Of a DNA stretch of 64,000 bases, positions 1-64,000 are shown in pieces. Every line of letters begins with the position of its first letter. The first letter of the stretch is position 1. The notes beneath the pieces were generated by a model. That model worked only from the letters and a program-made list of their open reading frames with translations, had not been told where the DNA came from and made no database searches. A program made the position numbers and the translations under genes. Source of the stretch: Emticicia sp. 21SJ11W-3 (GTDB taxonomy: Bacteria; Bacteroidota; Bacteroidia; Cytophagales; Spirosomataceae); NCBI RefSeq assembly GCF_024138715.1, contig NZ_CP092074.1, forward strand, positions 2,914,001 through 2,978,000, in the 5' to 3' direction.

Positions 1-199
1 AACTCATGCCCATGCAGCCCAGGCCCATTGCCGATACCTGCATACTATGTTTGCCGGTTCCTAAAATACGCATTCTCAAACCAGCGGCATTGATGCGCTG
101 AGAAGCCACCTCTGAATTTCCGTAAGCCTGCCAACCCAGCATTGTACCGCCCATAATTATTCCATTTTTTAAAAAGTTTCTTCTGTTCTGATTTTCCAT
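1..199 (-). CDS. aldo/keto reductase with Tat-type signal, N-terminal part (cut by window edge)
   Basis: Only the first 66 or so codons lie inside the window; the gene runs off the left edge. The start is the ATG at 199. The N-terminus carries a twin-arginine motif (NRRNFLKNG, residues 5-13) followed by a small-residue hydrophobic stretch, so the protein is probably exported folded by the Tat pathway. After about 40 residues comes an aldo/keto reductase start, with [12 protein letters not shown] at the end of the fragment. The same stretch occurs in the complete reductase just upstream at 344-1336, so the two are tandem paralogues, one cytoplasmic and one probably periplasmic. Substrate cannot be told. 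The family call is good but rests on a short piece. Confidence 0.7.
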   Translation of the reverse strand, partial: MENQNRRNFLKNGIIMGGTMLGWQAYGNSEVASQRINAAGLRMRILGTGKHSMQVSAMGLGCMGMS

Positions 200-343
200 T
201 TTTTTATTGTTAAAAATCCAATCGTTTTAAGTATGGGGTAATTTGTTAATGCCATAAACGCAAACACAAGGCAATACCACCAGATGTACAGGGTACGTCT
301 GTCATTCAGGAATGATTTATTTGTTGAGAAAACAGTTTACCTG

Positions 344-1348
<1,005 letters not shown>

Positions 1349-1364
1349 TTATTATATACTGATG

Positions 1365-1428
1365 CAAAATTAACCTGGCAGGAGTTGTTAAGATAACGAA
1401 AATCAAAGGATAGCTTACGAAAATCAAA
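1365..1428 (-). promoter_or_regulatory. AraC-type operator and -7 box for the aldo/keto reductase
   Basis: On the + strand ACGAAAATCAAA occurs at 1396-1407 and again at 1417-1428, exactly 21 bp (two helical turns) apart, as expected for an AraC-family protein binding one DNA face. Nearer the gene, CAAAATTA (1365-1372) reads TAATTTTG on the - strand, a perfect Bacteroidota -7 box (TAnnTTTG), 29 bp before the start codon. No good -33 TTG is correctly spaced, which fits an activator-dependent promoter. The same layout precedes the regulator gene (2351-2415). Confidence 0.65.
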
Positions 1429-2323
1429 CATTTCTGAATTTACCCGGACTCTGCCCCGTGTGTTTCCTGAAGAAATTATTGAAGTGCGTTACCTCAGTAA
1501 AACCGAGGGCATCGGCAATTTCAGAAACATTCCAGTTACTGTGCCTCAGCAACACTTTGGCTTCGCGCAGTACTCGCTCGGCAATCAGCTGAGAGGTGGT
1601 TTTTTGTGTTATTTCTTTAACTGCCCTGTTCAGGTGATTGACGTGCACATTTAACTGACTGGCGAAGTCTGACGCTGAACGGAAGTTGATTCTTGGATGC
1701 GCTTCTTCTATGGGGAACTGCCGTTCAAGAAGCTCAACAAACATGGCTGAGATACGCTGAGCTGCTTTTGCAGGTTGCCGTGCTGAAAGATTGTCTGATT
1801 GCATTTTCATGGCAAAGTGCATCAGTTCAAAAACCAGGTTTCTCAGTACATCGTATTTGTGTATATATTCAGAATTGAGTTCTTCAAACATACGTTCAAA
1901 AATGCCTTGCAGTTTAAGTACCTCTTCATCAGTAAGTTCAAAAACATGGGTGCCATCGGGCTGAAATACCCTGTAGTGGTCTGGATTACCGAATTGATTG
2001 AAGAAGTGCTTGTTAAAAATGCAATAGGCGCCATCGCGTATGTTGTCGAGATGTTCCCATTTATAAGGTATCTGCGGATTCGAAAACGCAAGCGCCTGCT
2101 TTTTTACTTCAATTATTTTGTCGGCATAATGAACCTTGCTGTTACCCACAACCAGCATTATTTTATAGAAATCTCTTCTTCTGTAAGGAATCTCCCTTGG
2201 TTCATTATCCGAAAGTGGTTCCAATCTGAAAATATTGAAATGCCCTATTTCATTCCGGATATTTTCGGGCATCCAATTAAACTTTCGTTTGTAAAGTTCT
2301 TCAATGGTCTCGCTGGTATCCAT
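1424..2323 (-). CDS. AraC-family transcriptional regulator
   Basis: This 299-residue protein has an N-terminal cupin-like sensing region (about 1-190) and a C-terminal AraC helix-turn-helix pair (about 205-299). The second HTH is recognisable as NVSEIADALGFTEVTHFNNFFRKHTGQSPGKF. Related proteins in this phylum control an adjacent oxidoreductase in response to a small molecule. The gene is followed on the same strand by the aldo/keto reductase at 344-1336. Matching 21-bp-phased direct repeats lie 60 bp upstream of both start codons, so it probably controls itself and the reductase. The distal repeat for the reductase overlaps the stop codon of this gene. The ligand cannot be predicted. Confidence 0.9.
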   Translation of the reverse strand: MDTSETIEELYKRKFNWMPENIRNEIGHFNIFRLEPLSDNEPREIPYRRRDFYKIMLVVGNSKVHYADKIIEVKKQALAFSNPQIPYKWEHLDNIRDGAYCIFNKHFFNQFGNPDHYRVFQPDGTHVFELTDEEVLKLQGIFERMFEELNSEYIHKYDVLRNLVFELMHFAMKMQSDNLSARQPAKAAQRISAMFVELLERQFPIEEAHPRINFRSASDFASQLNVHVNHLNRAVKEITQKTTSQLIAERVLREAKVLLRHSNWNVSEIADALGFTEVTHFNNFFRKHTGQSPGKFRNV

Positions 2324-2350
2324 CGTATTCTATTTTTGGCTGATATAAAG

Positions 2351-2415
2351 CAAAATTAACTGGTGCGGGCTGTTCCCGATAAACAAAAATCAAATGTAAA
2401 CTTACGAATTTCAAA
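2351..2415 (-). promoter_or_regulatory. AraC-type operator and -7 box for the regulator itself
   Basis: ACAAAAATCAAA (2383-2394) and ACGAATTTCAAA (2404-2415) on the + strand form a direct repeat with a 21-bp period. Between them and the gene, CAAAATTA (2351-2358) gives the - strand -7 box TAATTTTG. Operator-to-ATG distance (60 bp) and box-to-ATG distance (28 bp) match the reductase promoter almost exactly, which supports autoregulation. The rest of the 294-bp gap up to 2618 shows nothing else recognisable. Confidence 0.62.
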
Positions 2416-2617
2416 CAAAGCCTGAAAGAGCAGGCACCATGAGGTCTGTTATTTTCAATCTTATTTTGGCGTTTAAGCCTTATGCTTCATTATATCTAAT
2501 GCCTTTTATGGCCATATTACAATGGTTTTAAAATTGCCTGGCTTATTAATTAAATAGATGCCCGCCTGCAATCAGTTAATATTATGGTATTTATTAATTT
2601 CTACTTATCTTTGAACT

Positions 2618-3136
2618 ATGCAAAAGAAACTTCTGATAATTCAACTTATTTTTTGCTTATCGTGTACTAAGAAAGAACCGGAACCAATGGTTTATAGTAT
2701 TGACGCTGTTTTGCAGCCCTATGTGACGAAGTTTCTGGAAGAAGCCATGATACGCAACGTTAATGTGCCGGCTATGAATCTGGATATGCGGTTTGACAAC
2801 CTGAGTTTTGAAGAATGCGGGCATTTTGTACAGAAAAAAAACGGCCAGCGTGTGGTGGTAATTAACCCCGGCTGTTGGCAGAATGTGCCTGCGCAAAACC
2901 GCGAGGCACTGGTGTTTCATGAGTTGGGGCATTGTTTTCTGACCCGCGCGCACCGAGACGATGTGCTACCTAATGGGGCTCCGGCTAGTATCATGAACTC
3001 CGTTGGTAATGGCGCCTACCAACCTTGTATTTACCCCATCGACGGCGACACCACCTGCAATAAAACAGCAAGAAGAAGCTATTACGTAGACGAACTCTTC
3101 AACCATAAAACACCTGTTCCGGCGTGGGGCAAATAG
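2618..3136 (+). CDS. putative zinc metallopeptidase-like lipoprotein
   Basis: This is a 172-residue exported protein. The N-terminus (QKKLLIIQLIFCLSC) is a signal sequence ending in a cysteine at 16, a weak lipobox. A zinc-binding motif HELGH lies at 101-105 with a further His at 112, and a possible Met-turn SIMNS at 124-128. This resembles the metzincin pattern, although the third His is one residue further away than in HExxHxxGxxH. Extra cysteines (67, 86, 106, 137, 147) may form disulfides. It stands alone upstream of the TonB operon. The peptidase call is inferred from motif and layout; no named family was recognised. Confidence 0.6.
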   Translation: MQKKLLIIQLIFCLSCTKKEPEPMVYSIDAVLQPYVTKFLEEAMIRNVNVPAMNLDMRFDNLSFEECGHFVQKKNGQRVVVINPGCWQNVPAQNREALVFHELGHCFLTRAHRDDVLPNGAPASIMNSVGNGAYQPCIYPIDGDTTCNKTARRSYYVDELFNHKTPVPAWGK

Positions 3137-3385
3137 TATAGTATCTTTAATTATTGCGCCCGCGTGTTATTAGTTCATCAGGTAAGGTCGAATCTCTTTA
3201 ATCCTGTACCTGAAAACCTGGCCTGAAAAACCGGAACACCAGATATTTGTGTCTTATTTACACCATTCAATCAAATAGTTGCCTTCTTTATTGCCTGCCC
3301 AGAGAAATAACCCCGGTAATTGGCAGCATTCGCACAGCAGGCAACGTCATCAAATAAAGCATACAAAATTCAGGTTCTAACCCTT

Positions 3386-5761
3386 ATGAAGCCATTACCT
3401 TTACTTTTTCTGATAATCCTAAGTCTGCCATTAAAAGCCCAGATACTTTCCGGAACCGTACGCGACTCGGTTGATAATGCTCCGCTACAAAAAGCCGCCG
3501 TGGTGCTTGACTACGAAAAGATTTTAAGAGGCACTTATACCGACACAGAAGGGAAATTCAGTTTGCTTCTTCCGCCGGGGCAGCACGTGCTTATTGTGCG
3601 CCATGTAGGTTATTTACCGTACCGGGTGAACATTTCAGGAGGGCAGAATGTCAATCTTGACATCAGGCTGCAAAGTGTGTCGGCGCAACTGGAAGAAGTG
3701 GTGGTGTCTGACAAAGGCTACGACCGCACCGTGCGCGAGCCTCTGCTGGGTGTAAGCCGCATTAATATTAAAACCATAGAACGGATGCCCGCAGCGCTGG
3801 GCGAGGTTGATATTCTCAGAAGCCTGCAACTGCTGCCCGGTGTTACCAGTGTGGGCGAGGCCGCCAACGGTATCAACATCAGAGGGGGTAATACAGACCA
3901 GAGCCTGATACTGATGGACGAAATGCCCATCTTTAACCCCACACACATGTTCGGGTTGTTTTCGGTGTTTCCGGCTGATGCCGTGCGGGGGCTGGATTTA
4001 TACAAAGGCAACGTTCCGGCGCGTTATGGCGGGCGGGCGGCGTCAGTACTGGATATTTCATTAAAAAACCCCAACCTTACGCAGTTTTCTATATCGGGGG
4101 GTATCAGCCTGGTGTCTAACAAATTAACGGCCGATATTCCGCTGATAAAAGGCAAACTCGGACTGATAGTTTCGGCAAGGGGGTCGTTCAATTCTTCTGT
4201 TCTGCCCATTATCTCAAAAAAACTGGATAGCATCAAGGCCAATTTCGGCGACCTGGTAGGCAAGCTATTCTGGCGGATAGACCAGAAAAATACCATGACA
4301 GCCAGTGCCTATTTCAGCAAAGACATTTTTCAGACCAATCTCATTGGGGGGCTGGCCGACATCAATTCTGTAAACACCCAATACCGGCACCAGACCCTGA
4401 ACGGCATGGTGCAGTGGTTCAGTGCACTTACGCCTAAACTCAATTTACAAACCACCGCCGTTTCGGCCGGTTACAGGCCGGATATCCTGTCGGTTGAATC
4501 AGGCACCGGTAGTGAAGTAACCTTGCGGCAGGAAATCAGGTACAAACAACTGAAGTCTAACCTGAATTACCAGACAGATAACGCCAAAACAGAAATCGGT
4601 GTCAGCGCCATACATTATGGCCTAAACCCCGGAGAACTGATGCCGGGCGGCAGCGTGAACATAGCGTATGTGAAAACTCCGGACGAAAACGCGCTGGAAA
4701 CCGCCATTTATGCCGACCACGAGAGGAGTTTCTCTGATAAACTGGCGGTATCGGCTGGCTTGCGTTATTCTTACTTTATGAATCTGGGGCCGCGTGTGGT
4801 AAGGCAATATGCGGCCGGAGAAACCATGAGCGAGAGCAGCATTATAGATTCGGTAAGTTATGGCGCATGGAAAGTAAGCAAAGCCTATGGCGGGTTTGAG
4901 CCACGGCTGGGTATCAGGTATGCCATCAGCCCCGATATGTCAATCAAAATAGGGTATAATATGATGCGCCAGTATATGCAGGCCATTACCAATACCACTA
5001 CGCCTTTGCCAACCGCACGCTGGAAAACCAGCGACGCCAACATTAAACCGCAGATAAGCCAGTTGTTTACCATTGGCTGGCTACGTAACCTGAAAGGAAA
5101 CACATTTGAGGTGTCGGCAGAAGCCTACTGGAGAACCACCAGCCATACACTGGATTACAAATCAGGGGCCGATTTTATGCTGCAGCCGTATCCGGAAACC
5201 CAGTTGCTGCCCGGCAAAAGCAAAGCATACGGTTTAGAAATGATGCTGAGCAAGAAAAAAGGAGAACTGACGGGCTGGCTCAATTACACCTATGCGCGCA
5301 CGCTGAACCGGGTAGATGGCAGCGTTGATTTCAGCCAGCAGATTAATAACGGCGAATGGTACAGGGCTAATTATGACCGCCCCCATAGCCTGAATCTGAG
5401 CATCAATATCAACCAGGGTAAATACCACAGTTTTTCTTTTAATTTTGTTTACAGCACCGGCAGGCCATTTACTGCTCCGGAAGGGCAGGTGTATTACCGC
5501 GACCGCCTCTACCCATATTATGGCGAACGGAACCAGGCCCGCCTGCCCGACTACCACCGGCTTGATTTTGCCTGGAACATCTACAACCCAAGCATGAAAA
5601 ACAGACGCTGGCAGGGGCATTGGGCATTTACGGTTTATAACCTGTATGGGCGCAAAAATGCCTATTCTATTTATTTCAGCGGCTCTGAGCCTAACCCTTA
5701 CAGGCTGGCTATTTTTGCCACGCCAATTCCGTCGTTATCATACAATTTTCAGTTTAAGTAA
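3386..5761 (+). CDS. TonB-dependent outer membrane receptor with CarboxypepD_reg-like domain
   Basis: This protein of about 791 residues imports a ligand across the outer membrane using TonB energy. The start at 3386 is preferred over the open codons back to 3320 because it opens with a clear signal peptide (KPLPLLFLIILSLPLKAQ). Order of domains: a carboxypeptidase-regulatory-like Ig fold (about 20-105, GTVRDSVDNAPLQKAAV), a plug domain (LRSLQLLPGVTSVGEAANGI, then NIRGGNTDQSLILMDE) and a beta-barrel to the C-terminus ending in aromatic FQFK. It is followed closely by two DUF4249 lipoproteins, a typical partner family in Cytophagales-like genomes. Ligand unknown; no regulatory site was found in the 250 bp upstream. 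Confidence 0.92.
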   Translation: MKPLPLLFLIILSLPLKAQILSGTVRDSVDNAPLQKAAVVLDYEKILRGTYTDTEGKFSLLLPPGQHVLIVRHVGYLPYRVNISGGQNVNLDIRLQSVSAQLEEVVVSDKGYDRTVREPLLGVSRINIKTIERMPAALGEVDILRSLQLLPGVTSVGEAANGINIRGGNTDQSLILMDEMPIFNPTHMFGLFSVFPADAVRGLDLYKGNVPARYGGRAASVLDISLKNPNLTQFSISGGISLVSNKLTADIPLIKGKLGLIVSARGSFNSSVLPIISKKLDSIKANFGDLVGKLFWRIDQKNTMTASAYFSKDIFQTNLIGGLADINSVNTQYRHQTLNGMVQWFSALTPKLNLQTTAVSAGYRPDILSVESGTGSEVTLRQEIRYKQLKSNLNYQTDNAKTEIGVSAIHYGLNPGELMPGGSVNIAYVKTPDENALETAIYADHERSFSDKLAVSAGLRYSYFMNLGPRVVRQYAAGETMSESSIIDSVSYGAWKVSKAYGGFEPRLGIRYAISPDMSIKIGYNMMRQYMQAITNTTTPLPTARWKTSDANIKPQISQLFTIGWLRNLKGNTFEVSAEAYWRTTSHTLDYKSGADFMLQPYPETQLLPGKSKAYGLEMMLSKKKGELTGWLNYTYARTLNRVDGSVDFSQQINNGEWYRANYDRPHSLNLSININQGKYHSFSFNFVYSTGRPFTAPEGQVYYRDRLYPYYGERNQARLPDYHRLDFAWNIYNPSMKNRRWQGHWAFTVYNLYGRKNAYSIYFSGSEPNPYRLAIFATPIPSLSYNFQFK

Positions 5762-5784
5762 ACTTTCAAAACCATCAGATTCAG

Positions 5785-7071
5785 GTGCGGGGTATCAGGA
5801 AAATATTTTGTTTTATAGTGTTAATGCTGGCAGGGCTGAGCTGCATAGACCAGATTGAATATGATGCCGCCTATAAAGTGGATGTGCTTTCGGTAGAAGG
5901 CAGGGTAACCAACGGCCCGGGCGAGCAAATGGTAAAGATTCATCGGTCTAAAGTGCAAAACGGGCGCGCTGGTATTATAGTAGTAGAAAAAGCCAGGGTT
6001 GAACTGGTGGTGAATAACACAGAAGTAATACCCATGACCGAAAAAGAAGCCGGCGCCTATTATTTACCAGCCAGTTTTAAGGCCAGAACCGGAGCTGCTT
6101 ATCAGCTAAAATTTGAGCTGGCCGACGGAGGCAGGTATGAGTCGACCATAGAAATAATGCCCGCAGTGCCAGACATTGCCGAACTACATATTAAGTATAA
6201 TGCCTATGAGCCTTTTGACAAGCCCGAAGGCTATAAGGGAGTGCATTCTATATACGTGGATGTGCAGGACCCCGCCGACCAGGAAAACTTTTATAGCTGG
6301 GAATACACCATCTATGAAAAGAAACAATGGTGCCGCACCTGCGAAAACGGCATTTATGCCGTAAATGAAGTTATACCTGGGCAATACCCGTTTAACAGGT
6401 TTTATCAGTCCGGCAGTAAACCTTATGAAAACTGTTTTACCCAGCCTGCCGAACGCAAGCCCGGAGCGCCTGCCTTTGTAAGCAAGCCCTGGATATATGA
6501 TTACGAATGCCGCGAGGGCTGCTGGGAAATTTTTAACAGCGAAACCATGAATCTGTTTGAAGACCGCCTCACCAACGGCGGCCGGATTATAGAACGCAAA
6601 ATTGCCCGGATGCCCTATTACCAATGCACGGGGGCATTGATAGAAATCAGGCAGTTTTCTTTAACCAAAGAGGCGTTCAGGTATTTTAAGCACTTTCAGG
6701 AACAAACCGAAAACGCTGGCGGCATTGCCAGCACGCCACCTACGGCACTGAAAGGCAACATCAGAAATATTGCCAACGACCGTGAGGTGGTAGTAGGGTA
6801 TTTTGCGGCGTCGGCAGCCATACATTTACGGCACTTTGTAGACCGGAAAGATACCGGCGACCTGGTGCCGCCAGGTTTGTTTGAGATTTTAAACCAGCGG
6901 AAACCTAATGCAGAACCCGAACCGCCTGAAGTAGCCCTTATGCTTATTTGGGATGGCCCACCCAGAGTACCCAGGGCCACCTGTCTGGAAACCAGACATA
7001 GTACCGGAAAAAGACCCCTCGGGTGGATAGACGAACCAGAACCAACTAAATGCACACCAACAAAAAAATGA
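5785..7071 (+). CDS. DUF4249-domain lipoprotein (first copy)
   Basis: This 428-residue lipoprotein starts at a GTG (5785) 24 bp after the TonB receptor stop. The signal peptide ends in a lipobox LSC, so it is probably anchored in a membrane facing the periplasm or surface. The N-terminal half looks beta-rich and carries the DUF4249 pattern (VLSVEGRVTNGPGEQ, then YYLPASFKARTGAAYQLKF). Many conserved cysteines follow: CRTCENG, ENCF, YECREGCWEIF and YYQCTG. The following gene is a clear paralogue with most of them aligned. Genes of this family regularly sit after TonB receptors, so a role as receptor accessory protein is inferred. No enzymatic motif was seen. Confidence 0.85.
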   Translation: MRGIRKIFCFIVLMLAGLSCIDQIEYDAAYKVDVLSVEGRVTNGPGEQMVKIHRSKVQNGRAGIIVVEKARVELVVNNTEVIPMTEKEAGAYYLPASFKARTGAAYQLKFELADGGRYESTIEIMPAVPDIAELHIKYNAYEPFDKPEGYKGVHSIYVDVQDPADQENFYSWEYTIYEKKQWCRTCENGIYAVNEVIPGQYPFNRFYQSGSKPYENCFTQPAERKPGAPAFVSKPWIYDYECREGCWEIFNSETMNLFEDRLTNGGRIIERKIARMPYYQCTGALIEIRQFSLTKEAFRYFKHFQEQTENAGGIASTPPTALKGNIRNIANDREVVVGYFAASAAIHLRHFVDRKDTGDLVPPGLFEILNQRKPNAEPEPPEVALMLIWDGPPRVPRATCLETRHSTGKRPLGWIDEPEPTKCTPTKK

Positions 7072-8369
7072 AACCTCAAAAACAAGGTTTATTCTTACCA
7101 TCAGCTTTAATACTGGTAGTTTTACTGGTGGCGGCAGGCTGTGTAGAGCAGATAGCGTTTAATGTAAACAATAATCTGAATGCCATTATTGTTGAAGGCC
7201 GCCTGACCACCGCCGACGAGTCGCAAACATTGAAGCTATTCCGTGCCAAAACCGATGCACTGTCAGGTTTGGTATCTTTGCCGCTTACCGGTGCAACAGT
7301 GCAACTGCTGGTTGATGGCTCAGAAACGGTAACCTATACAGAAGATAAAAACCGGCCGGGCTATTATGCGCTGCCGGAGTATTTCAGGGGGCAGACCGGA
7401 AAGACTTATCAGTTAAAATTCAGACTTACTGACGGTGCCGAGTATGCGTCGGAGCCGGAAAAACTGGAAGCTGTTGCACCAATGAAAAACGTGAATGCCA
7501 CATTTAACCCTACTGCCGCCGCCATAAACGGTATAGGTTTTAACGGTTTTCATGAACTGTATGTGGATACCCAAGACCCTGCCAACCAACGCAATTTTTA
7601 TAGCTGGGAGTGGGTGCTTTATGAAAAACAGGAATGGTGCAAAAGCTGTGTGAGAGGCGTTTATGCGGTTAATAAAATATTGTCGGGGGTTTACCTCAAC
7701 AAACAGTACTTTGTGTCGGGCAACGAACCGTTTGAAGATTGTTTCAGTCCAAAATACACCTGGGATAGCGACTGGGAAATGCCACCCATTCCGACTACCG
7801 AATGGACCTACGACTACCAGTGCCGCACCCAATGCTGGCAGATATTTTATAGCCCCACCCTAAATCTGTTTGAAGACCGGCTTACCAATGGCGGACAGAT
7901 TTTGCAAAGAAAAGTTGCTAAAATACCGTATTACCAGTATCAGGGGGCATTGGTTGAATTGCGCCAGTTATCGCACACCAAAGATGCGTATGCGTATTTC
8001 AGACTTTTTCAGCAGCAGACAGAAAACAATGGCGGCATAACAGACACCCCGCCTACGGCTCTGCGCGGCAACATCAGCAATGTACGTGATAAAAAAGAAA
8101 CAGTAGTGGGCTATTTTGCGGTATCTGATGTTTCGATAATCAGATACTGGCTCGACCGACGTGATACAGGCAATGCGGTTCCTCCCGGACTTTTTAAAGC
8201 CCTGATGGCCCGTGCCCCAAGCCCAGAACCCTCACCGTCAAGCTCGGGGCCGGGTGGTGCGGCCAAGATACTCATCTCTGGCGGCCCACCGCGAGTACCA
8301 ACGGCTTTGTGTATCAAGAACGACTCGCGCACGCCCGAAAAACCCCTGGGCTGGGTAGATAACCCATAG
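7068..8369 (+). CDS. DUF4249-domain lipoprotein (second, paralogous copy)
   Basis: This protein of about 433 residues overlaps the previous gene by an ATGA junction (start 7068, upstream stop 7069-7071), implying translational coupling; an ATG at 7050 is also possible. The signal peptide ends in AAGC, a good lipobox. It is collinear with the first copy over its whole length. Shared blocks include FYSWEW, WCKSCVRGVYAVN, CRTQCWQIF, LFEDRLTNGGQI and RDTGNAVPPGLF. The last 50 residues are Pro/Ser/Gly-rich. The gene ends 12 bp before the convergent signal peptidase gene. The tandem pair probably arose by duplication; whether each binds a different ligand is unknown. Confidence 0.85.
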   Translation: MKPQKQGLFLPSALILVVLLVAAGCVEQIAFNVNNNLNAIIVEGRLTTADESQTLKLFRAKTDALSGLVSLPLTGATVQLLVDGSETVTYTEDKNRPGYYALPEYFRGQTGKTYQLKFRLTDGAEYASEPEKLEAVAPMKNVNATFNPTAAAINGIGFNGFHELYVDTQDPANQRNFYSWEWVLYEKQEWCKSCVRGVYAVNKILSGVYLNKQYFVSGNEPFEDCFSPKYTWDSDWEMPPIPTTEWTYDYQCRTQCWQIFYSPTLNLFEDRLTNGGQILQRKVAKIPYYQYQGALVELRQLSHTKDAYAYFRLFQQQTENNGGITDTPPTALRGNISNVRDKKETVVGYFAVSDVSIIRYWLDRRDTGNAVPPGLFKALMARAPSPEPSPSSSGPGGAAKILISGGPPRVPTALCIKNDSRTPEKPLGWVDNP

Positions 8370-8381
8370 GCTGCTGCTGCC

Positions 8382-9542
8382 TTAATGAATTATACTGAAC
8401 AAGCGTTTCCAGCGTACTTTGTTGAAGAAAGTACCGTTTTTATCGAACGACATCCAAACAAATACAGCTTTGCCCACAATGTGGTCTTCCGGCACAAAGC
8501 CCCAGAAACGCGAGTCGTCAGAACTATGGCGGTTATCGCCCATCATAAAATAATAGTTCTGTTTAAAAGTATAAGTGCTAATGGGCTTGCCGTTTATTAA
8601 TATTTGTCCGTTTTCGTAGCGGGCATCATCGTTACCATCAAAAGTGGTAATAATACCCTTATAGAAAGCCAGGTTTTTTTCAGTAAGCGCAATCGTCATA
8701 CCCTTTTTGGGTACTGTAAATGCCTCCATGTTATCCTGATTATTCGGAAAAAGCCGCGTATTATGCGGAAACGTAACATAATTCCGGTTGCTGGTATCGC
8801 CTTTAGCCAGTAATACCTGTTGGGTACGCTTCACAAAATCCTGGCTCTGCAAATCTTTAATGGCTTTTTCGGTGGCTCTTACATCGTACACAATGGTGTT
8901 TTCGGGGCTTACCAACTGGTTGAATTCAGTAATGCCGTATTTCCTGAAAACCTTGTCGTTCACCAAATCACTGGTTTCAACTTCATATTCCATCTGTACC
9001 GTTGCCGGGCTTATAAAAGGCTTGCCGTTAATGGTTATTTGTCCGGCATTCAAGGCCACCACGTCTCCTGCCACGCCAATACAGCGTTTAATATAATTGG
9101 TGCGTAAATCAACCGGGTACTTGTCATAACCGCCAAACTCATCGGGACGCTCGGGGCAGCCGGGGTAATTAAAAACTACCACATCGCCATTTTTTACATG
9201 CGTAAAACCGGGCAAACGGAATTGCGGAAGCTGAATCCAGTCGAGAAACGAGGGGATTTCGGTACCCCATATTTTCTGATGCGTTAGCGGTACCTGTAGA
9301 ATCGTTTTGGGTGTTCGGGTGCCATAATGAAATTTGCTTACAAAAATAAAATCGTCTGTCAGCAGGCTGGCTTCCATAGAGCCACTGGGAATGGTGTAAG
9401 GCTCAAACATCAGCCAGCGTATTAATGAGGCCGCCACAACGGCAAACAAAATGGAATCGAACCATTCGCGCAGGGCAGATTTCTTTTTTTGGGCTTTAGG
9501 GGCAGAATCAGGCGTTTTTGTAGGGGTAGTTTTATCGGTCAT
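8382..9542 (-). CDS. lepB: signal peptidase I
   Basis: This 386-residue S26 serine peptidase removes signal peptides from exported proteins. A Lys/Pro-rich cytoplasmic start is followed by one membrane segment (about 29-45). Then come the catalytic Ser55 in IPSGSMEASL and the general base Lys151 in IKRCIGVAGD. A conserved Gly-Asp-Asn box, MMGDNRHSSDDSRFWGFVP, lies near the C-terminus. The protein is longer than the E. coli enzyme because of an insertion between the catalytic residues and the last box, which is usual in Bacteroidota. It is transcribed alone, convergent with the DUF4249 gene and divergent from the peroxidase fusion. Confidence 0.95.
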   Translation of the reverse strand: MTDKTTPTKTPDSAPKAQKKKSALREWFDSILFAVVAASLIRWLMFEPYTIPSGSMEASLLTDDFIFVSKFHYGTRTPKTILQVPLTHQKIWGTEIPSFLDWIQLPQFRLPGFTHVKNGDVVVFNYPGCPERPDEFGGYDKYPVDLRTNYIKRCIGVAGDVVALNAGQITINGKPFISPATVQMEYEVETSDLVNDKVFRKYGITEFNQLVSPENTIVYDVRATEKAIKDLQSQDFVKRTQQVLLAKGDTSNRNYVTFPHNTRLFPNNQDNMEAFTVPKKGMTIALTEKNLAFYKGIITTFDGNDDARYENGQILINGKPISTYTFKQNYYFMMGDNRHSSDDSRFWGFVPEDHIVGKAVFVWMSFDKNGTFFNKVRWKRLFSIIH

Positions 9543-9683
9543 TCGCTTTTAAATAAGATTGCCCTGCTTTGACCTGAAAACCTCGCGGTGGTTTATTTGC
9601 CATCTTTATTTTTTTACCTACCCCCTACACAGCCTATTGGCAGCATTGATTTTTTAGCTCTGCCACATTAAATTTTCAAAAAG

Positions 9684-9737
9684 TTGGTGCCGGGTAAACT
9701 TTATTTACTAAATTTACATCGCAAGCGATTTAATTTT
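9684..9737 (+). promoter_or_regulatory. promoter with palindromic (OhrR-type) operator upstream of the peroxidase fusion
   Basis: A TTG (9684-9686) lies 22 bp before TAAATTTA (9709-9716), close to the Bacteroidota -33/-7 consensus. Overlapping the -7 box is an imperfect palindrome at 9710-9737, centred on ATCGC-AA-GCGAT, in which 11 of 14 base pairs match. A palindrome on the promoter of an operon that ends in an OhrR/MarR gene is the expected place for autorepression. No experiment or database match supports the exact site. Confidence 0.5.
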
Positions 9738-9758
9738 AAACGACTAAATTTTAAATAA

Positions 9759-10661
9759 ATGAAAACTTCACGCATACAAAACCTGTTCAGAATTCTGTTG
9801 GGTGCATTGATGACCCTGGCAGGTATTGGCCATCTTACTTTTCAAAGGCAGGAGTTTCTGGCACAGGTGCCCCGCTGGTTGCCCACTAACCCCGCATTTA
9901 TGGACTTCGTGGTGCTTTCTTCCGGTTTGGTTGAAATAGCCCTGGGGCTTTCTATGATATTTCTGGTTAAGCACCGTGCCAAAGTGGGTATCGCACTGGC
10001 CATTTTTTACATCCTTATTTTTCCGGGTAATATATCTCAATACACCAACGGAATTGATGCCTTTGGCCTTGATACCGACCAGAAACGGTTAATCCGCTTA
10101 TTTTTTCAGCCGGTTTTGGTACTTTGGGCCTTGTGGTCAACAGGCGGTTTAAAACTTTTGTTCAGCAAAAAAGCAGACAGAGCAGCTAAGAGTTTTTATG
10201 ATTTTGAAGCCAAAGCGCTTTCGGGCAAGCCCGTTTCTATGAGCCAGTTTAAGGGCAAAACCGTAGTGGTGGTGAATACAGCCAGCAAATGCGGCCTTAC
10301 CCCGCAATACGAAGGCCTTGAAAAACTATACCAGGCCAATAAAGACAAGGGGCTGGTAGTGCTGGGTTTTCCGTGTAACCAGTTTGCCAATCAGGAGGCT
10401 GGCAGCTCAAAAGATATTGAAGAGTTTTGCCAGTTAAACTACGGTGTGAGCTTTCCGATGTTCGAAAAAATTGATGTAAACGGCCCGAACGCCCACCCGA
10501 TATTTGATTACCTGAAAGCCGAGCAAGGTGGTTTGCTGGTTGATGACATCAAATGGAACTTTACCAAATTTGTGGTTGACAAAAACGGTAAGGCTGTAAA
10601 AAGATATGCGCCCACCACCAAGCCTGAAGACATGGAAGCCTACATACAGCAAATGTTATGA
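9759..10661 (+). CDS. DoxX-like membrane domain fused to glutathione peroxidase
   Basis: This is a 300-residue two-domain protein. Residues 1-135 hold about four hydrophobic segments and the DoxX-like pattern ([33 protein letters not shown]). Residues 145-300 are a complete glutathione/thioredoxin peroxidase: peroxidatic Cys178 in [16 protein letters not shown], Gln208 in [10 protein letters not shown], and Trp266/Asn267 in IKWNFTKF. The enzyme should reduce hydro- or lipid peroxides at the inner membrane; side of the membrane not determined. The next gene, an OhrR-type organic peroxide sensor, overlaps by ATGA, so the two form an organic-peroxide response operon. No frameshift separates the domains, so the fusion appears genuine. 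Confidence 0.88.
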
Positions 10662-11125
10662 AAACCGAACAAGATTTTACGGCGCTTTATCTGGACAAAC
10701 AGCTTTGTTTTCCGCTGTATGCGGCTTCAAGGCTCACCACCCAATTGTATGAGCCGGTTTTGAGCGAACTTGATATAACCTACCCCCAATACCTGGTTTT
10801 ACTGGTGCTATGGCAACACAATAACCTGACAGTAACCGAAATTGGAGCCAGGCTGTATCTGGAATCTAACACCTTAACGCCTTTGCTTAAACGGCTGCAA
10901 CAAAAAGAACTGGTGGTAAGAAAACGCTCAAGCGAAGACGAACGCAAAGTGGTGGTTTCACTCACCGAAAAAGGCGAACAGCTTAAAGAAAAAGCGGTGC
11001 TGATACCTGAAAAAATACTGAGTAGTTTCTCTGACGATGCTGTTGCACTTGAAGAAATTGCGGGTTTTCATAAAACGCTCAATAAGCTATTGGGGCAGCT
11101 GAATACTAAGTTAACCTCTGCCTGA
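10658..11125 (+). CDS. ohrR: MarR-family organic hydroperoxide sensor OhrR
   Basis: This 155-residue winged-helix repressor begins at the ATGA overlap with the peroxidase fusion. The N-terminal [10 protein letters not shown] contains Cys17, the redox-sensing cysteine position of Ohr[14 protein letters not shown] follows, also typical of OhrR rather than other MarR proteins. The recognition helix region is [17 protein letters not shown] and the wing [17 protein letters not shown]. In the family, cysteine oxidation by organic peroxides releases DNA and derepresses a peroxidase gene. Here the partner would be the upstream fusion rather than a classical Ohr. The palindrome at 9710-9737 is the candidate operator. 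Confidence 0.9.
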
Positions 11126-11222
11126 TTTTAGCGGAAGGCCCGATTACCAGTTCTGCAATATTTAGTATTAATTGAATCGCTAAAAGGTACATAATGTTTT
11201 GATATTAGTTTGGGTAAGGTTT

Positions 11223-11253
11223 AAAAGCGCTCTTGTTTAAGGGCGCTTTTTTT
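11223..11253 (+). terminator. rho-independent terminator after ohrR
   Basis: AAAAGCGCTC and GGGCGCTTTT form a 10-bp stem around an 8-nt loop, followed directly by a run of T. It lies about 100 bp after the ohrR stop and before the next gene. Confidence 0.75.
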
Positions 11254-11392
11254 GGTGCTGAGCGTTGGGCAACAGTAATATAATGTATCAATTGGCGCAT
11301 AATGCCAGTTATTATGGGTAGATTGGAGTAAAACCTGTACACAAAACATTTTTCTTTGTTTTATTTAATAAAAGCCAGGTAAATGAATATAT

Positions 11393-12256
11393 ATGCAAAA
11401 ATTGCTGTTTTTTTTATTGTTGAGTTTGAGTGGGTTTGCTCAAAGTGGCGTAGTACTTAAGAAAAGGCTGGACAGCCTGAAACAGTTGCGGCAGAATCAG
11501 GAACAAAGTCTGAAAGCGCTCCAGAGCCAGATATCGGCCACCGAGCAAAGGCTTGGTTTGGTAAGGGCATTGGAACCGCCCGTGCGTTTCGGGAAAATAA
11601 CTATTACTAACCGCGACGAAATTGTTTTCTGGAACGACCGCTTCAATAAGCCCATGGAAATGATGTATAAAATTCCGCCGAACTCTGAAATTTCGGTAGT
11701 TGGCTATAAAAAAGATTTTAATGATGGCAACGACTACGTGCAGGCCATACATAAAGGCAAAACCGGCTATATTGACGCCTATTTTTTGCGGACCAATGAA
11801 GAACTGGCCAAACGGATTGAAGCCATAAAAGCGCAGAATGCCCAAATTGCAAACGGCCGGAAAGAAGAAAAAAATACTAAGCAAAACGCAAAGCAAAAAG
11901 TAAATGACCCGCCGCTGGCCATTAATTCAGTTGACCTCAAGTATAATTCAGTAAGCACGCCCGAAGCCAGTGTGGTGGTTTCAAACTTAAGCACTGAAAC
12001 CATAGACCGCTACGAAGTAACCATTGCCTGTTATGATGGCTACAACCGGCCGGTAAATCACCCGGTTCGCAAAAACAACCGTTTCAGAGGAGTTTACCAA
12101 GTAAAGCTGGCGCCGGGCCAGGCTAATGTTTTAGGTAACTGGATTTTAGAAGGCCACGACAACGCCACAAGAATAGTGGTGTCGCTGGTTTCGGTTCGTT
12201 TTACAGACGGAAAAACCTGGAAACCCACTAAGGCTATAACGGTGAAAAGTTATTAA
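11393..12256 (+). CDS. exported SH3-like domain protein, function unknown
   Basis: This is a 287-residue protein with an N-terminal signal peptide (QKLLFFLLLSLSGFAQ). A predicted coiled coil follows (about 20-60: LKKRLDSLKQLRQNQEQSL, then LQSQISATEQRL). Next is a bacterial SH3-like segment (about 90-140), whose KTGYIDAYFL is the usual closing strand. A Lys/Asn-rich linker leads to a C-terminal beta domain (about 185-287) resembling extracellular Ig-like or FxLYD folds. No catalytic motif was seen. The gene stands alone after the ohrR terminator. It probably acts in the periplasm or at the envelope, but no function can be assigned. Confidence 0.7.
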   Translation: MQKLLFFLLLSLSGFAQSGVVLKKRLDSLKQLRQNQEQSLKALQSQISATEQRLGLVRALEPPVRFGKITITNRDEIVFWNDRFNKPMEMMYKIPPNSEISVVGYKKDFNDGNDYVQAIHKGKTGYIDAYFLRTNEELAKRIEAIKAQNAQIANGRKEEKNTKQNAKQKVNDPPLAINSVDLKYNSVSTPEASVVVSNLSTETIDRYEVTIACYDGYNRPVNHPVRKNNRFRGVYQVKLAPGQANVLGNWILEGHDNATRIVVSLVSVRFTDGKTWKPTKAITVKSY

Positions 12257-12426
12257 CCCAAGGCTTCAGCAACCGCCTTACCACCACCAAATGCGCTTTC
12301 AGAAATGAAGGAGTTTTTTTGTTTATCAGATTAGTTCGCTTCCATTATCATTCCGGCAATTAAAAATCAGGCTTGTTCCATCGGCAAGAAAACAAACCAT
12401 TTGTGCCATACATTTACCACCTGAAT

Positions 12427-12468
12427 GGCGGCCGCCTCACTATTCTTTGCTCTATCCTTGCGGCCGCC
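12427..12468. repeat. GC-rich hairpin between convergent genes
   Basis: GGCGGCCGC (12427-12435) and GCGGCCGCC (12460-12468) can pair as a 9-bp stem with a 24-nt loop. Each arm is also nearly self-complementary. It lies between the stop of the SH3-like gene and the convergent TolC gene, so it may act as a bidirectional terminator, although no T-run follows at once. Confidence 0.4.
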
Positions 12469-12502
12469 CTCATGTGGCAGTTTTTTTGGGTTATTCCCTA
12501 TT

Positions 12503-13852
12503 TTATTTCCGGCCGGTTACCTGAAGGTAAGTTGTAACGGCCAGTTTGTACTGTGTTTGTGCTTCTGTCAGTTTATTGGCGGTTTCTGTTACCAGTGCCT
12601 GTGCTTCCAGCAGGTCAGACAGTGTTACCAAACCACTGGCATAACCCGACTGGCTCACTTTCAGGTTTTCTTCCGCCTGAATGGCCGTTTGTTTAATAAT
12701 GGCTATCTGCTTCCATGCTTCGTTCAGGTCTGTCCAGGCCTTTTCCATTTGTAGTGTCAGCAGGCCCTTGGTATCCTCAAAGCTGTTGGCGGTTATCTCC
12801 TCTTTTATTTTAGACTCTTTGATACTGTGAGACCCACCCCACCAGTCAGATATCGGAACAGATACCGAGACATACGCCAGCCCGTTGGTAAAATTCTTGG
12901 TGCCACTTTCCAGAAAATTAAGATGGTAACCCGCCAGCCCCAGTGCGGCAGTTGGCATATACTCTCCTTTTTTCATTTTGGTTTGCAGTTGCGCCGCTTC
13001 TACCGATTTCTCCAGTAGTTTATATTCAGTGCGGTTGGTTAAAGCCCCGCCATGATTCACATAATAGGCCATCGGGTTCCGGCTTATGTCGGGGGTTTCC
13101 TGCAATGCCAGGGTGCTGTCATATTCAATGCCGATGGTCTGGCAAAACTGCATGGTTGCCAGTTTTTTGCCGTTTTGCAGTTTGTTTTTGTTGGCCGCCA
13201 GCTCACTTTGTTTAATCTGCACTTTCAGCACATCGTTTTTAATAATTAACCCGGCTTTGTGGGCATCGTCTACCTGCCTGCGCACATCATTCAGCAACAC
13301 CTCATATTTTTCGAGCGTTTTTTGTTTTTCCTGTAACGATATTAACTGCCAGTATTGCTGTTCAACTTTCAACAGCACATCGTTTTCGCTTAGCTGTTGT
13401 TGTTTTTCTTTTACATCTACATTAAGCGCAGCCAGCTGGTTGCCGGTTGTAAGCCGCCCGCCGGTATACAATGGCTGGGCAATATTCAGCACTCCGGCTG
13501 CTGTGCGCTGCATCATGCGCAGGTCCATACCCGGAAAATACGCAAACTGTGTGGCACTGGCCAGGTTGGCCGGGTTGCCGTCATACACAGGCAGGTTGCC
13601 GCCATCCATCTTGAATTTTACGAGCGGGTCTATGGCCTGCATGCCAAATACGTTGGCGCTTACCTTCGGAAAATAATTGGTGTAAGCATTCTGCTGTATT
13701 TCTCTGGCTGCTTCAATTTCAAGTGCTGTGTTTTTATACGCCTTGTTGTTTTTCAGGGCAAGCGCCTGGCTTTGCTCAAGGGTAAGCGTGGTTTGGCTAA
13801 AGGCTGCTGCCGATACACACACAGCAGCCAATAAGAGGGTTATATGTCTCAT
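12503..13852 (-). CDS. TolC-family outer membrane efflux protein
   Basis: This 449-residue protein with a signal peptide (ITLLLAAVCVSAAAFSQ) has the duplicated alpha-helical OEP pattern of TolC, the outer membrane tunnel of tripartite pumps. Repeats are visible as LTLEQSQALALKNNKAYKN near the start, and as QMEKAWTDLNEAWKQIAI and GYASGLVTLSDLLEAQALV in the second half. It is the last gene of the operon adaptor-pump-channel and starts 11 bp after the RND gene stops. Length is normal for Bacteroidota TolC homologues. The exported compound is not known. Confidence 0.92.
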   Translation of the reverse strand: MRHITLLLAAVCVSAAAFSQTTLTLEQSQALALKNNKAYKNTALEIEAAREIQQNAYTNYFPKVSANVFGMQAIDPLVKFKMDGGNLPVYDGNPANLASATQFAYFPGMDLRMMQRTAAGVLNIAQPLYTGGRLTTGNQLAALNVDVKEKQQQLSENDVLLKVEQQYWQLISLQEKQKTLEKYEVLLNDVRRQVDDAHKAGLIIKNDVLKVQIKQSELAANKNKLQNGKKLATMQFCQTIGIEYDSTLALQETPDISRNPMAYYVNHGGALTNRTEYKLLEKSVEAAQLQTKMKKGEYMPTAALGLAGYHLNFLESGTKNFTNGLAYVSVSVPISDWWGGSHSIKESKIKEEITANSFEDTKGLLTLQMEKAWTDLNEAWKQIAIIKQTAIQAEENLKVSQSGYASGLVTLSDLLEAQALVTETANKLTEAQTQYKLAVTTYLQVTGRK

Positions 13853-13863
13853 GTTTCAGATTT

Positions 13864-16800
13864 TTAAGCGTAGTTCTTTTTAAATAATTGCTGATACAAC
13901 ACCGGCACCATAAACAGGGTGAGTATCATAGACACCAGTAACCCGAAACATACCACCGCACCCAAAGGCCCCCACAGGGTAGAGCCGCTCAGTATCATGG
14001 GTACCACGCCTACGGCTGCCGCAAACGAGGTCAGGAATATAGGGCGCATTCTGCGTTTTCCGGCGGCTACGGCGGCGTTCAGGAGTGTCATGCCGTGGTG
14101 GGTTCGCAGTTCTTCGGCATAATCAATCAGGATAATCCCGTTACGTACCACAATTCCCATCAGGCTCATAATACCCAGAAACGATGTTAAACCAAAAGGA
14201 TAACCCGTAATAACAATACCTAAGGCCGCACCCAGAAAACTCAGCGGCATGGTGGTCATTACCAACAGAGCCAGTTTAGGTTTTTTGAACTGAAACAGCA
14301 GTATAAAGAAGATAAGCAGGATACCAGCCACCAATGCCTTGGCCATTGGAATATAGTTTTCAACTTCGCTTTCTTCTTCTCCGCCATAAGACAGGGTTGT
14401 CTGTTTTGGCAAAGGAATGGTTTTTATAGCGGCCTTAATATCAGCCAGTACTTTGTAGGCAAGGGCGCCGTGTTTTACGTCAGCCCTTACGGTGATGGTT
14501 CTGGTACCGTTGCGGCGGATAATCTGTCCTTCGCTCCAATCGTTGGTGATGCCGCTGGCTATCTGCCTTACAGGAACAGTTGCGCCCGTAATTGGCGAGG
14601 TTACGTTCTGATTGGCGATGTCGTCAAAGCTGTTTTTTTGGCCCGGGGCGTTCATCAGTTTGATGTTAACGGGGTAGTCGCCCTCCCAGATGGTACCCAC
14701 AGGCATGCCAGACATACCGGCAGCCAGCGACGCCGCCACCGTACCTTTGGTTAAACCAAGCCGGTTGGCAATCTCATCATTGATTTCAACGCTTATACCC
14801 TGCCGTGGATTAAGGTAGTCGGTTCTGGCCCAAATAACGTTTTCGTTTTTATTCATGGCAGCTTTTACCTGCATGGCAACGGTCTTGATGCTGTCGAGGT
14901 TATCGCCGCTGATACGCACCTCAATAGGTGCAGTGGTGCTGAGCATATCCAGCTGTTTCATACGCACATACGCATTCGGGAAATGATTGCGGTACCTGGC
15001 TTCATATTCTGTCAGCAGGGCAATGGCATCATTGGCTGTCTGGGTATTTACCACCAGCTGCGCATAATTTCGGGACGGAAAATTGGGCGCATACGTGGTA
15101 TGAAAACGCGGTGAGCTGGTACCTACAAAGGCGGCCACATTGGCAACGCGTTTGTCTTTTATCAGCATTTTTTCGAGGCTGTCAGAAACAAAGGCGGTTT
15201 GCTCAAGCGTGCTGCCTTCAGGCAGATAAATTTCTACTGCAAACTGGTTACGGTCTACTTTCGGGAACAACTGGCGTGGCACCGTTGCAAATATGGCTAT
15301 ACCTGCTACAACAGAGCCAATGCCGGCCAGAATAGTGGTTTTAGGGAATTTGAAAGCCAGCTCAAGGGTTTTGTCATATAGATTCTGAATCACATCCAGC
15401 AGCGACTTCCTTCCAGGTTTGGCGATTTCTTTCTTGATTCCTTTTTTAATAAACACATAGCTTAAGTACGGAACCAGAAAACAGGCAATAAGCAAAGAGG
15501 TAATAAGGGCTACCCCAATGGTTATGGGCAATGCGCCCACGAAATCGCCCACCATGCCGTCAAGAAAAAACATCATAGGCACATAAGTGGCAATAATAGC
15601 CATCGTAGCCGAAAACACCGGTATAAACAGTTCTCTGGCGCTTTTCCAGGCGGCGTTCCAGGGGGTTTCGCCGTGGTCTAGTTTTTCAATGTGTCCGTCA
15701 AGCACTACAATGGCGTTGTCTACCACCATACCCAGCACCACAATTAAACCCGCCAGCGACACCGTGTGCAGCTCAATGCCTAAGGCATATAAAATACCGA
15801 GGGTAATAAAAATTGAAATAGGAATGGTTGCCCCTGCTACCGCAGCTACCCTGAAAGGCAACAGCAGCATGGTTACAATAATAACGGCTACAATGGCAAT
15901 GGCAAATTCTTTCAGAAAGTGCGTTATGGAATGCTCTACGGCCTGTGGCATATCGGCGATTTTGGCAATCTGCACATCGGGCGATATTTTGCCTTTCAGC
16001 GATTCAAGCGTTTCGTCTACCGTTTTACCAAAAGAAACAATGTTGTTTCCGGGTTGCATTTCCAGCGATATCAGCAGGCTGTTTGTGCCGTTGTTTTTGA
16101 TGATGGCGTCTGGCTTAGGATATTCTCTTACCACGCGCGCTACGTCTTTTACCCTGATTACATTACCGTTGGGGTCGGTATAAACTATCTGGTTTTTGAT
16201 GTCTTCTTCCGATTGATAGGTTGACGGAATGTGTATCGGGGTTATCAGCTGGCCGTTGTCCAGCTCGCCACCATAATAAATAGAGCCTTCCAGTTGTGCA
16301 GCGGCCAGTACATTAACTGGTTTTACACCGTAGTAAGCCAGTTTGTCGTTGTCAGGATAAATGGTTATCTGCTCCTGAACCAAACCAAAGTGTTTCACTT
16401 TAGAGACCGACTTTATTTTTCTGAATTCAGTTTCAATTACTTTCAGTTCGCGGTCAAGTTCTTTGTAGCTCTTGCTGTCTGACTGCACCGTAAGTAATAT
16501 GGCCGACGTATTTCCGAAATCATTATTGGCAACCAAAGCCAGCACCTGCGGCGGCAGCTCAGATTTAAGATTGTTTAAGCCAAACTTTATTTTGTCCCAG
16601 AAGGCATCCGGGTCTTTCACGTTATTATTTACCTCAACAAAAACAATCAGCATTCCTTCTTTAGAGATAGAATAGGTTTTTTCGCGGTTTACTTCCTGAA
16701 ACCCATACAAAAAGCTTTCTACTTTGGTGGCTAGCTTTTCTTCTACCTGCGCTGAATTGGCACCGGGATACACCCCGATGATTAAACCCTGGCGAATGGT

Positions 16801-16935
16801 AAACTCAGGAAACTCGTTCCGGGGCATTATCATCAGCGACACAAGCCCTGCAATAGAGAGTATCACTGTAATAATGATGGCTATCTGCTTATGCTTCATA
16901 GCCAGTTCTATAATATTCAGTTTCTGTTTTTTCAT
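13864..16935 (-). CDS. RND-family efflux pump permease
   Basis: This 1023-residue inner membrane transporter uses proton flow to export drugs, metabolites or metals through the TolC channel. It has the expected twelve membrane segments: one near residue 15-37, a cluster at about 340-550, and a last group at about 870-1010. Large periplasmic loops lie between. In TM4 the segment VVLGMVVDNAIVVLDG contains the conserved Asp used in proton relay. Charged metal-pump motifs of CusA type were not seen, so a hydrophobic/amphiphilic exporter is more likely. It begins 2 bp after the adaptor gene ends. Control by the upstream TetR protein is indicated by a shared operator. Confidence 0.93.
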   Translation of the reverse strand: MKKQKLNIIELAMKHKQIAIIITVILSIAGLVSLMIMPRNEFPEFTIRQGLIIGVYPGANSAQVEEKLATKVESFLYGFQEVNREKTYSISKEGMLIVFVEVNNNVKDPDAFWDKIKFGLNNLKSELPPQVLALVANNDFGNTSAILLTVQSDSKSYKELDRELKVIETEFRKIKSVSKVKHFGLVQEQITIYPDNDKLAYYGVKPVNVLAAAQLEGSIYYGGELDNGQLITPIHIPSTYQSEEDIKNQIVYTDPNGNVIRVKDVARVVREYPKPDAIIKNNGTNSLLISLEMQPGNNIVSFGKTVDETLESLKGKISPDVQIAKIADMPQAVEHSITHFLKEFAIAIVAVIIVTMLLLPFRVAAVAGATIPISIFITLGILYALGIELHTVSLAGLIVVLGMVVDNAIVVLDGHIEKLDHGETPWNAAWKSARELFIPVFSATMAIIATYVPMMFFLDGMVGDFVGALPITIGVALITSLLIACFLVPYLSYVFIKKGIKKEIAKPGRKSLLDVIQNLYDKTLELAFKFPKTTILAGIGSVVAGIAIFATVPRQLFPKVDRNQFAVEIYLPEGSTLEQTAFVSDSLEKMLIKDKRVANVAAFVGTSSPRFHTTYAPNFPSRNYAQLVVNTQTANDAIALLTEYEARYRNHFPNAYVRMKQLDMLSTTAPIEVRISGDNLDSIKTVAMQVKAAMNKNENVIWARTDYLNPRQGISVEINDEIANRLGLTKGTVAASLAAGMSGMPVGTIWEGDYPVNIKLMNAPGQKNSFDDIANQNVTSPITGATVPVRQIASGITNDWSEGQIIRRNGTRTITVRADVKHGALAYKVLADIKAAIKTIPLPKQTTLSYGGEEESEVENYIPMAKALVAGILLIFFILLFQFKKPKLALLVMTTMPLSFLGAALGIVITGYPFGLTSFLGIMSLMGIVVRNGIILIDYAEELRTHHGMTLLNAAVAAGKRRMRPIFLTSFAAAVGVVPMILSGSTLWGPLGAVVCFGLLVSMILTLFMVPVLYQQLFKKNYA

Positions 16936-16937
16936 GA

Positions 16938-17969
16938 TTAACGCGCAATTTGAACTGTTGAACCATTACTTAATTTTTGCTGCCCGGCTACAATAACGTT
17001 GGCAGCCGGCGGCACTTCGCCCTGCACCAGCACCTGGTTATCTATCAGCTTCAGGGTTTTTACGTTTACTCTCAGGGCTTTACCGCCTTGTTCGATGTAA
17101 ATAAACTGCTGGCCGTCTGCATCTTTCTGCAAGGCTTTGTTTGAAACCAAAACGCCGGTGCGTTGGTCATGAGCCGTGGTCTGTACCGAGCAAATCATGC
17201 CGGGTTTAATTTCGGCTGCCGAATTCTGTACTTCTATTTTTACAGGATAAGAGTGCGACAGGATGTCGGCCGTTACGCCAATTTCTTTTACCGTGCCGGT
17301 AATGGTTTTACCTATGGCATTGATGGTTATTTCGGCGGTTTCGCCTTTTTTGAACATGCTGATTTCGTCTTCCGGAACCGGTATTTTTACATAAACCGTC
17401 TGGATGCCCAGTAGCTCAAGCACCGACATTGACGGAGCCACGTTCATGCCGGGCTGTACATTTTTTTTGCCGATTACCCCGCTTACAGGCGCATACAGGT
17501 TGCAGTCGCTGATGCCTTTCTGAGCAATTGCCACTGCCGACTTTGCCTGTTGCAAGCCGGTTTCTATGTCTACCCATTTTATTTCTGGCAGGGTGCCGTT
17601 TTCTTTCATGGGTTTCATTCTTTTGTAGGCGTCTTCGGCCTGTTTCTGGCTTGCCAACGCTGCCTGATACGTGTTTTGTGCAGTAGAGGCGTCTAGCCTG
17701 GCCAGCAACTGTCCTTTCTTTACGTTCTGGCCTTCGGCCACCAATATATCGGTTACAGTGCCCAGAGTGGCAAAGCTCAAAACGGTTGTTTTCTGGGCTT
17801 CTACCACGCCCGAGTATTTGGCCTGCACAACGCCGCTGTAAGGCATTGGCTTTTCTACCTGCACGTTATAATCTTTTTTGGTTTCTACGGTTTTGGCTGG
17901 CTCGTGTGATGCACAACCTGCTAAAACCAACAGGCTTGATGCCGCTAATAAATTTAATCTGCTTGTCAT
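16938..17969 (-). CDS. RND efflux periplasmic adaptor (membrane fusion lipoprotein)
   Basis: This 343-residue lipoprotein (lipobox LAGC) bridges pump and outer membrane channel. It shows the standard order: beta-barrel strand, a lipoyl half (VTDILVAEGQNVKKGQLLARLD), a helical hairpin (about 115-165), the second lipoyl half (YAPVSGVIGKKNVQPGMNV) and C-terminal beta and membrane-proximal domains. It is the first gene of the efflux operon. The palindrome at 17990-18014 lies 20 bp before its ATG and matches the one before the TetR gene. Confidence 0.92.
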   Translation of the reverse strand: MTSRLNLLAASSLLVLAGCASHEPAKTVETKKDYNVQVEKPMPYSGVVQAKYSGVVEAQKTTVLSFATLGTVTDILVAEGQNVKKGQLLARLDASTAQNTYQAALASQKQAEDAYKRMKPMKENGTLPEIKWVDIETGLQQAKSAVAIAQKGISDCNLYAPVSGVIGKKNVQPGMNVAPSMSVLELLGIQTVYVKIPVPEDEISMFKKGETAEITINAIGKTITGTVKEIGVTADILSHSYPVKIEVQNSAAEIKPGMICSVQTTAHDQRTGVLVSNKALQKDADGQQFIYIEQGGKALRVNVKTLKLIDNQVLVQGEVPPAANVIVAGQQKLSNGSTVQIAR

Positions 17970-17989
17970 TGGTTTGTTTTGTTTACTGT

Positions 17990-18014
17990 TTGACTAAAAT
18001 CGTTTTTTGGTCGA
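17990..18014 (-). promoter_or_regulatory. TetR operator upstream of the efflux operon
   Basis: Inverted repeat TTGACTAAAA (17990-17999), 5-bp spacer, TTTTGGTCGA (18005-18014). Arms and spacer length match the site at 18669-18693 in front of the TetR gene, so both transcripts are probably repressed by the same protein. Confidence 0.65.
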
Positions 18015-18061
18015 ATTTGGGTGCTAAAAAAATGCTCCGAGAAGCATTGTGTTGGTGTGCT

Positions 18062-18655
18062 TTACCTGCCCATTCCTTTAATTATCATATCCACCAGCAG
18101 GTCTGCCTTGTCGGCCAGTGCGGTGTTTTTCTTGCGGGCTATTATATCCAGTTCAATTCCTCTGATACAACTCACCATCAAATCGCTGAGCAAATCAAGG
18201 TTTTCCAGAATCTCTTCTTTCAATTGCCCGGTTTCTACGCCTTTGGCCAGAATAGACTCCAGCAAATGTTTTTCTTCGTGGTCATACCTGTTTCGCAGGT
18301 TAGAATATTCTTCATTTAATCTTCCGTTCAGGTCGTTTTCAACTACCAGGCTGTATAGGTTTACCTTCTCTTTAATGGCTTTTACCTTTGTTACAATGTA
18401 GGCTTTCAGCATACAAATGGAGTCGGGTTGTTCATTAACAGCGGTTTTAACGCTATAAAAAAACTCGTCGATTTCAAGGTTGATGACCCTGTCGAATATC
18501 TCTTCTTTATCTTTAAAATAATAATACAAGGTACTTTTGCTTTTGCCGGCAGCTTTGGCTATGTCTTCCATGGTGGTTTTTTTTAAACCATATTGCTGCA
18601 TTAATTTTTTGGCTCCTTTTATTATATCCTGAATAACCAGTTCGTCCTTTTCCAT
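18062..18655 (-). CDS. TetR/AcrR-family repressor of the efflux operon
   Basis: This protein of about 197 residues has an N-terminal TetR helix-turn-helix (KKTTMEDIAKAAGKSKSTLY, then YYFKDKEEIF) and a variable ligand-binding C-terminus. The ATG at 18655 is preferred over the in-frame one at 18724: the protein then begins MEKDELVIQDIIKGAKKL, as TetR proteins usually do, and the operator at 18669-18693 stays upstream instead of inside the gene. It lies 92 bp upstream of the efflux operon on the same strand. Drug or metabolite binding would release both operators; the ligand is unknown. Confidence 0.88.
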   Translation of the reverse strand: MEKDELVIQDIIKGAKKLMQQYGLKKTTMEDIAKAAGKSKSTLYYYFKDKEEIFDRVINLEIDEFFYSVKTAVNEQPDSICMLKAYIVTKVKAIKEKVNLYSLVVENDLNGRLNEEYSNLRNRYDHEEKHLLESILAKGVETGQLKEEILENLDLLSDLMVSCIRGIELDIIARKKNTALADKADLLVDMIIKGMGR

Positions 18656-18668
18656 AGTTTTAAACTTT

Positions 18669-18693
18669 TCGACTAAAAATGTATTTTGGTCGA
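18669..18693 (-). promoter_or_regulatory. TetR operator upstream of its own gene
   Basis: Inverted repeat TCGACTAAAA (18669-18678), 5-bp spacer, TTTTGGTCGA (18684-18693), lying 13 bp before the chosen start codon. The second arm is identical and the first nearly identical to those of the site before the efflux operon. Confidence 0.65.
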
Positions 18694-18746
18694 CAAATGT
18701 AAAATCGATTTTTGAATTCGCCAAATATTTTCTTAAAAATTTATGA

Positions 18747-19235
18747 TTAACCCTTTATTACCCAGTCGAAACCGCTGATGCCTGCCGATTTGAGCCGCTC
18801 TATGATTTGGGCTGTATGGTGCTGAATATGCCTGATGTTAACCAGGTGCAGCTCAAGCCTGCTTACAGGATACCACTCAAAGCCCGAAGGCGCATGGAGG
18901 GGCAGTTGAGAAAGGTCATGTGCCAGGCTGGCTTGTATATCGTCTATAAAGCTGAGTATTTCTGAGGGCGTATGAGCGGTAGTGGTGGGTTTATTGCTGA
19001 GGTTTTCGGCGCCGCGATGGGCATTTTGCCACGGAGTAAATGACCACGGGTTAGCCGAAAGATACATTTTTGCTGCCCAGAGGGTATGAAAAGTGAGCTG
19101 CCAGACAGGGTGCTGGCTGGTGTGGGTATGCCACAAATTGGTGGGTACTTTTACAATAGCAGCGCTCAGCATGGCAAACGCAGCTCTGTATTGCGACTCC
19201 AGCACTGCAATTATGAGGTCATTATCGGCTGCCAT
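18747..19235 (-). CDS. DinB-like four-helix-bundle protein
   Basis: This is a 162-residue protein starting at MAADNDLIIAVLES. The reading frame stays open upstream to 19409, but that part is low in family resemblance and overlaps a hairpin, so it was left out. The pattern of a His in the second helix (WQLTFHTLW) and a C-terminal VNIRHIQHHTAQIIERL is that of DinB/YfiT-type metal-binding bundles. Members are thiol- or metal-dependent enzymes, often of unknown substrate. It is transcribed alone between the TetR gene and a DNA glycosylase gene. Function beyond the fold is not assigned. Confidence 0.7.
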   Translation of the reverse strand: MAADNDLIIAVLESQYRAAFAMLSAAIVKVPTNLWHTHTSQHPVWQLTFHTLWAAKMYLSANPWSFTPWQNAHRGAENLSNKPTTTAHTPSEILSFIDDIQASLAHDLSQLPLHAPSGFEWYPVSRLELHLVNIRHIQHHTAQIIERLKSAGISGFDWVIKG

Positions 19236-19341
19236 CAATACATTTTTATACAATACTCGTGCAATTTTTGGTGCTTTGCAAAAGAAAAAGGCAGAAAAAG
19301 GCTTGAAACTCAATAAAGCAGGCTGAGTGGTACTGCAATGA

Positions 19342-19360
19342 GGCGGCCCGTAAGGCCGCC
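19342..19360. terminator. perfect 7-bp GC hairpin upstream of the DinB-like gene
   Basis: GGCGGCC (19342-19348) and GGCCGCC (19354-19360) pair around a 5-nt loop, between the glycosylase gene stop (19426) and the DinB-like start (19235). No T-run follows directly, so the terminator role is tentative. Confidence 0.35.
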
Positions 19361-19425
19361 CGTGCAGATCGCGTAAAGGTTGCTGCAATGCAGCGGCGGA
19401 CTCAATCAAAAAATCGTGAAGGTTA

Positions 19426-19977
19426 TTAAACAGCCTTGTGCCAGAGTGGTTGGTGGGCTAAAACTTTATGGTATATGTGGCAGTTGGTATCGTGCGCGCC
19501 GGGCAGATAGCCAATGCTCATCAGAAATTCGTTTACAATTTCTCCGCCTGTAAAGCGGAAAGTTTTCTTAAACAATTTCACCCATTCGTCTTTGGTACGT
19601 GGGTGGTGGGCTTCCAGCCATTTTTCAAACGACCCATGCGACGCCTGCAAACCTTGTATGGTACGGGCGTTTTCAATGGCGGCGTTAATTTTCAGTCGGT
19701 TTCTGATAATGCCCGCATCGGCCATCAGGCGTTCGCGGTCGGCCTCGGTATAATTGGCTACTTTACTGATATTGAAGTTATCGTAGGCCGCTCGGAACGA
19801 CTCTTCCTTGCGAAGGATGGTTTCCCAACTTAAGCCAGCCTGGTTGATTTCCATCAGCAATCGCCCGAAAAGCTCGTTATCGTCATGTATCGGAAAACCA
19901 TAATGGTTATCATGATAGTTTTTATGAAGCGCCTGTTGCGCGCCCGTCATGCGGTCAATGTAAAAGCAATACGACAT
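19426..19977 (-). CDS. tag: DNA-3-methyladenine glycosylase I
   Basis: This protein of about 183 residues starts at MSYCFYIDR; an in-frame ATG 24 bp upstream is less likely. It removes 3-methyladenine from alkylated DNA as the first step of base excision repair. Family marks are the N-terminal Cys, HDDNELFGRLLMEINQAGLSW, ILRKEESFRAAYDNFN and the C-terminal HDTNCHIY. The Cys, two His and Cys of the Tag zinc snap are therefore present. A conserved Glu in the LLMEINQAGLSW stretch lies in the base-binding pocket in relatives. It is a single gene with a short leader and is cytoplasmic. Confidence 0.92.
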   Translation of the reverse strand: MSYCFYIDRMTGAQQALHKNYHDNHYGFPIHDDNELFGRLLMEINQAGLSWETILRKEESFRAAYDNFNISKVANYTEADRERLMADAGIIRNRLKINAAIENARTIQGLQASHGSFEKWLEAHHPRTKDEWVKLFKKTFRFTGGEIVNEFLMSIGYLPGAHDTNCHIYHKVLAHQPLWHKAV

Positions 19978-20116
19978 CAGGCTGATTGTTTGATACAGCA
20001 AAGATAAAATGCAAACTACACAGGGTAGCTACACAAAATGAAGAGTTTCAATTGAAAGCGGTTTTCAGGAGGAATTAATCTGGTTTTGTTACTGATGCAG
20101 CGCAATTTAAATGGCC

Positions 20117-20680
20117 TCATACTTTTAACAAGCCGCGGAAACCTCTGGCAGCGTAGTAAGAGTCAGCGCCGTTATGGTAGGTCCAGACATGATTATACCG
20201 GCTGTCGCCAAAGATAGCCCCGCCGTGCTTTCTAACCGCATCGGGGGTAAGCAGCCAGCTTGAAGTTTTGGTATCAAATTTACCAAGGGTTTGCAAATGG
20301 CGATACTGTTCTTCATTCAATAATTCAATGCCCATTTCCTCAGCCATATTTATGGCACTGTTGGCGGGTTTATACTCCTTTCTGGCATTTAATGCCTGGT
20401 GGTCGTAGCAGATACTCCGGCGGCCTTTCGGGCTTTCAGCCGAACAATCGCAGAAAATATATGCGTCGGTATTGGCGTCGTAACCAATAACATCAGGCTC
20501 GCCTCCGGTTATTTCCATTTCGTTTAACGACCACAATTTGTCAGCATCAACCTCCAGCTTCGCCCTTACAAGCTCCCACCCTATTGCTTCATGCCGATTC
20601 TTATTTTTTTCAAAACGGGTTTGCAGAGTTTTGAGCAGTTCGGTGCGTACTTCGGTGGGGAGTTCCTTTTTATTGCTCAT
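20117..20680 (-). CDS. DUF4256-domain protein
   Basis: This 187-residue protein matches DUF4256 end to end as I remember it from Bacillus and Bacteroidota. Characteristic stretches are ELLKTLQTRFEKNKNRHE, LWSLNEMEITGGEPDVIGYD, IFCDCSAESPKGRRSICYD, FDTKTSSWLLTP and YHNGADSYYAARGFRG. Function is unknown. The many conserved polar and Cys/Asp positions suggest an enzyme, possibly nuclease- or ligand-binding in fold, but this is a guess. It is cytoplasmic with no signal peptide, and lies just downstream of the RES toxin gene with a 32-bp gap on the same strand. Confidence 0.82.
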   Translation of the reverse strand: MSNKKELPTEVRTELLKTLQTRFEKNKNRHEAIGWELVRAKLEVDADKLWSLNEMEITGGEPDVIGYDANTDAYIFCDCSAESPKGRRSICYDHQALNARKEYKPANSAINMAEEMGIELLNEEQYRHLQTLGKFDTKTSSWLLTPDAVRKHGGAIFGDSRYNHVWTYHNGADSYYAARGFRGLLKV

Positions 20681-20711
20681 GGGTTTTGTTGATTAAAGGT
20701 TGGATGGTAGT

Positions 20712-21170
20712 TTACTTCAAAAGCCTCCTATCAAATGGAAATTTCTCAATTTTGCTTATCTCAATTCGATTAAAATCTTTATGATTAGGATTGATGAGCA
20801 GGTTAAAATCTCCTTGTGTAACGGCAGAGGGGATTCGTAAAACACAATACTGGTTGTCAAATACAAACTCATCGCCGAATTTCTGAGTAGATACCGGATG
20901 CGGAAAGTCTTTCCAGTTAGCCGGTAGTGCTGCCTCTGCCATATCTTTTATGGCTATATCATCCGGAATGTCGATACTTATCATCACATAATCGTCCGGC
21001 AGCGTAGCCCATGTAAAATGCACTGCCACTTCGGCCATTGCCAACGAACGGTTGGCTGCGGTGTAAATCAACTCTACTCCTGCTGAATTCCACCTCGCCC
21101 CTTTCATGGCTGCCCCTTTGCCCGACAACGGACTGGCATATTTCTCGCGTGAAAGTCGGTAAACTTCCAT
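20712..21170 (-). CDS. RES-domain toxin
   Basis: This protein of about 152 residues starts at MEVYRLSREKYASPLSGKGA, one base after the antitoxin stop codon (TAAC-ATG). RES toxins degrade NAD+. The three name-giving positions are visible: Arg in GARWNSAG, the following Tyr in IYTAAN and Glu in AMAEVAVH; a Ser in the C-terminal third completes the pocket in relatives. The C-terminal VTQGDFNLLINPNHKDFNRI is the normal end of the domain. It forms a type II toxin-antitoxin operon with the Xre-type gene upstream. It could be a plasmid- or prophage-derived stability module or a defence gene. Confidence 0.9.
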   Translation of the reverse strand: MEVYRLSREKYASPLSGKGAAMKGARWNSAGVELIYTAANRSLAMAEVAVHFTWATLPDDYVMISIDIPDDIAIKDMAEAALPANWKDFPHPVSTQKFGDEFVFDNQYCVLRIPSAVTQGDFNLLINPNHKDFNRIEISKIEKFPFDRRLLK

Positions 21171-21171
21171 G

Positions 21172-21657
21172 TTACACCAAAATACCGTAATTAATACGCA
21201 CCAGCTCACTTATCACCAATTCTTTGCCATAAGAATCGCGCAGTAATTCAATCGGCTTCTGGCTTCCAAGGGCATAATTGGGGGTATTGAGCCATAGACG
21301 CAACTTATCCATATTACCGAAAACATCCAGCCCTACCTTTGTAACTTCAGCCAGTTCAATGATTTTCTCAGAATGTATTGGCTTGAAATGGTGATTGGTA
21401 GATGTTTTGTATCTCTGCAAAGACTTGGTAGAAATATCAAGAAAACCTGCCCAGTCAGTTTCTGAAAAAGGTGTATAGTCCTGAATCAATCCGAAAAGTG
21501 AATAAGGAATACCTGCCCTTATGACCGCAATGATAAGCATTTTGTTGGCAAGGAAATCCTCATAGGTAACTGATTTAGTATCAATACGAGCGTGTTTCAG
21601 AAATGAAGTAATTTCTTTGCTGAGCTTAATTTCTATATTTGATTTTGCGGTTGTCAT
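21172..21657 (-). CDS. Xre/MbcA/ParS-type antitoxin of the RES system
   Basis: This protein of about 161 residues starts at MTTAKSNIEIKLSKE. Upstream in-frame ATGs (21675, 21723) are rejected because that stretch is the operator palindrome 21667-21705. The N-terminal two thirds form a helical Xre-like DNA-binding part (ETDWAGFLDISTKSLQRYK). The C-terminus is the toxin-binding domain with the usual GSQKPIELLRDSYGKELV and RINYG ending. It should neutralise the RES toxin by capping its active site and repress its own promoter. The tail Gly-Ile-Leu-Val fits the segment that enters the toxin pocket. Confidence 0.9.
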   Translation of the reverse strand: MTTAKSNIEIKLSKEITSFLKHARIDTKSVTYEDFLANKMLIIAVIRAGIPYSLFGLIQDYTPFSETDWAGFLDISTKSLQRYKTSTNHHFKPIHSEKIIELAEVTKVGLDVFGNMDKLRLWLNTPNYALGSQKPIELLRDSYGKELVISELVRINYGILV

Positions 21658-21666
21658 GGTTTTACA

Positions 21667-21705
21667 TTCAGACATTTGTCTGTAAATATACGACAAATGT
21701 CTGAA
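21667..21705 (-). promoter_or_regulatory. perfect 14-bp inverted repeat, antitoxin operator
   Basis: TTCAGACATTTGTC (21667-21680) and GACAAATGTCTGAA (21692-21705) are perfectly complementary around an 11-bp spacer. Each arm also contains a smaller quasi-palindrome (GACATTTGTC type), so two antitoxin dimers could bind. It lies 10 bp before the antitoxin start codon. Confidence 0.7.
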
Positions 21706-21722
21706 CACGCAAATTATATACA

Positions 21723-22127
21723 CTATTTCTGCAAATCAATTACTTTTCTGCTGGCAGGTCTGAAATACCATGAGGTTACCGTAAGCACAACCAGTAGTAT
21801 TGGCCCAAAGAAAGCCTCAAAGGTGGTGTCGCCCACGGCCAGGTGCGAAAACAGCGCGCCTGACATGGTTACAAAGAATCCGGCATAGGCCCATTCTTTC
21901 ACTACCGGGAATTTCGGCACGAGTACTGCCAACACACCGAGCAATTTCCAGACACCAATAATGGTAAGGAAGTACTCAGGGTACCCCAGATGGTTGAAAA
22001 GGTCTACCTCTTCTTTCAGGTGTATGAGCTGCACCACGCCGCTTGATACCATACCCAGTGATAGCCAGATGGTGGCTATCCAATAGATAATTTTGTTTCT
22101 TTTGGCTGCTTTTACGGTTGTTTCCAT
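21723..22127 (-). CDS. DoxX-family membrane protein
   Basis: This 134-residue protein has four hydrophobic segments (about 15-33, 50-70, 78-97 and 103-123). The DoxX-type pattern includes VSSGVVQLIHLKEEVDLFNHLGYPEYFLTI and WKLLGVLAVLVPKFPVVKEWAYAGFFVTM. DoxX-like proteins are small quinone- or redox-linked membrane proteins of poorly known role. It is the fourth gene on the same strand after an ArsR regulator, an SRPBCC protein and a YdeI-type protein, a set that recurs in soil Bacteroidota. A 140-bp gap separates it from the YdeI gene, so it may have its own promoter. Confidence 0.85.
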   Translation of the reverse strand: METTVKAAKRNKIIYWIATIWLSLGMVSSGVVQLIHLKEEVDLFNHLGYPEYFLTIIGVWKLLGVLAVLVPKFPVVKEWAYAGFFVTMSGALFSHLAVGDTTFEAFFGPILLVVLTVTSWYFRPASRKVIDLQK

Positions 22128-22266
22128 TGTTCTAGCGTTTATATAAGTAATGAATGCTAGGTAAATTAGGATGTCTTTTTAGTAACAGCGAATGAATTCG
22201 CTGGCTATCAAAACAAAGGAGCATTTGTTATGTATTGTCGACTAAAGTCGGCAGTTCTAACTACAA

Positions 22267-22860
22267 TCAATCCTCCAACCCCTTCCCTTCCAGTATCTTC
22301 GGTATGAATTTTTCTACCCTTGCCAGGCGGGTTGATGCCTGCTTGGCCTGCCCGAAATGAAACAGATAGGCCTTTTGTCGGCCGGGTGTCAGGGCTTCAA
22401 AGGCGGTTTTCAGGGCAGGGTTTGTATTCAGTTTTTTCTGAAACTCATCGGGTATGGTATAATCAGCTGTTTTTTTCAGGCTAACTTTCAATCCTGCCTT
22501 TTCAATTTCAATGGCCTCAAAAATATGCGCTCTGATAACCACCTTGTACGCTGTTATTTCGCCTACATTAACAAACCGCATTTGCCGTGCCGACTGCACG
22601 TTTGCTGTCTGCTGAATCAACAGGCCGTCGGCATTGCCCATCAGAGCGCCTTTAAAAAACAGTAGTGCGCAATAGTCTTTAAAGCCGTGTATCAGCACCA
22701 CATTATTGCCCTGATGCGTGTAACAGGGGCAGCCCCATTTCAATTCTTCTGCCAGCCCGCAGCCAAGGGCAAGACTACGCAGTTGCGCATACGCTGCCTT
22801 CCATTGGGTGGCTTTGCTGAAGAAAAAATCAACTTTCGGGTTTAGGTTACCTGCTTCCAT
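22267..22860 (-). CDS. YdeI-type DUF1801 / OmpD-associated-like protein
   Basis: This 197-residue cytoplasmic protein has an N-terminal DUF1801 fold (AEELKWGCPCYTHQGNNVVL, HGFKDYCALLFFKG). Its C-terminal bacteriocin-protection YdeI segment (about 130-197) includes DYTIPDEFQKKLNTNPALKTAFEALTPGRQ and the usual YLFHFGQAKQASTRLARVEK. The molecular function is not established. Its start overlaps the end of the SRPBCC gene by 14 bp, so the two are co-translated in the ArsR-headed operon. Confidence 0.85.
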   Translation of the reverse strand: MEAGNLNPKVDFFFSKATQWKAAYAQLRSLALGCGLAEELKWGCPCYTHQGNNVVLIHGFKDYCALLFFKGALMGNADGLLIQQTANVQSARQMRFVNVGEITAYKVVIRAHIFEAIEIEKAGLKVSLKKTADYTIPDEFQKKLNTNPALKTAFEALTPGRQKAYLFHFGQAKQASTRLARVEKFIPKILEGKGLED

Positions 22861-23329
22861 CGGTTTTTTGTTGATTCATGATTTCCTGCAAGCGGCCGTG
22901 CGCCATATTCAGCCCGAACTCAAACGGCATTTTCAGTTGCAGGTCGCGCAATTCAACCGACCTGTAAATGATGTGCATGCTAAAAAGGCTGGTGGTATCG
23001 GTCAGTTTTTTAAAATCCAGAAACTCAAGCGTTACATCAAAGGCGGCGTTATCCATCTGGAACGTGCGCACTATCCGTTGGTTGGGTTCAAAGGCATGAA
23101 TAGTGCCATGCGCCTGAAACAGAATATTACCGGCGGCATCGGTAGTTCTGAAATGCCAGCCGCCATACTTGTGGTTATCCAGTTTCAGAACTTTATTGCC
23201 CATCCATTGTTCCACAATTTCGGGTTCGGTATAGGCCTTAAATAGCAGGTCTACCGGCAAATCAAATTCCCGGGTGATCACAATCTCCTGCCTGCCTGCT
23301 TCGGCACTCACTTTGGTTTTACGTTCCAT
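22847..23329 (-). CDS. SRPBCC / AHSA1-type ligand-binding protein
   Basis: This 160-residue protein has the helix-grip fold of the START/Bet v1 superfamily, in the activator of Hsp90 ATPase-like group: ITREFDLPVDLLFKAYTEPE, VEQWMG, the central GGWHFRTTDAAGNIL and the C-terminal helix GLNMAHGRLQEIMNQ. Such proteins bind hydrophobic small molecules. They are very often encoded right after an ArsR regulator, as here, where the start codon overlaps the ArsR stop. The ligand is unknown. No enzymatic residues can be named. Confidence 0.87.
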   Translation of the reverse strand: MERKTKVSAEAGRQEIVITREFDLPVDLLFKAYTEPEIVEQWMGNKVLKLDNHKYGGWHFRTTDAAGNILFQAHGTIHAFEPNQRIVRTFQMDNAAFDVTLEFLDFKKLTDTTSLFSMHIIYRSVELRDLQLKMPFEFGLNMAHGRLQEIMNQQKTDGSR

Positions 23330-23658
23330 CAGGTATTATTTTTAGCTTGATACTGTTTCAGAATGGCCTCCAGTTTATTAAACCTTTCGTCCCATATCTG
23401 GCGGAAAGGTTCTATAAAGTCGGCAATCTCTTTCATTTTCTCCAGGTTAATTGAGTAATAAATCTCCCGTCCGCTTTGTTCCTGCGCCAGTAGCTCGCAT
23501 TCAGTCAGTATCTGCAAGTGCTTCGAAACGGTTGGTCTGGCGGTATCAAAATTAGAGGCAATGGCCCCGGCTGTCATGGCTTGTGTGGCTACCAGAAGCA
23601 GTATGGTACGTCTGGTGGGGTCGGCTATGGCCTGAAAAACATCTCTTCTTAAATTCAT
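23329..23658 (-). CDS. ArsR-family regulator of the SRPBCC operon
   Basis: This 109-residue winged-helix repressor has [20 protein letters not shown], the [22 protein letters not shown] and the wing [10 protein letters not shown]. The ELCVCDL-type metal-binding cysteines of arsenic sensors are absent, so it is probably not a metal sensor. Members of this subgroup control adjacent SRPBCC genes. It overlaps the SRPBCC start by one base. Two copies of a 19-bp sequence with internal dyad symmetry lie between 2 and 46 bp before its ATG and are the likely autoregulatory operators. Confidence 0.9.
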
Positions 23659-23659
23659 T

Positions 23660-23704
23660 GCGTAGCTATTTGGCTACAAATATATGCGTAGCTATTTGGC
23701 TACA
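23660..23704 (-). promoter_or_regulatory. tandem ArsR operators
   Basis: GCGTAGCTATTTGGCTACA occurs twice without mismatch, at 23660-23678 and 23686-23704, 26 bp apart. Each contains the dyad GTAGC-N6-GCTAC. The first lies 2 bp upstream of the ArsR start codon, so binding would block transcription or early elongation. Confidence 0.65.
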
Positions 23705-23962
23705 CAAATTTTGGCGGCTTTATTTTTTATTCACCGAATTATTCGGTTCCGGTTACATTATCCTATGTTTTATTAGCCTCCAAATACCTCAAAGGCATTA
23801 CCACGCAACGAATCTGCTCTTCTGATAAACAAAATTTAATACATTATTGTATTGACTTAACTCCCTGACGCTTAACTTTATAACAGCAACTCAGAACATA
23901 ACGGTACATCAATTCAATTAATCAACATAGACAAAATCTATAAAACCATAGATTTATTCGAT

Positions 23963-23993
23963 TTTGATTATTATACACAACCCCATACCTTTA
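23963..23993 (+). promoter_or_regulatory. probable katG promoter
   Basis: TTTG (23963-23966), a 19-bp spacer and TACCTTTA (23986-23993) match the Bacteroidota -33/-7 pattern with one mismatch in the -7 box, about 60 bp before the katG ATG. The remaining 250 bp back to the ArsR operators shows no other recognisable element. Confidence 0.5.
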
Positions 23994-24009
23994 CAGCATC
24001 AAAAATTGA

Positions 24010-26319
<2,310 letters not shown>

Positions 26320-26342
26320 TAATAGTGGTTTTTGGAGAAACG

Positions 26343-26370
26343 AAAAGCAGCCTGATGGGCTGCTTTTTTT
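26343..26370 (+). terminator. rho-independent terminator after katG
   Basis: AAAAGCAGCC (26343-26352) pairs with GGCTGCTTTT across a short loop, followed by a T-run. Read on the other strand it also gives a stem plus four T, so it may end rdrB transcripts too. It is followed by an uninterrupted run of 11 G (26374-26384). Confidence 0.85.
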
Positions 26371-26434
26371 TGTGGGGGGGGGGGAATCAAATATTCCAAG
26401 CACAATATCTATAAATCGCTTTTTCCATAACACA

Positions 26435-28855
26435 TTAAGAAAATGATTTTTCAATATCAAATCGATAAATTCCTGCACTTTCTTCAAGTCTTTTAATTAC
26501 ATCCATTACATCATCGTGTGGCATCTGGTGTATATGGTGGAGTGATGAATAAATATTGGCATATTCATTGTAGATATTGGTTGAAAAAATTCCGGTATCA
26601 TCTGTACCTACCACTATGGATGGTATATTCTTTCCCTCCTTTTTCCACCTTATCCAGTTAATTAAATGATAAGTACTAAAATCTCTATGGTAGCCAATTC
26701 TTACATTACTTGTAGGAAGTGTCTCAATTACAATCTCTCTTAAACTCATGAACTTTAGCACTTCAATCTGAAGGATTTCTAATTGAGTTTCATTGAGAAT
26801 AGAAAAAGGATTAATATCAATAATCTCATCATAATTCTGTCTTATCGTTTCAGTATGGTAATTTAGGTAAACCTCTAGGGCATGATCAGGATTACTGTGT
26901 CCGTATTTTTTTCTAAATCCCTTATCTATTGCGAATTCCCATTCTTCTTCATCAAATACGAGACTTAATCTTGCATCCTTGCGTTTCTCTGATGATACAT
27001 GTATAGGGCAGCACTGTCTCATTAACCAGGCTTTTTCTAAAACTTTAATAGGATACCGGGTTTTATATATTTCAAAACTCAGGTTTTCTACTTCATTAAT
27101 TATATAAGGCAAAACTTGCTGTAAAGAGTCTATACTAAATTGAAGAATCAAGTGATAGCAAAAAATCAGATTATCCAGGTGAATCCCCTTTTTTATTTTA
27201 AACTTATTACCAACCGCTTTTGCCCAAAGTTTAACAGAAACGCCTGTGGCGGTTGCATGCCCTATCCTGTCAGACTTTCTCAAATCACAAAAATTGATTG
27301 CTTCATAAATAGCTCGTAGTCCATCCAGAATATGGTAGAAATCTTCTCCGGCATGATACGTAAAATGTCGTATGCCAGCACGACGCATCATTCTGTATAC
27401 CGGGGCAAAAACCTCCGGAGGCGCATCAAACTCATTAGAAGCTGCATCAATGCCAGCAATTCTATATTTATACTTATGTTGATTCTTTTTTAAAAAAGTG
27501 ATTACTTTTCCTATCACAAACAAGTCGTGCCTTAAAGAACGATGTCTAACTGTCTTACTTTTGTTTTTTTCAGGCTGTTTAATGAAATGCGCAACAAGAG
27601 TTAATTCAGGCAATGGCAAATTATTACCGATACTTTTACTTTTTATTTTAAAGTCAGCAATTAGCTTTTTCCAGCCAGAATCTATATTGTCAAATAGGCT
27701 TATCATCTCAACCTCGGTTTTTTTGGGAGAAAAACGTCCTTCCAAAAACCTGATGTATCTTAAATCATTTCCATTCATCTGATGAAAACGATGAAGGTAA
27801 TCCTTTTCAGGTCCGTCCCGAAACTTATTCTTTGTAAGTTTTTGAAATTGGTCAAATCCGTTCTGATGAACCTGCTGAACTAATAAACGATTAGTTAAAC
27901 CAAGAATCAGTAAATAGAAATGTAGCAAGCCAGCTAATAACTCATTGGGATTACGATAAAGCCTGTCGAGTATTAATATATGCATTAGCATTTCAACAGA
28001 CATTTTGCAAGTACTTTCCGAATCATGCTTAAAAACCAAGGAAGCAAACGGATGTCTGAAACTCCCTTCATAATCAGGGGAATTATTAATAATCTTATGC
28101 AAGATGATATTCTTGTTACCAATGTTCTGGTTGAAAGACGTATTATCTATAAAAAGAAAATCAAAGAAAAACTTACGTAAGTTTCGTGCTATTTTTAAAA
28201 GTCGGTAGTATTTTAATGGCTGAATTGCACCAAACTCCTGCTCTAGCTGCTCCTTAACCATGTTCTCTTTGAAACCCATTTTTAAATGACCATAAGTTTC
28301 CTTAGGGTTAAAAAGAAAATCCTGCCATACCTTGTCTGTTTCAGAGGCCCCGTTGAGATGAACGTGCAAATCATGGAATCCGTGACTTTTGGAAACATAA
28401 TAATTAAGCTGAGACAAATCTGCTCTTGGAATGGAAGTATACCGAGTATTAGGAAGTATATAAGTTTGGAAATAACTATTGATTTCACTTTTAATAAGAT
28501 TAATACTTACTGGTGACTTTTGAAATAAAAAAAGACTTTGCAACCACAATGGAGGGATATAAGTTAGTAATTCCTGCCAGTTGTTTTGCTGCTCAGACTT
28601 TATTCTTACTCTGTTCTGGTTCAGCTCAAGAAACTGACATACCCAAACTGGCATAGTATGAGAAAAAAGTTTTGATAAACTACCAGTTTCAAAAAAAATT
28701 TCTGAAAGCTCAAACTTCAACAAGTGGTCTGGCAAATATGGATTTTGAGCCCTCTTCAACAGAAAAAGGCGTCTGCTTATGTCCTCTATGTTAGCATACT
28801 TGCCATCATCGTATTGACGCAAGGATTCATTATCTGAGAGTAAGAGATGCAGCAT
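26435..28855 (-). CDS. rdrB: RADAR adenosine deaminase RdrB
   Basis: This 806-residue protein has a split adenosine-deaminase-like catalytic domain. All metal and catalytic positions of the ADA fold are present in order: HVH (164-166, in DLHVHLNGA), His501 and Glu504 in YHAGEDF, His533 in RIGHATATG, and Asp752-Asp753 in VVGTDDTGIF. Large helical insertions (about 170-460 and 550-710) explain the length and fit RdrB, which assembles into large cages and deaminates adenosine in RNA or nucleotides during phage infection. Its ATG shares one base with the rdrA stop (TAATG). Low GC sets it apart from neighbours. A housekeeping deaminase is unlikely because of the size and the ATPase partner. Confidence 0.88.
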   Translation of the reverse strand: MLHLLLSDNESLRQYDDGKYANIEDISRRLFLLKRAQNPYLPDHLLKFELSEIFFETGSLSKLFSHTMPVWVCQFLELNQNRVRIKSEQQNNWQELLTYIPPLWLQSLFLFQKSPVSINLIKSEINSYFQTYILPNTRYTSIPRADLSQLNYYVSKSHGFHDLHVHLNGASETDKVWQDFLFNPKETYGHLKMGFKENMVKEQLEQEFGAIQPLKYYRLLKIARNLRKFFFDFLFIDNTSFNQNIGNKNIILHKIINNSPDYEGSFRHPFASLVFKHDSESTCKMSVEMLMHILILDRLYRNPNELLAGLLHFYLLILGLTNRLLVQQVHQNGFDQFQKLTKNKFRDGPEKDYLHRFHQMNGNDLRYIRFLEGRFSPKKTEVEMISLFDNIDSGWKKLIADFKIKSKSIGNNLPLPELTLVAHFIKQPEKNKSKTVRHRSLRHDLFVIGKVITFLKKNQHKYKYRIAGIDAASNEFDAPPEVFAPVYRMMRRAGIRHFTYHAGEDFYHILDGLRAIYEAINFCDLRKSDRIGHATATGVSVKLWAKAVGNKFKIKKGIHLDNLIFCYHLILQFSIDSLQQVLPYIINEVENLSFEIYKTRYPIKVLEKAWLMRQCCPIHVSSEKRKDARLSLVFDEEEWEFAIDKGFRKKYGHSNPDHALEVYLNYHTETIRQNYDEIIDINPFSILNETQLEILQIEVLKFMSLREIVIETLPTSNVRIGYHRDFSTYHLINWIRWKKEGKNIPSIVVGTDDTGIFSTNIYNEYANIYSSLHHIHQMPHDDVMDVIKRLEESAGIYRFDIEKSFS

Positions 28856-31539
28856 TATATTTTTTCTAAATACGTTAAAAAACTATTCCATGAATTTTCT
28901 GTAACTCTAATTATTCCAAAATTACTCAAATAGGTTTTTGCTGCTTCCCTGGAAAAAGTTTTAATATTATCAATATCTTCATCATTCTCTTCTAAAATTT
29001 GAACAATTTTTTCATGGTTTGGTGAAGTCAATGGAATTTTAACAATATCTTTTTTTATCTTAACTTTATTTAAGATATCATAAACTCTTAGATTAAATAT
29101 TGCGCTATTTATTTCATAGCCTGAAAATTCAAGAATCAAGTTAATAAGGTCAGATTGGTTCTTAAGGTAAACTAATAACAAAGGACAAGCTAAAATCCAT
29201 TTGGAAAAGCTTAGATTCAAGTCACTTTCATTTAACTTTGCTCGTGCTTTTTTTAGATTGTTGGTAAATATTACATCGCTATACCGAGGATTACTCAAAC
29301 TTAATTCATCAGCAAAATCACTTTGCTCTTTGAAATCTTCGACTAAAACTGAATTCATAAAACCAATTATGTGAGAGTGAAAGATTTCACCTAAACTCTT
29401 TATTTCTTTTTCACTTTCAATATTTGTGACGACATAAAAAAATCTTGTAGAAACCCTTCCCAATAACTGTACCGAAATATTAATATAATTTTGTTTGAAA
29501 AGGAAAATCCACTTTTCAACAAGGTATTCTATATTAATGTCAGTTTCTAGTCTTTCTCCTAAATCTTGTTCATAAGCATCCCAAACATCAATTTTCTTAT
29601 TGTTACCTGTTTTAAAGTGCGGCATGATAAATGCTCTCAGTTGAGTTAATCCAGCAAAACTCTTAATAGAATCTCCTGATTGAACCATCCTACAAAGCTC
29701 CCCGATAGCAGCAATAAGTAAATAGGGAGAATAAGTGAGTAATGACGACTGTTTATAAACGTACTGATTTGAACTCAATGGCAAATACACTAGTAATTTT
29801 TCAATGTAGTTAGCTTTATTTTCTGTTAATTCCCAATCGATTCTGCCTTGTGTCTCTTCTTTTTTCTTCTTTGCTTTACCAGCCATTCCGAACAAAGGTA
29901 TTGTTCCTGCCCTTGAAATAGAATCGCTGTTTCCTAAGTTATCCATTTGACCTCTTAAATAGGCAATTATCCTACCCATCGTGGTTTTCAGCGCACTGTC
30001 ATTTAGTATTACGTCTCTTCTACACATCTCCTCAAAAGCTTTTTCCATTTCAGACCGGTCTCCTGCTTTATAACCGATTAGCGGAACTAAATTTCTGATA
30101 TAACCAATCCTAATTATATAATCAAAAATTAGATAAGAATTTGCTTTAATTTCAGTAGCTAAAATGAAATTTAAATTAATTAAACTTGAATTGAGTGAAG
30201 AATCTGTAGTAAATGGCTGAAGTTGATACAATTCTTCAATTTTTTGTTCTTTTAGTAAAAACTGAAGAATTATCCTATTGATGTTATAACTACTTTCCCT
30301 TAAACTAGGTGCATCAATCTCTTTAGCGTATAAATCACTTATAAATACATCTATTAATGAATCTATTTGGTTTTCCAAAGTAGTTTTGACCTCAAAAAAA
30401 ATAGAAAGTACTTGTACTTGTGTTCGAATAGGCAAATCTAAAAAAAAATGTAAATACTGATCTGAATCATTCCTTACTAAGAGACCTATATTGCTAAGAA
30501 TTTTTTTATAAACTTTACGAATATCAACTTCTATCTCATTGTCAGTATTTTTTTTGTAAACATTTATTGTGTGACCTCTTTTTAAAACTTTCCATATCGT
30601 TGGTAAATGAATCCTATATTTTGGTAACATTACTTTCTTTAAATATTGTGCCTCCAATTCTGTAACCATTTCATCAAAACGACTCGGTCTTTTGAGAACA
30701 TCTCCTTCATAATTTAATATATCTTTGCCGAAGTTTTGCCATTTCTTTTGTCTTACAACGGTTGAATACAACTTCATGTCTCCTGATAAAATAGTAATCA
30801 ATCTATCACTGGTAAGATATTTACGAATTGTTTCCAGTACCGGCCAGCCCTTTCTTGAGTCAACATCAATATCATCGAACATCAAAAGGAAAACTTTCTT
30901 GTCTAGAATTTTCAAAGCTTCTATTAATAGATTATGAAAGTTTTCAGATAGTTTGAGTGATGCCCCTACCGACTTCAAACCATTTTCCATTACAAATTCG
31001 GGGTCTTGCCAACTGTTATTTATATGATCTGCCACTCCATCAATGGAGGGTAATCCTGATGCCAGTTTGCTCAAAGCATTTCGCCAATCTTTTCTTTTCC
31101 AGACTATTTGATCCGAAGTTGGTTTACATTCTTCATCGTCTAATTTCTTTTCAACCAATTCCGTAATTCTGGAAATTACATTCAAAAAAACATGCCCTTT
31201 CTCTTCTATCAATGTTGGGTCAATTATTTCTAGAACCTGCACCTGCTGAAAATCGGAACTATTAATATCGCCAAATTTATTTTTTTTCTCTAGTTCCTTT
31301 TGTACGCTCAACAAAAAGGAAGTTTTTCCACTACCTCTTGAGCCCAGAATGGTAATTGTATCATGCAAGTGCAGCTCGGGTTTATTCTTACTACTGATAT
31401 TCTCATTAACATTCTCAATTTTGCTTTTTATAAATCCCAATACATTTTCAAGCTCATCCTGATGTATTAGATTACTATTGGCTTCAAAGGGTTGAGCATG
31501 TGTACTTTTATCAAGAATTATATTAATTTCTTTAGGCAT
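28855..31539 (-). CDS. rdrA: RADAR ATPase RdrA
   Basis: This 894-residue P-loop protein is encoded immediately upstream of the deaminase. Walker A is GSRGSGKT (66-73), Walker B is VFLLMFDD (216-223), and a sensor-1-like segment LITILSGD lies at 247-254. The rest is long, helical and Lys/Asn/Ile-rich, without other named domains. In RADAR, RdrA forms a ring ATPase that senses infection and works with RdrB. Length, gene order and the one-base overlap match that system. The gene is markedly AT-rich, indicating acquisition by transfer. No rdrC or rdrD accessory membrane gene is adjacent. The identification rests mainly on the pairing with rdrB. Confidence 0.85.
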   Translation of the reverse strand: MPKEINIILDKSTHAQPFEANSNLIHQDELENVLGFIKSKIENVNENISSKNKPELHLHDTITILGSRGSGKTSFLLSVQKELEKKNKFGDINSSDFQQVQVLEIIDPTLIEEKGHVFLNVISRITELVEKKLDDEECKPTSDQIVWKRKDWRNALSKLASGLPSIDGVADHINNSWQDPEFVMENGLKSVGASLKLSENFHNLLIEALKILDKKVFLLMFDDIDVDSRKGWPVLETIRKYLTSDRLITILSGDMKLYSTVVRQKKWQNFGKDILNYEGDVLKRPSRFDEMVTELEAQYLKKVMLPKYRIHLPTIWKVLKRGHTINVYKKNTDNEIEVDIRKVYKKILSNIGLLVRNDSDQYLHFFLDLPIRTQVQVLSIFFEVKTTLENQIDSLIDVFISDLYAKEIDAPSLRESSYNINRIILQFLLKEQKIEELYQLQPFTTDSSLNSSLINLNFILATEIKANSYLIFDYIIRIGYIRNLVPLIGYKAGDRSEMEKAFEEMCRRDVILNDSALKTTMGRIIAYLRGQMDNLGNSDSISRAGTIPLFGMAGKAKKKKEETQGRIDWELTENKANYIEKLLVYLPLSSNQYVYKQSSLLTYSPYLLIAAIGELCRMVQSGDSIKSFAGLTQLRAFIMPHFKTGNNKKIDVWDAYEQDLGERLETDINIEYLVEKWIFLFKQNYINISVQLLGRVSTRFFYVVTNIESEKEIKSLGEIFHSHIIGFMNSVLVEDFKEQSDFADELSLSNPRYSDVIFTNNLKKARAKLNESDLNLSFSKWILACPLLLVYLKNQSDLINLILEFSGYEINSAIFNLRVYDILNKVKIKKDIVKIPLTSPNHEKIVQILEENDEDIDNIKTFSREAAKTYLSNFGIIRVTENSWNSFLTYLEKI

Positions 31540-31710
31540 TGAACTATAAGTTTGAAGTTTTGTACGAATGAATAGAATAATATACGTAAATATAGTAATT
31601 TATTATTTAGCGGTATAAGAATCTTTGCAAAGCAAAAGAAAAACGGCTTAAATGTTTCAGGATGATAAAAACCTTGCTTCTTTGTTTAACATCTTTCACT
31701 TGAAAACCAT

Positions 31711-31739
31711 AAAAAAAGCCTTCCCAAACAAGAGAAGGC
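31711..31739 (-). terminator. terminator of the DinB-family gene
   Basis: On the - strand GCCTTC and GAAGGC form a stem followed by seven T. It lies 24 bp after the stop of the gene at 31763-32266 and marks the right-hand edge of the RADAR island. The 170 bp between it and rdrA hold only AT-rich sequence. Confidence 0.75.
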
Positions 31740-31762
31740 CCATCCATCAAATCCATCCACTT

Positions 31763-32266
31763 TTACTTCGGCACCGACTGCTCGTAGGTGGGGCCATATA
31801 AGCCTGGTACTTTGTTGTCGGTGGCGCGTAGATACACAATCATTTCGCCGCGGTGGTGGTAAATGTGGTTAAATACAAAACCACGGGCTATGGCGCCTTT
31901 CGGAAATGGCCCCAGAATGGTATGGTCGCCGTTTTTCATGGTCCACAGGTTTTGCAGGCTCTCTTCAGTGGCCGATTGCAGCGCCACCCGGGCCTTTTCC
32001 ACATTGTTTTCAAACAACATAAGCGTCGCGCCTATATCGGCAGGGTTGCCGCGTTCCAGTCGGTCGGTGGCCATGTCATACACATCGGTGGTAAAAACGC
32101 CGGTATACCAGTAATAAATAGTGGCTATGTGCTGGGCAAGCTCGCCCATTGTCCATGAGGTGGGTGAAGGCCTGTAAGCCAAATCTTTTTCCGGAATGGC
32201 CGTCAGCAGTTTTCTGGTATTTTGAACTTCCTGCTCAAACTCGGCTATTAAAGATTGTAAAAGCAT
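31763..32266 (-). CDS. DinB-family protein
   Basis: This 167-residue four-helix protein is of the DinB/DUF664 type. Metal-binding His positions appear as HIATIYYW (about residue 47) and the C-terminal FNHIYHHRGEMIVYLR (about 131-146). The SPTSWTMGELAQHI motif at the start of helix two is the family hallmark. Relatives include bacillithiol or mycothiol transferases, but many have no known substrate. It is a single gene with a good terminator and was probably adjacent to katG before the RADAR genes were inserted. Confidence 0.85.
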   Translation of the reverse strand: MLLQSLIAEFEQEVQNTRKLLTAIPEKDLAYRPSPTSWTMGELAQHIATIYYWYTGVFTTDVYDMATDRLERGNPADIGATLMLFENNVEKARVALQSATEESLQNLWTMKNGDHTILGPFPKGAIARGFVFNHIYHHRGEMIVYLRATDNKVPGLYGPTYEQSVPK

Positions 32267-32480
32267 ATTTGTGTTCCTTTTTATGAATAATGAGGATAGA
32301 CTATTGTCTTTTTATGACGCTATTTTGAAGACGTATCGGATAGTTGACAAAGTTATTAAAAACTATAAAATTTTAATGGTCAGAAAATAATTTACGGGGT
32401 AAATGCCACCTGCGCTGATTAATCAATTAAAAAAATCCGCTATCGAAAAACCCCTACAAAAAATAAAGCCTGAAAAAACA

Positions 32481-32529
32481 TAAAAATCCCGAAGAGGGGC
32501 GGCACATTAATGCAGCCACACTTCGGGAC
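32481..32529 (-). terminator. terminator of the AraC/SDR transcripts
   Basis: TCCCGAAG (32487-32494) and CTTCGGGA (32521-32528) pair perfectly; on the - strand the stem is followed by TTTTTATG. An inner stem (GGCTGC/GCCGCC type) strengthens it. It lies 40 bp beyond the AraC gene stop. The rest of the 302-bp gap (32267-32568) shows nothing else. Confidence 0.7.
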
Positions 32530-32568
32530 TAAACCTTAATTAAACAATTATAAAGGTACTAACCTACA

Positions 32569-33489
32569 TCAATTAAAAGACCGCTTAAACTCCAAAGGAG
32601 AAATATTCGTCTTCGTTTTGAACAATTTGCTGAATGACTGCGGATGCTCGAAACCCAGTTCATAGGCTATTTCACTGACCGACAAACCGGTGGTAGAAAG
32701 TTTCTCTTTTGCTTTTTCTATCAGTTTCTGATGAATATGTTGCTGGGCATTTTGCCCGGTAAGTGAGCGAAGCAAATCACTCAGATAACTGGGCGACAAA
32801 TTGAGTTTTTCTGAAAGATAATGCACCGTGGGTATGCCCTCATTGGCTGGTTTTTCACCGGCAAAATAGCTGTCGAGTATTTCTTCCAGCTTTTGCAGCA
32901 AATCGTTATTAATGGCCTTGCGTGTAATAAACTGGCGTTTGTAGAACCGGTTAGCGTAATTGAGTAGCAATTCAATCTGGGCTATGACCACATCCTGACT
33001 AAAATCGTCTATGCGGCCTTTCAGTTCTATGTCTATCATATTAAAAACCTGCATAATGGTTGTTTTTTCTTCTTCTGAAAGATGCAGCGTTTCGTTAGTA
33101 GCATAAGAAAAGAAACCGTAATGTCTGATTTTCTTTGCCAGACTATACCCCAGAAAAAAATCGGGGTGAACCAGCAGCGTGTACTCCGAACACGCGTTGG
33201 CTTCGTTATCGTTTACCCCCATTATTTGTCCAGGCGATGCAAACAACAGCCCGCCCTCATCAAAATCATAGTAGCTCTGGCCGTATTTCAGCCTGCCAGT
33301 CAGTTTTGGTTTATAGGCTATTTTGTAAAAACCCAGCACATGCCCATTGCGGAAGTCGCCCATATCGGCAGGCAGATGAGTTCCATGTATCAGGCTGATT
33401 AATGGATGTTGGGGCCTGGGAATACCAAAAATACGGTGTGCCTCTGTCAATGACTCCATTTTCAGCGGGCTGTTATCTTCTTTTTTCAT
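32569..33489 (-). CDS. AraC-family transcriptional regulator (second)
   Basis: This 306-residue regulator has an N-terminal cupin-like sensor (about 1-190) and a C-terminal AraC DNA-binding domain (about 210-306; VHYLSEKLNLSPSYLSDLLR and LSVSEIAYELGFEHPQSFSK). It follows the SDR gene by 49 bp on the same strand and may be co-transcribed with it. The 21-bp-phased repeat upstream of the SDR gene (34462-34493) is its most likely binding site. The arrangement regulator plus oxidoreductase parallels the unrelated pair at 0.3-2.3 kb. The ligand is unknown. Confidence 0.9.
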   Translation of the reverse strand: MKKEDNSPLKMESLTEAHRIFGIPRPQHPLISLIHGTHLPADMGDFRNGHVLGFYKIAYKPKLTGRLKYGQSYYDFDEGGLLFASPGQIMGVNDNEANACSEYTLLVHPDFFLGYSLAKKIRHYGFFSYATNETLHLSEEEKTTIMQVFNMIDIELKGRIDDFSQDVVIAQIELLLNYANRFYKRQFITRKAINNDLLQKLEEILDSYFAGEKPANEGIPTVHYLSEKLNLSPSYLSDLLRSLTGQNAQQHIHQKLIEKAKEKLSTTGLSVSEIAYELGFEHPQSFSKLFKTKTNISPLEFKRSFN

Positions 33490-33538
33490 GTTTTGAAATC
33501 TGTAAAACGATGGTCGACACTTAATTTGGATTGCGCAA

Positions 33539-34396
33539 TCACTTTATGCTACCCTGCGCTGCATTAGATACCTCTGCCCATGCCTCCCAAGTTGCCAGCC
33601 GTTCGTTATAAGCCTGACGAACCCAAGGTAAATTATGACTACCCAGAAAAAACCGTAAAGGTGGGTTTTCGGCATCTACAACCTTAAAAAGCGCCTCCGG
33701 TGTAGCGACAGGGTCTCCTCTTTCCATAGTTTGAAGGCTACCAAAAAACTGATTTTTAAAATCGGCGTAGATGTCTAGTCCCTGCGCAAATTTCAACGAT
33801 TGCTGGCTGCCGAACTCGGTAGCATAAGCGCCCGGCTCAATGATGGTTACCTTTATGCCAAAAGCTTTAACCTCGGCTGCCAGACTCTCATAAATGGCCT
33901 CAAATGCCCATTTAGACGAGCAATAATAGCCAATAACCGGCAATACCACATGCCCCAGGTTGCTTGAAGTACCCAGTATGTGCCCGCCGCCCTGCTGACG
34001 CAACAACGGCAAAGCCGCCTGAATAACAGAAACCGGACCAATAATGTTCGTTTCATACAAAGCGCGGATATCGTCAGCGCTTGATTCCTCGATGGTACCA
34101 ACCAGCGAATACCCCGCATTGTTGAAAACAATATCAAGCCTGCCAAAGTACTCATAGGCCTCATTTACTGCCTGCCGGGCTTGTTCGGCATGGGTTACGT
34201 CCAGCTCCAGCGTGAGTGCGTTTGCACCATATTTTTCTTTCAGGTCGGCAATGCTTTCCAATTTGCGCGCCGTAACTGCTACTTTATCGCCGCGTTGCAG
34301 GGCGGCTTCTGCCCATACGCGACCGAATCCGCGTGATGCGCCTGTAATGAACCATACTTTTTCTGACGTGCCTGAATTTTCCATTGGCTGTTTCAT
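33539..34396 (-). CDS. short-chain dehydrogenase/reductase
   Basis: This 285-residue NAD(P)-dependent oxidoreductase of the classical SDR family has the cofactor motif TGASRGFG near the N-terminus, NNAG in VFNNAGYSLVG, the catalytic Ser in LGTSSNLGHV, and Tyr and Lys in YYCSSKWAFEAIYESL. An Arg after the first Gly motif suggests preference for NADP. It is cytoplasmic and lies upstream of the AraC gene. The substrate cannot be deduced; related proteins are annotated only as oxidoreductases. Confidence 0.9.
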   Translation of the reverse strand: MKQPMENSGTSEKVWFITGASRGFGRVWAEAALQRGDKVAVTARKLESIADLKEKYGANALTLELDVTHAEQARQAVNEAYEYFGRLDIVFNNAGYSLVGTIEESSADDIRALYETNIIGPVSVIQAALPLLRQQGGGHILGTSSNLGHVVLPVIGYYCSSKWAFEAIYESLAAEVKAFGIKVTIIEPGAYATEFGSQQSLKFAQGLDIYADFKNQFFGSLQTMERGDPVATPEALFKVVDAENPPLRFFLGSHNLPWVRQAYNERLATWEAWAEVSNAAQGSIK

Positions 34397-34461
34397 AATG
34401 TGTTACTATTTAAAATGATTAACAGCACAAAGGTCAGCACAGTGGTGTTCTCTGGTGTAGT

Positions 34462-34493
34462 CAAAATGAGGGATTACGTAACCAAAATGCGGG
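34462..34493 (-). promoter_or_regulatory. 21-bp-phased direct repeat upstream of the SDR gene
   Basis: CAAAATGAGGG (34462-34472) and CAAAATGCGGG (34483-34493) repeat with a 21-bp period, 66 bp before the SDR start codon. The position and phasing are like those of the AraC site at 1396-1428, but the sequence differs, as expected for a different regulator. The -7 box is poor (GACCTTTG on the - strand near 34427-34434). Confidence 0.5.
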
Positions 34494-34531
34494 TGGGATG
34501 AGTTTCAAGAATAGCCTCAATTTTTTTGTGA

Positions 34532-34777
34532 AGTATTTTTAACCACAGAGTGTCGCGGAGTGATTGCACGGAGGAACTCGGAGTTTTTTACACAGTGAAA
34601 CTCAGTGCCAAACTCTGAGCAACTCCGTGGTAAAATAATCAGATAATGCGCTTTCAAATTTTTAGAATAGCCAGTATTTTTAACCACGGAGTGTCGCGGA
34701 GTGATTGCACGGAGAAACACAGAGTTTTTTACTCAGTGAAACTCAGTGCCAAACTCTGAGCAACTCTGTGGTAAAAT
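34532..34777. repeat. dispersed CACAGAG-type repeat, two tandem copies
   Basis: Two copies of about 105 bp (34532-34636 and 34673-34777) are offset by exactly 141 bp and differ at only a few positions. Each begins with TTTTTAACCAC(A/G)GAGTGTC and ends with its near-complement CAACTC(C/T)GTGGTAAAAT, so each can fold into a long hairpin. A partial third copy lies at 45007-45051. Together with the tRNA and its terminator they fill most of the gap 34397-35182; the remaining parts (34794-34812 and 34943-35182) show nothing recognisable. Confidence 0.75.
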
Positions 34778-34812
34778 AAAAGGATTGAGAAGAAGAAGTT
34801 TATAAACGAGAA

Positions 34813-34840
34813 AAGCCCCGCATATTAAGCGAGGCTTGGC
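34813..34840 (-). terminator. terminator after the tRNA-Arg gene
   Basis: AAGCCCCGC (34813-34821) and GCGAGGCTT (34829-34837) pair with one mismatch; on the - strand the stem is followed by TTTTC. It lies about 30 bp after the tRNA. Confidence 0.6.
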
Positions 34841-34868
34841 TCATAAATCAATTATTTTTTTTTAGTAG

Positions 34869-34942
34869 TGAACCCGGCAGGATTCGAACCTGCGACCCAC
34901 AGATTAGAAATCTGTTGCTCTATCCAACTGAGCTACGGATCC
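34869..34942 (-). tRNA. tRNA-Arg (anticodon UCU)
   Basis: The 74-nt cloverleaf can be folded by eye. The acceptor stem is GGATCCG/CGGGTTC with two G-U pairs, the D arm contains AGTTGGATA, the anticodon stem is ACAGA/TCTGT with loop TTTCTAA, and the T arm is GCAGG-TTCGAAT-CCTGC. The discriminator is A and the CCA end is not encoded. The anticodon TCT reads AGA/AGG codons. Confidence 0.97.
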
Positions 34943-35182
34943 GAATTGTGGGTGCAAATATAGCAGTTTGAATTTAAAATTCAAAAATGCTTTGAAAAAT
35001 TGTAAGATAAACTCATTGTTTTTATCCACCGCCGCTTGTCGGTTCTCCTTTCTGTGGTATATCTTGCAGGTAATTTCATCAAAAAATCTTCACTCAATCA
35101 AGTTTCTGTATAAAAATGCCTTTGAAACTTTGATAATTACACAGAACTTTGAAACTTGATTCGCTAACAAAACAAAACCTGA

Positions 35183-36592
35183 ATGCTGTTTAATTCTCTG
35201 CAATTTGTTTTCTTTTTTATTGTTGTTACTCTTGCCTATTTCAGTCTGCCGCATCGGGGCCGTATCTGGCTGCTGTTGCTGGCAAGTTGCTATTTTTATG
35301 CGGTTTTTAAGCCTATTTATATATTAATTCTGTTTGTTACCATAGTGGTTGACTACTTTGCGGGCATTCTTATTGCCGATGCCACCGGTAAAAAACGAAA
35401 ATGGCTGCTCGTTATCAGCCTTATTACCAATATCGGGTTTCTGGCTTATTTTAAGTACTACAATTTTCTGAACACCAATCTGGCCATTATCCTGTCGAAA
35501 TTCGACACCCCCACCCCATTCCCTTTTCTTGATTTCGCACTCCCCATCGGGTTGTCTTTCCATACGTTTCAGGCCATGAGCTACACCATAGAGGTGTATC
35601 GCGGCAATCAGAAAGCCGAAAAAGACTTTGTCATTTACTCACTCTATGTCATGTTTTACCCTCAGCTGGTGGCAGGGCCTATTGAGCGGCCTCAGAATTT
35701 GTTATGGCAGTTTCATAGTTTTTTCAAGTTCAGTTTCCCCAACCTGAAAGAGGGCCTGATGCGCATTGCCTGGGGGATGTTCAAGAAAGTAGTCATTGCC
35801 GACCGGCTGGCTATGGTGGTAGATTATTGTTACGATAACCCGCAAGACCACAACGGACTAACGCTGCTGATTGGTACTATTTTCTTTACTTTTCAGATTT
35901 ACTGCGACTTCTCGGGTTATTCAGACATCGCCATTGGCACAGCCAGGGTAATGGGCTTTAAACTGATGGAGAATTTCGATACCCCCTATTTTTCAACCTC
36001 CATATCCGAATTCTGGCGGCGTTGGCATATATCATTATCTGGCTGGTTCCGCGATTACCTGTATATTCCGCTGGGTGGTAACCGGGTAAGCGAAAAACGT
36101 ATGTATTTTAACCGTTTTTTTGTATTTATGATGAGCGGCCTTTGGCACGGCGCAGCGTGGACGTTTGTTATATGGGGTGCCTTGCATGGCATTTACCTGA
36201 TTTTAGCCCAGATACGCGACAAATATTTTAAACTGAAAACCAGGCCCCTGCCTGCTTTTTTGAGCCAGCCCTTTAACCTGTTGTTTACTTTTGTGCTGGT
36301 TATGCTTACCTGGGTGTTTTTCAGGGCAAAGGGCCTTACCAATGCCAGGATAATTCTGCAAAAGATATTCTCTTTTGGCAGTTATGGTAATACCATTGAT
36401 TCGCCTTTCAATAATACTGAAATGCTATTGTGCTGGCTGTTGATTGCCGGACTGCTGCTGAAAGAAAAGTTTGTGAAGGTGATAGTTGTTACCAACACGG
36501 CCCGATTCTATGTTGTATTTTTGGCGCTACTGTTGGTTTGTTATTTTCTGGGGGTGTTTGACTCCAACCAGTTTATATATTTTCAGTTTTGA
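35183..36592 (+). CDS. MBOAT-family O-acyltransferase (AlgI/DltB-like)
   Basis: This 469-residue multi-pass membrane protein is of the AlgI type. It moves acetyl groups from the cytoplasm for O-acetylation of an extracytoplasmic polysaccharide. Hallmarks are LPIGLSFHTFQAMSYTIEVY, the FYPQLVAGPIERP motif, FWRRWHISLSGWFRDYLYIPLGG and the catalytic His in SGLWHGAAWTFVIWGALHG. Roughly ten or more hydrophobic segments are visible. It is followed 134 bp downstream by an SGNH/AlgJ-like partner, the usual second component. Which glycan is modified is unknown; nearby GDP-mannose epimerase and glycosyltransferase genes suggest an exopolysaccharide or O-antigen-like polymer. Confidence 0.93.
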   Translation: MLFNSLQFVFFFIVVTLAYFSLPHRGRIWLLLLASCYFYAVFKPIYILILFVTIVVDYFAGILIADATGKKRKWLLVISLITNIGFLAYFKYYNFLNTNLAIILSKFDTPTPFPFLDFALPIGLSFHTFQAMSYTIEVYRGNQKAEKDFVIYSLYVMFYPQLVAGPIERPQNLLWQFHSFFKFSFPNLKEGLMRIAWGMFKKVVIADRLAMVVDYCYDNPQDHNGLTLLIGTIFFTFQIYCDFSGYSDIAIGTARVMGFKLMENFDTPYFSTSISEFWRRWHISLSGWFRDYLYIPLGGNRVSEKRMYFNRFFVFMMSGLWHGAAWTFVIWGALHGIYLILAQIRDKYFKLKTRPLPAFLSQPFNLLFTFVLVMLTWVFFRAKGLTNARIILQKIFSFGSYGNTIDSPFNNTEMLLCWLLIAGLLLKEKFVKVIVVTNTARFYVVFLALLLVCYFLGVFDSNQFIYFQF

Positions 36593-36726
36593 GTTAATTA
36601 TGAAACATAGTGTTTTAGAGTACATTGTGGCAAAGAAATACTTTTATAATAGCCACTAAGTACACAATGGATGCACAATGTTACGCTATTTTCAATATCA
36701 AATTTGTGGCAAGAAAATAAAGAGGA

Positions 36727-37713
36727 ATGAATTTAAAAATATTAAAATATACCGCCCTTGTTGTTTTTGCTCTGCTTTGGTTGCCGGGCTTTTCGCCCAA
36801 TGTAGCCAGATGGCTGGCGCAGAAAGGCTTTGTGAAAGACGAATATCGTTACGGCGATTTGTACCGTTTCTCGAATCTGGCGCAATTCAGGGTTCCTAAT
36901 CAGCAGTGCGTGCCAGCACCCGTGAAGGTTACCAGCCCCAACACGGCGCTATACCTGATTGGCGACAGCTTTACCGAACCTGCAAGGATGACAGCCGCCG
37001 ACTTTAAAACCGGTACTTTTCAAAGATTCTTTATTGGGGATACCAGTTTTATTAAATTAGACCGAACAAAGAAGAACATTCTGATAATTGAAACCGTAGA
37101 GCGGCATTTCAGAGAAAGGTTTGCGCAGCCCTATGCAAACCTTGTAACGGGCAAACCCAGTACCCGGCAAGCTGCCAGAAAAATGCTGCTGAATGCCCGC
37201 GACGTGTTCTGGTATAGCACCGAACGACACGAAGCGGTGCTGTTTTCGTCTGATTTTTTTCTGAAAATAAAAGAATGGAAGGCAGGTTTGAACGAAACAT
37301 TTTTTAACCGCTCAGATAGCCACGTGGTGTTGTCGGCAGATAAAAAGCGCATTTTCTTTGAGATGGATGCCCGCCCCGATGGCATTACGTCTTCTTTTGA
37401 TAGGGTTTCTGACAGCGAAATCAGCAGGCTGGTTGAAAACGTAAACCGCACTTATGATTTCTACAAAAAAAACGGCTTTGATGAGGTGTATCTTTCTATT
37501 GCCCCCAATAAGAGTTCGGTACTGGGCAAAGACCTGGGCAACTATAACCGGCTGATAGAACGGGTTCAGCAGCACCCGGGCCTGAAAGCACCTTATTTTG
37601 ATATTTACACGCCGTTCAGCTCGTCAAAAAAAATGCTGTATGATGTGGGCGACACCCACTGGAATTGCGAGGGCAAACAAATATGGCTGGATGCCGTAAA
37701 TGAGAAATTATAA
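36727..37713 (+). CDS. SGNH/AlgJ-like acetyltransferase partner
   Basis: This 328-residue protein has one N-terminal membrane anchor or signal (about 5-22). The SGNH-type block I Ser is at 81 in LIGDSFTEP, and Asp309 and His311 lie in VGDTHWNCEG at the C-terminus, the same Ser...Asp-x-His triad layout as AlgJ/AlgX and DHHW proteins. In such systems the periplasmic SGNH protein transfers the acetyl group supplied by the MBOAT protein to the sugar. Overall similarity to named families was not recognised beyond these motifs, so the exact role is inferred from motif plus position after the MBOAT gene. Confidence 0.75.
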   Translation: MNLKILKYTALVVFALLWLPGFSPNVARWLAQKGFVKDEYRYGDLYRFSNLAQFRVPNQQCVPAPVKVTSPNTALYLIGDSFTEPARMTAADFKTGTFQRFFIGDTSFIKLDRTKKNILIIETVERHFRERFAQPYANLVTGKPSTRQAARKMLLNARDVFWYSTERHEAVLFSSDFFLKIKEWKAGLNETFFNRSDSHVVLSADKKRIFFEMDARPDGITSSFDRVSDSEISRLVENVNRTYDFYKKNGFDEVYLSIAPNKSSVLGKDLGNYNRLIERVQQHPGLKAPYFDIYTPFSSSKKMLYDVGDTHWNCEGKQIWLDAVNEKL

Positions 37714-37797
37714 TGCCTTTTATAAAACAAATAGATTTTTTAGATTTGTATTTTACTGCGACAAAAAATATTATAACAATCTACCAAAACTAAAAAT

Positions 37798-38772
37798 ATG
37801 AAAAAAGCAATTGTTTGCGGAGCAGGCGGCTTTATAGGTGGCCACCTGGTTAATAGACTAAAAAGTGAAGGCTATTGGGTAAGAGGCGTTGATATTAAAC
37901 ATAACGAATATAAAAATGGCAATGCTGATGAATTTATCATCGGCGATTTAACCGACCCTTTGGTGTGTAAGCAAGTGCTTGAAGGCGGTTTTGACGAAGT
38001 GTACCAACTGGCGGCCGACATGGGCGGTGCAGGTTATATTTTTACCGGCGAAAACGACGCAGCCGTTATGCACAATTCGGTGCTTTGCAATGTTAATATG
38101 CTGCATGAGTCTCAAAAAGCAGGTGTAAAGAAGATATTCTATTCGTCGTCGGCCTGTATGTACCCTGAGTACAACCAGAACGAACCCGAAAACCCTAAAT
38201 GCTCGGAGGATTCGGCCTACCCTGCTGCGCCTGACAGCGAATATGGCTGGGAGAAACTTTTCAGCGAGCGTTTGTATCTTACCTACCAACGTAATTTGGG
38301 CATACAGGTAAAAATAGCCCGTTTTCATAATATATTCGGCCCACAAGGCACCTGGAAAGGCGGTAGAGAAAAAGCCCCGGCTGCTATATGCCGTAAGGTA
38401 ATAGAGGCAGAAGATGGCGGTAGCATACAGATTTGGGGAGACGGCAAACAAACGCGCTCATTTTTATTTATTGACGAATGCATTGAAGGTGTACGCCGCC
38501 TGATGGAGTCTGATTTCTCGGGTCCGGTAAACATTGGTTCGGAAGAAATGATATCTATCAACGATTTTGCCAGAATGATTATCGGCATTTCGGGCAAAAA
38601 TGTTTCTATCAACAATATTCCGGGGCCGGAAGGCGTGCGCGGGCGAAATTCAGACAATGCTTTGATACAGGAGAAACTGGGCTGGGCGCCATCGTTACCA
38701 TTGAAAGACGGTATCACCAAAACCTTTAACTGGATTGCCCAACAGGCCGCCAAAGAGGTAGAACTGGTTTAA
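37798..38772 (+). CDS. GDP-mannose 3,5-epimerase-like NAD-dependent epimerase
   Basis: This 324-residue extended SDR has the cofactor motif GAGGFIGG (8-15). It matches plant GDP-mannose 3,5-epimerase block by block: LAADMGGAGYI, FYSSSACMYPEY (Cys120), SEYGWEKL (Tyr149, Lys153), RFHNIFGPQGTWKGGREKAP (Lys192), QTRSFLFIDECIEGV and PGPEGVRGRNSDN. In the plant enzyme the equivalent Cys and Lys are the acid/base pair, so GDP-L-galactose or GDP-L-gulose is the likely product. It probably supplies sugar to the surface polysaccharide built by the neighbouring glycosyltransferases. A different GDP- or UDP-sugar as substrate cannot be excluded. Confidence 0.85.
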   Translation: MKKAIVCGAGGFIGGHLVNRLKSEGYWVRGVDIKHNEYKNGNADEFIIGDLTDPLVCKQVLEGGFDEVYQLAADMGGAGYIFTGENDAAVMHNSVLCNVNMLHESQKAGVKKIFYSSSACMYPEYNQNEPENPKCSEDSAYPAAPDSEYGWEKLFSERLYLTYQRNLGIQVKIARFHNIFGPQGTWKGGREKAPAAICRKVIEAEDGGSIQIWGDGKQTRSFLFIDECIEGVRRLMESDFSGPVNIGSEEMISINDFARMIIGISGKNVSINNIPGPEGVRGRNSDNALIQEKLGWAPSLPLKDGITKTFNWIAQQAAKEVELV

Positions 38773-38896
38773 GATACTGAAGGCATAAGAACCATGAAGT
38801 GGCTGAACTACCATTCGGCCAATTTTTTTGCACCTGCCTGATGCCACGGCTTTCCATACATAGACCTGGCAAGCGCCATCAGGCAACTGTACAGGT

Positions 38897-40081
38897 TTAA
38901 TCAGCCAACAGGGCTTTTATAAAGGCTTCGGGGGTATGTCTGGCAACAAACTCTGCTGCTCGGGCAGGGTATTTGGGCTTAGACTGGTGCAGAAAAAACC
39001 TGAACGCCTCTTTTATTTCTTCCGGTTTGTGGCCGTCTACTGCCAAGCCCAGTTCATATTCGGCTGTTATGTTGCCTACAACACCAAATCTGGTGGCAAT
39101 AATTGGCTTGTTATGCCTGCAGGCCAGACCAATAACCCCGCTTGACGAATAGAAATTGACATAAGCCAGCGAAACGATGTCGCTCTGGTTAATGAACGAC
39201 TCCATCTCGTCGTCGTCCACAAAGCGGCTTTCCATTACAATTTTCAATTCGGGGCGTAGTTTCCGGGCTTCAGCAATGGCCTCAGCCAGAGGGGTTTCAT
39301 AAACCTGCGAAACCTTGCCCACTATCAGCAGGCAGGCATTGGCTGCTTCGTCGGCGGTTAAATCCTGCAAGCCGCGCACCAGGTTCACCACATTCTTTTT
39401 CTGGTCTATCATACCAAAAGCCAGCAAAATTTTGCGGTGTGGCTCTATTTTAAATTGCTCACGTATTACAAGCCCCTGGCGCATAGGGTAATCATAAACG
39501 GGGTCGGGCAGGTAGGTAAATGCCTGCGTGCCCAGGGTTTCGTTCATGGTTTTGATGGTCTCGTAATCATTAAAAATGAATACTTTTTTCAGCTGCTTGT
39601 TGCGCAGCATCCACCAGGTGGTAAACAATTTGCGGGCTTTGGTAACTTTGGTTTTTTGCCGGGCTTTCAGCGAGTTATCGACCGGCACTAACCTCGGGTA
39701 CGGATTAAACATAATACCGTGTATAATACAAAGCGGGCGGCTGCTGCCAATGGTATGCTGAAACATATCAACCATCATTAATATCAGCCTGTCGGCTTTC
39801 AGGTCGGTTACATACCGGCTGATGCTCTTCCAGAGCAGCTGGGTTGATTTTATGAGGCTCATACCCGACAACTGCGGCGCAAACTCTTCGTCGGTAAAGA
39901 AAATAATCTTTACATTTTGGGCAGAGGTTTGCACAGAAGGAATGGTTCTGGCCTCGGGGTTCAGCAGAAATATATATTCTCTGTCAGACGGATTCTTTTC
40001 TAAATAGCGTAAGATATTCTGGATGTGTCCTAAATTATGCCCTACAAGTTTTACATAAATATCACAAATGATGATTCTCAT
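38897..40081 (-). CDS. glycosyltransferase, GT-B fold (group 1-like)
   Basis: This 394-residue protein has no signal peptide. The C-terminal half carries the GT4-like pattern of nucleotide-sugar glycosyltransferases: a Rossmann start at KILLAFGMIDQKKNVVNLV, ACLLIVGKV, then FINQSDIVSLAYVNFYSSSGVIGLACRHNKPIIATRFG, which corresponds to the EX7E-type donor site. It probably adds a sugar to a lipid-linked or surface polysaccharide at the inner face of the membrane. It is the second of two glycosyltransferase genes on this strand and converges with the epimerase gene. Donor and acceptor are unknown. Confidence 0.82.
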   Translation of the reverse strand: MRIIICDIYVKLVGHNLGHIQNILRYLEKNPSDREYIFLLNPEARTIPSVQTSAQNVKIIFFTDEEFAPQLSGMSLIKSTQLLWKSISRYVTDLKADRLILMMVDMFQHTIGSSRPLCIIHGIMFNPYPRLVPVDNSLKARQKTKVTKARKLFTTWWMLRNKQLKKVFIFNDYETIKTMNETLGTQAFTYLPDPVYDYPMRQGLVIREQFKIEPHRKILLAFGMIDQKKNVVNLVRGLQDLTADEAANACLLIVGKVSQVYETPLAEAIAEARKLRPELKIVMESRFVDDDEMESFINQSDIVSLAYVNFYSSSGVIGLACRHNKPIIATRFGVVGNITAEYELGLAVDGHKPEEIKEAFRFFLHQSKPKYPARAAEFVARHTPEAFIKALLAD

Positions 40082-40219
40082 AAAAGGCCGTTTGAAAAAC
40101 GCCGGTATCAGATTGGCCCCGGCGGAAGTGGTTTTATCAAAAAAGGTTCAAGTGGTATCTCCGGCTGCAAAGTTACAATTAAATTTTATTTTTTCTGCCT
40201 GCCTGTTGCAATCAGGCCA

Positions 40220-41335
40220 TTACCTGCCTGCCGCTTTTTTGTAGACCTCGAGTGTTTGAATGGCTGTAATGCCCGGCGAAAAGTCTTTCAGGCGGCTGTA
40301 ACCCCTGGTTACCAATGCAGACCGTTGCTCTGAACTGCTTACCACACGGCTGATAACAGCCGTGATGTCGGCCGGAGAATCGGGGTTGAAGTAAACGGCG
40401 GCATCCTGCGCTACCTCTGGGAAACAGGAACGATCGCTCAGCACAACGGGGCAACCACAGGCAAAGGCTTCAATAACCGGAATACCGAAACCCTCGTATA
40501 ACGAAGGGTAAACAAAGCAAAGGGCTTTCTGGTATAGCCTGTACAACTGAGCGTCGCTCACAACGGGTTGGTACCACACCGCATCAGCAATCCCTTCAGT
40601 CTGCAGCCACAGCAGCTCCACCGCTGTAAAAGGGCAACTGCCCGCACATATCAGTTTCAAGCCGGGGTTTTGTTTCAGCACCGGGGCTACCCCTTTTATA
40701 AAAACATCAAAATTCTTGTAGTTTTCGCGGGTGCCTACATACAGCAGGTAGTTTTCTGGTGTTTCAATATCAAAATCATCAGCAGGCTTGAATGTTGAAA
40801 AATGGGTGGAATGATACACCACATCTACCTTGTCTGGCGACAGATCAAAAATCTCAATGATATCGTTCTTTGTGTTTTCAGACACGGCAATGATACCGGC
40901 CGCATTGTGCAGCAGTTTTCTTTTATAGTCTTTACTGAAACCATCAAGCAAGCCGTATTCTGTACCGAATTTTTCGGGTATGGCATCATGATAAGTAATT
41001 ACATAAGGCTTATTACCCAGAAAAGGCACAAAGTAATTGTTGAAAAAAGTAGGATGAAAAACGTCGTAGTTTTTAATACTGATCTGAAGGGCGCTGTTGA
41101 GGCGGTTAAGGTGCGAAAACATCAGATTGGTGTATCGGCTGCCCAGAAAATAACTGAACGGATAAACCGTCCTGATGTCTCCTTTTTTGAGGTACTCGTT
41201 ATTTGAAAACAGCAGGGAAAGGCTTACATCAACTCCCTGGTGATATTTCAGGTTATGCATCAAGTCATAGAAATACCGGGGAACACCTCCGTATCTGGCA
41301 CCTGTAAACGACTGATGATCATAGAGCACTCTCAT
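40220..41335 (-). CDS. glycosyltransferase family 4
   Basis: This 371-residue GT-B enzyme has the N-terminal acceptor side TGARYGGVPRYFYDL and, in the C-terminal donor domain, YLLYVGTRENYKNFD. Next come AQLYRLYQKALCFVYPSLYEGFGIP and VIEAFACGCPVVLSDRSCFPEV, the conserved EGFGIPxxEA retaining-glycosyltransferase site. These features are typical of mannosyl- or related transferases of GT4. It is transcribed ahead of the second glycosyltransferase with a 138-bp gap. A role in the nearby surface-polysaccharide pathway is inferred from location. The 232-bp gap to the MFS gene shows nothing recognisable. Confidence 0.9.
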   Translation of the reverse strand: MRVLYDHQSFTGARYGGVPRYFYDLMHNLKYHQGVDVSLSLLFSNNEYLKKGDIRTVYPFSYFLGSRYTNLMFSHLNRLNSALQISIKNYDVFHPTFFNNYFVPFLGNKPYVITYHDAIPEKFGTEYGLLDGFSKDYKRKLLHNAAGIIAVSENTKNDIIEIFDLSPDKVDVVYHSTHFSTFKPADDFDIETPENYLLYVGTRENYKNFDVFIKGVAPVLKQNPGLKLICAGSCPFTAVELLWLQTEGIADAVWYQPVVSDAQLYRLYQKALCFVYPSLYEGFGIPVIEAFACGCPVVLSDRSCFPEVAQDAAVYFNPDSPADITAVISRVVSSSEQRSALVTRGYSRLKDFSPGITAIQTLEVYKKAAGR

Positions 41336-41567
41336 AAACGCTGGGGTCAGATATTCAGATAAACCATACAGTTACCTGATATCCTGAATTTAAATTAAGA
41401 ACAGACCGGTGCTCTGGTTGGGGGTAAAATGGTTTTACCAAAACCGAGTACTGACGATTAGGAATAAATTTGCCGGGCATTTAGCACATGTAAGCACGCA
41501 CCCGTTAATTGCTGCAAAAATAGTAAAATGCAATGATATAAACCTTATAGTAAAATTTATATTAGGC

Positions 41568-42887
41568 TTATCCCTTATAAATATTCTTCGATGGAATGCG
41601 CATCAGCAATAAAAAGCCGATAATAAAAAACACCAGTATTACCAGTACCGAATTGCGCATGTCGCCGGTTAGCTGTTCTACCACACCAAACAAAAGCGTG
41701 CCAAGGGTAATGGCTATTTTCTCGACGATGTCGTAAAACCCGAAATAAGACGCGGTGTCTTTGGTGTCGTCGGGTATCAGTTTCGCATAAGTTGAACGCG
41801 ATAGTGATTGTATGCCACCCATTACCAGACCCACCACGGCGGCTATCACATAAAATTCATTGGCGGTGGTGGTAAAATAGGCAGCCAGCGGCATAAGCGA
41901 CCAGATGAATATCTCTATCAGCAGGGCTTTGGTATTGCCGAATTTGCCTGATAACCAAGAGGCCAGAAATGAACCCGGGATAGCAATGAGCTGAATGAGC
42001 AATAAAGTAACAATCAGCCCGGTTTTTTCTATGTGCAATTCTTTATCGGCAAAAATGGTGGCCACGTAAATGACCGTCATTACGCCCATGTCATAAAACA
42101 GAAACGCCAGCAGAAAACGCTTGATGAGGTTGTTCTGGCGAAGCTCACCCAATACTTTGCGTAATTCTCTGAAACTACTGCTAAACACCTCTCCTTTCAG
42201 CCTTTTAACTTTGTCTTTGGGCAGGTAGTAGAACGGTATCTGTGCAAACAAGGCCCACCATAAACCCACAGTAAGAAAAGTTATGCGTGCCGTAAGACCA
42301 GACTCAGTATCAGCCTGCGAAAGCCCAACCATTTCGGGTTTCATGATCATAACCAGATTAAACACCAGCAATAGTACGCTGCCAATGTAGCCCATCATAA
42401 ACCCGCGGGCGCTGAGGTTATCAAAACGGTCTTCGGTGGCAATTTCAGGCAGGAATGAGTTATAGAAAACGATGCTTCCGCCCCAGCCAACTATTGAAAG
42501 CCCAAAGGCAATGACCACCCAGTTGACGTTGTCGCGGGTAAAGAAAAAGAAGTAGGCACAACTGGCAGCCCCCAGATAACAGAATAGTTTCATAAAAAAC
42601 TTACGCCGCCCGCTCGAGTCGGCCAGTGGAGTAAGTATGGGGTTCAGCAAAACCAGCAGTAATGTGGCTACTGATATGGTATAAGAATAGAGAACGGAGT
42701 TCTGCACATGAAAGCCAAAGAAATTAACCTCGTCGTTGATGATGTTACCCAATGAATCTTTAATAGACGTGGTAGCCAGAAAGTACATCGGAAAAACAAC
42801 GGTAATAATAACAAGGTTATGCACCGAATTGGCCCAGTCGTACATGGTCCAGGCGGTCAGCACCTTCTTCTGATTCTTTTGAAACAT
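41568..42887 (-). CDS. UMF1/Atg22-type MFS transporter
   Basis: This 439-residue membrane protein has about twelve hydrophobic segments. The N-terminus TAWTMYDWANSVHNLVI is the signature of the UMF1/Atg22 branch of the major facilitator superfamily, whose yeast member effluxes amino acids from the vacuole. The loop SRSTYAKLIPDDTKDTASYFGFYDI between the last segments is also typical. It follows the pxpBCA genes on the same strand, so import or export of pyroglutamate or another amino acid is a reasonable guess, not proven. Confidence 0.88.
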   Translation of the reverse strand: MFQKNQKKVLTAWTMYDWANSVHNLVIITVVFPMYFLATTSIKDSLGNIINDEVNFFGFHVQNSVLYSYTISVATLLLVLLNPILTPLADSSGRRKFFMKLFCYLGAASCAYFFFFTRDNVNWVVIAFGLSIVGWGGSIVFYNSFLPEIATEDRFDNLSARGFMMGYIGSVLLLVFNLVMIMKPEMVGLSQADTESGLTARITFLTVGLWWALFAQIPFYYLPKDKVKRLKGEVFSSSFRELRKVLGELRQNNLIKRFLLAFLFYDMGVMTVIYVATIFADKELHIEKTGLIVTLLLIQLIAIPGSFLASWLSGKFGNTKALLIEIFIWSLMPLAAYFTTTANEFYVIAAVVGLVMGGIQSLSRSTYAKLIPDDTKDTASYFGFYDIVEKIAITLGTLLFGVVEQLTGDMRNSVLVILVFFIIGFLLLMRIPSKNIYKG

Positions 42888-42971
42888 TGCTTAGGTAAGT
42901 GTTTGGTTTAGGGAAAACAGGCACGAATTAGCAAATAATTCTTTAATTTTTTAAAACTATGTAATAAATTT

Positions 42972-43727
42972 TCAAATAGCCCGTACCTGAATGCCCTCCG
43001 TCTTCAATCTTTCATTCAGTGCTTTGGCAAATGCAACCGCGTGCAAGCCATCACCATGCACGCAAATGGTGTCGGCTTTTATAGGTATCGCACGGCCTTG
43101 GGTCGAAACAACCATGCCTTCTTTTATCATCCTGATTACCTGCGTAACGGCTGTTTCGGCATCTTCAATGAGTGCGTTGGCATGAGTGCGCGGGGTCAGG
43201 CTGCCGTCGTGCTGATAAGTACGGTCGGCAAATACTTCTGAGGCGGTTTGCAGGCCTGCTTTCTCAGCTTCACTTATCAGCAGGCTGCCTGAAAGACCGT
43301 ATAAAATCAGTTTAGAGTCACTGTCGAATGTGGCTTGGGCTATGGCCTGCGCCAGCGCGGTATCTTTGGCGGCCATGTTATATAAAGCACCGTGCGGTTT
43401 TACATGGTGCAAAGTACCCCCCAAAGCCCTGGTTACATGAAGCATGGCGCCTATCTGATAGAGGCAGATATCATATACCTCCTGCGGACTGAGTTGCATA
43501 TTGCGGCGGCCAAAGCCCTGCAAATCGGGGAAGCCGGGGTGCGCGCCTATGGCTACACCCTGTTTAAGGGCCAGCTCTGCGGTTTTGCGCATTGTGGTGG
43601 CATCGCCCGCATGGAAACCACAGGCAATATTGGCCGACGATATATAGTTCATCAGGATTTCGTCATTGCCCATTGTCCAGGCGCCGAACGACTCGCCCAT
43701 ATCACAGTTGAGGTCTATTGTTGGCAT
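42972..43727 (-). CDS. pxpA: 5-oxoprolinase subunit A (LamB/YcsF family)
   Basis: This protein of about 251 residues starts at MPTIDLNCDMGESFGAW; two upstream in-frame ATGs are less likely. Together with PxpB and PxpC it hydrolyses 5-oxoproline (pyroglutamate) to glutamate using ATP. Conserved stretches are NIACGFHAGDATTM, IGAHPGFPDLQGFGRR, VKPHGALYN, EVFADRTYQHDGSLTPR and the C-terminal CVHGDG. It is cytoplasmic. It lies downstream of pxpC with a gap of about 70 bp, in the order pxpB-pxpC-pxpA. Confidence 0.95.
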   Translation of the reverse strand: MPTIDLNCDMGESFGAWTMGNDEILMNYISSANIACGFHAGDATTMRKTAELALKQGVAIGAHPGFPDLQGFGRRNMQLSPQEVYDICLYQIGAMLHVTRALGGTLHHVKPHGALYNMAAKDTALAQAIAQATFDSDSKLILYGLSGSLLISEAEKAGLQTASEVFADRTYQHDGSLTPRTHANALIEDAETAVTQVIRMIKEGMVVSTQGRAIPIKADTICVHGDGLHAVAFAKALNERLKTEGIQVRAI

Positions 43728-43796
43728 GATGTTGGGGTTTTGCATGTAGTATATTGAGCAAGTGAGAGACAAGGCAATGCCTTGTCTCTACTCCGA

Positions 43797-44744
43797 TTAT
43801 ATAATATTCATAAATCTGATTGTCGCCTTCAATTTCTTCATTTCTTTCTCTCTCAAAATTAACAAATCTTCGGCTTCGGCTGCTGAAATACACTGAAAAC
43901 GTATGGTATCTTTCGGGCCACATTGTGCCAGTAGCGGTAAATCGACTGAAATTACATGGCCCACACGGGGGTAACCGCCGGTTGTCTGGTGGTCGGCCAT
44001 CAGAATAATCATTTGTCCGTCCGGCAACAGTTGCACCGTTCCGAAATCAACGGCCGATGAAACCAGTTCGGTTTTTTCAGAAAGCTGCAATGCCTCGCCC
44101 ATTAACCGATAGCCCATGCGATTGGATTGCGGACTGATGGTGAAAGGCTGGCTTTGCAGTAAAGCCCTGCTATCGTTGGTCAGTAAATCGTATTCATTTC
44201 CTTTGATGAGCCTGATCATGGGCGATGCCCCGTAGGGTGGCCTGATGCTTAAACCCAAATAAGGTAAAAAGGCGGATGGATTGGTAGAAGATAATGCAAA
44301 TCTTTGTCGCGAACGTATGGTATTGAAATTCAGCAGGCTATTTGTGCTTTTGCTGCCCAGCCATGCCTGGGCCTGAATGCCCTCTTTAACAGCCAGATAG
44401 GCGCACTGTCCGCTGATTCTCTTTCTGAATTTCAGCGTGTTTCCGGCGGGCACCTGTATGGCTTGCCAGTTATTGATTGGGCTTATGCCACCATTTTCAT
44501 TCGACAGATATGGTGCAAAATCTGCTCCGCCAATGGCTATAATGGCGGCTTCTTCAAAGAGTATTTCAGGCGCCGGAAAATGGCATTCAAGTACGGCTTC
44601 GTTTTCATGATTACCCAGCAGGATATTCAGCAGGCGTGCGGCGGTTTTGTCCATTGCGCCGTTCGGGTTAATGCCGCTGTAACGGTAGGCGTTACGGCCG
44701 GTATCCTGAATTGTGCTTAATATGCCGGGTTTTAGGAATTGCAT
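43797..44744 (-). CDS. pxpC: 5-oxoprolinase subunit C (biotin-dependent carboxylase-like)
   Basis: This 315-residue protein matches KipA/PxpC: QDTGRNAYRYSGINPNGAMD at the start, IAIGGADFAPYL, the central LSIRPPYGAS and IRLIKGNEYDLLT, SPQSNRMGYRLMGEAL, and DHQTTGGYPRVGHVISVDL near the end. It forms the PxpB-PxpC complex that activates or hydrolyses oxoproline received from PxpA. Its start is separated from pxpB by 367 bp filled with repeats, unusual for genes that are normally adjacent, so it may need its own promoter. Confidence 0.93.
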   Translation of the reverse strand: MQFLKPGILSTIQDTGRNAYRYSGINPNGAMDKTAARLLNILLGNHENEAVLECHFPAPEILFEEAAIIAIGGADFAPYLSNENGGISPINNWQAIQVPAGNTLKFRKRISGQCAYLAVKEGIQAQAWLGSKSTNSLLNFNTIRSRQRFALSSTNPSAFLPYLGLSIRPPYGASPMIRLIKGNEYDLLTNDSRALLQSQPFTISPQSNRMGYRLMGEALQLSEKTELVSSAVDFGTVQLLPDGQMIILMADHQTTGGYPRVGHVISVDLPLLAQCGPKDTIRFQCISAAEAEDLLILREKEMKKLKATIRFMNII

Positions 44745-44833
44745 TCTGGTTATTCTTGAATTAGTTTTTTTGGCTTTCTATCATTGAGGCTTATTGCCAA
44801 ATAAAAATACTATAAGTTTTATAAACCCGGGTT

Positions 44834-44862
44834 GTTACTTTTTTTACCTAAAAAAAAGTAAC
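44834..44862. repeat. T/A-rich perfect hairpin in the pxpB-pxpC gap
   Basis: GTTACTTTTTTT (44834-44845) pairs completely with AAAAAAAGTAAC (44851-44862), loop of 5 nt. It may act as a terminator in either direction. I recall similar AAAAGTAAC-type hairpins from other Bacteroidota genomes, but only this copy is in the window. Confidence 0.55.
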
Positions 44863-44888
44863 GCAAAAAAGCAGGCATCATTTAACTC

Positions 44889-44953
44889 GCACAATTAAAA
44901 ATCCTTCAGACTACTTACATTCTCATCAATTCTTCCTCGATTTTTAATCGTGC
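44889..44953. repeat. 15-bp inverted repeat in the pxpB-pxpC gap
   Basis: GCACAATTAAAAATC (44889-44903) and GATTTTTAATCGTGC (44939-44953) pair at 14 of 15 positions around a 35-nt loop. Purpose unknown; part of a mosaic of repeats. Confidence 0.5.
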
Positions 44954-45006
44954 TCAGACAAGAAATGATGTTTTAAGGTTATTCATTTTTAGTTGTTATT
45001 CTTTTC

Positions 45007-45051
45007 CTCTGTGAAACTCTGTGTTTAACTCTGGTAACTCCGTGGTAAAAC
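45007..45051. repeat. partial third copy of the CACAGAG-type dispersed repeat
   Basis: The end of this stretch, AACTCCGTGGTAAAA, is identical to the end of the first copy near 34.6 kb, and AAACTCTG motifs precede it. The other half of the repeat is missing or degenerate. Confidence 0.6.
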
Positions 45052-45075
45052 TTTTATTGTGGCTATTAAAATGCG

Positions 45076-45092
45076 GCGAACAGGATGTTCGC
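45076..45092. repeat. perfect GCGAACA hairpin next to the pxpB 3' end
   Basis: GCGAACA and TGTTCGC pair around a 3-nt loop, 20 bp beyond the pxpB stop codon. It has no T-run, so it may be a transcript-stabilising hairpin or a repeat remnant. Confidence 0.45.
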
Positions 45093-45111
45093 GCCACAAA
45101 AGATAAAAATA

Positions 45112-45786
45112 CTATTCTACCCTCACAAACTTCACCAAATCTCCTGCTTTCAGGAGGGTTGGGCTTTCGGAGCTTATATTAAATAATAGTGCATCAGTAT
45201 GGCCTATGAGCTGCCAGCCACCCGGGCTTGCCAATGGATAAATGCCTGTTTGTTGGCCTGCTATGCCTACGCTGCCTGCCGGAACTTTGGTGCGGGGCGA
45301 TGCCCTCCTGGGTGTAGCAATTCGGGTATCCATGCCACCCAGATAGGCAAAACCGGGCAGAAAACCCATCATATATACACGGTAAGTGGCGGCGCTGTGT
45401 ATCTCAATTACTTCTTCTTTACTTAGGCCATTATGTGCTGCTACATGGGCCAGGTCTTCACCATCATATATTACCGGAATGTCAATCCGGTTCGGGCTGA
45501 TGTTTGCGGTACTTATCGTTTTGTTGAGGGCTTCTTTCAGATAATTCTCTGCCAGTGCATAAGCCGTTGGGGTTTCAGGGTAAGCTATTCTAACCTGTAC
45601 AACATCATAAAAGATGGTAAGTGAGGCATAGGCAGGCACCGCCTCCTGAAAGCCGATGAATGGCTGGCTATTACAATAATGAAACAGTTGCGACACAAGG
45701 GTATTAACGGCCTCGTCGATTACCGAACCGAAGTCGATGGTAACAGCCGAATCACTCAGGGGGAATATTTTGTACCGGTGTTTCAA
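45112..45786 (-). CDS. pxpB: 5-oxoprolinase subunit B
   Basis: This 224-residue protein is of the KipI/PxpB (cyclophilin-like) family: [14 protein letters not shown] at the start, [20 protein letters not shown] in the middle, then [36 protein letters not shown] and [15 protein letters not shown], all diagnostic. It pairs with PxpC in the ATP-dependent ring opening of 5-oxoproline. It is the first gene of the set on the - strand. The upstream gap of 107 bp to the DUF255 gene holds no obvious regulatory site. Confidence 0.94.
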
Positions 45787-45893
45787 AAAAGGTTAAAAGT
45801 TTGGCTCGGCCCCTTCTCCAACTCCGGGAATGGAGACGTTTTACTTTCATCTCCAAGCAGGGGTAAAAATTGAACAGGCGGCCTGATAACTGG

Positions 45894-47906
45894 TCATTTC
45901 ATCAATTCCAATGCCTTGCTGATGTTGTCGGTGGGCAGTTGGCAGGTTTTATCAAAGCAAACGTAAATCATGGTTCGTCCGTCCTGCGCTGTGCGGCCTT
46001 GCAGCAGGGGCAGGCCAGACCCCTCAGCTGAACCTGCAAACACCTTATTGGGGCCGTAGGTCTGGTCTAGTATGGCTCTAACGCCTTGCGCATCAGGCCC
46101 AACAATGGCCACTTCGGCGGTTGGTTTTACCAATTGGGTGGCCAATGTAGCCCAGTTGGTGAGCCACTGGGTATCGGTCAGCACCAGTTTTTTCATTTTG
46201 GCCAACATCAGCCGGGCTATATCCACAAAATCGCGGCGGTCGAGTATGATACCCAGGTTATACAGGTTACCGGCCATTATAGAATTAGATGCCGGTATTA
46301 CGTTATCAAAGAGTTCTTTTTTGCGGGCTATCAGTTGTTCTCCCTGGCTGTCGGTAAAATAGAAAAACTGGTCTTCGGTGTCATAAAAATTGGCAATTAC
46401 GTAATCAGTCAGCATTTCGGCTTCATGCAGCCACTGCTCGTCGAATGTTACCTGATACAAAGCCGTGTAGGCATCAATTACACTGGCGTAGTCTTCCAGA
46501 TACGCAATAATGGTAGCCTTGCCGTTTTTATAATTATGCCATAGACCCCTACCCTCGTGGCCGTCTTCGGTTTGTACAACCACACTCATTTTTGTTTGAA
46601 TGAAATGCGCATTGGCCAGTGCCAGGGTTAAAAACGCGGGGTCGTTGATGTACCGGTAGGCATCAACCAGCCCCTTGAGCATCAGTCCGTTCCACGAGCA
46701 GAGAATCTTGTCGTCGAGACCCGGTCGCACGCGTTTGCTGCGTTCTTCCACCAAGGTGGCAAACATTTTATCCCATTGGGTATTGTCAACACCCCACAGG
46801 CGGTCTTCCAGATGCAGAATATTGTTGCCGTGTTCCCAGTTGCCTTCTTCGGTTATATTAAAAGCTTCATTAAATTCTGCCGATTTTTCAGCCAGCAGGT
46901 AATCAATTTCCTGCTTTTTCCAGATGTAAAATTTCCCCTCTTCGCCTTCGCTGTCGGCATCCAGCGCCGAGTAAAAGCCTCCTTCGGGGCTGGTCATTTC
47001 GCGTTGCAGCCAGTTGATAGTCTGGGTAACACGTTCTTTGTACAGGTGGTCACGGGTGAGTGCGTAGGCCTCGGCATAGAGCGACACCAACTGACCGTTG
47101 TCGTAGAGCATTTTCTCAAAATGCGGCACTTTCCAGTCGGCATCGGTCGAATACCGCGTCCATCCGCCACCCAGTATATCATAAATGCCCCCAAGCGCCA
47201 GCCTGTCAAGCGTCAGGTTCAGGTGCTGCAAGGCTCTTTCATCTTTAGTAAACTGATAATAACGCAACATAAATTTCCAGATGCTGGGCATCGGAAACTT
47301 CGGCGCGCGATTCATGCCGCCGCGTTCGTAGTCGAAATTAGAGCGCATCCGGTTAAAAACAGCTACCAGCTCTTCTTCGCTGAAACTCAGTTCTTCATCT
47401 GCCTGTAAACCATATTTTTCCGACTCGCTGAAAAGCATATTTTGTGTAAAGCCATCGGCCGACTCCTGTAATTTGTCGTAGTTTTCGTCAAAGGCACGCT
47501 TGATACCCACCACCAGATTAGCCCAGTTTTGCGGCGGAAAATACGTACCACCATAAAAAGGCCGCGCATTGGGCATCAGAAAAACATTGAGCGGCCAGCC
47601 GCCCTGCAAACCCATGGCCTGTAAGGCCTCCATATAAATGGCGTCTACATCGGGGCGTTCTTCGCGGTCTACTTTTATACACACCAGGTGGGCATTCATT
47701 AAATCGGCAATCTGCTGGTTTTCGAACGATTCACGCTCCATTACATGGCACCAGTGGCAAGCCGAATAGCCGATACTTACCAGTATGGGTTTGTTTTCGG
47801 CCTGGGCTTTTTGCAAGGCTGCTTCTCCCCAGGGGTACCATTCAACCGGATTATGGGCGTGCTGTAAAAGATAGGGGCTTGTTTCGTGAATCAGTTGATT
47901 TGGCAT
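45894..47906 (-). CDS. thioredoxin-domain protein of the YyaL/DUF255 (SSP411) family
   Basis: This 670-residue protein has an N-terminal thioredoxin-like domain (about 1-165) with [19 protein letters not shown], in which the CxxC is CHWC, and [11 protein letters not shown] containing the cis-Pro loop. The rest is an (alpha/alpha)6 barrel like N-acylglucosamine epimerases or six-hairpin glycosidases ([50 protein letters not shown]). The family is widespread but its function is not established. There is no signal peptide, so it is cytoplasmic. It begins 10 bp after the T9SS cargo gene and is likely in the same transcript. Confidence 0.92.
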
Positions 47907-47915
47907 AAAATTGCA

Positions 47916-49568
47916 TTATTTTTTTATGAATTTGGTGGATAAGTTCATGGCTCGTATCAGGTACGTACCCGCAGGCAGGTGGTTGATTTTCAGGGTTTTG
48001 ATGTTTTGCCCCTGTTGCAGGCCGATGTTTTCTTCATAAATGGTTTTGCCTGCGGCGTTGGTCATGCTGATGCGCGTGGTTTGCGGTTGCGGGCTGTTCA
48101 GGCTGATGTGCAGTTCTTCTTCTGTCGGGTTCGGAAAAACCTTCAGAGCATTGGGCAATTGGCCGGGTTCCTGGCCCAGCAGGTTCATATCAAACCTGCA
48201 AAGAAAAATCTCGTAGCCTTTTAGTGGTATAAACAACTTCTGGTTGTTGTACGTGGCCTCTACCATTACGGCATCGTTGTCGTCTTTGGCGTAAGGGTTG
48301 TGCGCCACCACCAGCAAATGGTTATTTTTTACCACTGCCCGCCAGATAGGCTTGCGGTTATCAACATAGGCATGAGCCGGTTGAGGTATTACCAGCTGAT
48401 AGTTGCCCGTGAACATCTCTTTATAAGCCGACAAGCGGTGCAGGCCTTTAATAAAATACTCGTAGGTAGCAAAGTTTTCGTTGTTGGTAAAAAGGTTGGG
48501 GTCGTCCCATAGCCAGAGGCCACTGGCACCGGAGAAAAACGGAAAAATGGCTGTGGCTTCGGCCATAAACGGCTTTATGAACTTCTGAGCCGCATTGGTT
48601 ACATAACTGTAACGCAGCCAAACAAACGGAATGATGCGTTTATCGGGCGCCCAGGCGCGGTTTACCTCTATCTGAAAAAGCAGGTAGGCCAGGTAGTCGG
48701 GCGCCAGCGGGTGCGGGTAGTCATAATAATAATAGGCTGACGGCGCCAGGAAATCCTGCCGGGCCAGTACATCGCCGCCCAGGGTGTTCCGGTTGAAATC
48801 GTACATCAGGTAATTGAGCAGGCCGGGGTCGGTTGTCCATTTCTGCCAGCTATTACCGGGTATATTAATGTAGGTATTCAGAATGGGGGTGTCTGAATAC
48901 CCTGCTATGCTGGCCGGTTTATTGTTTTTGGTAAACAAAAAGGCCTCGGCATACAAGGCCTGTAAATCTTTTTTGTATTGGGTTATAAAGGCGTTATTGT
49001 CCAGGCCCCGGTAGGCAACAGGGGTTGTGGGGTGGTTTTTCAGAATCAGAATAGAATCGTTGCTTTTGATTTGCCGTTCAATATCGGGCACCAGCAGGTC
49101 TACTTCAGGCATGGTACTCAGTTCGTGCTGCCATCTGCCCTTGTAGCCGTCCAGATTGTTATTCCAGGGGCTGCGCAAGGCCCACCAGGGCTGGTCTGCG
49201 CCGTTAAAGGCTACGCCATACCATACCAGCGCTCTTTGATGTTTGGGCAGGGTGGCGTCGGCGTTTTCAAAAGTTGCCAGATGGCTAAACCCATACCTGA
49301 GCGGAAGCCGCTGGGCGTCGCCAAAGCGGGGGCCGCCATACACCAGCGTAAAAGGCAGGGTAAATTCGGGGAATTTCTGCCAGTCGATAATGCGGTTCTG
49401 GGCTGTGGGGCTGAACGGCGCCTCAACAGCATTGCAGATTTGTCCAAACGACCGGAAAGCGAATAACTGCAAGGCAGCAAACAGAAAAAACCATGGCACC
49501 CGTTTGTTCCAACCATGTAGCAGAGACAAACGGTAGCGAGGCCAATTCTTGTTGTTGCTGTGTATCAT
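47916..49568 (-). CDS. T9SS-secreted protein with type A sorting domain
   Basis: This 550-residue protein has an N-terminal signal segment (WFFLFAALQLFAFRSFGQ, about 26-43). Its C-terminal type A sorting domain (about 475-550) shows KVFPNPTEEELHISL, an Ig-like core, LPAGTYLIRAMN and a Lys-rich end (KFIKK). It should be exported by the type IX system and released or anchored at the surface. The middle part resembles a TIM-barrel glycan-active fold (DGYKGRWQHELSTMPEVDLL, ASGLWLWDDPNLF), but no glycoside hydrolase family was recognised and acid/base residues cannot be named. It confirms that the organism has T9SS. Confidence 0.82.
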   Translation of the reverse strand: MIHSNNKNWPRYRLSLLHGWNKRVPWFFLFAALQLFAFRSFGQICNAVEAPFSPTAQNRIIDWQKFPEFTLPFTLVYGGPRFGDAQRLPLRYGFSHLATFENADATLPKHQRALVWYGVAFNGADQPWWALRSPWNNNLDGYKGRWQHELSTMPEVDLLVPDIERQIKSNDSILILKNHPTTPVAYRGLDNNAFITQYKKDLQALYAEAFLFTKNNKPASIAGYSDTPILNTYINIPGNSWQKWTTDPGLLNYLMYDFNRNTLGGDVLARQDFLAPSAYYYYDYPHPLAPDYLAYLLFQIEVNRAWAPDKRIIPFVWLRYSYVTNAAQKFIKPFMAEATAIFPFFSGASGLWLWDDPNLFTNNENFATYEYFIKGLHRLSAYKEMFTGNYQLVIPQPAHAYVDNRKPIWRAVVKNNHLLVVAHNPYAKDDNDAVMVEATYNNQKLFIPLKGYEIFLCRFDMNLLGQEPGQLPNALKVFPNPTEEELHISLNSPQPQTTRISMTNAAGKTIYEENIGLQQGQNIKTLKINHLPAGTYLIRAMNLSTKFIKK

Positions 49569-49588
49569 GTAAAGATAACCGCGAAAAA

Positions 49589-50263
49589 CTATTGCTTGTT
49601 CAATTCATCAAAAACATAACGGATAGAACTGTAAGAATTAAGCAGGGCTTTCTGCACCTGTTTTTCGTCCATCCAGCTTAATTCTTCAATGCCCTCTTCT
49701 GTCTGGGGTTTCATGTGGGTGTCGTCGGTACATTGCATTATATACCATTTGGTGCGTTTCAGTATCTTGTTATTGCCCATGGCATAGGTGTGCCAGGTTG
49801 TGCAAATTTTTTCACCAAGTATCACACTTATGTTGCATTCTTCCTCAACCTCGCGTATGGCTGTGGTTTTAGACTTCTCGTCGTCGTCGCGTTTGCCTTT
49901 GGGGAGGTCCCACTTGCCGAGGCGATACATCATCAGTATTTTATCGTCGTCATTAAAAACAACGCCTCCAGCGGCTTTTACTACCTTATAATAGCCCTTT
50001 ATCTGCTGTTCAATGCTGGTTTTGTCGTCTACCACAAACACCACCGACTGGAAGTCGAAGTCTTTCACTGTCCACAAAAGGCGAAAGAATTTCTCAATAG
50101 TGGCGGCAGAAGTATTTAATATGATGACGTGTCCTTTAAACCGTTTTTCGGTGAGTGGCTCCAGTCGGGCATCCAGCATGATATCAAAGTCATTGCCGTG
50201 CAAATGATGGAACTTATTTTTACTTATAATCTTTACAGGTTTGTCGTCAATGAAGATAACCAT
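49589..50263 (-). CDS. Nudix hydrolase with N-terminal extension
   Basis: This is a 224-residue protein. The Nudix box lies at about 123-145: GKRDDDEKSKTTAIREVEEE, then CNI, with the REVEEE metal-binding core intact. The domain runs from about 97 to 215. The N-terminal 95 residues form a separate, unrecognised domain. Substrates of the family are nucleoside diphosphates linked to another group. It ends 20 bp before the T9SS cargo gene on the same strand. The actual substrate is unknown. Confidence 0.9.
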   Translation of the reverse strand: MVIFIDDKPVKIISKNKFHHLHGNDFDIMLDARLEPLTEKRFKGHVIILNTSAATIEKFFRLLWTVKDFDFQSVVFVVDDKTSIEQQIKGYYKVVKAAGGVVFNDDDKILMMYRLGKWDLPKGKRDDDEKSKTTAIREVEEECNISVILGEKICTTWHTYAMGNNKILKRTKWYIMQCTDDTHMKPQTEEGIEELSWMDEKQVQKALLNSYSSIRYVFDELNKQ

Positions 50264-50435
50264 TGGTTTTGTTCAGGCAGATTTGTTTCTGGCAGCAAAG
50301 TTCGTAATTTTTTTGAAAGTTATTGAAGCCGTAAAAAAATTATAATACACATTTCGTTCAGAATATTTGTAAAACATATTATTTTGCACTTTAATCACCA
50401 TCTGGCCCACCTACCGGCGGGCCAAAAACTTCTAA

Positions 50436-51722
50436 ATGGAAATTTTAATTATCCTTTTTTTAGTAATACTCAACGGTATTTTCTCTATGTCAGAGATTGC
50501 CCTGGTATCATCCCGCAAAACTAAACTAGAAATATCAAGCAAAAATGGTGATAAAAGAGCGCAGGCAGCGCTAGACCTGGCTAATTCTCCCAATCGTTTT
50601 TTATCTACGGTTCAAATCGGCATCACCCTCATCAGTCTCTTGACGGGTATTTTTTCAGGCGACAGCCTGACACTACACCTGCACGATACGCTGCTGGCCT
50701 GGGGTTTCCCGCCACTTTATGCCAATGAAGTATCGGTGGGGCTTATTGTACTCATTATCGGCTTTGTACAGTTGGTACTGGGCGAACTGGTACCCAAACG
50801 TATAGGCATGGCAAACCCCGAGGCCATAGCCAAAGCGGTAGCCGCGCCGATGAACATCCTGTCGAAAATTACTTCTCCGTTTATATGGCTGCTCACCAGA
50901 AGCAGCGACCTTATTTTTAAGATGTTCGGCATTACGCAGTCTGACTTTGCAGTAACTGAAGAAGAAATAAAATCGATGATTCAGGAAGGTGCAACCGGCG
51001 GAGCCATTGACGAGATTGAACAGGAAATTGTGCAGAACGTTTTTCATCTGGGCGATAGGAAAATTACCACCCTGATGACCAGCCGTAACGAAATTACGAT
51101 GCTGGACGTAGAAGACAGCGTTGAAGAAAACAAAGCCAAGATTATTGAATACAAACACTCGGTGTATCCGGTTTGTAAAGACGGTATCGACAATATTATT
51201 GGTTTATTGTATATAAAAAACCTGTTGGGCAAAGACCTGGACACTGAGTTGAGAAACCTGGAACAGGTGCTGAAAGAACCACTGTTTATACCTGAAAACA
51301 ACCATGCGTACCAGGCCTTAGAGAAATTCCGTGAGGAGCGTATCCATGTGGGTATTATTGTTGACGAGTACGGCAGCGTGCTGGGTATGATTACCCTGAA
51401 CGATATTATGGATGCATTGGTGGGTGATATTTCGGTAGATAATGAGTTTAGCTACGAGATTTTTGAACGTGAAGACGGTAGTTTTCTGGTGGATGCCTCC
51501 CTGCCTTTTGATGATTTTCTGAATCATTTTGATATTCAGATTAACAATCGCCGCGAATACACCGGCTTTGATACCCTGGGCGGTTTTGCCCTGAACATAT
51601 TGAAAGAGATACCCGACACCGGCGATAAATTTGAATGGGAAGACTACGAATTTGAAATTATTGACATGGACAAAAACCGGATTGACAAGATTCTGGTAAT
51701 GAAGGTATCAAAAGAGAGTTGA
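50436..51722 (+). CDS. CNNM/CBS-domain membrane protein (HlyC/CorC family)
   Basis: This 428-residue protein has an N-terminal CNNM membrane domain with about four hydrophobic stretches (1-180; FLVILNGIFSMSEIALVSSR, ELVPKRIGMANPEAI). A CBS pair follows (about 205-335; FHLGDRKITTLMTSRNEI, IIVDEYGSVLGMITLNDIMD), and then a C-terminal CorC/HlyC transporter-associated domain (GFALNILKEIPDTGDKFEWE). The family is linked to magnesium efflux or sodium/magnesium exchange, not to haemolysis despite older names. It is a single gene with 172 bp upstream lacking a clear promoter. Confidence 0.93.
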   Translation: MEILIILFLVILNGIFSMSEIALVSSRKTKLEISSKNGDKRAQAALDLANSPNRFLSTVQIGITLISLLTGIFSGDSLTLHLHDTLLAWGFPPLYANEVSVGLIVLIIGFVQLVLGELVPKRIGMANPEAIAKAVAAPMNILSKITSPFIWLLTRSSDLIFKMFGITQSDFAVTEEEIKSMIQEGATGGAIDEIEQEIVQNVFHLGDRKITTLMTSRNEITMLDVEDSVEENKAKIIEYKHSVYPVCKDGIDNIIGLLYIKNLLGKDLDTELRNLEQVLKEPLFIPENNHAYQALEKFREERIHVGIIVDEYGSVLGMITLNDIMDALVGDISVDNEFSYEIFEREDGSFLVDASLPFDDFLNHFDIQINNRREYTGFDTLGGFALNILKEIPDTGDKFEWEDYEFEIIDMDKNRIDKILVMKVSKES

Positions 51723-51783
51723 TGAATTGTAAAATAAGGGTTGAGATTAACTCAAAACATTTTCTGACATTCACTACTTCGTT

Positions 51784-51846
51784 ATCCCGTAGGGATGATC
51801 TATCGGTAGAATAAATTCCTTAGAAAAATTCAAGTCCCGCTGGGAC
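51784..51846. repeat. pair of short CCCGTAGGG-type hairpins
   Basis: ATCCCGTAGGGAT (51784-51796) and GTCCCGCTGGGAC (51834-51846) are 50 bp apart; each is a 5-bp hairpin with a 3-nt loop. A third, weaker piece (ACCGTTCTGATGGGT) lies near 51910. They resemble a degenerate dispersed repeat. The rest of the 335-bp gap to pyrE shows nothing recognisable. Confidence 0.5.
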
Positions 51847-52057
51847 GATGGATTAATATACCATCCTTACAGGATTCACCTTTAGTATCAAGGTGTTTTC
51901 TACAGATATACCGTTCTGATGGGTCTCTGCGTACTTAAGAAAACACAAATTCTCTCTAAAAACCTGAAATTCAAGGTACAAACCTCATAAAAGGCTTTAC
52001 CTGAAATATATAACCAGTAACATTTTTTGCCTTCAGGCTACCTAATATAATATCTGA

Positions 52058-52687
52058 ATGAACACTTCGCGTAAAATTGCTTCTTATCTGTTATCAACCA
52101 AGGCCGTAAAATTAAGCCCCGACCAGCCGTTTCAATGGAGTTCGGGCTGGAACTCGCCCATTTATTGCGACAACCGCGTAACGTTGTCTTACCCGGAAGC
52201 AAGAACATTTATTAAAAAATCGTTGGCCAAGGCCATTAAAAAGCATTTTCCTGAGGCCGAACTCATAGCTGGTGTAGCCACTGCCGGTATACCGCAAGGC
52301 GCGCTGGTAGCCGAGGCGCTTGGCCTGCCGTTTGCCTATGTGCGCCCCAAACCGAAAGAACACGGCATGGGCAACCAGATTGAAGGCCGTATTGAAAAAG
52401 GACAGAAAGTGGTGGTTATTGAAGACCTGATATCAACAGGTGGCAGCTCTCTGAAAGCCGTTGACGCCCTGCGCGCCGCCGGAATTGAAGTGGTGGGTAT
52501 GGCAGCCATTTTTACCTATGGCTTTAAAGTAGCCGACCAGAACTTTGCCGACAAACAGGTGCCGCTGGTAACGCTGAGCCATTATAATGCCTTGATAGAC
52601 GAGGCCATCAAGCAGAATTATATATCGGCTGAATCGTTGGAATCGCTTAAAAAATGGCGCAGAAAACCCGAAACCTGGGGTAAGTAA
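52058..52687 (+). CDS. pyrE: orotate phosphoribosyltransferase
   Basis: This 209-residue enzyme converts orotate and PRPP to orotidine 5'-phosphate in pyrimidine synthesis. The PRPP-binding site is VVVIEDLISTGGSSLKA (about 127-143). Other marks are WSSGWNSPIYCDNR near the start, GVATAGIPQGALVAE, and the loop RPKPKEHGMGNQIEG containing the catalytic Lys and His. It is cytoplasmic. It lies 60 bp upstream of the HPr-kinase-like gene on the same strand, but the functions are unrelated, so a common transcript would be coincidental. Confidence 0.96.
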   Translation: MNTSRKIASYLLSTKAVKLSPDQPFQWSSGWNSPIYCDNRVTLSYPEARTFIKKSLAKAIKKHFPEAELIAGVATAGIPQGALVAEALGLPFAYVRPKPKEHGMGNQIEGRIEKGQKVVVIEDLISTGGSSLKAVDALRAAGIEVVGMAAIFTYGFKVADQNFADKQVPLVTLSHYNALIDEAIKQNYISAESLESLKKWRRKPETWGK

Positions 52688-52746
52688 GCACAAGAATTGA
52701 TACAATCTTTTACGAGGCAGAAACCCCATTCTGTCGCTTTGTTTAT

Positions 52747-53679
52747 ATGGCAGGTGGTATCTGCCTTTCAGAATCTATCAGAATGGTCTCTTATATTTAT
52801 AAAGGTTGTGGTATCAACATAAGCTCTGAACTGCCATTGCCTGAACTGGTACCGGGCGATGCCACCCCGGCAGACCTCAGCATCAGAATAGGCCCGGTAC
52901 CAGACCAGCCAACAGCCGAGGTAACAGACATTGGCCCCGGCTATATGGCAAGTGCCCATGAGTACATTTTCAGGTTACCGAATGTGGCAGGCTATTATGC
53001 AAGAGATGGTAAAGAAATATGGATTGACCCGGCTAAAAATGCCGACGCTGAAAGCATCAGACATTTTTTACTGAATCAGGTTTTGCCACAGATACTGTTT
53101 CAGAGAAATCTGATACCATTGAAAGCATCAGGTATTATCTATAACAACCAGGTGGTTTTGTTTGTAGGGCGCAGCGGAGCAGGCAAGTCTACCCTTCTGG
53201 CATCTCTAAAGCAAAGAGGTTATCAAGTATTTACTGATGATATGTGCGTTATGCGCCACAATGCCAAAGGAGAAATAGAAATACTGGCAGGTTATGCTAC
53301 TATAAAATTATGGCAAGATGCCTACAAAATACTTCAATTGGGCAATCCGGATGAAAGCATGAGAATACGGCCTCAATTGCCCAAATACAATACGTTTATT
53401 CATGATGAGTTCCTGACTTACCCGTATCAGGCAGCAACAACCATTTTTTTATTAGAGGCTACCATCCAAAAAAGCGCCTATACAGCAGGTGTATCCTATG
53501 CCAGCTTGTTTAAAGCACACACAGATAGCCTGCATGGTAAATCTTTCAATAAAAGGCAACTGGTGTTTAATGTGCTTAGCAATTTTCTTAAAAACAAAAC
53601 CGCGTACCGTATCAGGCGCTCGGTACACCAGGATTCGATTGATGAAATGGTAAAGTTTATTGAAACCAAAATCTGCTAA
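52747..53679 (+). CDS. HPr-kinase-like RiPP-associated kinase
   Basis: This 310-residue protein has a P-loop GRSGAGKS at 141-148, followed by FTDDMCVMRHN, the Asp-Asp characteristic of HPr kinase/phosphorylase-like proteins. A start at 52783 (MVSYIYKG) is equally possible. Such short HprK-like proteins, lacking the HPr-specific C-terminal motif, occur in lasso peptide clusters. In the paeninodin type they phosphorylate the C-terminal Ser of the precursor. Both precursors here end in Ser, which fits. The sulfotransferase gene starts 3 bp after its stop, so the two are co-transcribed. Activity on the precursor is inferred. Confidence 0.82.
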   Translation: MAGGICLSESIRMVSYIYKGCGINISSELPLPELVPGDATPADLSIRIGPVPDQPTAEVTDIGPGYMASAHEYIFRLPNVAGYYARDGKEIWIDPAKNADAESIRHFLLNQVLPQILFQRNLIPLKASGIIYNNQVVLFVGRSGAGKSTLLASLKQRGYQVFTDDMCVMRHNAKGEIEILAGYATIKLWQDAYKILQLGNPDESMRIRPQLPKYNTFIHDEFLTYPYQAATTIFLLEATIQKSAYTAGVSYASLFKAHTDSLHGKSFNKRQLVFNVLSNFLKNKTAYRIRRSVHQDSIDEMVKFIETKIC

Positions 53680-53682
53680 CCT

Positions 53683-54534
53683 ATGCAAGACACACTTCGT
53701 AAAATTGTATGGCTGGCCTCATATCCCAAAAGTGGCAATACCTGGTTCAGATTGTTTTTGTCGGCACTTGCCAATAAAGGCAATTTAGATATTAACCGTC
53801 TTCGTTTCCAGATGATATATTCGTCGAGAGATATATTTGAGAGCGTAAGCGGAATTGACTCGCGGTATCTTTATGACGAAGAAGCCAAATTACTGCAGCC
53901 GGAGGTTTTTAGAAAAATTGCTGCTGATTCAACAGAAAACCTGTATATAAAAATTCATGATGCTTTTGTGCAGGCAAACGGCACTACACCCATAGTACCA
54001 GAAGATGCAAGCCTTTGTGCCATTTATTTTATCAGAAATCCGCTTGATATTGTTGCTTCTCTGGCCAATCATTTAAATAAACCTATTCATTATGCTTTAA
54101 CTCTGCTTTGCAATAAAGCAGGTTTTTTTGTGCCGCAACATGGTAATCTGAACAATCGTAATCAGTTCAGACAGTATTTATCAGACTGGAGTTCGCATGT
54201 GCAGAGCTGGACCAATGGCCCGAATTTTCCTGTATATGTAGTCAGGTATGAAGATATGCTCGAAAACCCCTTTCAGGTATTTAAGCAATTACTGGTTTAT
54301 ACAGGCGTAACTGAATACAGCGATGATGCCATCAGGGCTGCCGTTGAAGCTACTGCTTTTGATAAACTGAAAAAGCAGGAAAATGAAAAAGGTTTCAACG
54401 AGAAATTCAGCGTTGAAACCCCTAGTTTTTTTAGAAGCGGCCTGCAAGGTAACTGGGTTAATGAGCTAAGTGCCCAGGAAGTGGAAACCTTAATACAAAA
54501 CCACAGTGAAGTAATGACCCGCTTTGGCTATTAG
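53683..54534 (+). CDS. sulfotransferase-domain protein of the RiPP cluster
   Basis: This 283-residue PAPS-dependent sulfotransferase fold has the 5'-phosphosulfate loop YPKSGNTWFRLF (14-25) and the 3'-phosphate site around IYFIRNPLDIVASLANHL (about 115-132), followed by VRYEDMLENPFQVFKQLL. The C-terminal FRSGLQGNWVNELS is the usual end. It is cytoplasmic. It follows the kinase gene with a 3-bp gap and ends 9 bp from the convergent precursor gene at 54544-54687. Its last 45 codons are duplicated, as a remnant, at 54856-54993. The substrate could be the peptide (Ser/Thr) or a small molecule; this is not known. Confidence 0.88.
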   Translation: MQDTLRKIVWLASYPKSGNTWFRLFLSALANKGNLDINRLRFQMIYSSRDIFESVSGIDSRYLYDEEAKLLQPEVFRKIAADSTENLYIKIHDAFVQANGTTPIVPEDASLCAIYFIRNPLDIVASLANHLNKPIHYALTLLCNKAGFFVPQHGNLNNRNQFRQYLSDWSSHVQSWTNGPNFPVYVVRYEDMLENPFQVFKQLLVYTGVTEYSDDAIRAAVEATAFDKLKKQENEKGFNEKFSVETPSFFRSGLQGNWVNELSAQEVETLIQNHSEVMTRFGY

Positions 54535-54543
54535 TTTATCCGG

Positions 54544-54687
54544 TCATGAACCGGTTGAAACTCCGCCTCCATCATTGCCTGTATTAGATGACCCTTCTAT
54601 TATGTCCGCCGATAAAAGTTCTATTCTCGGTGTTTCCCAGGTTTTTTTAACAGTCAATTCTGCTTTTACTACATTTGAATCTTCCAT
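54544..54687 (-). CDS. RiPP precursor peptide 1 (lasso-like)
   Basis: This is a 47-residue ORF not long enough for routine calling. It starts at ATG 54687 (MEDSNVVKAELTVKK) and has a leader with KKTWETPRIELLS, in which WxxP stands where YxxP recognition motifs of lasso leaders lie. If the core begins at the Gly after ADIIE it reads GSSNTGNDGGGVSTGS: Gly1, Asp8 for an 8-residue macrolactam and a C-terminal Ser16. The paralogue at 54997-55140 has the same length and matching positions. Absence of bulky residues makes a stable threaded lasso doubtful. Support comes from paralogy plus the adjacent cyclase, kinase and sulfotransferase genes. Confidence 0.8.
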   Translation of the reverse strand: MEDSNVVKAELTVKKTWETPRIELLSADIIEGSSNTGNDGGGVSTGS

Positions 54688-54855
54688 AATACAATTATTA
54701 AAAATTTATAGATAAATATTTTTTACTTTTTCCGGGTTAATCGCTGGGTCACTCAAATAAAAATATAATCAACTGTAAATACCTGCTAATCAGTTAATTA
54801 TAAATGTATTATGCAATAACCAAAGCAGTTTTCGAAAAACCGGGGAAAACAGAAG

Positions 54856-54993
54856 AAATTCAGCGTTGAAACCCCTGATTTTTTTAGAAGCGGCCTGCAA
54901 GGTAACTGGCTTAATGAGCTAAGTACTGAACAAGTAGATGCTATTATCAATTACCAACAGAAGACCATTAAAAGGTTTGGTTACCTGATATAA
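54856..54993 (+). pseudogene. remnant of a second sulfotransferase (C-terminal 45 codons)
   Basis: The frame encodes KFSVETPDFFRSGLQGNW followed by LNELSTEQVDAI, nearly identical to the end of the intact sulfotransferase (KFSVETPSFFRSGLQGNW). It ends in its own TAA 3 bp from the convergent precursor 2 stop codon. There is no start codon or upstream domain; the DNA upstream quickly becomes unrelated. It shows that a sulfotransferase-plus-precursor unit was duplicated and one enzyme copy was lost. Confidence 0.8.
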
Positions 54994-54996
54994 TTA

Positions 54997-55140
54997 TCAG
55001 GAAGCGGTATCAGTACCCGCGCCGTCAGTACCTGGTTGACCGCGTCCTTTTATTACATTCTCAGATAAAACAACTATCCTTGGTGTTTCCCAGTTTTTTT
55101 TAACTGGCAATTCTGAATTTACTTCTTTTTTAACTTCCAT
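54997..55140 (-). CDS. RiPP precursor peptide 2 (lasso-like)
   Basis: This 47-residue ORF starts at ATG 55140 (MEVKKEVNSELPVKK). Leader KKNWETPRIVVLS aligns with KKTWETPRIELLS of precursor 1. The putative core GRGQPGTDGAGTDTAS again has Gly1, Asp8 and terminal Ser16. It lies 200 bp downstream of the cyclase gene on the same strand. A -7-like box (TAATTTTG on the - strand, 55308-55315) occurs in the gap, but no matching -33 element was found. The conserved leader, equal length and divergent core are typical of paralogous RiPP precursors. Confidence 0.82.
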   Translation of the reverse strand: MEVKKEVNSELPVKKNWETPRIVVLSENVIKGRGQPGTDGAGTDTAS

Positions 55141-55340
55141 AATAGATATAAAAAAATTTGTTAATAATAGATATGAATAATTTTATTTACTAATTGAAAA
55201 AAAAACGGCAGAAAATTAAAATTTAAGATGGTAATGATAGCCAAGCCTGAAAATCTGATAAAAAATGGCTTAATCTGGCATTAATGAATCAGAAAAATCC
55301 TGTAAAACAAAATTAGAAATTCTATTTTAGAAAACTAAAC

Positions 55341-57218
55341 TTATTTATAAAAATAACCTTTCGCCTCAAGCCAGTGTAGGTATGCCACCAGTTCAACTGC
55401 CCATGCAGCAATACGGCAGTCAGTATTGTTTCGTTTGCCTTCAAGAATAGCCCCGTACAACGTCTTAAAACGATCTACATGAAGTGCCTGCCTGCTGCGC
55501 TCATAGCTGGCATCTTGTAGAACAGTATCTATATATGTATGCGATTGAATGAACTTTTCGGTGAAATCAAGAACAAATGGCTTCTTGTCTTTTCTCCACT
55601 GAATTTCCTGTGGCACAAAACCGTCCATAGCCCTGCGCATTAAAGACCGCTGCCAGTTATTTACCAGAAACTGCTCTGGCGGAATATCCATAAAAAACTC
55701 CATCAGGTTTTTATCAAGCAACGGAACCGTGCTTTCTATACCGTAAGAGGCACTTAGTTTTTTTTGCGTACTAAAAAGCATCCCACCCAAGGTACCAGTA
55801 TTAATAATGGCGGCCAGCCTTTTTTTAACTGACGCTGTTGCGCCGAAGGCTACTTTTCCGGCTGCCAGAGGTGCCAGTTCTTTACTTAGCAAAGCCTGCC
55901 TCTCTAGCCGAAGGTAAGGAAGAATGGGTTCGTACAGTTTTCTGGCAAAAGAGTTATCCAGTATGCATGTCCTGAAAGCCTGAAGAAATGATATTTTGTT
56001 ATCGGCGGCTATAAAGGCTAAAGATTTAAATGCCGCACGTAATTGACCCGCTTTAAGCTGGTCATATATCAGGCCATCACCTTTGTAAGACATGGCGAAG
56101 TCTCCGCCAAAACCATTAAAAAACAAACCTATTCCTTTTTGGCTTGCGGTTTCAAACAGGCGTTTATCTGTATAAATAAAAGGATAGGCCAACACTTCGA
56201 GGCGTTCAAATGTATCGACCAGATTAGTGAAAGGCCCCGAACCGTCTGAAAAATCAATAAACTCCTGCTGAATATTAGGATACTTTTTACCCATTAGTTC
56301 CATATAATAGCGTTCGTCTTTTTGGGTTCCTGTGTAATCGGGGCTTAATACGTTAGAAATAGTATATAATGGCTTATTCTTTTTTTGCAGCTCTGTGGCC
56401 AGAATACCAGCCAGAAATGAGGAGTCTAGCCCGCCGCTTAACGAAATCCCCACGGGCTTGTCGGTATCCAGCCTTTTGTTAACGGCATTGATAATGAGTT
56501 CTCTCATGCAGGCTGCCCAGTCATTATCGTTAGTAAAGGCATACCTGCCCTGCTTTTTAAGCTGCCAGTAATTGTAAAGCCCAATAGAATGTGGCTCATT
56601 ACACTGCCAGGTAAGACGGGTAGCCGCAGGCAGTTGTTTGATGTCGGCATCGTAAGTACCGCCATCAAAATTAACCATAAACTTATTTACGGTATTGTTC
56701 CTGTCAAATCTTTTCGGGGTCTGGTTTGCGGCTGTTATACCTTTTATCTCGCTGGCAAACACAAACGCCTGCCCGTTGTAATAGTAATAAAAAGACCTGA
56801 AACCCATGTGGTCGGTGGCTGCAAAGATGGTTCTGGTTTCTTTGTTCCAGATTACAAAGGCAAACTCACCATCCAGGTAATCGGTACAGTTGCTGCCATA
56901 TTTACGGTATAGCTTCAGTATCAGGCAGGCGTCGGCTATTTCATGGTTTTTATGGGGCAGGCCCAGCAGGCTTATGATGTTGCTCTGGTTGTCAAGGCGG
57001 CTGTCGCAGGTAATTACATATTCATCTTCCTGATACGGCAATAGCTCGTTATGCTGCCTCACAGACGTAATAAGCTGGTATGTGGCTAAAAACGCCCGGG
57101 TATCATGATATGTACCTTTACCGTCTTTGGCCCTGTGTGCCATGGCTTGTTGCATAGCTGCAAAGGCTGCATCAGATTCTGGTGGAGACGTAAAGATGAT
57201 TCCAAAAATGGCGCTCAT
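55341..57218 (-). CDS. asparagine-synthetase-like RiPP (lasso) cyclase
   Basis: This 625-residue protein has the two-domain plan of class B asparagine synthetase. The N-terminal residue after Met is Ser (MSAIFGIIF) instead of the catalytic Cys2, so the glutaminase half cannot release ammonia. The ATP-pyrophosphatase PP-loop SGGLDSS (261-267) is intact, and FFNGFGGDFAMSYKGD is the conserved GGDE-like block in modified form. Loss of glutaminase with retained adenylation is the pattern of lasso macrolactam synthetases, which activate the core Asp/Glu. It is transcribed toward the two precursor genes. A true AsnB is unlikely for these reasons, but the product is not proven. Confidence 0.85.
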   Translation of the reverse strand: MSAIFGIIFTSPPESDAAFAAMQQAMAHRAKDGKGTYHDTRAFLATYQLITSVRQHNELLPYQEDEYVITCDSRLDNQSNIISLLGLPHKNHEIADACLILKLYRKYGSNCTDYLDGEFAFVIWNKETRTIFAATDHMGFRSFYYYYNGQAFVFASEIKGITAANQTPKRFDRNNTVNKFMVNFDGGTYDADIKQLPAATRLTWQCNEPHSIGLYNYWQLKKQGRYAFTNDNDWAACMRELIINAVNKRLDTDKPVGISLSGGLDSSFLAGILATELQKKNKPLYTISNVLSPDYTGTQKDERYYMELMGKKYPNIQQEFIDFSDGSGPFTNLVDTFERLEVLAYPFIYTDKRLFETASQKGIGLFFNGFGGDFAMSYKGDGLIYDQLKAGQLRAAFKSLAFIAADNKISFLQAFRTCILDNSFARKLYEPILPYLRLERQALLSKELAPLAAGKVAFGATASVKKRLAAIINTGTLGGMLFSTQKKLSASYGIESTVPLLDKNLMEFFMDIPPEQFLVNNWQRSLMRRAMDGFVPQEIQWRKDKKPFVLDFTEKFIQSHTYIDTVLQDASYERSRQALHVDRFKTLYGAILEGKRNNTDCRIAAWAVELVAYLHWLEAKGYFYK

Positions 57219-57573
57219 GGCTGCAAATCAGGTGGTACCTGTTAAGGTTAAAATAAGACAGGGCGCAAAGATAAATAATAAATCAGAATTAGTACGGCGC
57301 AGGTAAACCAAATAAATAAAGGTAGAGAAATAAAAAGAAGAAATGTGCCGCTAATGATAAGCAGACATTTACTGACTTAGTTAGGCCAAACCCTAATATA
57401 TTTTTAATGTGGTGCGTTGATATGGATTAATATCTGATGCGTGCTTTACCGGCTATCTTTTGCAGAGCATTGTGCTGCTGATTTAGCAACCCTGATTAAG
57501 ACTCACAAAATAACAATAGGCGTACCGGAAAACCAACATGCAAAAATGGGCATAATTTTAAAATAATTTACGG

Positions 57574-57645
57574 GTAAAAATACCTGTTTTGCGCTTGCGT
57601 AGTTTTACGTATTTGCCATAACACCTATAAAACAGGTATTTTTAC
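57574..57645. promoter_or_regulatory. 17-bp inverted repeat upstream of the two-component operon
   Basis: GTAAAAATACCTGTTTT (57574-57590) and AAAACAGGTATTTTTAC (57629-57645) are perfectly complementary with a 38-nt loop, each flanked by ACGG/CGGGTA. The GGTATTTnnAC core recurs at 59201-59218. A binding site for the response regulator is plausible. The rest of the 573-bp gap (57219-57791) contains no gene or other recognisable element. Confidence 0.5.
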
Positions 57646-57791
57646 GGGTATGCAACCCCTTAAAAAAGGGCTACATTTGTTGTGGCGCTTACAGGTAAGC
57701 CCCCCAGAACTCCTTTTTCTGAAAATATGTACCCGGCAGGGCTGTCAGCCTGACGCCGGGTTATATAATTGACTATTAAAAAAGACACCCG

Positions 57792-58451
57792 ATGCTTGTA
57801 AAAATTACAACTTGGCTGGTAACGTATGTTTCAGTTGTATTGCTTTTTCCGGTTGCCATTGCTGTGTATAGAAAAAAACACCTGACAAAAGAGCTGAAGG
57901 CCATAGCTGTTTATTTATGCTTTGCGCTTTTTTCTGAGGTGGTGTCAATCGTTACTGCTGAATTGTTAAATAACAACCTGCCGTTTCTGCATTTCTATAC
58001 CATCATTGAGTTTGCCATTATCAGCTGGTTCTATAAAACCTATCTGCAAAATTTTATACCAGAGGGTGTTTTTTATGTGGCTATTGCGCTTTTTACAGTG
58101 CTTGCTGTGCTCAATTTTATATACGTGCAACCACTTACAGGGTTCAATACTTACCCGCGTGGGCTTGAAAGCATCATTTTTGTATTTTTTGCCCTGGCAA
58201 CCTATTATAAGATGATTCAAACGCTAGAGATTATTTATATAGAAAAATCTCCTTTATTTTGGATTAATGCCGGATTTCTGTTTTACTTTGCAGGGAGTCT
58301 GTTTTTATTTGTACTCGGAAATTTGCTATTGAGGATGGACCTCCGCCTGAGTATGTTATCGTGGGCAATTCATGCCTGCCTGTTGGGTTTGACCTATATA
58401 TTTATTGCTATTGGTTTATGGTACAGCCCGCAACAACAGGAGCCCCACTAG
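57792..58451 (+). CDS. multi-pass membrane protein upstream of the histidine kinase, unknown
   Basis: This 219-residue protein has about seven hydrophobic segments (about 5-24, 38-58, 68-86, 97-113, 130-146, 155-180 and 185-210) and no soluble domain. No family name was recognised. It ends 2 bp before the histidine kinase start (58454), so the two are translated from one message. Because the kinase has only one membrane helix and no sensor domain, this protein may be its sensory partner. That role is inferred from gene order alone. Confidence 0.7.
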   Translation: MLVKITTWLVTYVSVVLLFPVAIAVYRKKHLTKELKAIAVYLCFALFSEVVSIVTAELLNNNLPFLHFYTIIEFAIISWFYKTYLQNFIPEGVFYVAIALFTVLAVLNFIYVQPLTGFNTYPRGLESIIFVFFALATYYKMIQTLEIIYIEKSPLFWINAGFLFYFAGSLFLFVLGNLLLRMDLRLSMLSWAIHACLLGLTYIFIAIGLWYSPQQQEPH

Positions 58452-58453
58452 AT

Positions 58454-59203
58454 ATGTATGTGATGATAATTGGTGGTACACTGATGCTTTTAATGATGGC
58501 CTGCGGTATTGTAATTTTTATGGTGCTTTACCAACGCCGGATGCTTGAACACCGCATTCGTATTCAGGAAGCAGAAGCCAAGCATCAGCGCGAGCTGTTT
58601 TTTGGCGCTATGGATGCCATTGAGCAAGAACGCAAAAGGCTGGCCCGCGACCTGCACGACGAGGTGGGCGCGTCTTTGTCTGTGATGCGGCTGATGGTTA
58701 ATGAGCTACCCACCAGGCCACAACTAACCACATTAGACTACAAACAGCTGATAGATAACATCATAGACAACGTAAGGCGGATATCAAACGACCTGCTGCC
58801 ACAAGGGCTGGAAGAGTTTGGCCTGCCTTATGCCATTGAAAGCCTTTGCGAAAAAGTAATGGCCGTTGCCGGAATTGACATCAATCTGACTGTAGAAATA
58901 CCCGAACAACCGGGCAATACCCAAAGCCTGGCCGTTTACAGACTCTTACAAGAGTTACTGAATAATGCTGTAAAGCACGCTGAAGCCACAGAACTAACGC
59001 TAACGATAAGGAAAGAAAATGCATTTCTATCCATTAAATATGCCGACAACGGCAGGGGCTTTGATTTTGTAGAAGCGTATCAGAAAAGAAGCCTTGGTCT
59101 TAAAAATATAGAGGCCCGAACCCGGCTGCTTAACGGCCAGACCAGGTTTGAGACATCTCCCGGTGCCGGCCTGAGAGTGGATATTGAAATTCCGGATTTG
59201 TAG
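58454..59203 (+). CDS. NarL-type sensor histidine kinase
   Basis: This is a 249-residue protein beginning at MYVMIIGGTLMLLM, 2 bp after the previous stop; an upstream in-frame ATG overlaps the preceding gene. One N-terminal membrane helix (about 3-25) is followed by a HisKA_3 dimerisation segment with phospho-acceptor His68 in RDLHDEVGASLS. The ATP-binding domain has LLQELLNNAVKHAE (N box), YADNGRGFDF (G1) and a last box near GAGLRVDIEI. It has no PAS, GAF or periplasmic domain. It phosphorylates the response regulator encoded next. The stop codon lies inside the palindromic motif 59201-59218. Confidence 0.92.
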   Translation: MYVMIIGGTLMLLMMACGIVIFMVLYQRRMLEHRIRIQEAEAKHQRELFFGAMDAIEQERKRLARDLHDEVGASLSVMRLMVNELPTRPQLTTLDYKQLIDNIIDNVRRISNDLLPQGLEEFGLPYAIESLCEKVMAVAGIDINLTVEIPEQPGNTQSLAVYRLLQELLNNAVKHAEATELTLTIRKENAFLSIKYADNGRGFDFVEAYQKRSLGLKNIEARTRLLNGQTRFETSPGAGLRVDIEIPDL

Positions 59204-59218
59204 GTATTTACGTACCTA
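59201..59218 (+). promoter_or_regulatory. TAGGTA-N6-TACCTA dyad between kinase and regulator genes
   Basis: TAGGTA (59201-59206) and TACCTA (59213-59218) are perfectly complementary around TTTACG. The half-site GGTATTTAC resembles the arms of the inverted repeat at 57574-57645. It starts at the kinase stop codon and lies 84 bp before the response-regulator start. Confidence 0.45.
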
Positions 59219-59301
59219 ATATCAGTCTTCAACCTGCTACTGATTATATACAAATTGAACTTTGTCAACCAGTACCTGTATAGGTTTGCTATACTATACT
59301 T

Positions 59302-59976
59302 ATGAAGATGATTAAAATTGCTATTGCAGATGACCAGATTTTATTCAGAAAAGGGATGGCCGCCATCATTAATAATCTGGATAAAATGGAGATTATTTTA
59401 GAAGCCGACAACGGCAAGACTTTACTTGATGCCATTAAAACTGCTGAGGTAAAGCCCGATATTGTGTTGCTTGATTTGTCAATGCCCGAACTGAACGGCA
59501 TTGAAACCACCAGGATTCTGCACTCCGACTACCCGGATATCAGGATTATTGTGTTATCAGTGCATAGCGATGACCGCTTTGTGGCGCACCTCATGGAGCT
59601 GGGTATTAATGGTTATCTGTTTAAGAATGTTGAGCCTGCCGAAGTAGAAAAAGCCATTGTAACGGTTATTGAGAAGGGTTTTTATTTCAATGAGGTTTTT
59701 CTGAAAACCATGAAAGACCGCCTGACAGGCAAGAAACCCCGGCTGCTGATACCACAAAACATACCATCTACGTTAACGCAGCGCGAACTGGAAGTACTTG
59801 ACCTCATCTGCCGCCAGTACACCGCGCAGGAAATTGCCGAGAAATTATTTATCAGTATCCGAACCGTTGACGGCCACCGGAATAATCTGCTTGAAAAAAC
59901 GGGTGTCAGAAACACGGCCGGGCTTGTTGTTTTTGCCATCAAAAATAACCTGCTGGACCCGGCGACGCTTTTGTGA
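59302..59976 (+). CDS. NarL/LuxR-family response regulator
   Basis: This 224-residue regulator has a receiver domain (1-125) with acidic pair Asp10-Asp11, phospho-acceptor Asp58 in VLLDLSMP, and Thr/Ser and Lys switch positions in IVLSVHSDDRF and YLFKNVEP. The C-terminal LuxR-type HTH (about 153-218) has LTQRELEVLDLICRQYTAQE, then LFISIRTVDGHRNNLLEK. It pairs with the kinase just upstream. The GGTATTTnnAC motifs at 57.6 and 59.2 kb are possible targets. The last codons of the gene form the first copy of the repeat array that follows (59962-60240). Confidence 0.94.
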   Translation: MKMIKIAIADDQILFRKGMAAIINNLDKMEIILEADNGKTLLDAIKTAEVKPDIVLLDLSMPELNGIETTRILHSDYPDIRIIVLSVHSDDRFVAHLMELGINGYLFKNVEPAEVEKAIVTVIEKGFYFNEVFLKTMKDRLTGKKPRLLIPQNIPSTLTQRELEVLDLICRQYTAQEIAEKLFISIRTVDGHRNNLLEKTGVRNTAGLVVFAIKNNLLDPATLL

Positions 59977-60240
59977 ATGAGCGGGCGGCGTTCCGCTGAT
60001 TGAGTGAATTAGTGATTGAGTGATTGAGTGAATGAGCGGGCGACGCTTTTGTGAATGAGTGAATGAGCGATTGAGTGAATTAGTGAATGAGCGGGCGGCG
60101 CTTTTGTGAATGAGTGAATTAGTGATTGAGTGATTGAGTGAATGAGCGGGCGACGCTTTTGTGAATGAGCGATTGAGTGAATTAGTGAATGAGCGGGCGG
60201 CGTTCCGCTGATTGAGCGAATTAGTGATTGTGTAAATGAA
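59962..60240. repeat. degenerate tandem repeat array derived from the response-regulator 3' end
   Basis: GCGACGCTTTTGTGAATGAG occurs at 59962-59981 (the last codons of the regulator gene plus stop), 60040-60059 and 60150-60169, and with one change at 60095-60114. Between the copies are 8-bp units of the type GTGA(A/T)T(G/T)A and two copies of GCGGGCGGCGTTCCGCTGAT (from 59981 and 60191). This fills most of the gap 59977-60341. No spacers of CRISPR type are present. Confidence 0.8.
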
Positions 60241-60259
60241 TTTCTATAATTGCGGGGAA

Positions 60260-60305
60260 TTAGTGAATGAGTGATTTAGCGGCCGCTAAATCACTCATTC
60301 ACTAA
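60260..60305. terminator. 46-bp perfect palindrome between convergent genes
   Basis: The arms (23 bp each, 60260-60282 and 60283-60305) are perfectly complementary, centred on GCGGCCGC. The arms consist of the same GTGAATGA-type units as the adjacent array, now in inverted order. It lies between the response regulator and the convergent desaturase gene and can act as a terminator for both. Confidence 0.7.
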
Positions 60306-60341
60306 ATCACTAAATCACTAATTCACTAAATCACTCATTCA

Positions 60342-61439
60342 CTAATTGGTTAACTTCCCAAGATGCTTCAGCATTCTGATGTGTGAGTCGAGGCCGTTAA
60401 TGAATGATGCTTTATCGTTATAGAGTATGCCGTATTCTTCGGCGGTGCTGCGTACAATAGGCGAAATGTATCGGTAATGCACGTGCGATATATGCGGAAA
60501 AAGATGATGTTCAATCTGGTAGTCGAGCCCGCCGATATACCATGATAACAGGTAATTTCTGCTGGCAAAGTTAGAAGTGGTATTGAGCTGATGAATAGCC
60601 CATGAGTTTTCGATATTACCTTTTTCGTCGGGCGATGGCTGGTGTGCGCCTTCTACCACGTGCGCCAGCTGAAAAATGGTGCTCAGTATAAGCCCTGCTA
60701 TGGCGTGCATAGTCATGAAACCAATCAGCCACTGGCCAAAGCTCAAATTTAAAACCACCATCGGCAAAACACCAATTACCAGAATATAAGCCACTTTGCC
60801 AATAAGCAGGCGGAAAATCTCCTTGCGCGGGTACGACTTAACCAGCCCGGTTTTAGACATCTCGTTATATAAAGCAATTTCTTTGAAGTCTTTCCAGAGA
60901 AAAGACAAGGTCATGAGGCTATATAAAAAGAAAGCATAAATATGCTGAAATCTGTGTATGCGTTTGAGTTTGTCGCTGCACGATAACCGCAGCAGAAACT
61001 TGCCGGTGATGTCTTCGTCTACCTCATGAATATTGGTAAACGTATGATGCAGGCGGTTGTGTTGTATCTCCCAGTTGTAAACATTACCCCCAAGCAGGTA
61101 CAAAGAGGCACCAAAGAGGCGGTTGATCCAGTGATGCTCTGAAAACGAGCCATGAATGGCGTCGTGCATTACAGACATACCTACTCCGGCTACACCCACA
61201 CCCATCAGTATGGTAAGCAGCCACATTTGCCATAAGGTACATTGCCCACTTAAAATAAGCGCAAAAGAACCCAGGTAAAGAGACAACATACATATTGCCT
61301 TTACCATTATTTTTTGTCCGCCTGTTTTCTGAATCTGATTTTCGTGGAAATAACTATCTACTTTTGAACGCAGAACTGAAAAAAAGAGCGATTTATCCTT
61401 ATTGAGGAATTTCACTCTGTTGTATTTTGAAGGTTTCAT
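60342..61439 (-). CDS. membrane fatty acid desaturase (front-end/linoleoyl-CoA type)
   Basis: This 365-residue integral membrane di-iron enzyme introduces double bonds into acyl chains. Three histidine boxes are visible: HDAIHGS (about 107-113), HNRLHH (about 145-150) and QIEHHLFP (about 319-326). The Gln replacing the first His of the third box is the signature of front-end (delta-5/delta-6-like) desaturases. There is no fused cytochrome b5 domain. Hydrophobic pairs surround the boxes as usual. It is a single gene convergent with the response regulator. The acyl donor and double-bond position cannot be determined. Confidence 0.92.
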   Translation of the reverse strand: MKPSKYNRVKFLNKDKSLFFSVLRSKVDSYFHENQIQKTGGQKIMVKAICMLSLYLGSFALILSGQCTLWQMWLLTILMGVGVAGVGMSVMHDAIHGSFSEHHWINRLFGASLYLLGGNVYNWEIQHNRLHHTFTNIHEVDEDITGKFLLRLSCSDKLKRIHRFQHIYAFFLYSLMTLSFLWKDFKEIALYNEMSKTGLVKSYPRKEIFRLLIGKVAYILVIGVLPMVVLNLSFGQWLIGFMTMHAIAGLILSTIFQLAHVVEGAHQPSPDEKGNIENSWAIHQLNTTSNFASRNYLLSWYIGGLDYQIEHHLFPHISHVHYRYISPIVRSTAEEYGILYNDKASFINGLDSHIRMLKHLGKLTN

Positions 61440-61567
61440 TAAAGGGGTTTAATGGGGTTAGGTAGTCCTTTCACAAGGTACTAACTTTCCCCTGAAGAAT
61501 CTATTAATCTAACGCTTAAATGAAAAAAATATTGTACTTAAGGAACTTTTTATTTTTTCATTAGCTT

Positions 61568-62584
61568 TTATAGCGTTATCACGGCCTTTACCAGTTCATG
61601 CCCCGACTGCAGCAGGTGTTCAAAACTATCGGCCACGTCTGCAAAGGCCACGCGGTGGGTTATCCAGGCGTTGGTATCAATGCGGCCTTCTTCCATCCAG
61701 TGAATGATATTATTAAAATCTTCCGGCAGGGCATTTCTGCTGGCAAAAATGGTGAGTTCTCGCCGGTGGAAAAGCGGGTCAAAGAAAGTCATGTCTCCCT
61801 GAAACAAGCCTACAAATATAATTTTGCCGCCAAAAGCCGCCATTTCAAAGGTACGCATCATAGAGCCGGGGTTGCCGGTGGCATCAAAAATGGCCGTGGG
61901 CATATCGCCATCCAAGTGCGCTTTAATGGCCTCCAGGCTGTTGTCTGAGGCCACTACGGTGGCATCAGCCTGCATGGTATTGCTGGCAAAATTCAGGCGG
62001 GCCTCGTTTACGTCCAGCATCACCACTTTTGCACCTTTAATTTTGGCAAACTGCAAACAGGCCAGCCCTATGGGCCCCGCCCCTATTACCAGCACTTTGT
62101 CGGCCGCGGTAATACCTGAACGGTTAACGGCATGGCAGCCAATGCCCAGGGTTTCAACCAGGGCCAGTTGCTCAAAGTTCAGTCGAGCCGAGGCATAAAG
62201 TTTGCCGGCAGGCAGTTTCAGGTATTCTGTCATGCCGCCGTCGGTATGCACGCCCAGCACCTGCAGGTTTTCGCAGCAATTGGTTTTGCCGTTACGGCAA
62301 GACTGGCAATGCCCGCAGTGCAGGTAAGGCTCAACGGCGCAGCGGTCGCCGGGTTTAACGTTGGTTACAGCAGTGCCGGTTTCTATCACTTCAACACCCA
62401 GCTCATGGCCCAAAATGCGTGGATAAGAGAAAAAAGGCTGCCGACCGCGATAAGCGTGGTAATCTGTGCCGCAAATACCTATGCGGTGTACTTTTACAAG
62501 GGCCTCGTGTGGTTGTAAGGGAGCAGGCTCGCTCACCAATTGGTACTCAAACTTTCCTGCTTCCTGTAAGGTTAATGCTTTCAT
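61568..62584 (-). CDS. zinc-dependent medium-chain dehydrogenase
   Basis: This is a 338-residue MDR enzyme. Catalytic zinc ligands are in GICGTDYHAYRG and GHELGVEVIE, and the structural zinc site has four Cys in CGHCQSCRNGKTNCCEN. The cofactor motif is GAGPIGLACLQ, followed by an acidic VMLDVNEAR, so NAD(H) is preferred. Closest in pattern are sugar or polyol dehydrogenases and L-threonine dehydrogenase-like proteins. It lies 244 bp downstream of an FGGY sugar kinase on the same strand, which supports a sugar or sugar-acid substrate. The exact substrate is open. Confidence 0.88.
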   Translation of the reverse strand: MKALTLQEAGKFEYQLVSEPAPLQPHEALVKVHRIGICGTDYHAYRGRQPFFSYPRILGHELGVEVIETGTAVTNVKPGDRCAVEPYLHCGHCQSCRNGKTNCCENLQVLGVHTDGGMTEYLKLPAGKLYASARLNFEQLALVETLGIGCHAVNRSGITAADKVLVIGAGPIGLACLQFAKIKGAKVVMLDVNEARLNFASNTMQADATVVASDNSLEAIKAHLDGDMPTAIFDATGNPGSMMRTFEMAAFGGKIIFVGLFQGDMTFFDPLFHRRELTIFASRNALPEDFNNIIHWMEEGRIDTNAWITHRVAFADVADSFEHLLQSGHELVKAVITL

Positions 62585-62828
62585 TTTTATGTTCGATTCT
62601 TTTTTGTTTTCCCTCCTTTTTTTTAGAGAGGGTTGGGCATTTCCTGATTTTTTAGTAAAATACCCGGGGTGGCCAAGCCACCTGTAATACTTTTTGAATG
62701 ATTTGAGAAACAGGTTGAGATTCAGTTTTGTACCAAAACACTTGAAGATGCTGAACTGAATGGTTCAACCCAATCTCTTCATTTATTGGCAGTTTAAATA
62801 CCCCGATTCTAAATACATTGCGGTAATT

Positions 62829-64000
62829 TTAATAATATCGCTTTAAACGAATAATCTGCTCGGGTATGGGTTGGGAGTTCCAGTGTTCATGAATAACCAG
62901 CGCAGCGCCTAATGCCGATGCCTGCGCAATTTCTGAGGCAAATACCTGCTTGTGAAAAAATGCATCGGCCAGCAGATTCATAAATATTTCGTTTTTAGAG
63001 AAACCGCCTTCTACAAAAATCTTGCGTACCCCCTTACGGCCTATGGTAAGGCGTAAAGAGGCTATCTGCTGCGCCACCAGGTCTAGCATAAACTGGTGGT
63101 AGGCTTCTTCGTACGATTTAAAGAGGTTAATGTTGCGTTCTACAAAGGGGCTGTCTAGCGTTACGTCGGCTGTTTCGGGGGTGGCCTGTTTGTATTTTTT
63201 GCGGAGGTGCATAATCAGGTTGGTATCAAACCTTACCTCTTTATAATAATTAACATTTACATTGAAATAATCGGCCAGGTGTTTCACCTGCCGTTCATGC
63301 TCATTGCCCGCAAAAATTCTGGATGCCTTCACCGGTTTGCCCTCATAGTTCAGGTAAGACAGACAATCTTTGGCCATTTCGGCAGTGGTAAGCGGCTCTT
63401 GGTTGAACGGATTAAGGCTGATGGCCCAGGTACCGGTTGACAGCAGCACAAACTCTTCGTCAAAAGTACGCAGGTACGGCACCAATGCCGACGAACTATC
63501 GTGCACGCCTATGCCTATAGCCCGGCCTGTGGCGGTATCTACCACTACCTCATTAGTAAGCATAGGTTTTTGCTGCACCGAGTGCAAGTGCTCTGCCTCT
63601 ACCCAGGCGTGGTAATTGTGTTTTTCGTAATCCCAAAGCAGGGTATGGCAACCCACGCTGGTGATTTCGGAAAGGGGCTGGCCGGTAAACAAAAAGCTAC
63701 AATACTGTGGCAGATGTAATGAATGACGAATGAGATGAAAAAGCGAAGGCTTCTGGTTTTTGAGCCAATACAACTGCATAGCCGAATTGAGCATGCCGAG
63801 GTCTGGCGAAGCAGTTTGGCGGTAGATATCGCTACCGTATTTTTCTACAAAATCATTACGAAGTGTTTTAGGCAGGGTTTTCAGGTAATTGTATAAGGCC
63901 GCCAGGGGTTTTCCGTTGCCGTCAAGGTGTACCAGGCTTGCACCATAGGCCGAGAAATTAAGGGCCCTGATATCATAGTTGGGGTTTTCTGACAGGACTT
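62829..64000 (-). CDS. FGGY-family carbohydrate kinase (N-terminus beyond the window)
   Basis: The frame is open from the stop at 62829 to the window edge, giving about 390 residues without the N-terminal part. An ATG at 63794 is internal, because family-like sequence (NPNYDIRALNFSAYGASLVH) continues upstream of it. The FGGY pattern includes the acceptor-side GVHDSSSALVPYL, LLSTGTWAISLN and the ATP-side GVRKIFVEGGFSKNEIFMNL and ALGAALV. Closest recollection is the L-fuculokinase/rhamnulokinase branch, which phosphorylates ketoses from deoxysugar breakdown. The dehydrogenase downstream may act in the same pathway. Confidence 0.87.
   Translation of the reverse strand, partial: VLSENPNYDIRALNFSAYGASLVHLDGNGKPLAALYNYLKTLPKTLRNDFVEKYGSDIYRQTASPDLGMLNSAMQLYWLKNQKPSLFHLIRHSLHLPQYCSFLFTGQPLSEITSVGCHTLLWDYEKHNYHAWVEAEHLHSVQQKPMLTNEVVVDTATGRAIGIGVHDSSSALVPYLRTFDEEFVLLSTGTWAISLNPFNQEPLTTAEMAKDCLSYLNYEGKPVKASRIFAGNEHERQVKHLADYFNVNVNYYKEVRFDTNLIMHLRKKYKQATPETADVTLDSPFVERNINLFKSYEEAYHQFMLDLVAQQIASLRLTIGRKGVRKIFVEGGFSKNEIFMNLLADAFFHKQVFASEIAQASALGAALVIHEHWNSQPIPEQIIRLKRYY

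Follow-up and report, generated by a model that had tools for sequence, protein, structure and literature searches.

The window, by which we mean the whole 64-kb stretch of DNA analysed, contains a kinase gene (K) and a sulfotransferase gene (S), facing two precursor genes (A1 and A2) and a cyclase gene (C) that all lie on one strand (Table 1). As first noted, the K reading frame (52747–53679, forward strand) and S are separated by 3 bp, and the two 47-residue precursor ORFs and the 625-residue AsnB-like ORF were found where the earlier note had placed them. Judging from its homologues, which begin at 52783, K probably starts there, 36 bp inside the ORF. The cyclase has Ser in place of Cys at position 2; the lack of the glutaminase Cys had been described before. 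All five frames are intact and uninterrupted, with conserved motifs retained. In an HMM scan of the window (ORFs of at least 30 aa, E ≤ 1), K, S and C gave one match apiece, and zero matches were obtained for B1 (RRE) and B2 (leader peptidase), in agreement with the local absence of both reported before.

Table 1. Features of the locus (positions in the window)
Feature	Position	Strand	Basis
K, HprK/PEPCK-fold kinase, likely of lasso precursors	52783..53679	+	ORF opens at 52747, homologues begin at 52783
S, PAPS-type sulfotransferase	53683..54534	+	PF00685, motifs, PDB sequence match
Precursor A2, predicted core GSSNTGNDGGGVSTGS (Gly1, Asp8, C-terminal Ser)	54544..54687	−	
3′ remnant of second sulfotransferase gene	54859..54993 (about)	+	three-frame translation, alignment of both S-A units
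Precursor A1, predicted core GRGQPGTDGAGTDTAS (Gly1, Asp8, C-terminal Ser)	54997..55140	−	
C, lasso-type isopeptide cyclase, AsnB family, no Cys2	55341..57218	−	best NCBIfam match NF033535

A remnant of a second sulfotransferase gene, missed in the first reading, sits between A1 and A2. The match extends over about 54748–54987 and contains stops; duplication of an S-A unit is the probable origin of the remnant. Folding the 205-nt stretch that separates C from A1 as RNA gave nothing notable (z −0.05), and promoter and terminator patterns were no more frequent than expected by chance.

Precursor peptides

Each predicted core is 16 residues long, with Gly as residue 1 and an Asp falling within positions 7–9, where lasso cores carry Asp or Glu. 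Assuming cleavage before Gly1, both precursors have Ile at leader position −2, and the Thr(−2) of the paeninodin type is absent from both. The two precursors are identical at 17 of 31 leader positions and 7 of 16 core positions. W..P was invariant in 10 aligned precursors from this genome. Across 35 genomic stretches, the leader motif occurred in 38 small ORFs near lasso genes, and 32 of these ended in Ser, compared with 125 of 1448 other small ORFs; the last residue was left out of the motif search, and the motif itself was derived from precursors already examined. Two features of the paeninodin type are found here, namely an HprK-like kinase (by its PEPCK/HprK fold match) and cores ending in Ser.

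Gly1 and Asp8 are present in both cores, so no other ring chemistry is needed to explain them. With a lasso-type cyclase alongside, the locus looks like a lasso locus, and the earlier assignment to this class was upheld.

Kinase, sulfotransferase and cyclase

Scanning genome contigs with an alignment of four kinases yielded 22 kinase loci. The Walker A GKS and a DD motif were invariant in 19 aligned kinases (K and those of 18 of the 22 loci). K scored below the curated cut-offs of both Pfam Hpr_kinase_C (PF07475; 18.4 bits, cut-off 33.3) and TIGR04352 (31.4 bits, cut-off 200). Its predicted model (pLDDT 87.5) matched PEPCK structures, with HPr kinase structures matching lower, and its end branch was the longest among 28 kinases.

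S matched PF00685 with 72.9 bits, above the cut-off of 22, and Teg14 was its top PDB sequence match. The motifs PKSGNTW, KxHDA and RNPLDxxxS, which we take to serve PAPS binding, were invariant in 10 enzymes (S and nine K-linked homologues). The pairing of kinase and sulfotransferase noted earlier held up. The arrangement goes beyond chance: in 9 of the 22 named Bacteroidota kinase loci S comes immediately after K, and a precursor holds the corresponding place in L028 (see below). Inspection by eye of S-linked cores for a conserved sulfation site revealed nothing in common beyond the C-terminal Ser and some dispersed Ser/Thr, and no site was assigned.

The best NCBIfam match of C was the lasso cyclase model NF033535 (349 bits), compared with 214.8 bits for the asparagine synthase model. 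The curated NF033535 cut-off of 525 was reached neither by C nor by any other cyclase of this genome, nor by any match in 200 genomes of the family. The predicted fold is AsnB-like, which fits a lasso cyclase and an amidotransferase alike; structure searches returned AsnB-family enzymes, TsnB9 being the best, and none of the 50 matches listed was titled lasso cyclase. NF033535 matches at E ≤ 1e-50 (96 of 200 genomes) were not all accepted as lasso cyclases, as such matches also occurred in 4 of 14 control genomes and as K, S, B1 and B2 were all absent from 13 of 15 cyclase-centred stretches (the exceptions being L081 and L082). With the window cyclase as query, matches at E ≤ 1e-60 were found in 3 of the 200 family genomes, its own included, and a contig scan of the type used for the kinases, run with this cyclase alone, found zero relatives.

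Related loci

B2 was encoded in the same stretch as the kinase in 20 of the 22 kinase loci, which makes its absence here unusual. The closest relative is L028, from the Sphingobacteriia MAG SCN18_14_9_16_R3_B_37_82. There, K-S faces A and C in the order seen in the window, the cyclase and sulfotransferase are each 47% identical to ours, and a precursor with the core GSIFAGNDGNGNNTGS is likewise placed between S and C. The conserved small ORF that the earlier note expected in relatives is thus present. Unlike the window locus, L028 has B2-B1 about 3 kb beyond C, followed by an ABC-type transporter gene (identified by eye) and an NTP_transf_5 gene.

Two single-contig relatives, G190 and G154, have K-B1-C with every B2 found more than 1 Mb away. 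Their scores are low (122 and 131 bits for K; 46 and 42 for B1), so we regard them as distant parallels. Two other relatives, G026 and G048, have cyclase matches above 250 bits and no B2 match, which means either that the model also detects enzymes other than lasso cyclases or that some pathways do without B2.

Lasso-like loci elsewhere in the genome

The genome is a single 5.18-Mb contig (99.94% complete). Searches with PF13471 and a 17-row B2 alignment detected one intact B2 and one broken copy. A genome-wide search for RRE/peptidase pairs had been proposed earlier. The intact B2, with an adjoining B1, lies about 2.05 Mb from the window locus. It belongs to locus I, in which K-S-B1-B2 form an operon of overlapping genes next to C and A, and it retains the Cys and His invariant across the 17 aligned B2 sequences. 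The KKTW..P of A2 recurs in the locus I precursor, which also has Ile(−2) if its ring is Ala1-Glu8. In locus III, B2 is broken up and lies close to a transposase-like gene; locus IV has K-B1-C-A and no B2. Further lasso-like loci include C with four precursors and S with two precursors. With about eight such loci in the genome, the window locus does not stand alone. Weak transglutaminase matches at L003 and L004 were rejected as B2, being by eye ordinary longer transglutaminase-like proteins, and none of the ORFs at L005 was B2-like.

Proposed pathway and alternatives

The missing B1/B2 had been given three explanations: enzymes elsewhere, an incomplete pathway or a different ring chemistry. 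We favour the first over the other two. In our judgement the window locus is probably a satellite lasso locus that depends on the distant B1/B2 to cleave its precursors in trans. Local genes would supply the cyclase and both precursors. Before cleavage, K would most likely phosphorylate the C-terminal Ser, and S would sulfate either the hydroxyl of a Ser or Thr or a group attached at that position. B1/B2 of locus I (genome 918992–919710) would then bind the W..P leader and cut after Ile(−2)-Lys/Glu(−1), and the local cyclase would join Gly1 to Asp8 to give a 16-residue lasso. The [M+H]+ values calculated for the A1 lasso are 1429.630 unmodified, 1509.597 with HPO3, 1509.587 with SO3 and 1589.553 with both; those for A2 are 1335.541, 1415.507, 1415.498 and 1495.464. 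The phosphorylated and sulfated forms thus lie 9.5 mDa apart, too close for unit resolution. Observed directly are the genes present, their open frames, the features of leaders and cores, a single intact B2 in the genome, and the recurrence of K-S and of C unlinked from B2; we infer trans cleavage and its sites, both modifications and their positions, threading and a function for the product.

Trans cleavage is supported by the lone intact B2, by KKTW..P in both A2 and the locus I precursor, by the similar unlinking of B2 in locus IV, G190 and G154, and by the K-S/A/C order of L028 with B2-B1 nearby. A further parallel is the bsf cluster of Bradymonas sediminis, whose B1/B2, according to the available text, process an Ile(−2) leader (PMC10368454). 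As Bacillota RREs discriminate between related leaders in the accessible part of another report (PMC13381572), B1 of locus I may not accept the window leaders. We also counted against trans cleavage the unusual lack of B2, the long K branch, the score of C under the NF033535 cut-off, and the cyclase matches of G026 and G048 without B2.

A decaying cluster, in which a B1-B2 segment was lost or never present and no product is made, is an unlikely alternative that would accommodate the sulfotransferase remnant, the K branch, the fragmented B2 of locus III, and the presence of B2-B1 in L028 where the window has none. However, none of K, S, C, A1 and A2 is interrupted, and conserved motifs are kept. 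Despite 9 differences in 16 residues, the two cores retain Gly1, Asp8 and the C-terminal Ser, as the leaders do W..P, which suggests diversification under use. That W..P motif, expected to be read by an RRE, also speaks against removal of the leader by some unrelated protease, whether local or housekeeping, or release of the core without B2. We consider this improbable, even with the example of G026 and G048, given that the B2 alignment found no further B2-like gene in the genome except the broken copy. Still more improbable is a different ring chemistry, or a linear phospho- or sulfopeptide resembling the polyphosphorylated linear peptides known from Bacilli. HprK-like kinases and RREs do serve a linear family, going by the available text of PMC13381572, and in Emticicia aquatica (L049) one of two leader-motif ORFs has no Asp/Glu at 7–9 after Gly, in a stretch without a cyclase; both window cores, in contrast, have Gly1 and Asp8 and adjoin a lasso-type cyclase.

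Comparison with known systems

The bsf cluster, in the available text of PMC10368454, resembles the window locus in its HprK-like kinase, lasso cyclase, Gly1-Asp8 core and Ile(−2). It differs in holding B1, B2 and a transporter within the cluster, in its YxxPxL leader (WxxPxI here), and in phosphorylation at Ser3 with a C-terminal Asp, where our cores end in Ser; that text does not contain the word "sulfotransferase". Paeninodin and pseudomycoidin, described from Firmicutes and Proteobacteria in the accessible parts of PMC8498205 and PMC9266682, share the HPr-kinase homologue and the C-terminal Ser, whereas their clusters include B2 and their leaders, according to the same portion of PMC10368454, have Thr(−2) rather than Ile(−2). 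A putative sulfotransferase gene is noted in some Firmicutes lasso clusters in those parts (PMC8498205, PMC9266682).

More tentatively, and at somewhat less than even probability, we suggest a hub-and-satellite system in which one leader peptidase serves up to 18 precursors in about eight loci, with K, S and C common across loci and some products bearing phosphate and sulfate. If so, cores could diversify in satellites without carrying a protease. Neither a lasso peptide with both phosphate and sulfate nor a dispersed lasso system with one common protease was found in the literature searched. Some RiPP classes rely on maturation enzymes that act in trans, and lasso biosynthesis would join them if the distant B1/B2 serve satellites; mining that expects adjoining A, B and C would then miss or misjudge Bacteroidota lasso pathways. 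Lasso clusters with kinase and with sulfotransferase genes have already been published, and the available text of the cited literature does not report lasso sulfation as demonstrated. The recurrent kinase-sulfotransferase pair would point to such sulfation, and the genome encodes an APS kinase, so the cell can probably synthesise the sulfate donor.

Gene content and enzymes of the window locus

All genes that the earlier note had assigned to this locus were found in the window at the places it gave. On the + strand, the HprK/PEPCK-fold kinase (K) is followed after a 3 bp gap by the PAPS-type sulfotransferase (S), and the − strand carries, in this order, the lasso-type AsnB-family cyclase (C), precursor A1, and precursor A2. 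In the kinase alignment, homologues of K begin at its second Met (52783). The window was searched with HMMs for K, S, C, and the RRE protein (B1), built from proteins of the source genome, and for the leader peptidase (B2), built from source-genome protein(s) and 14 family proteins. Among ORFs of at least 30 aa, K, S, and C gave one match each and neither B1 nor B2 gave any (E ≤ 1), confirming across 64 kb the absence of both that the earlier note had described. Between A1 and A2, a further sulfotransferase gene survives as its 3′ end; an S–A unit was therefore probably duplicated here, with one S copy then lost.

Among NCBIfam models, NF033535 (lasso cyclase) scored highest for the window C, at 349 bits against 214.8 for asparagine synthase, but its curated cut-off of 525 was not reached. 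This protein has Ser as residue 2, a state shared by at least 90% of the cyclases in a 12-sequence alignment (the window C and 11 of the 14 cyclases from kinase loci). Its predicted structure (pLDDT 82.8) has an AsnB-family fold with TsnB9 as the top match, which does not discriminate between a lasso cyclase and an amidotransferase. The window K matched HPr kinases in Pfam and NCBIfam, always below cut-off, and its predicted structure (pLDDT 87.5) was best matched by PEPCK structures, with HPr kinases ranking lower. The Walker A GKS and a DD pair are invariant across 19 aligned kinases. The window S matched PF00685 (72.9 bits), and PKSGNTW, KxHDA, and RNPLDxxxS are invariant across 10 aligned sulfotransferases. 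Its best match among PDB sequences was Teg14; phenol sulfotransferases and Teg12 came next, and StaL ranked further down; the Teg and StaL enzymes are sulfotransferases acting on glycopeptides.

Lasso-like loci and precursors of the source genome

The source genome is a single contig of 5,177,490 bases (99.94% complete) carrying several lasso-like loci, which are listed below with the window precursors.

Lasso-like loci, window precursors, and neighboring features (L-numbers denote stretches of DNA; A, precursor)
Feature	Position	Content
Locus I	918992-923607	Overlapping K-S-B1-B2 operon, plus C and A
Collar-like genes, locus I	L006:12641-15163(-)	Tandem
Locus II	the window
Precursor A1		leader MEVKKEVNSELPVKKNWETPRIVVLSENVIK; core GRGQPGTDGAGTDTAS
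Precursor A2		leader MEDSNVVKAELTVKKTWETPRIELLSADIIE; core GSSNTGNDGGGVSTGS
Locus III	~3.609-3.618 Mb	C, A, sulfotransferase-like gene, JmjC gene, K, B1, decayed B2, transposase-like gene
JmjC/cupin-type gene, locus III	L007:5300-6319(-)	Between sulfotransferase-like gene and kinase; possible hydroxylase
Locus IV	~5.018-5.022 Mb	C, K, B1, A; without B2
Locus V	~3.323-3.327 Mb	C and 4 precursors; no K, S, or B seen
Tandem precursor genes, locus V	L022:9682-9834 and 10037-10189	Near-identical
Locus VI	~0.700-0.706 Mb; genes at L105:8488-13753	2 precursors, S, S remnant, second sulfotransferase, UDP-glycosyltransferase, APS kinase; without C, K, B
Locus VII	~3.201-3.210 Mb	AsnB-like cyclase (131 bits, weaker) and 1 precursor; 6 kb away, 5 leader-motif ORFs
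ORF array, locus VII	L124:13018-14338(+)	The 5 leader-motif ORFs
Tandem ORF pair	L124:14994-17511(-)	350 aa each, first 110 residues identical; transposase-like by eye
Locus VIII	~3.939-3.940 Mb	K and 1 leader-motif ORF, not Ser-ended
Collar-like genes, L028	L028:14885-16653(-)	Tandem

In A1 and A2 alike, the predicted core has Gly1, Asp8, and Ser as its last residue, and the leader has Ile at −2; the spacing from Gly to Asp, together with this Ile, served to predict where cleavage would occur. The two precursors are identical at 17/31 leader and 7/16 core residues, and differ at 21/93 leader and 23/48 core nucleotides. Among ORFs of 30–90 aa near lasso genes in 35 stretches, 32 of 38 with the leader motif end in Ser, compared with 125 of 1448 others. 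One of the remaining six with the motif is the locus VIII peptide; the other five look like chance occurrences. All four locus V precursors end in Ser and no kinase was seen there; therefore, a kinase from another locus may act on them. The tandem pair at this locus is likely a recent duplication.

Querying the genome with ten precursors matched 18 places: 11 at E < 1e-12, namely the ten queries and a near-identical copy, and seven at E 0.004–0.2, all within loci VII and VIII. The 18-precursor total thus includes weak matches backed by their surroundings, and loci VII and VIII are less secure than the others. All five ORFs of the locus VII array have a C-terminal Ser, and two show an Ala1–Asp8 ring pattern; the array's LDP motif appears again in locus VIII and in a stretch of Emticicia aquatica (L049). 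G+C content is 44.3% in the window, compared with 33.3% in L049. The locus III sulfotransferase-like gene matched PF13469 below cut-off, and the APS kinase of locus VI is the sole such match in the genome.

Leader peptidase and unlinked pathways

At E ≤ 1, PF13471 matched five places in the genome. Two of them are B2 genes, one intact and the other broken by a stop; the remaining three scored below cut-off. Besides the intact B2 (158 bits), a search with a 17-row B2 alignment (E ≤ 5) recovered just the locus III copy, as three fragments. The B2 of locus I, which with its B1 would cleave the window precursors in trans under our main proposal, retains the Cys and the His that all aligned B2s share. 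No tie to a lasso locus was found for a PqqD-like ORF at 1.194 Mb. In the accessible part of a rumen survey, software flagged many lasso clusters as incomplete and manual inspection completed most of them (PMC7533575); any claim of gene absence therefore calls for caution.

Unlinked lasso pathway genes recur in other genomes. In Chitinophaga oryziterrae (G206) and Chitinophaga sp. YR573 (G207), the best cyclase lies apart from the K–B2 locus, with which the precursor is located; in the latter, ~309 kb separate the two on one contig. The best cyclase is likewise apart in three MAGs (G202, G208, G211), where the precursor adjoins the cyclase and MAG contigs limit inference. Two single-contig genomes (G190, G154) have K–B1–C together, with low K and B1 scores, and all B2s found more than 1 Mb off; no K or B1 occurs within the 14–15 kb fetched near the B2s of G190 (7.94 Mb) and G154 (7.81 Mb). 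Single-contig family genomes other than the source genome gave, as read from tables, 12 cyclase matches of at least 250 bits (lower matches excluded beforehand, at most five candidates scored per genome), seven within 10 kb of a B2, three far from all B2s, and two in genomes without a B2 match. B2 matches (E ≤ 1e-4) were present in 99 of 200 family genomes, 14 with two and none with more; the source genome is among the 14 on account of its broken copy.

Proposed order of modification and previous reports

In the accessible portions of two reviews (PMC9266682, PMC8498205), HPr-kinase homologues are described as phosphorylating the linear precursor at its C-terminal Ser; the accessible portion of a report on bsf, a lasso cluster of Bradymonas sediminis, describes phosphorylation at Ser3 and a B1 assisting kinase and B2 alike (PMC10368454). 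With the order as in known systems, the window peptides would be phosphorylated as linear precursors, and the substrate of S would be the peptide in its linear or its phosphorylated form. The position of the S gene suggests that S acts on the window peptide.

From the same kind of partial text, the presence of an HPr kinase and a sulfotransferase in certain lasso clusters from anaerobes has been on record since 2014 (PMC4289311), a sulfotransferase gene in Firmicutes lasso clusters is mentioned in a review (PMC8498205), and pad is a lasso tailoring gene encoded at a distance (PMC9266682). The accessible portion of PMC9266682 contains no word starting with "sulf"; that of a 2026 review (PMC13352647) contains three, none about lasso peptide sulfation, and no word starting with "bacteroid"; and that of a survey of Bacteroidetes gene clusters (PMC9248904) contains no word starting with "lasso". 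No sulfated lasso peptide or shared leader peptidase was recognised in the titles and abstract beginnings searched, which covered few subscription journals. Because most such journals lie outside this coverage, the silence of the literature is weak evidence that either is novel.

Kinase loci in relatives

The relatives' set comprised 22 named loci reached via the kinase and annotated with HMMs. S lies immediately 3′ of K in nine (L028–L033, L036, L039, L048). B2 was present in 20, B1 in 18, and C in 14, some contigs being short, so that absences there mean little; L028, L029, L031, L032, and L048 contain K, S, C, B1, and B2. Three MAG stretches (L030, L036, L039) carry B1-B2-K-S runs with no cyclase, the best cyclase and an adjoining precursor being on another contig. 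On a 28-kinase tree, the K-with-S label (11 rows, loci I and II among them, with near-copies adding to clustering) changed three times, against a shuffled mean of 9.0, and 0 of 500 shuffles were as low. The window kinase sits on a long end branch, and its placement is unsure.

L028, from the Sphingobacteriia MAG SCN18_14_9_16_R3_B_37_82, is the closest relative to the window locus and likewise has K-S, A, and C in order, with a C 47% identical and the precursor core GSIFAGNDGNGNNTGS. Beyond C, it continues with a methyltransferase, collar-like genes, B2, B1, an ABC-type transporter (by eye), and an NTP_transf_5 gene. Locus I and L028 each have tandem phage-tail-collar-like genes next to the lasso genes; a Pfam Collar match was verified for two genes in L006, and the others in the two stretches were judged by eye.
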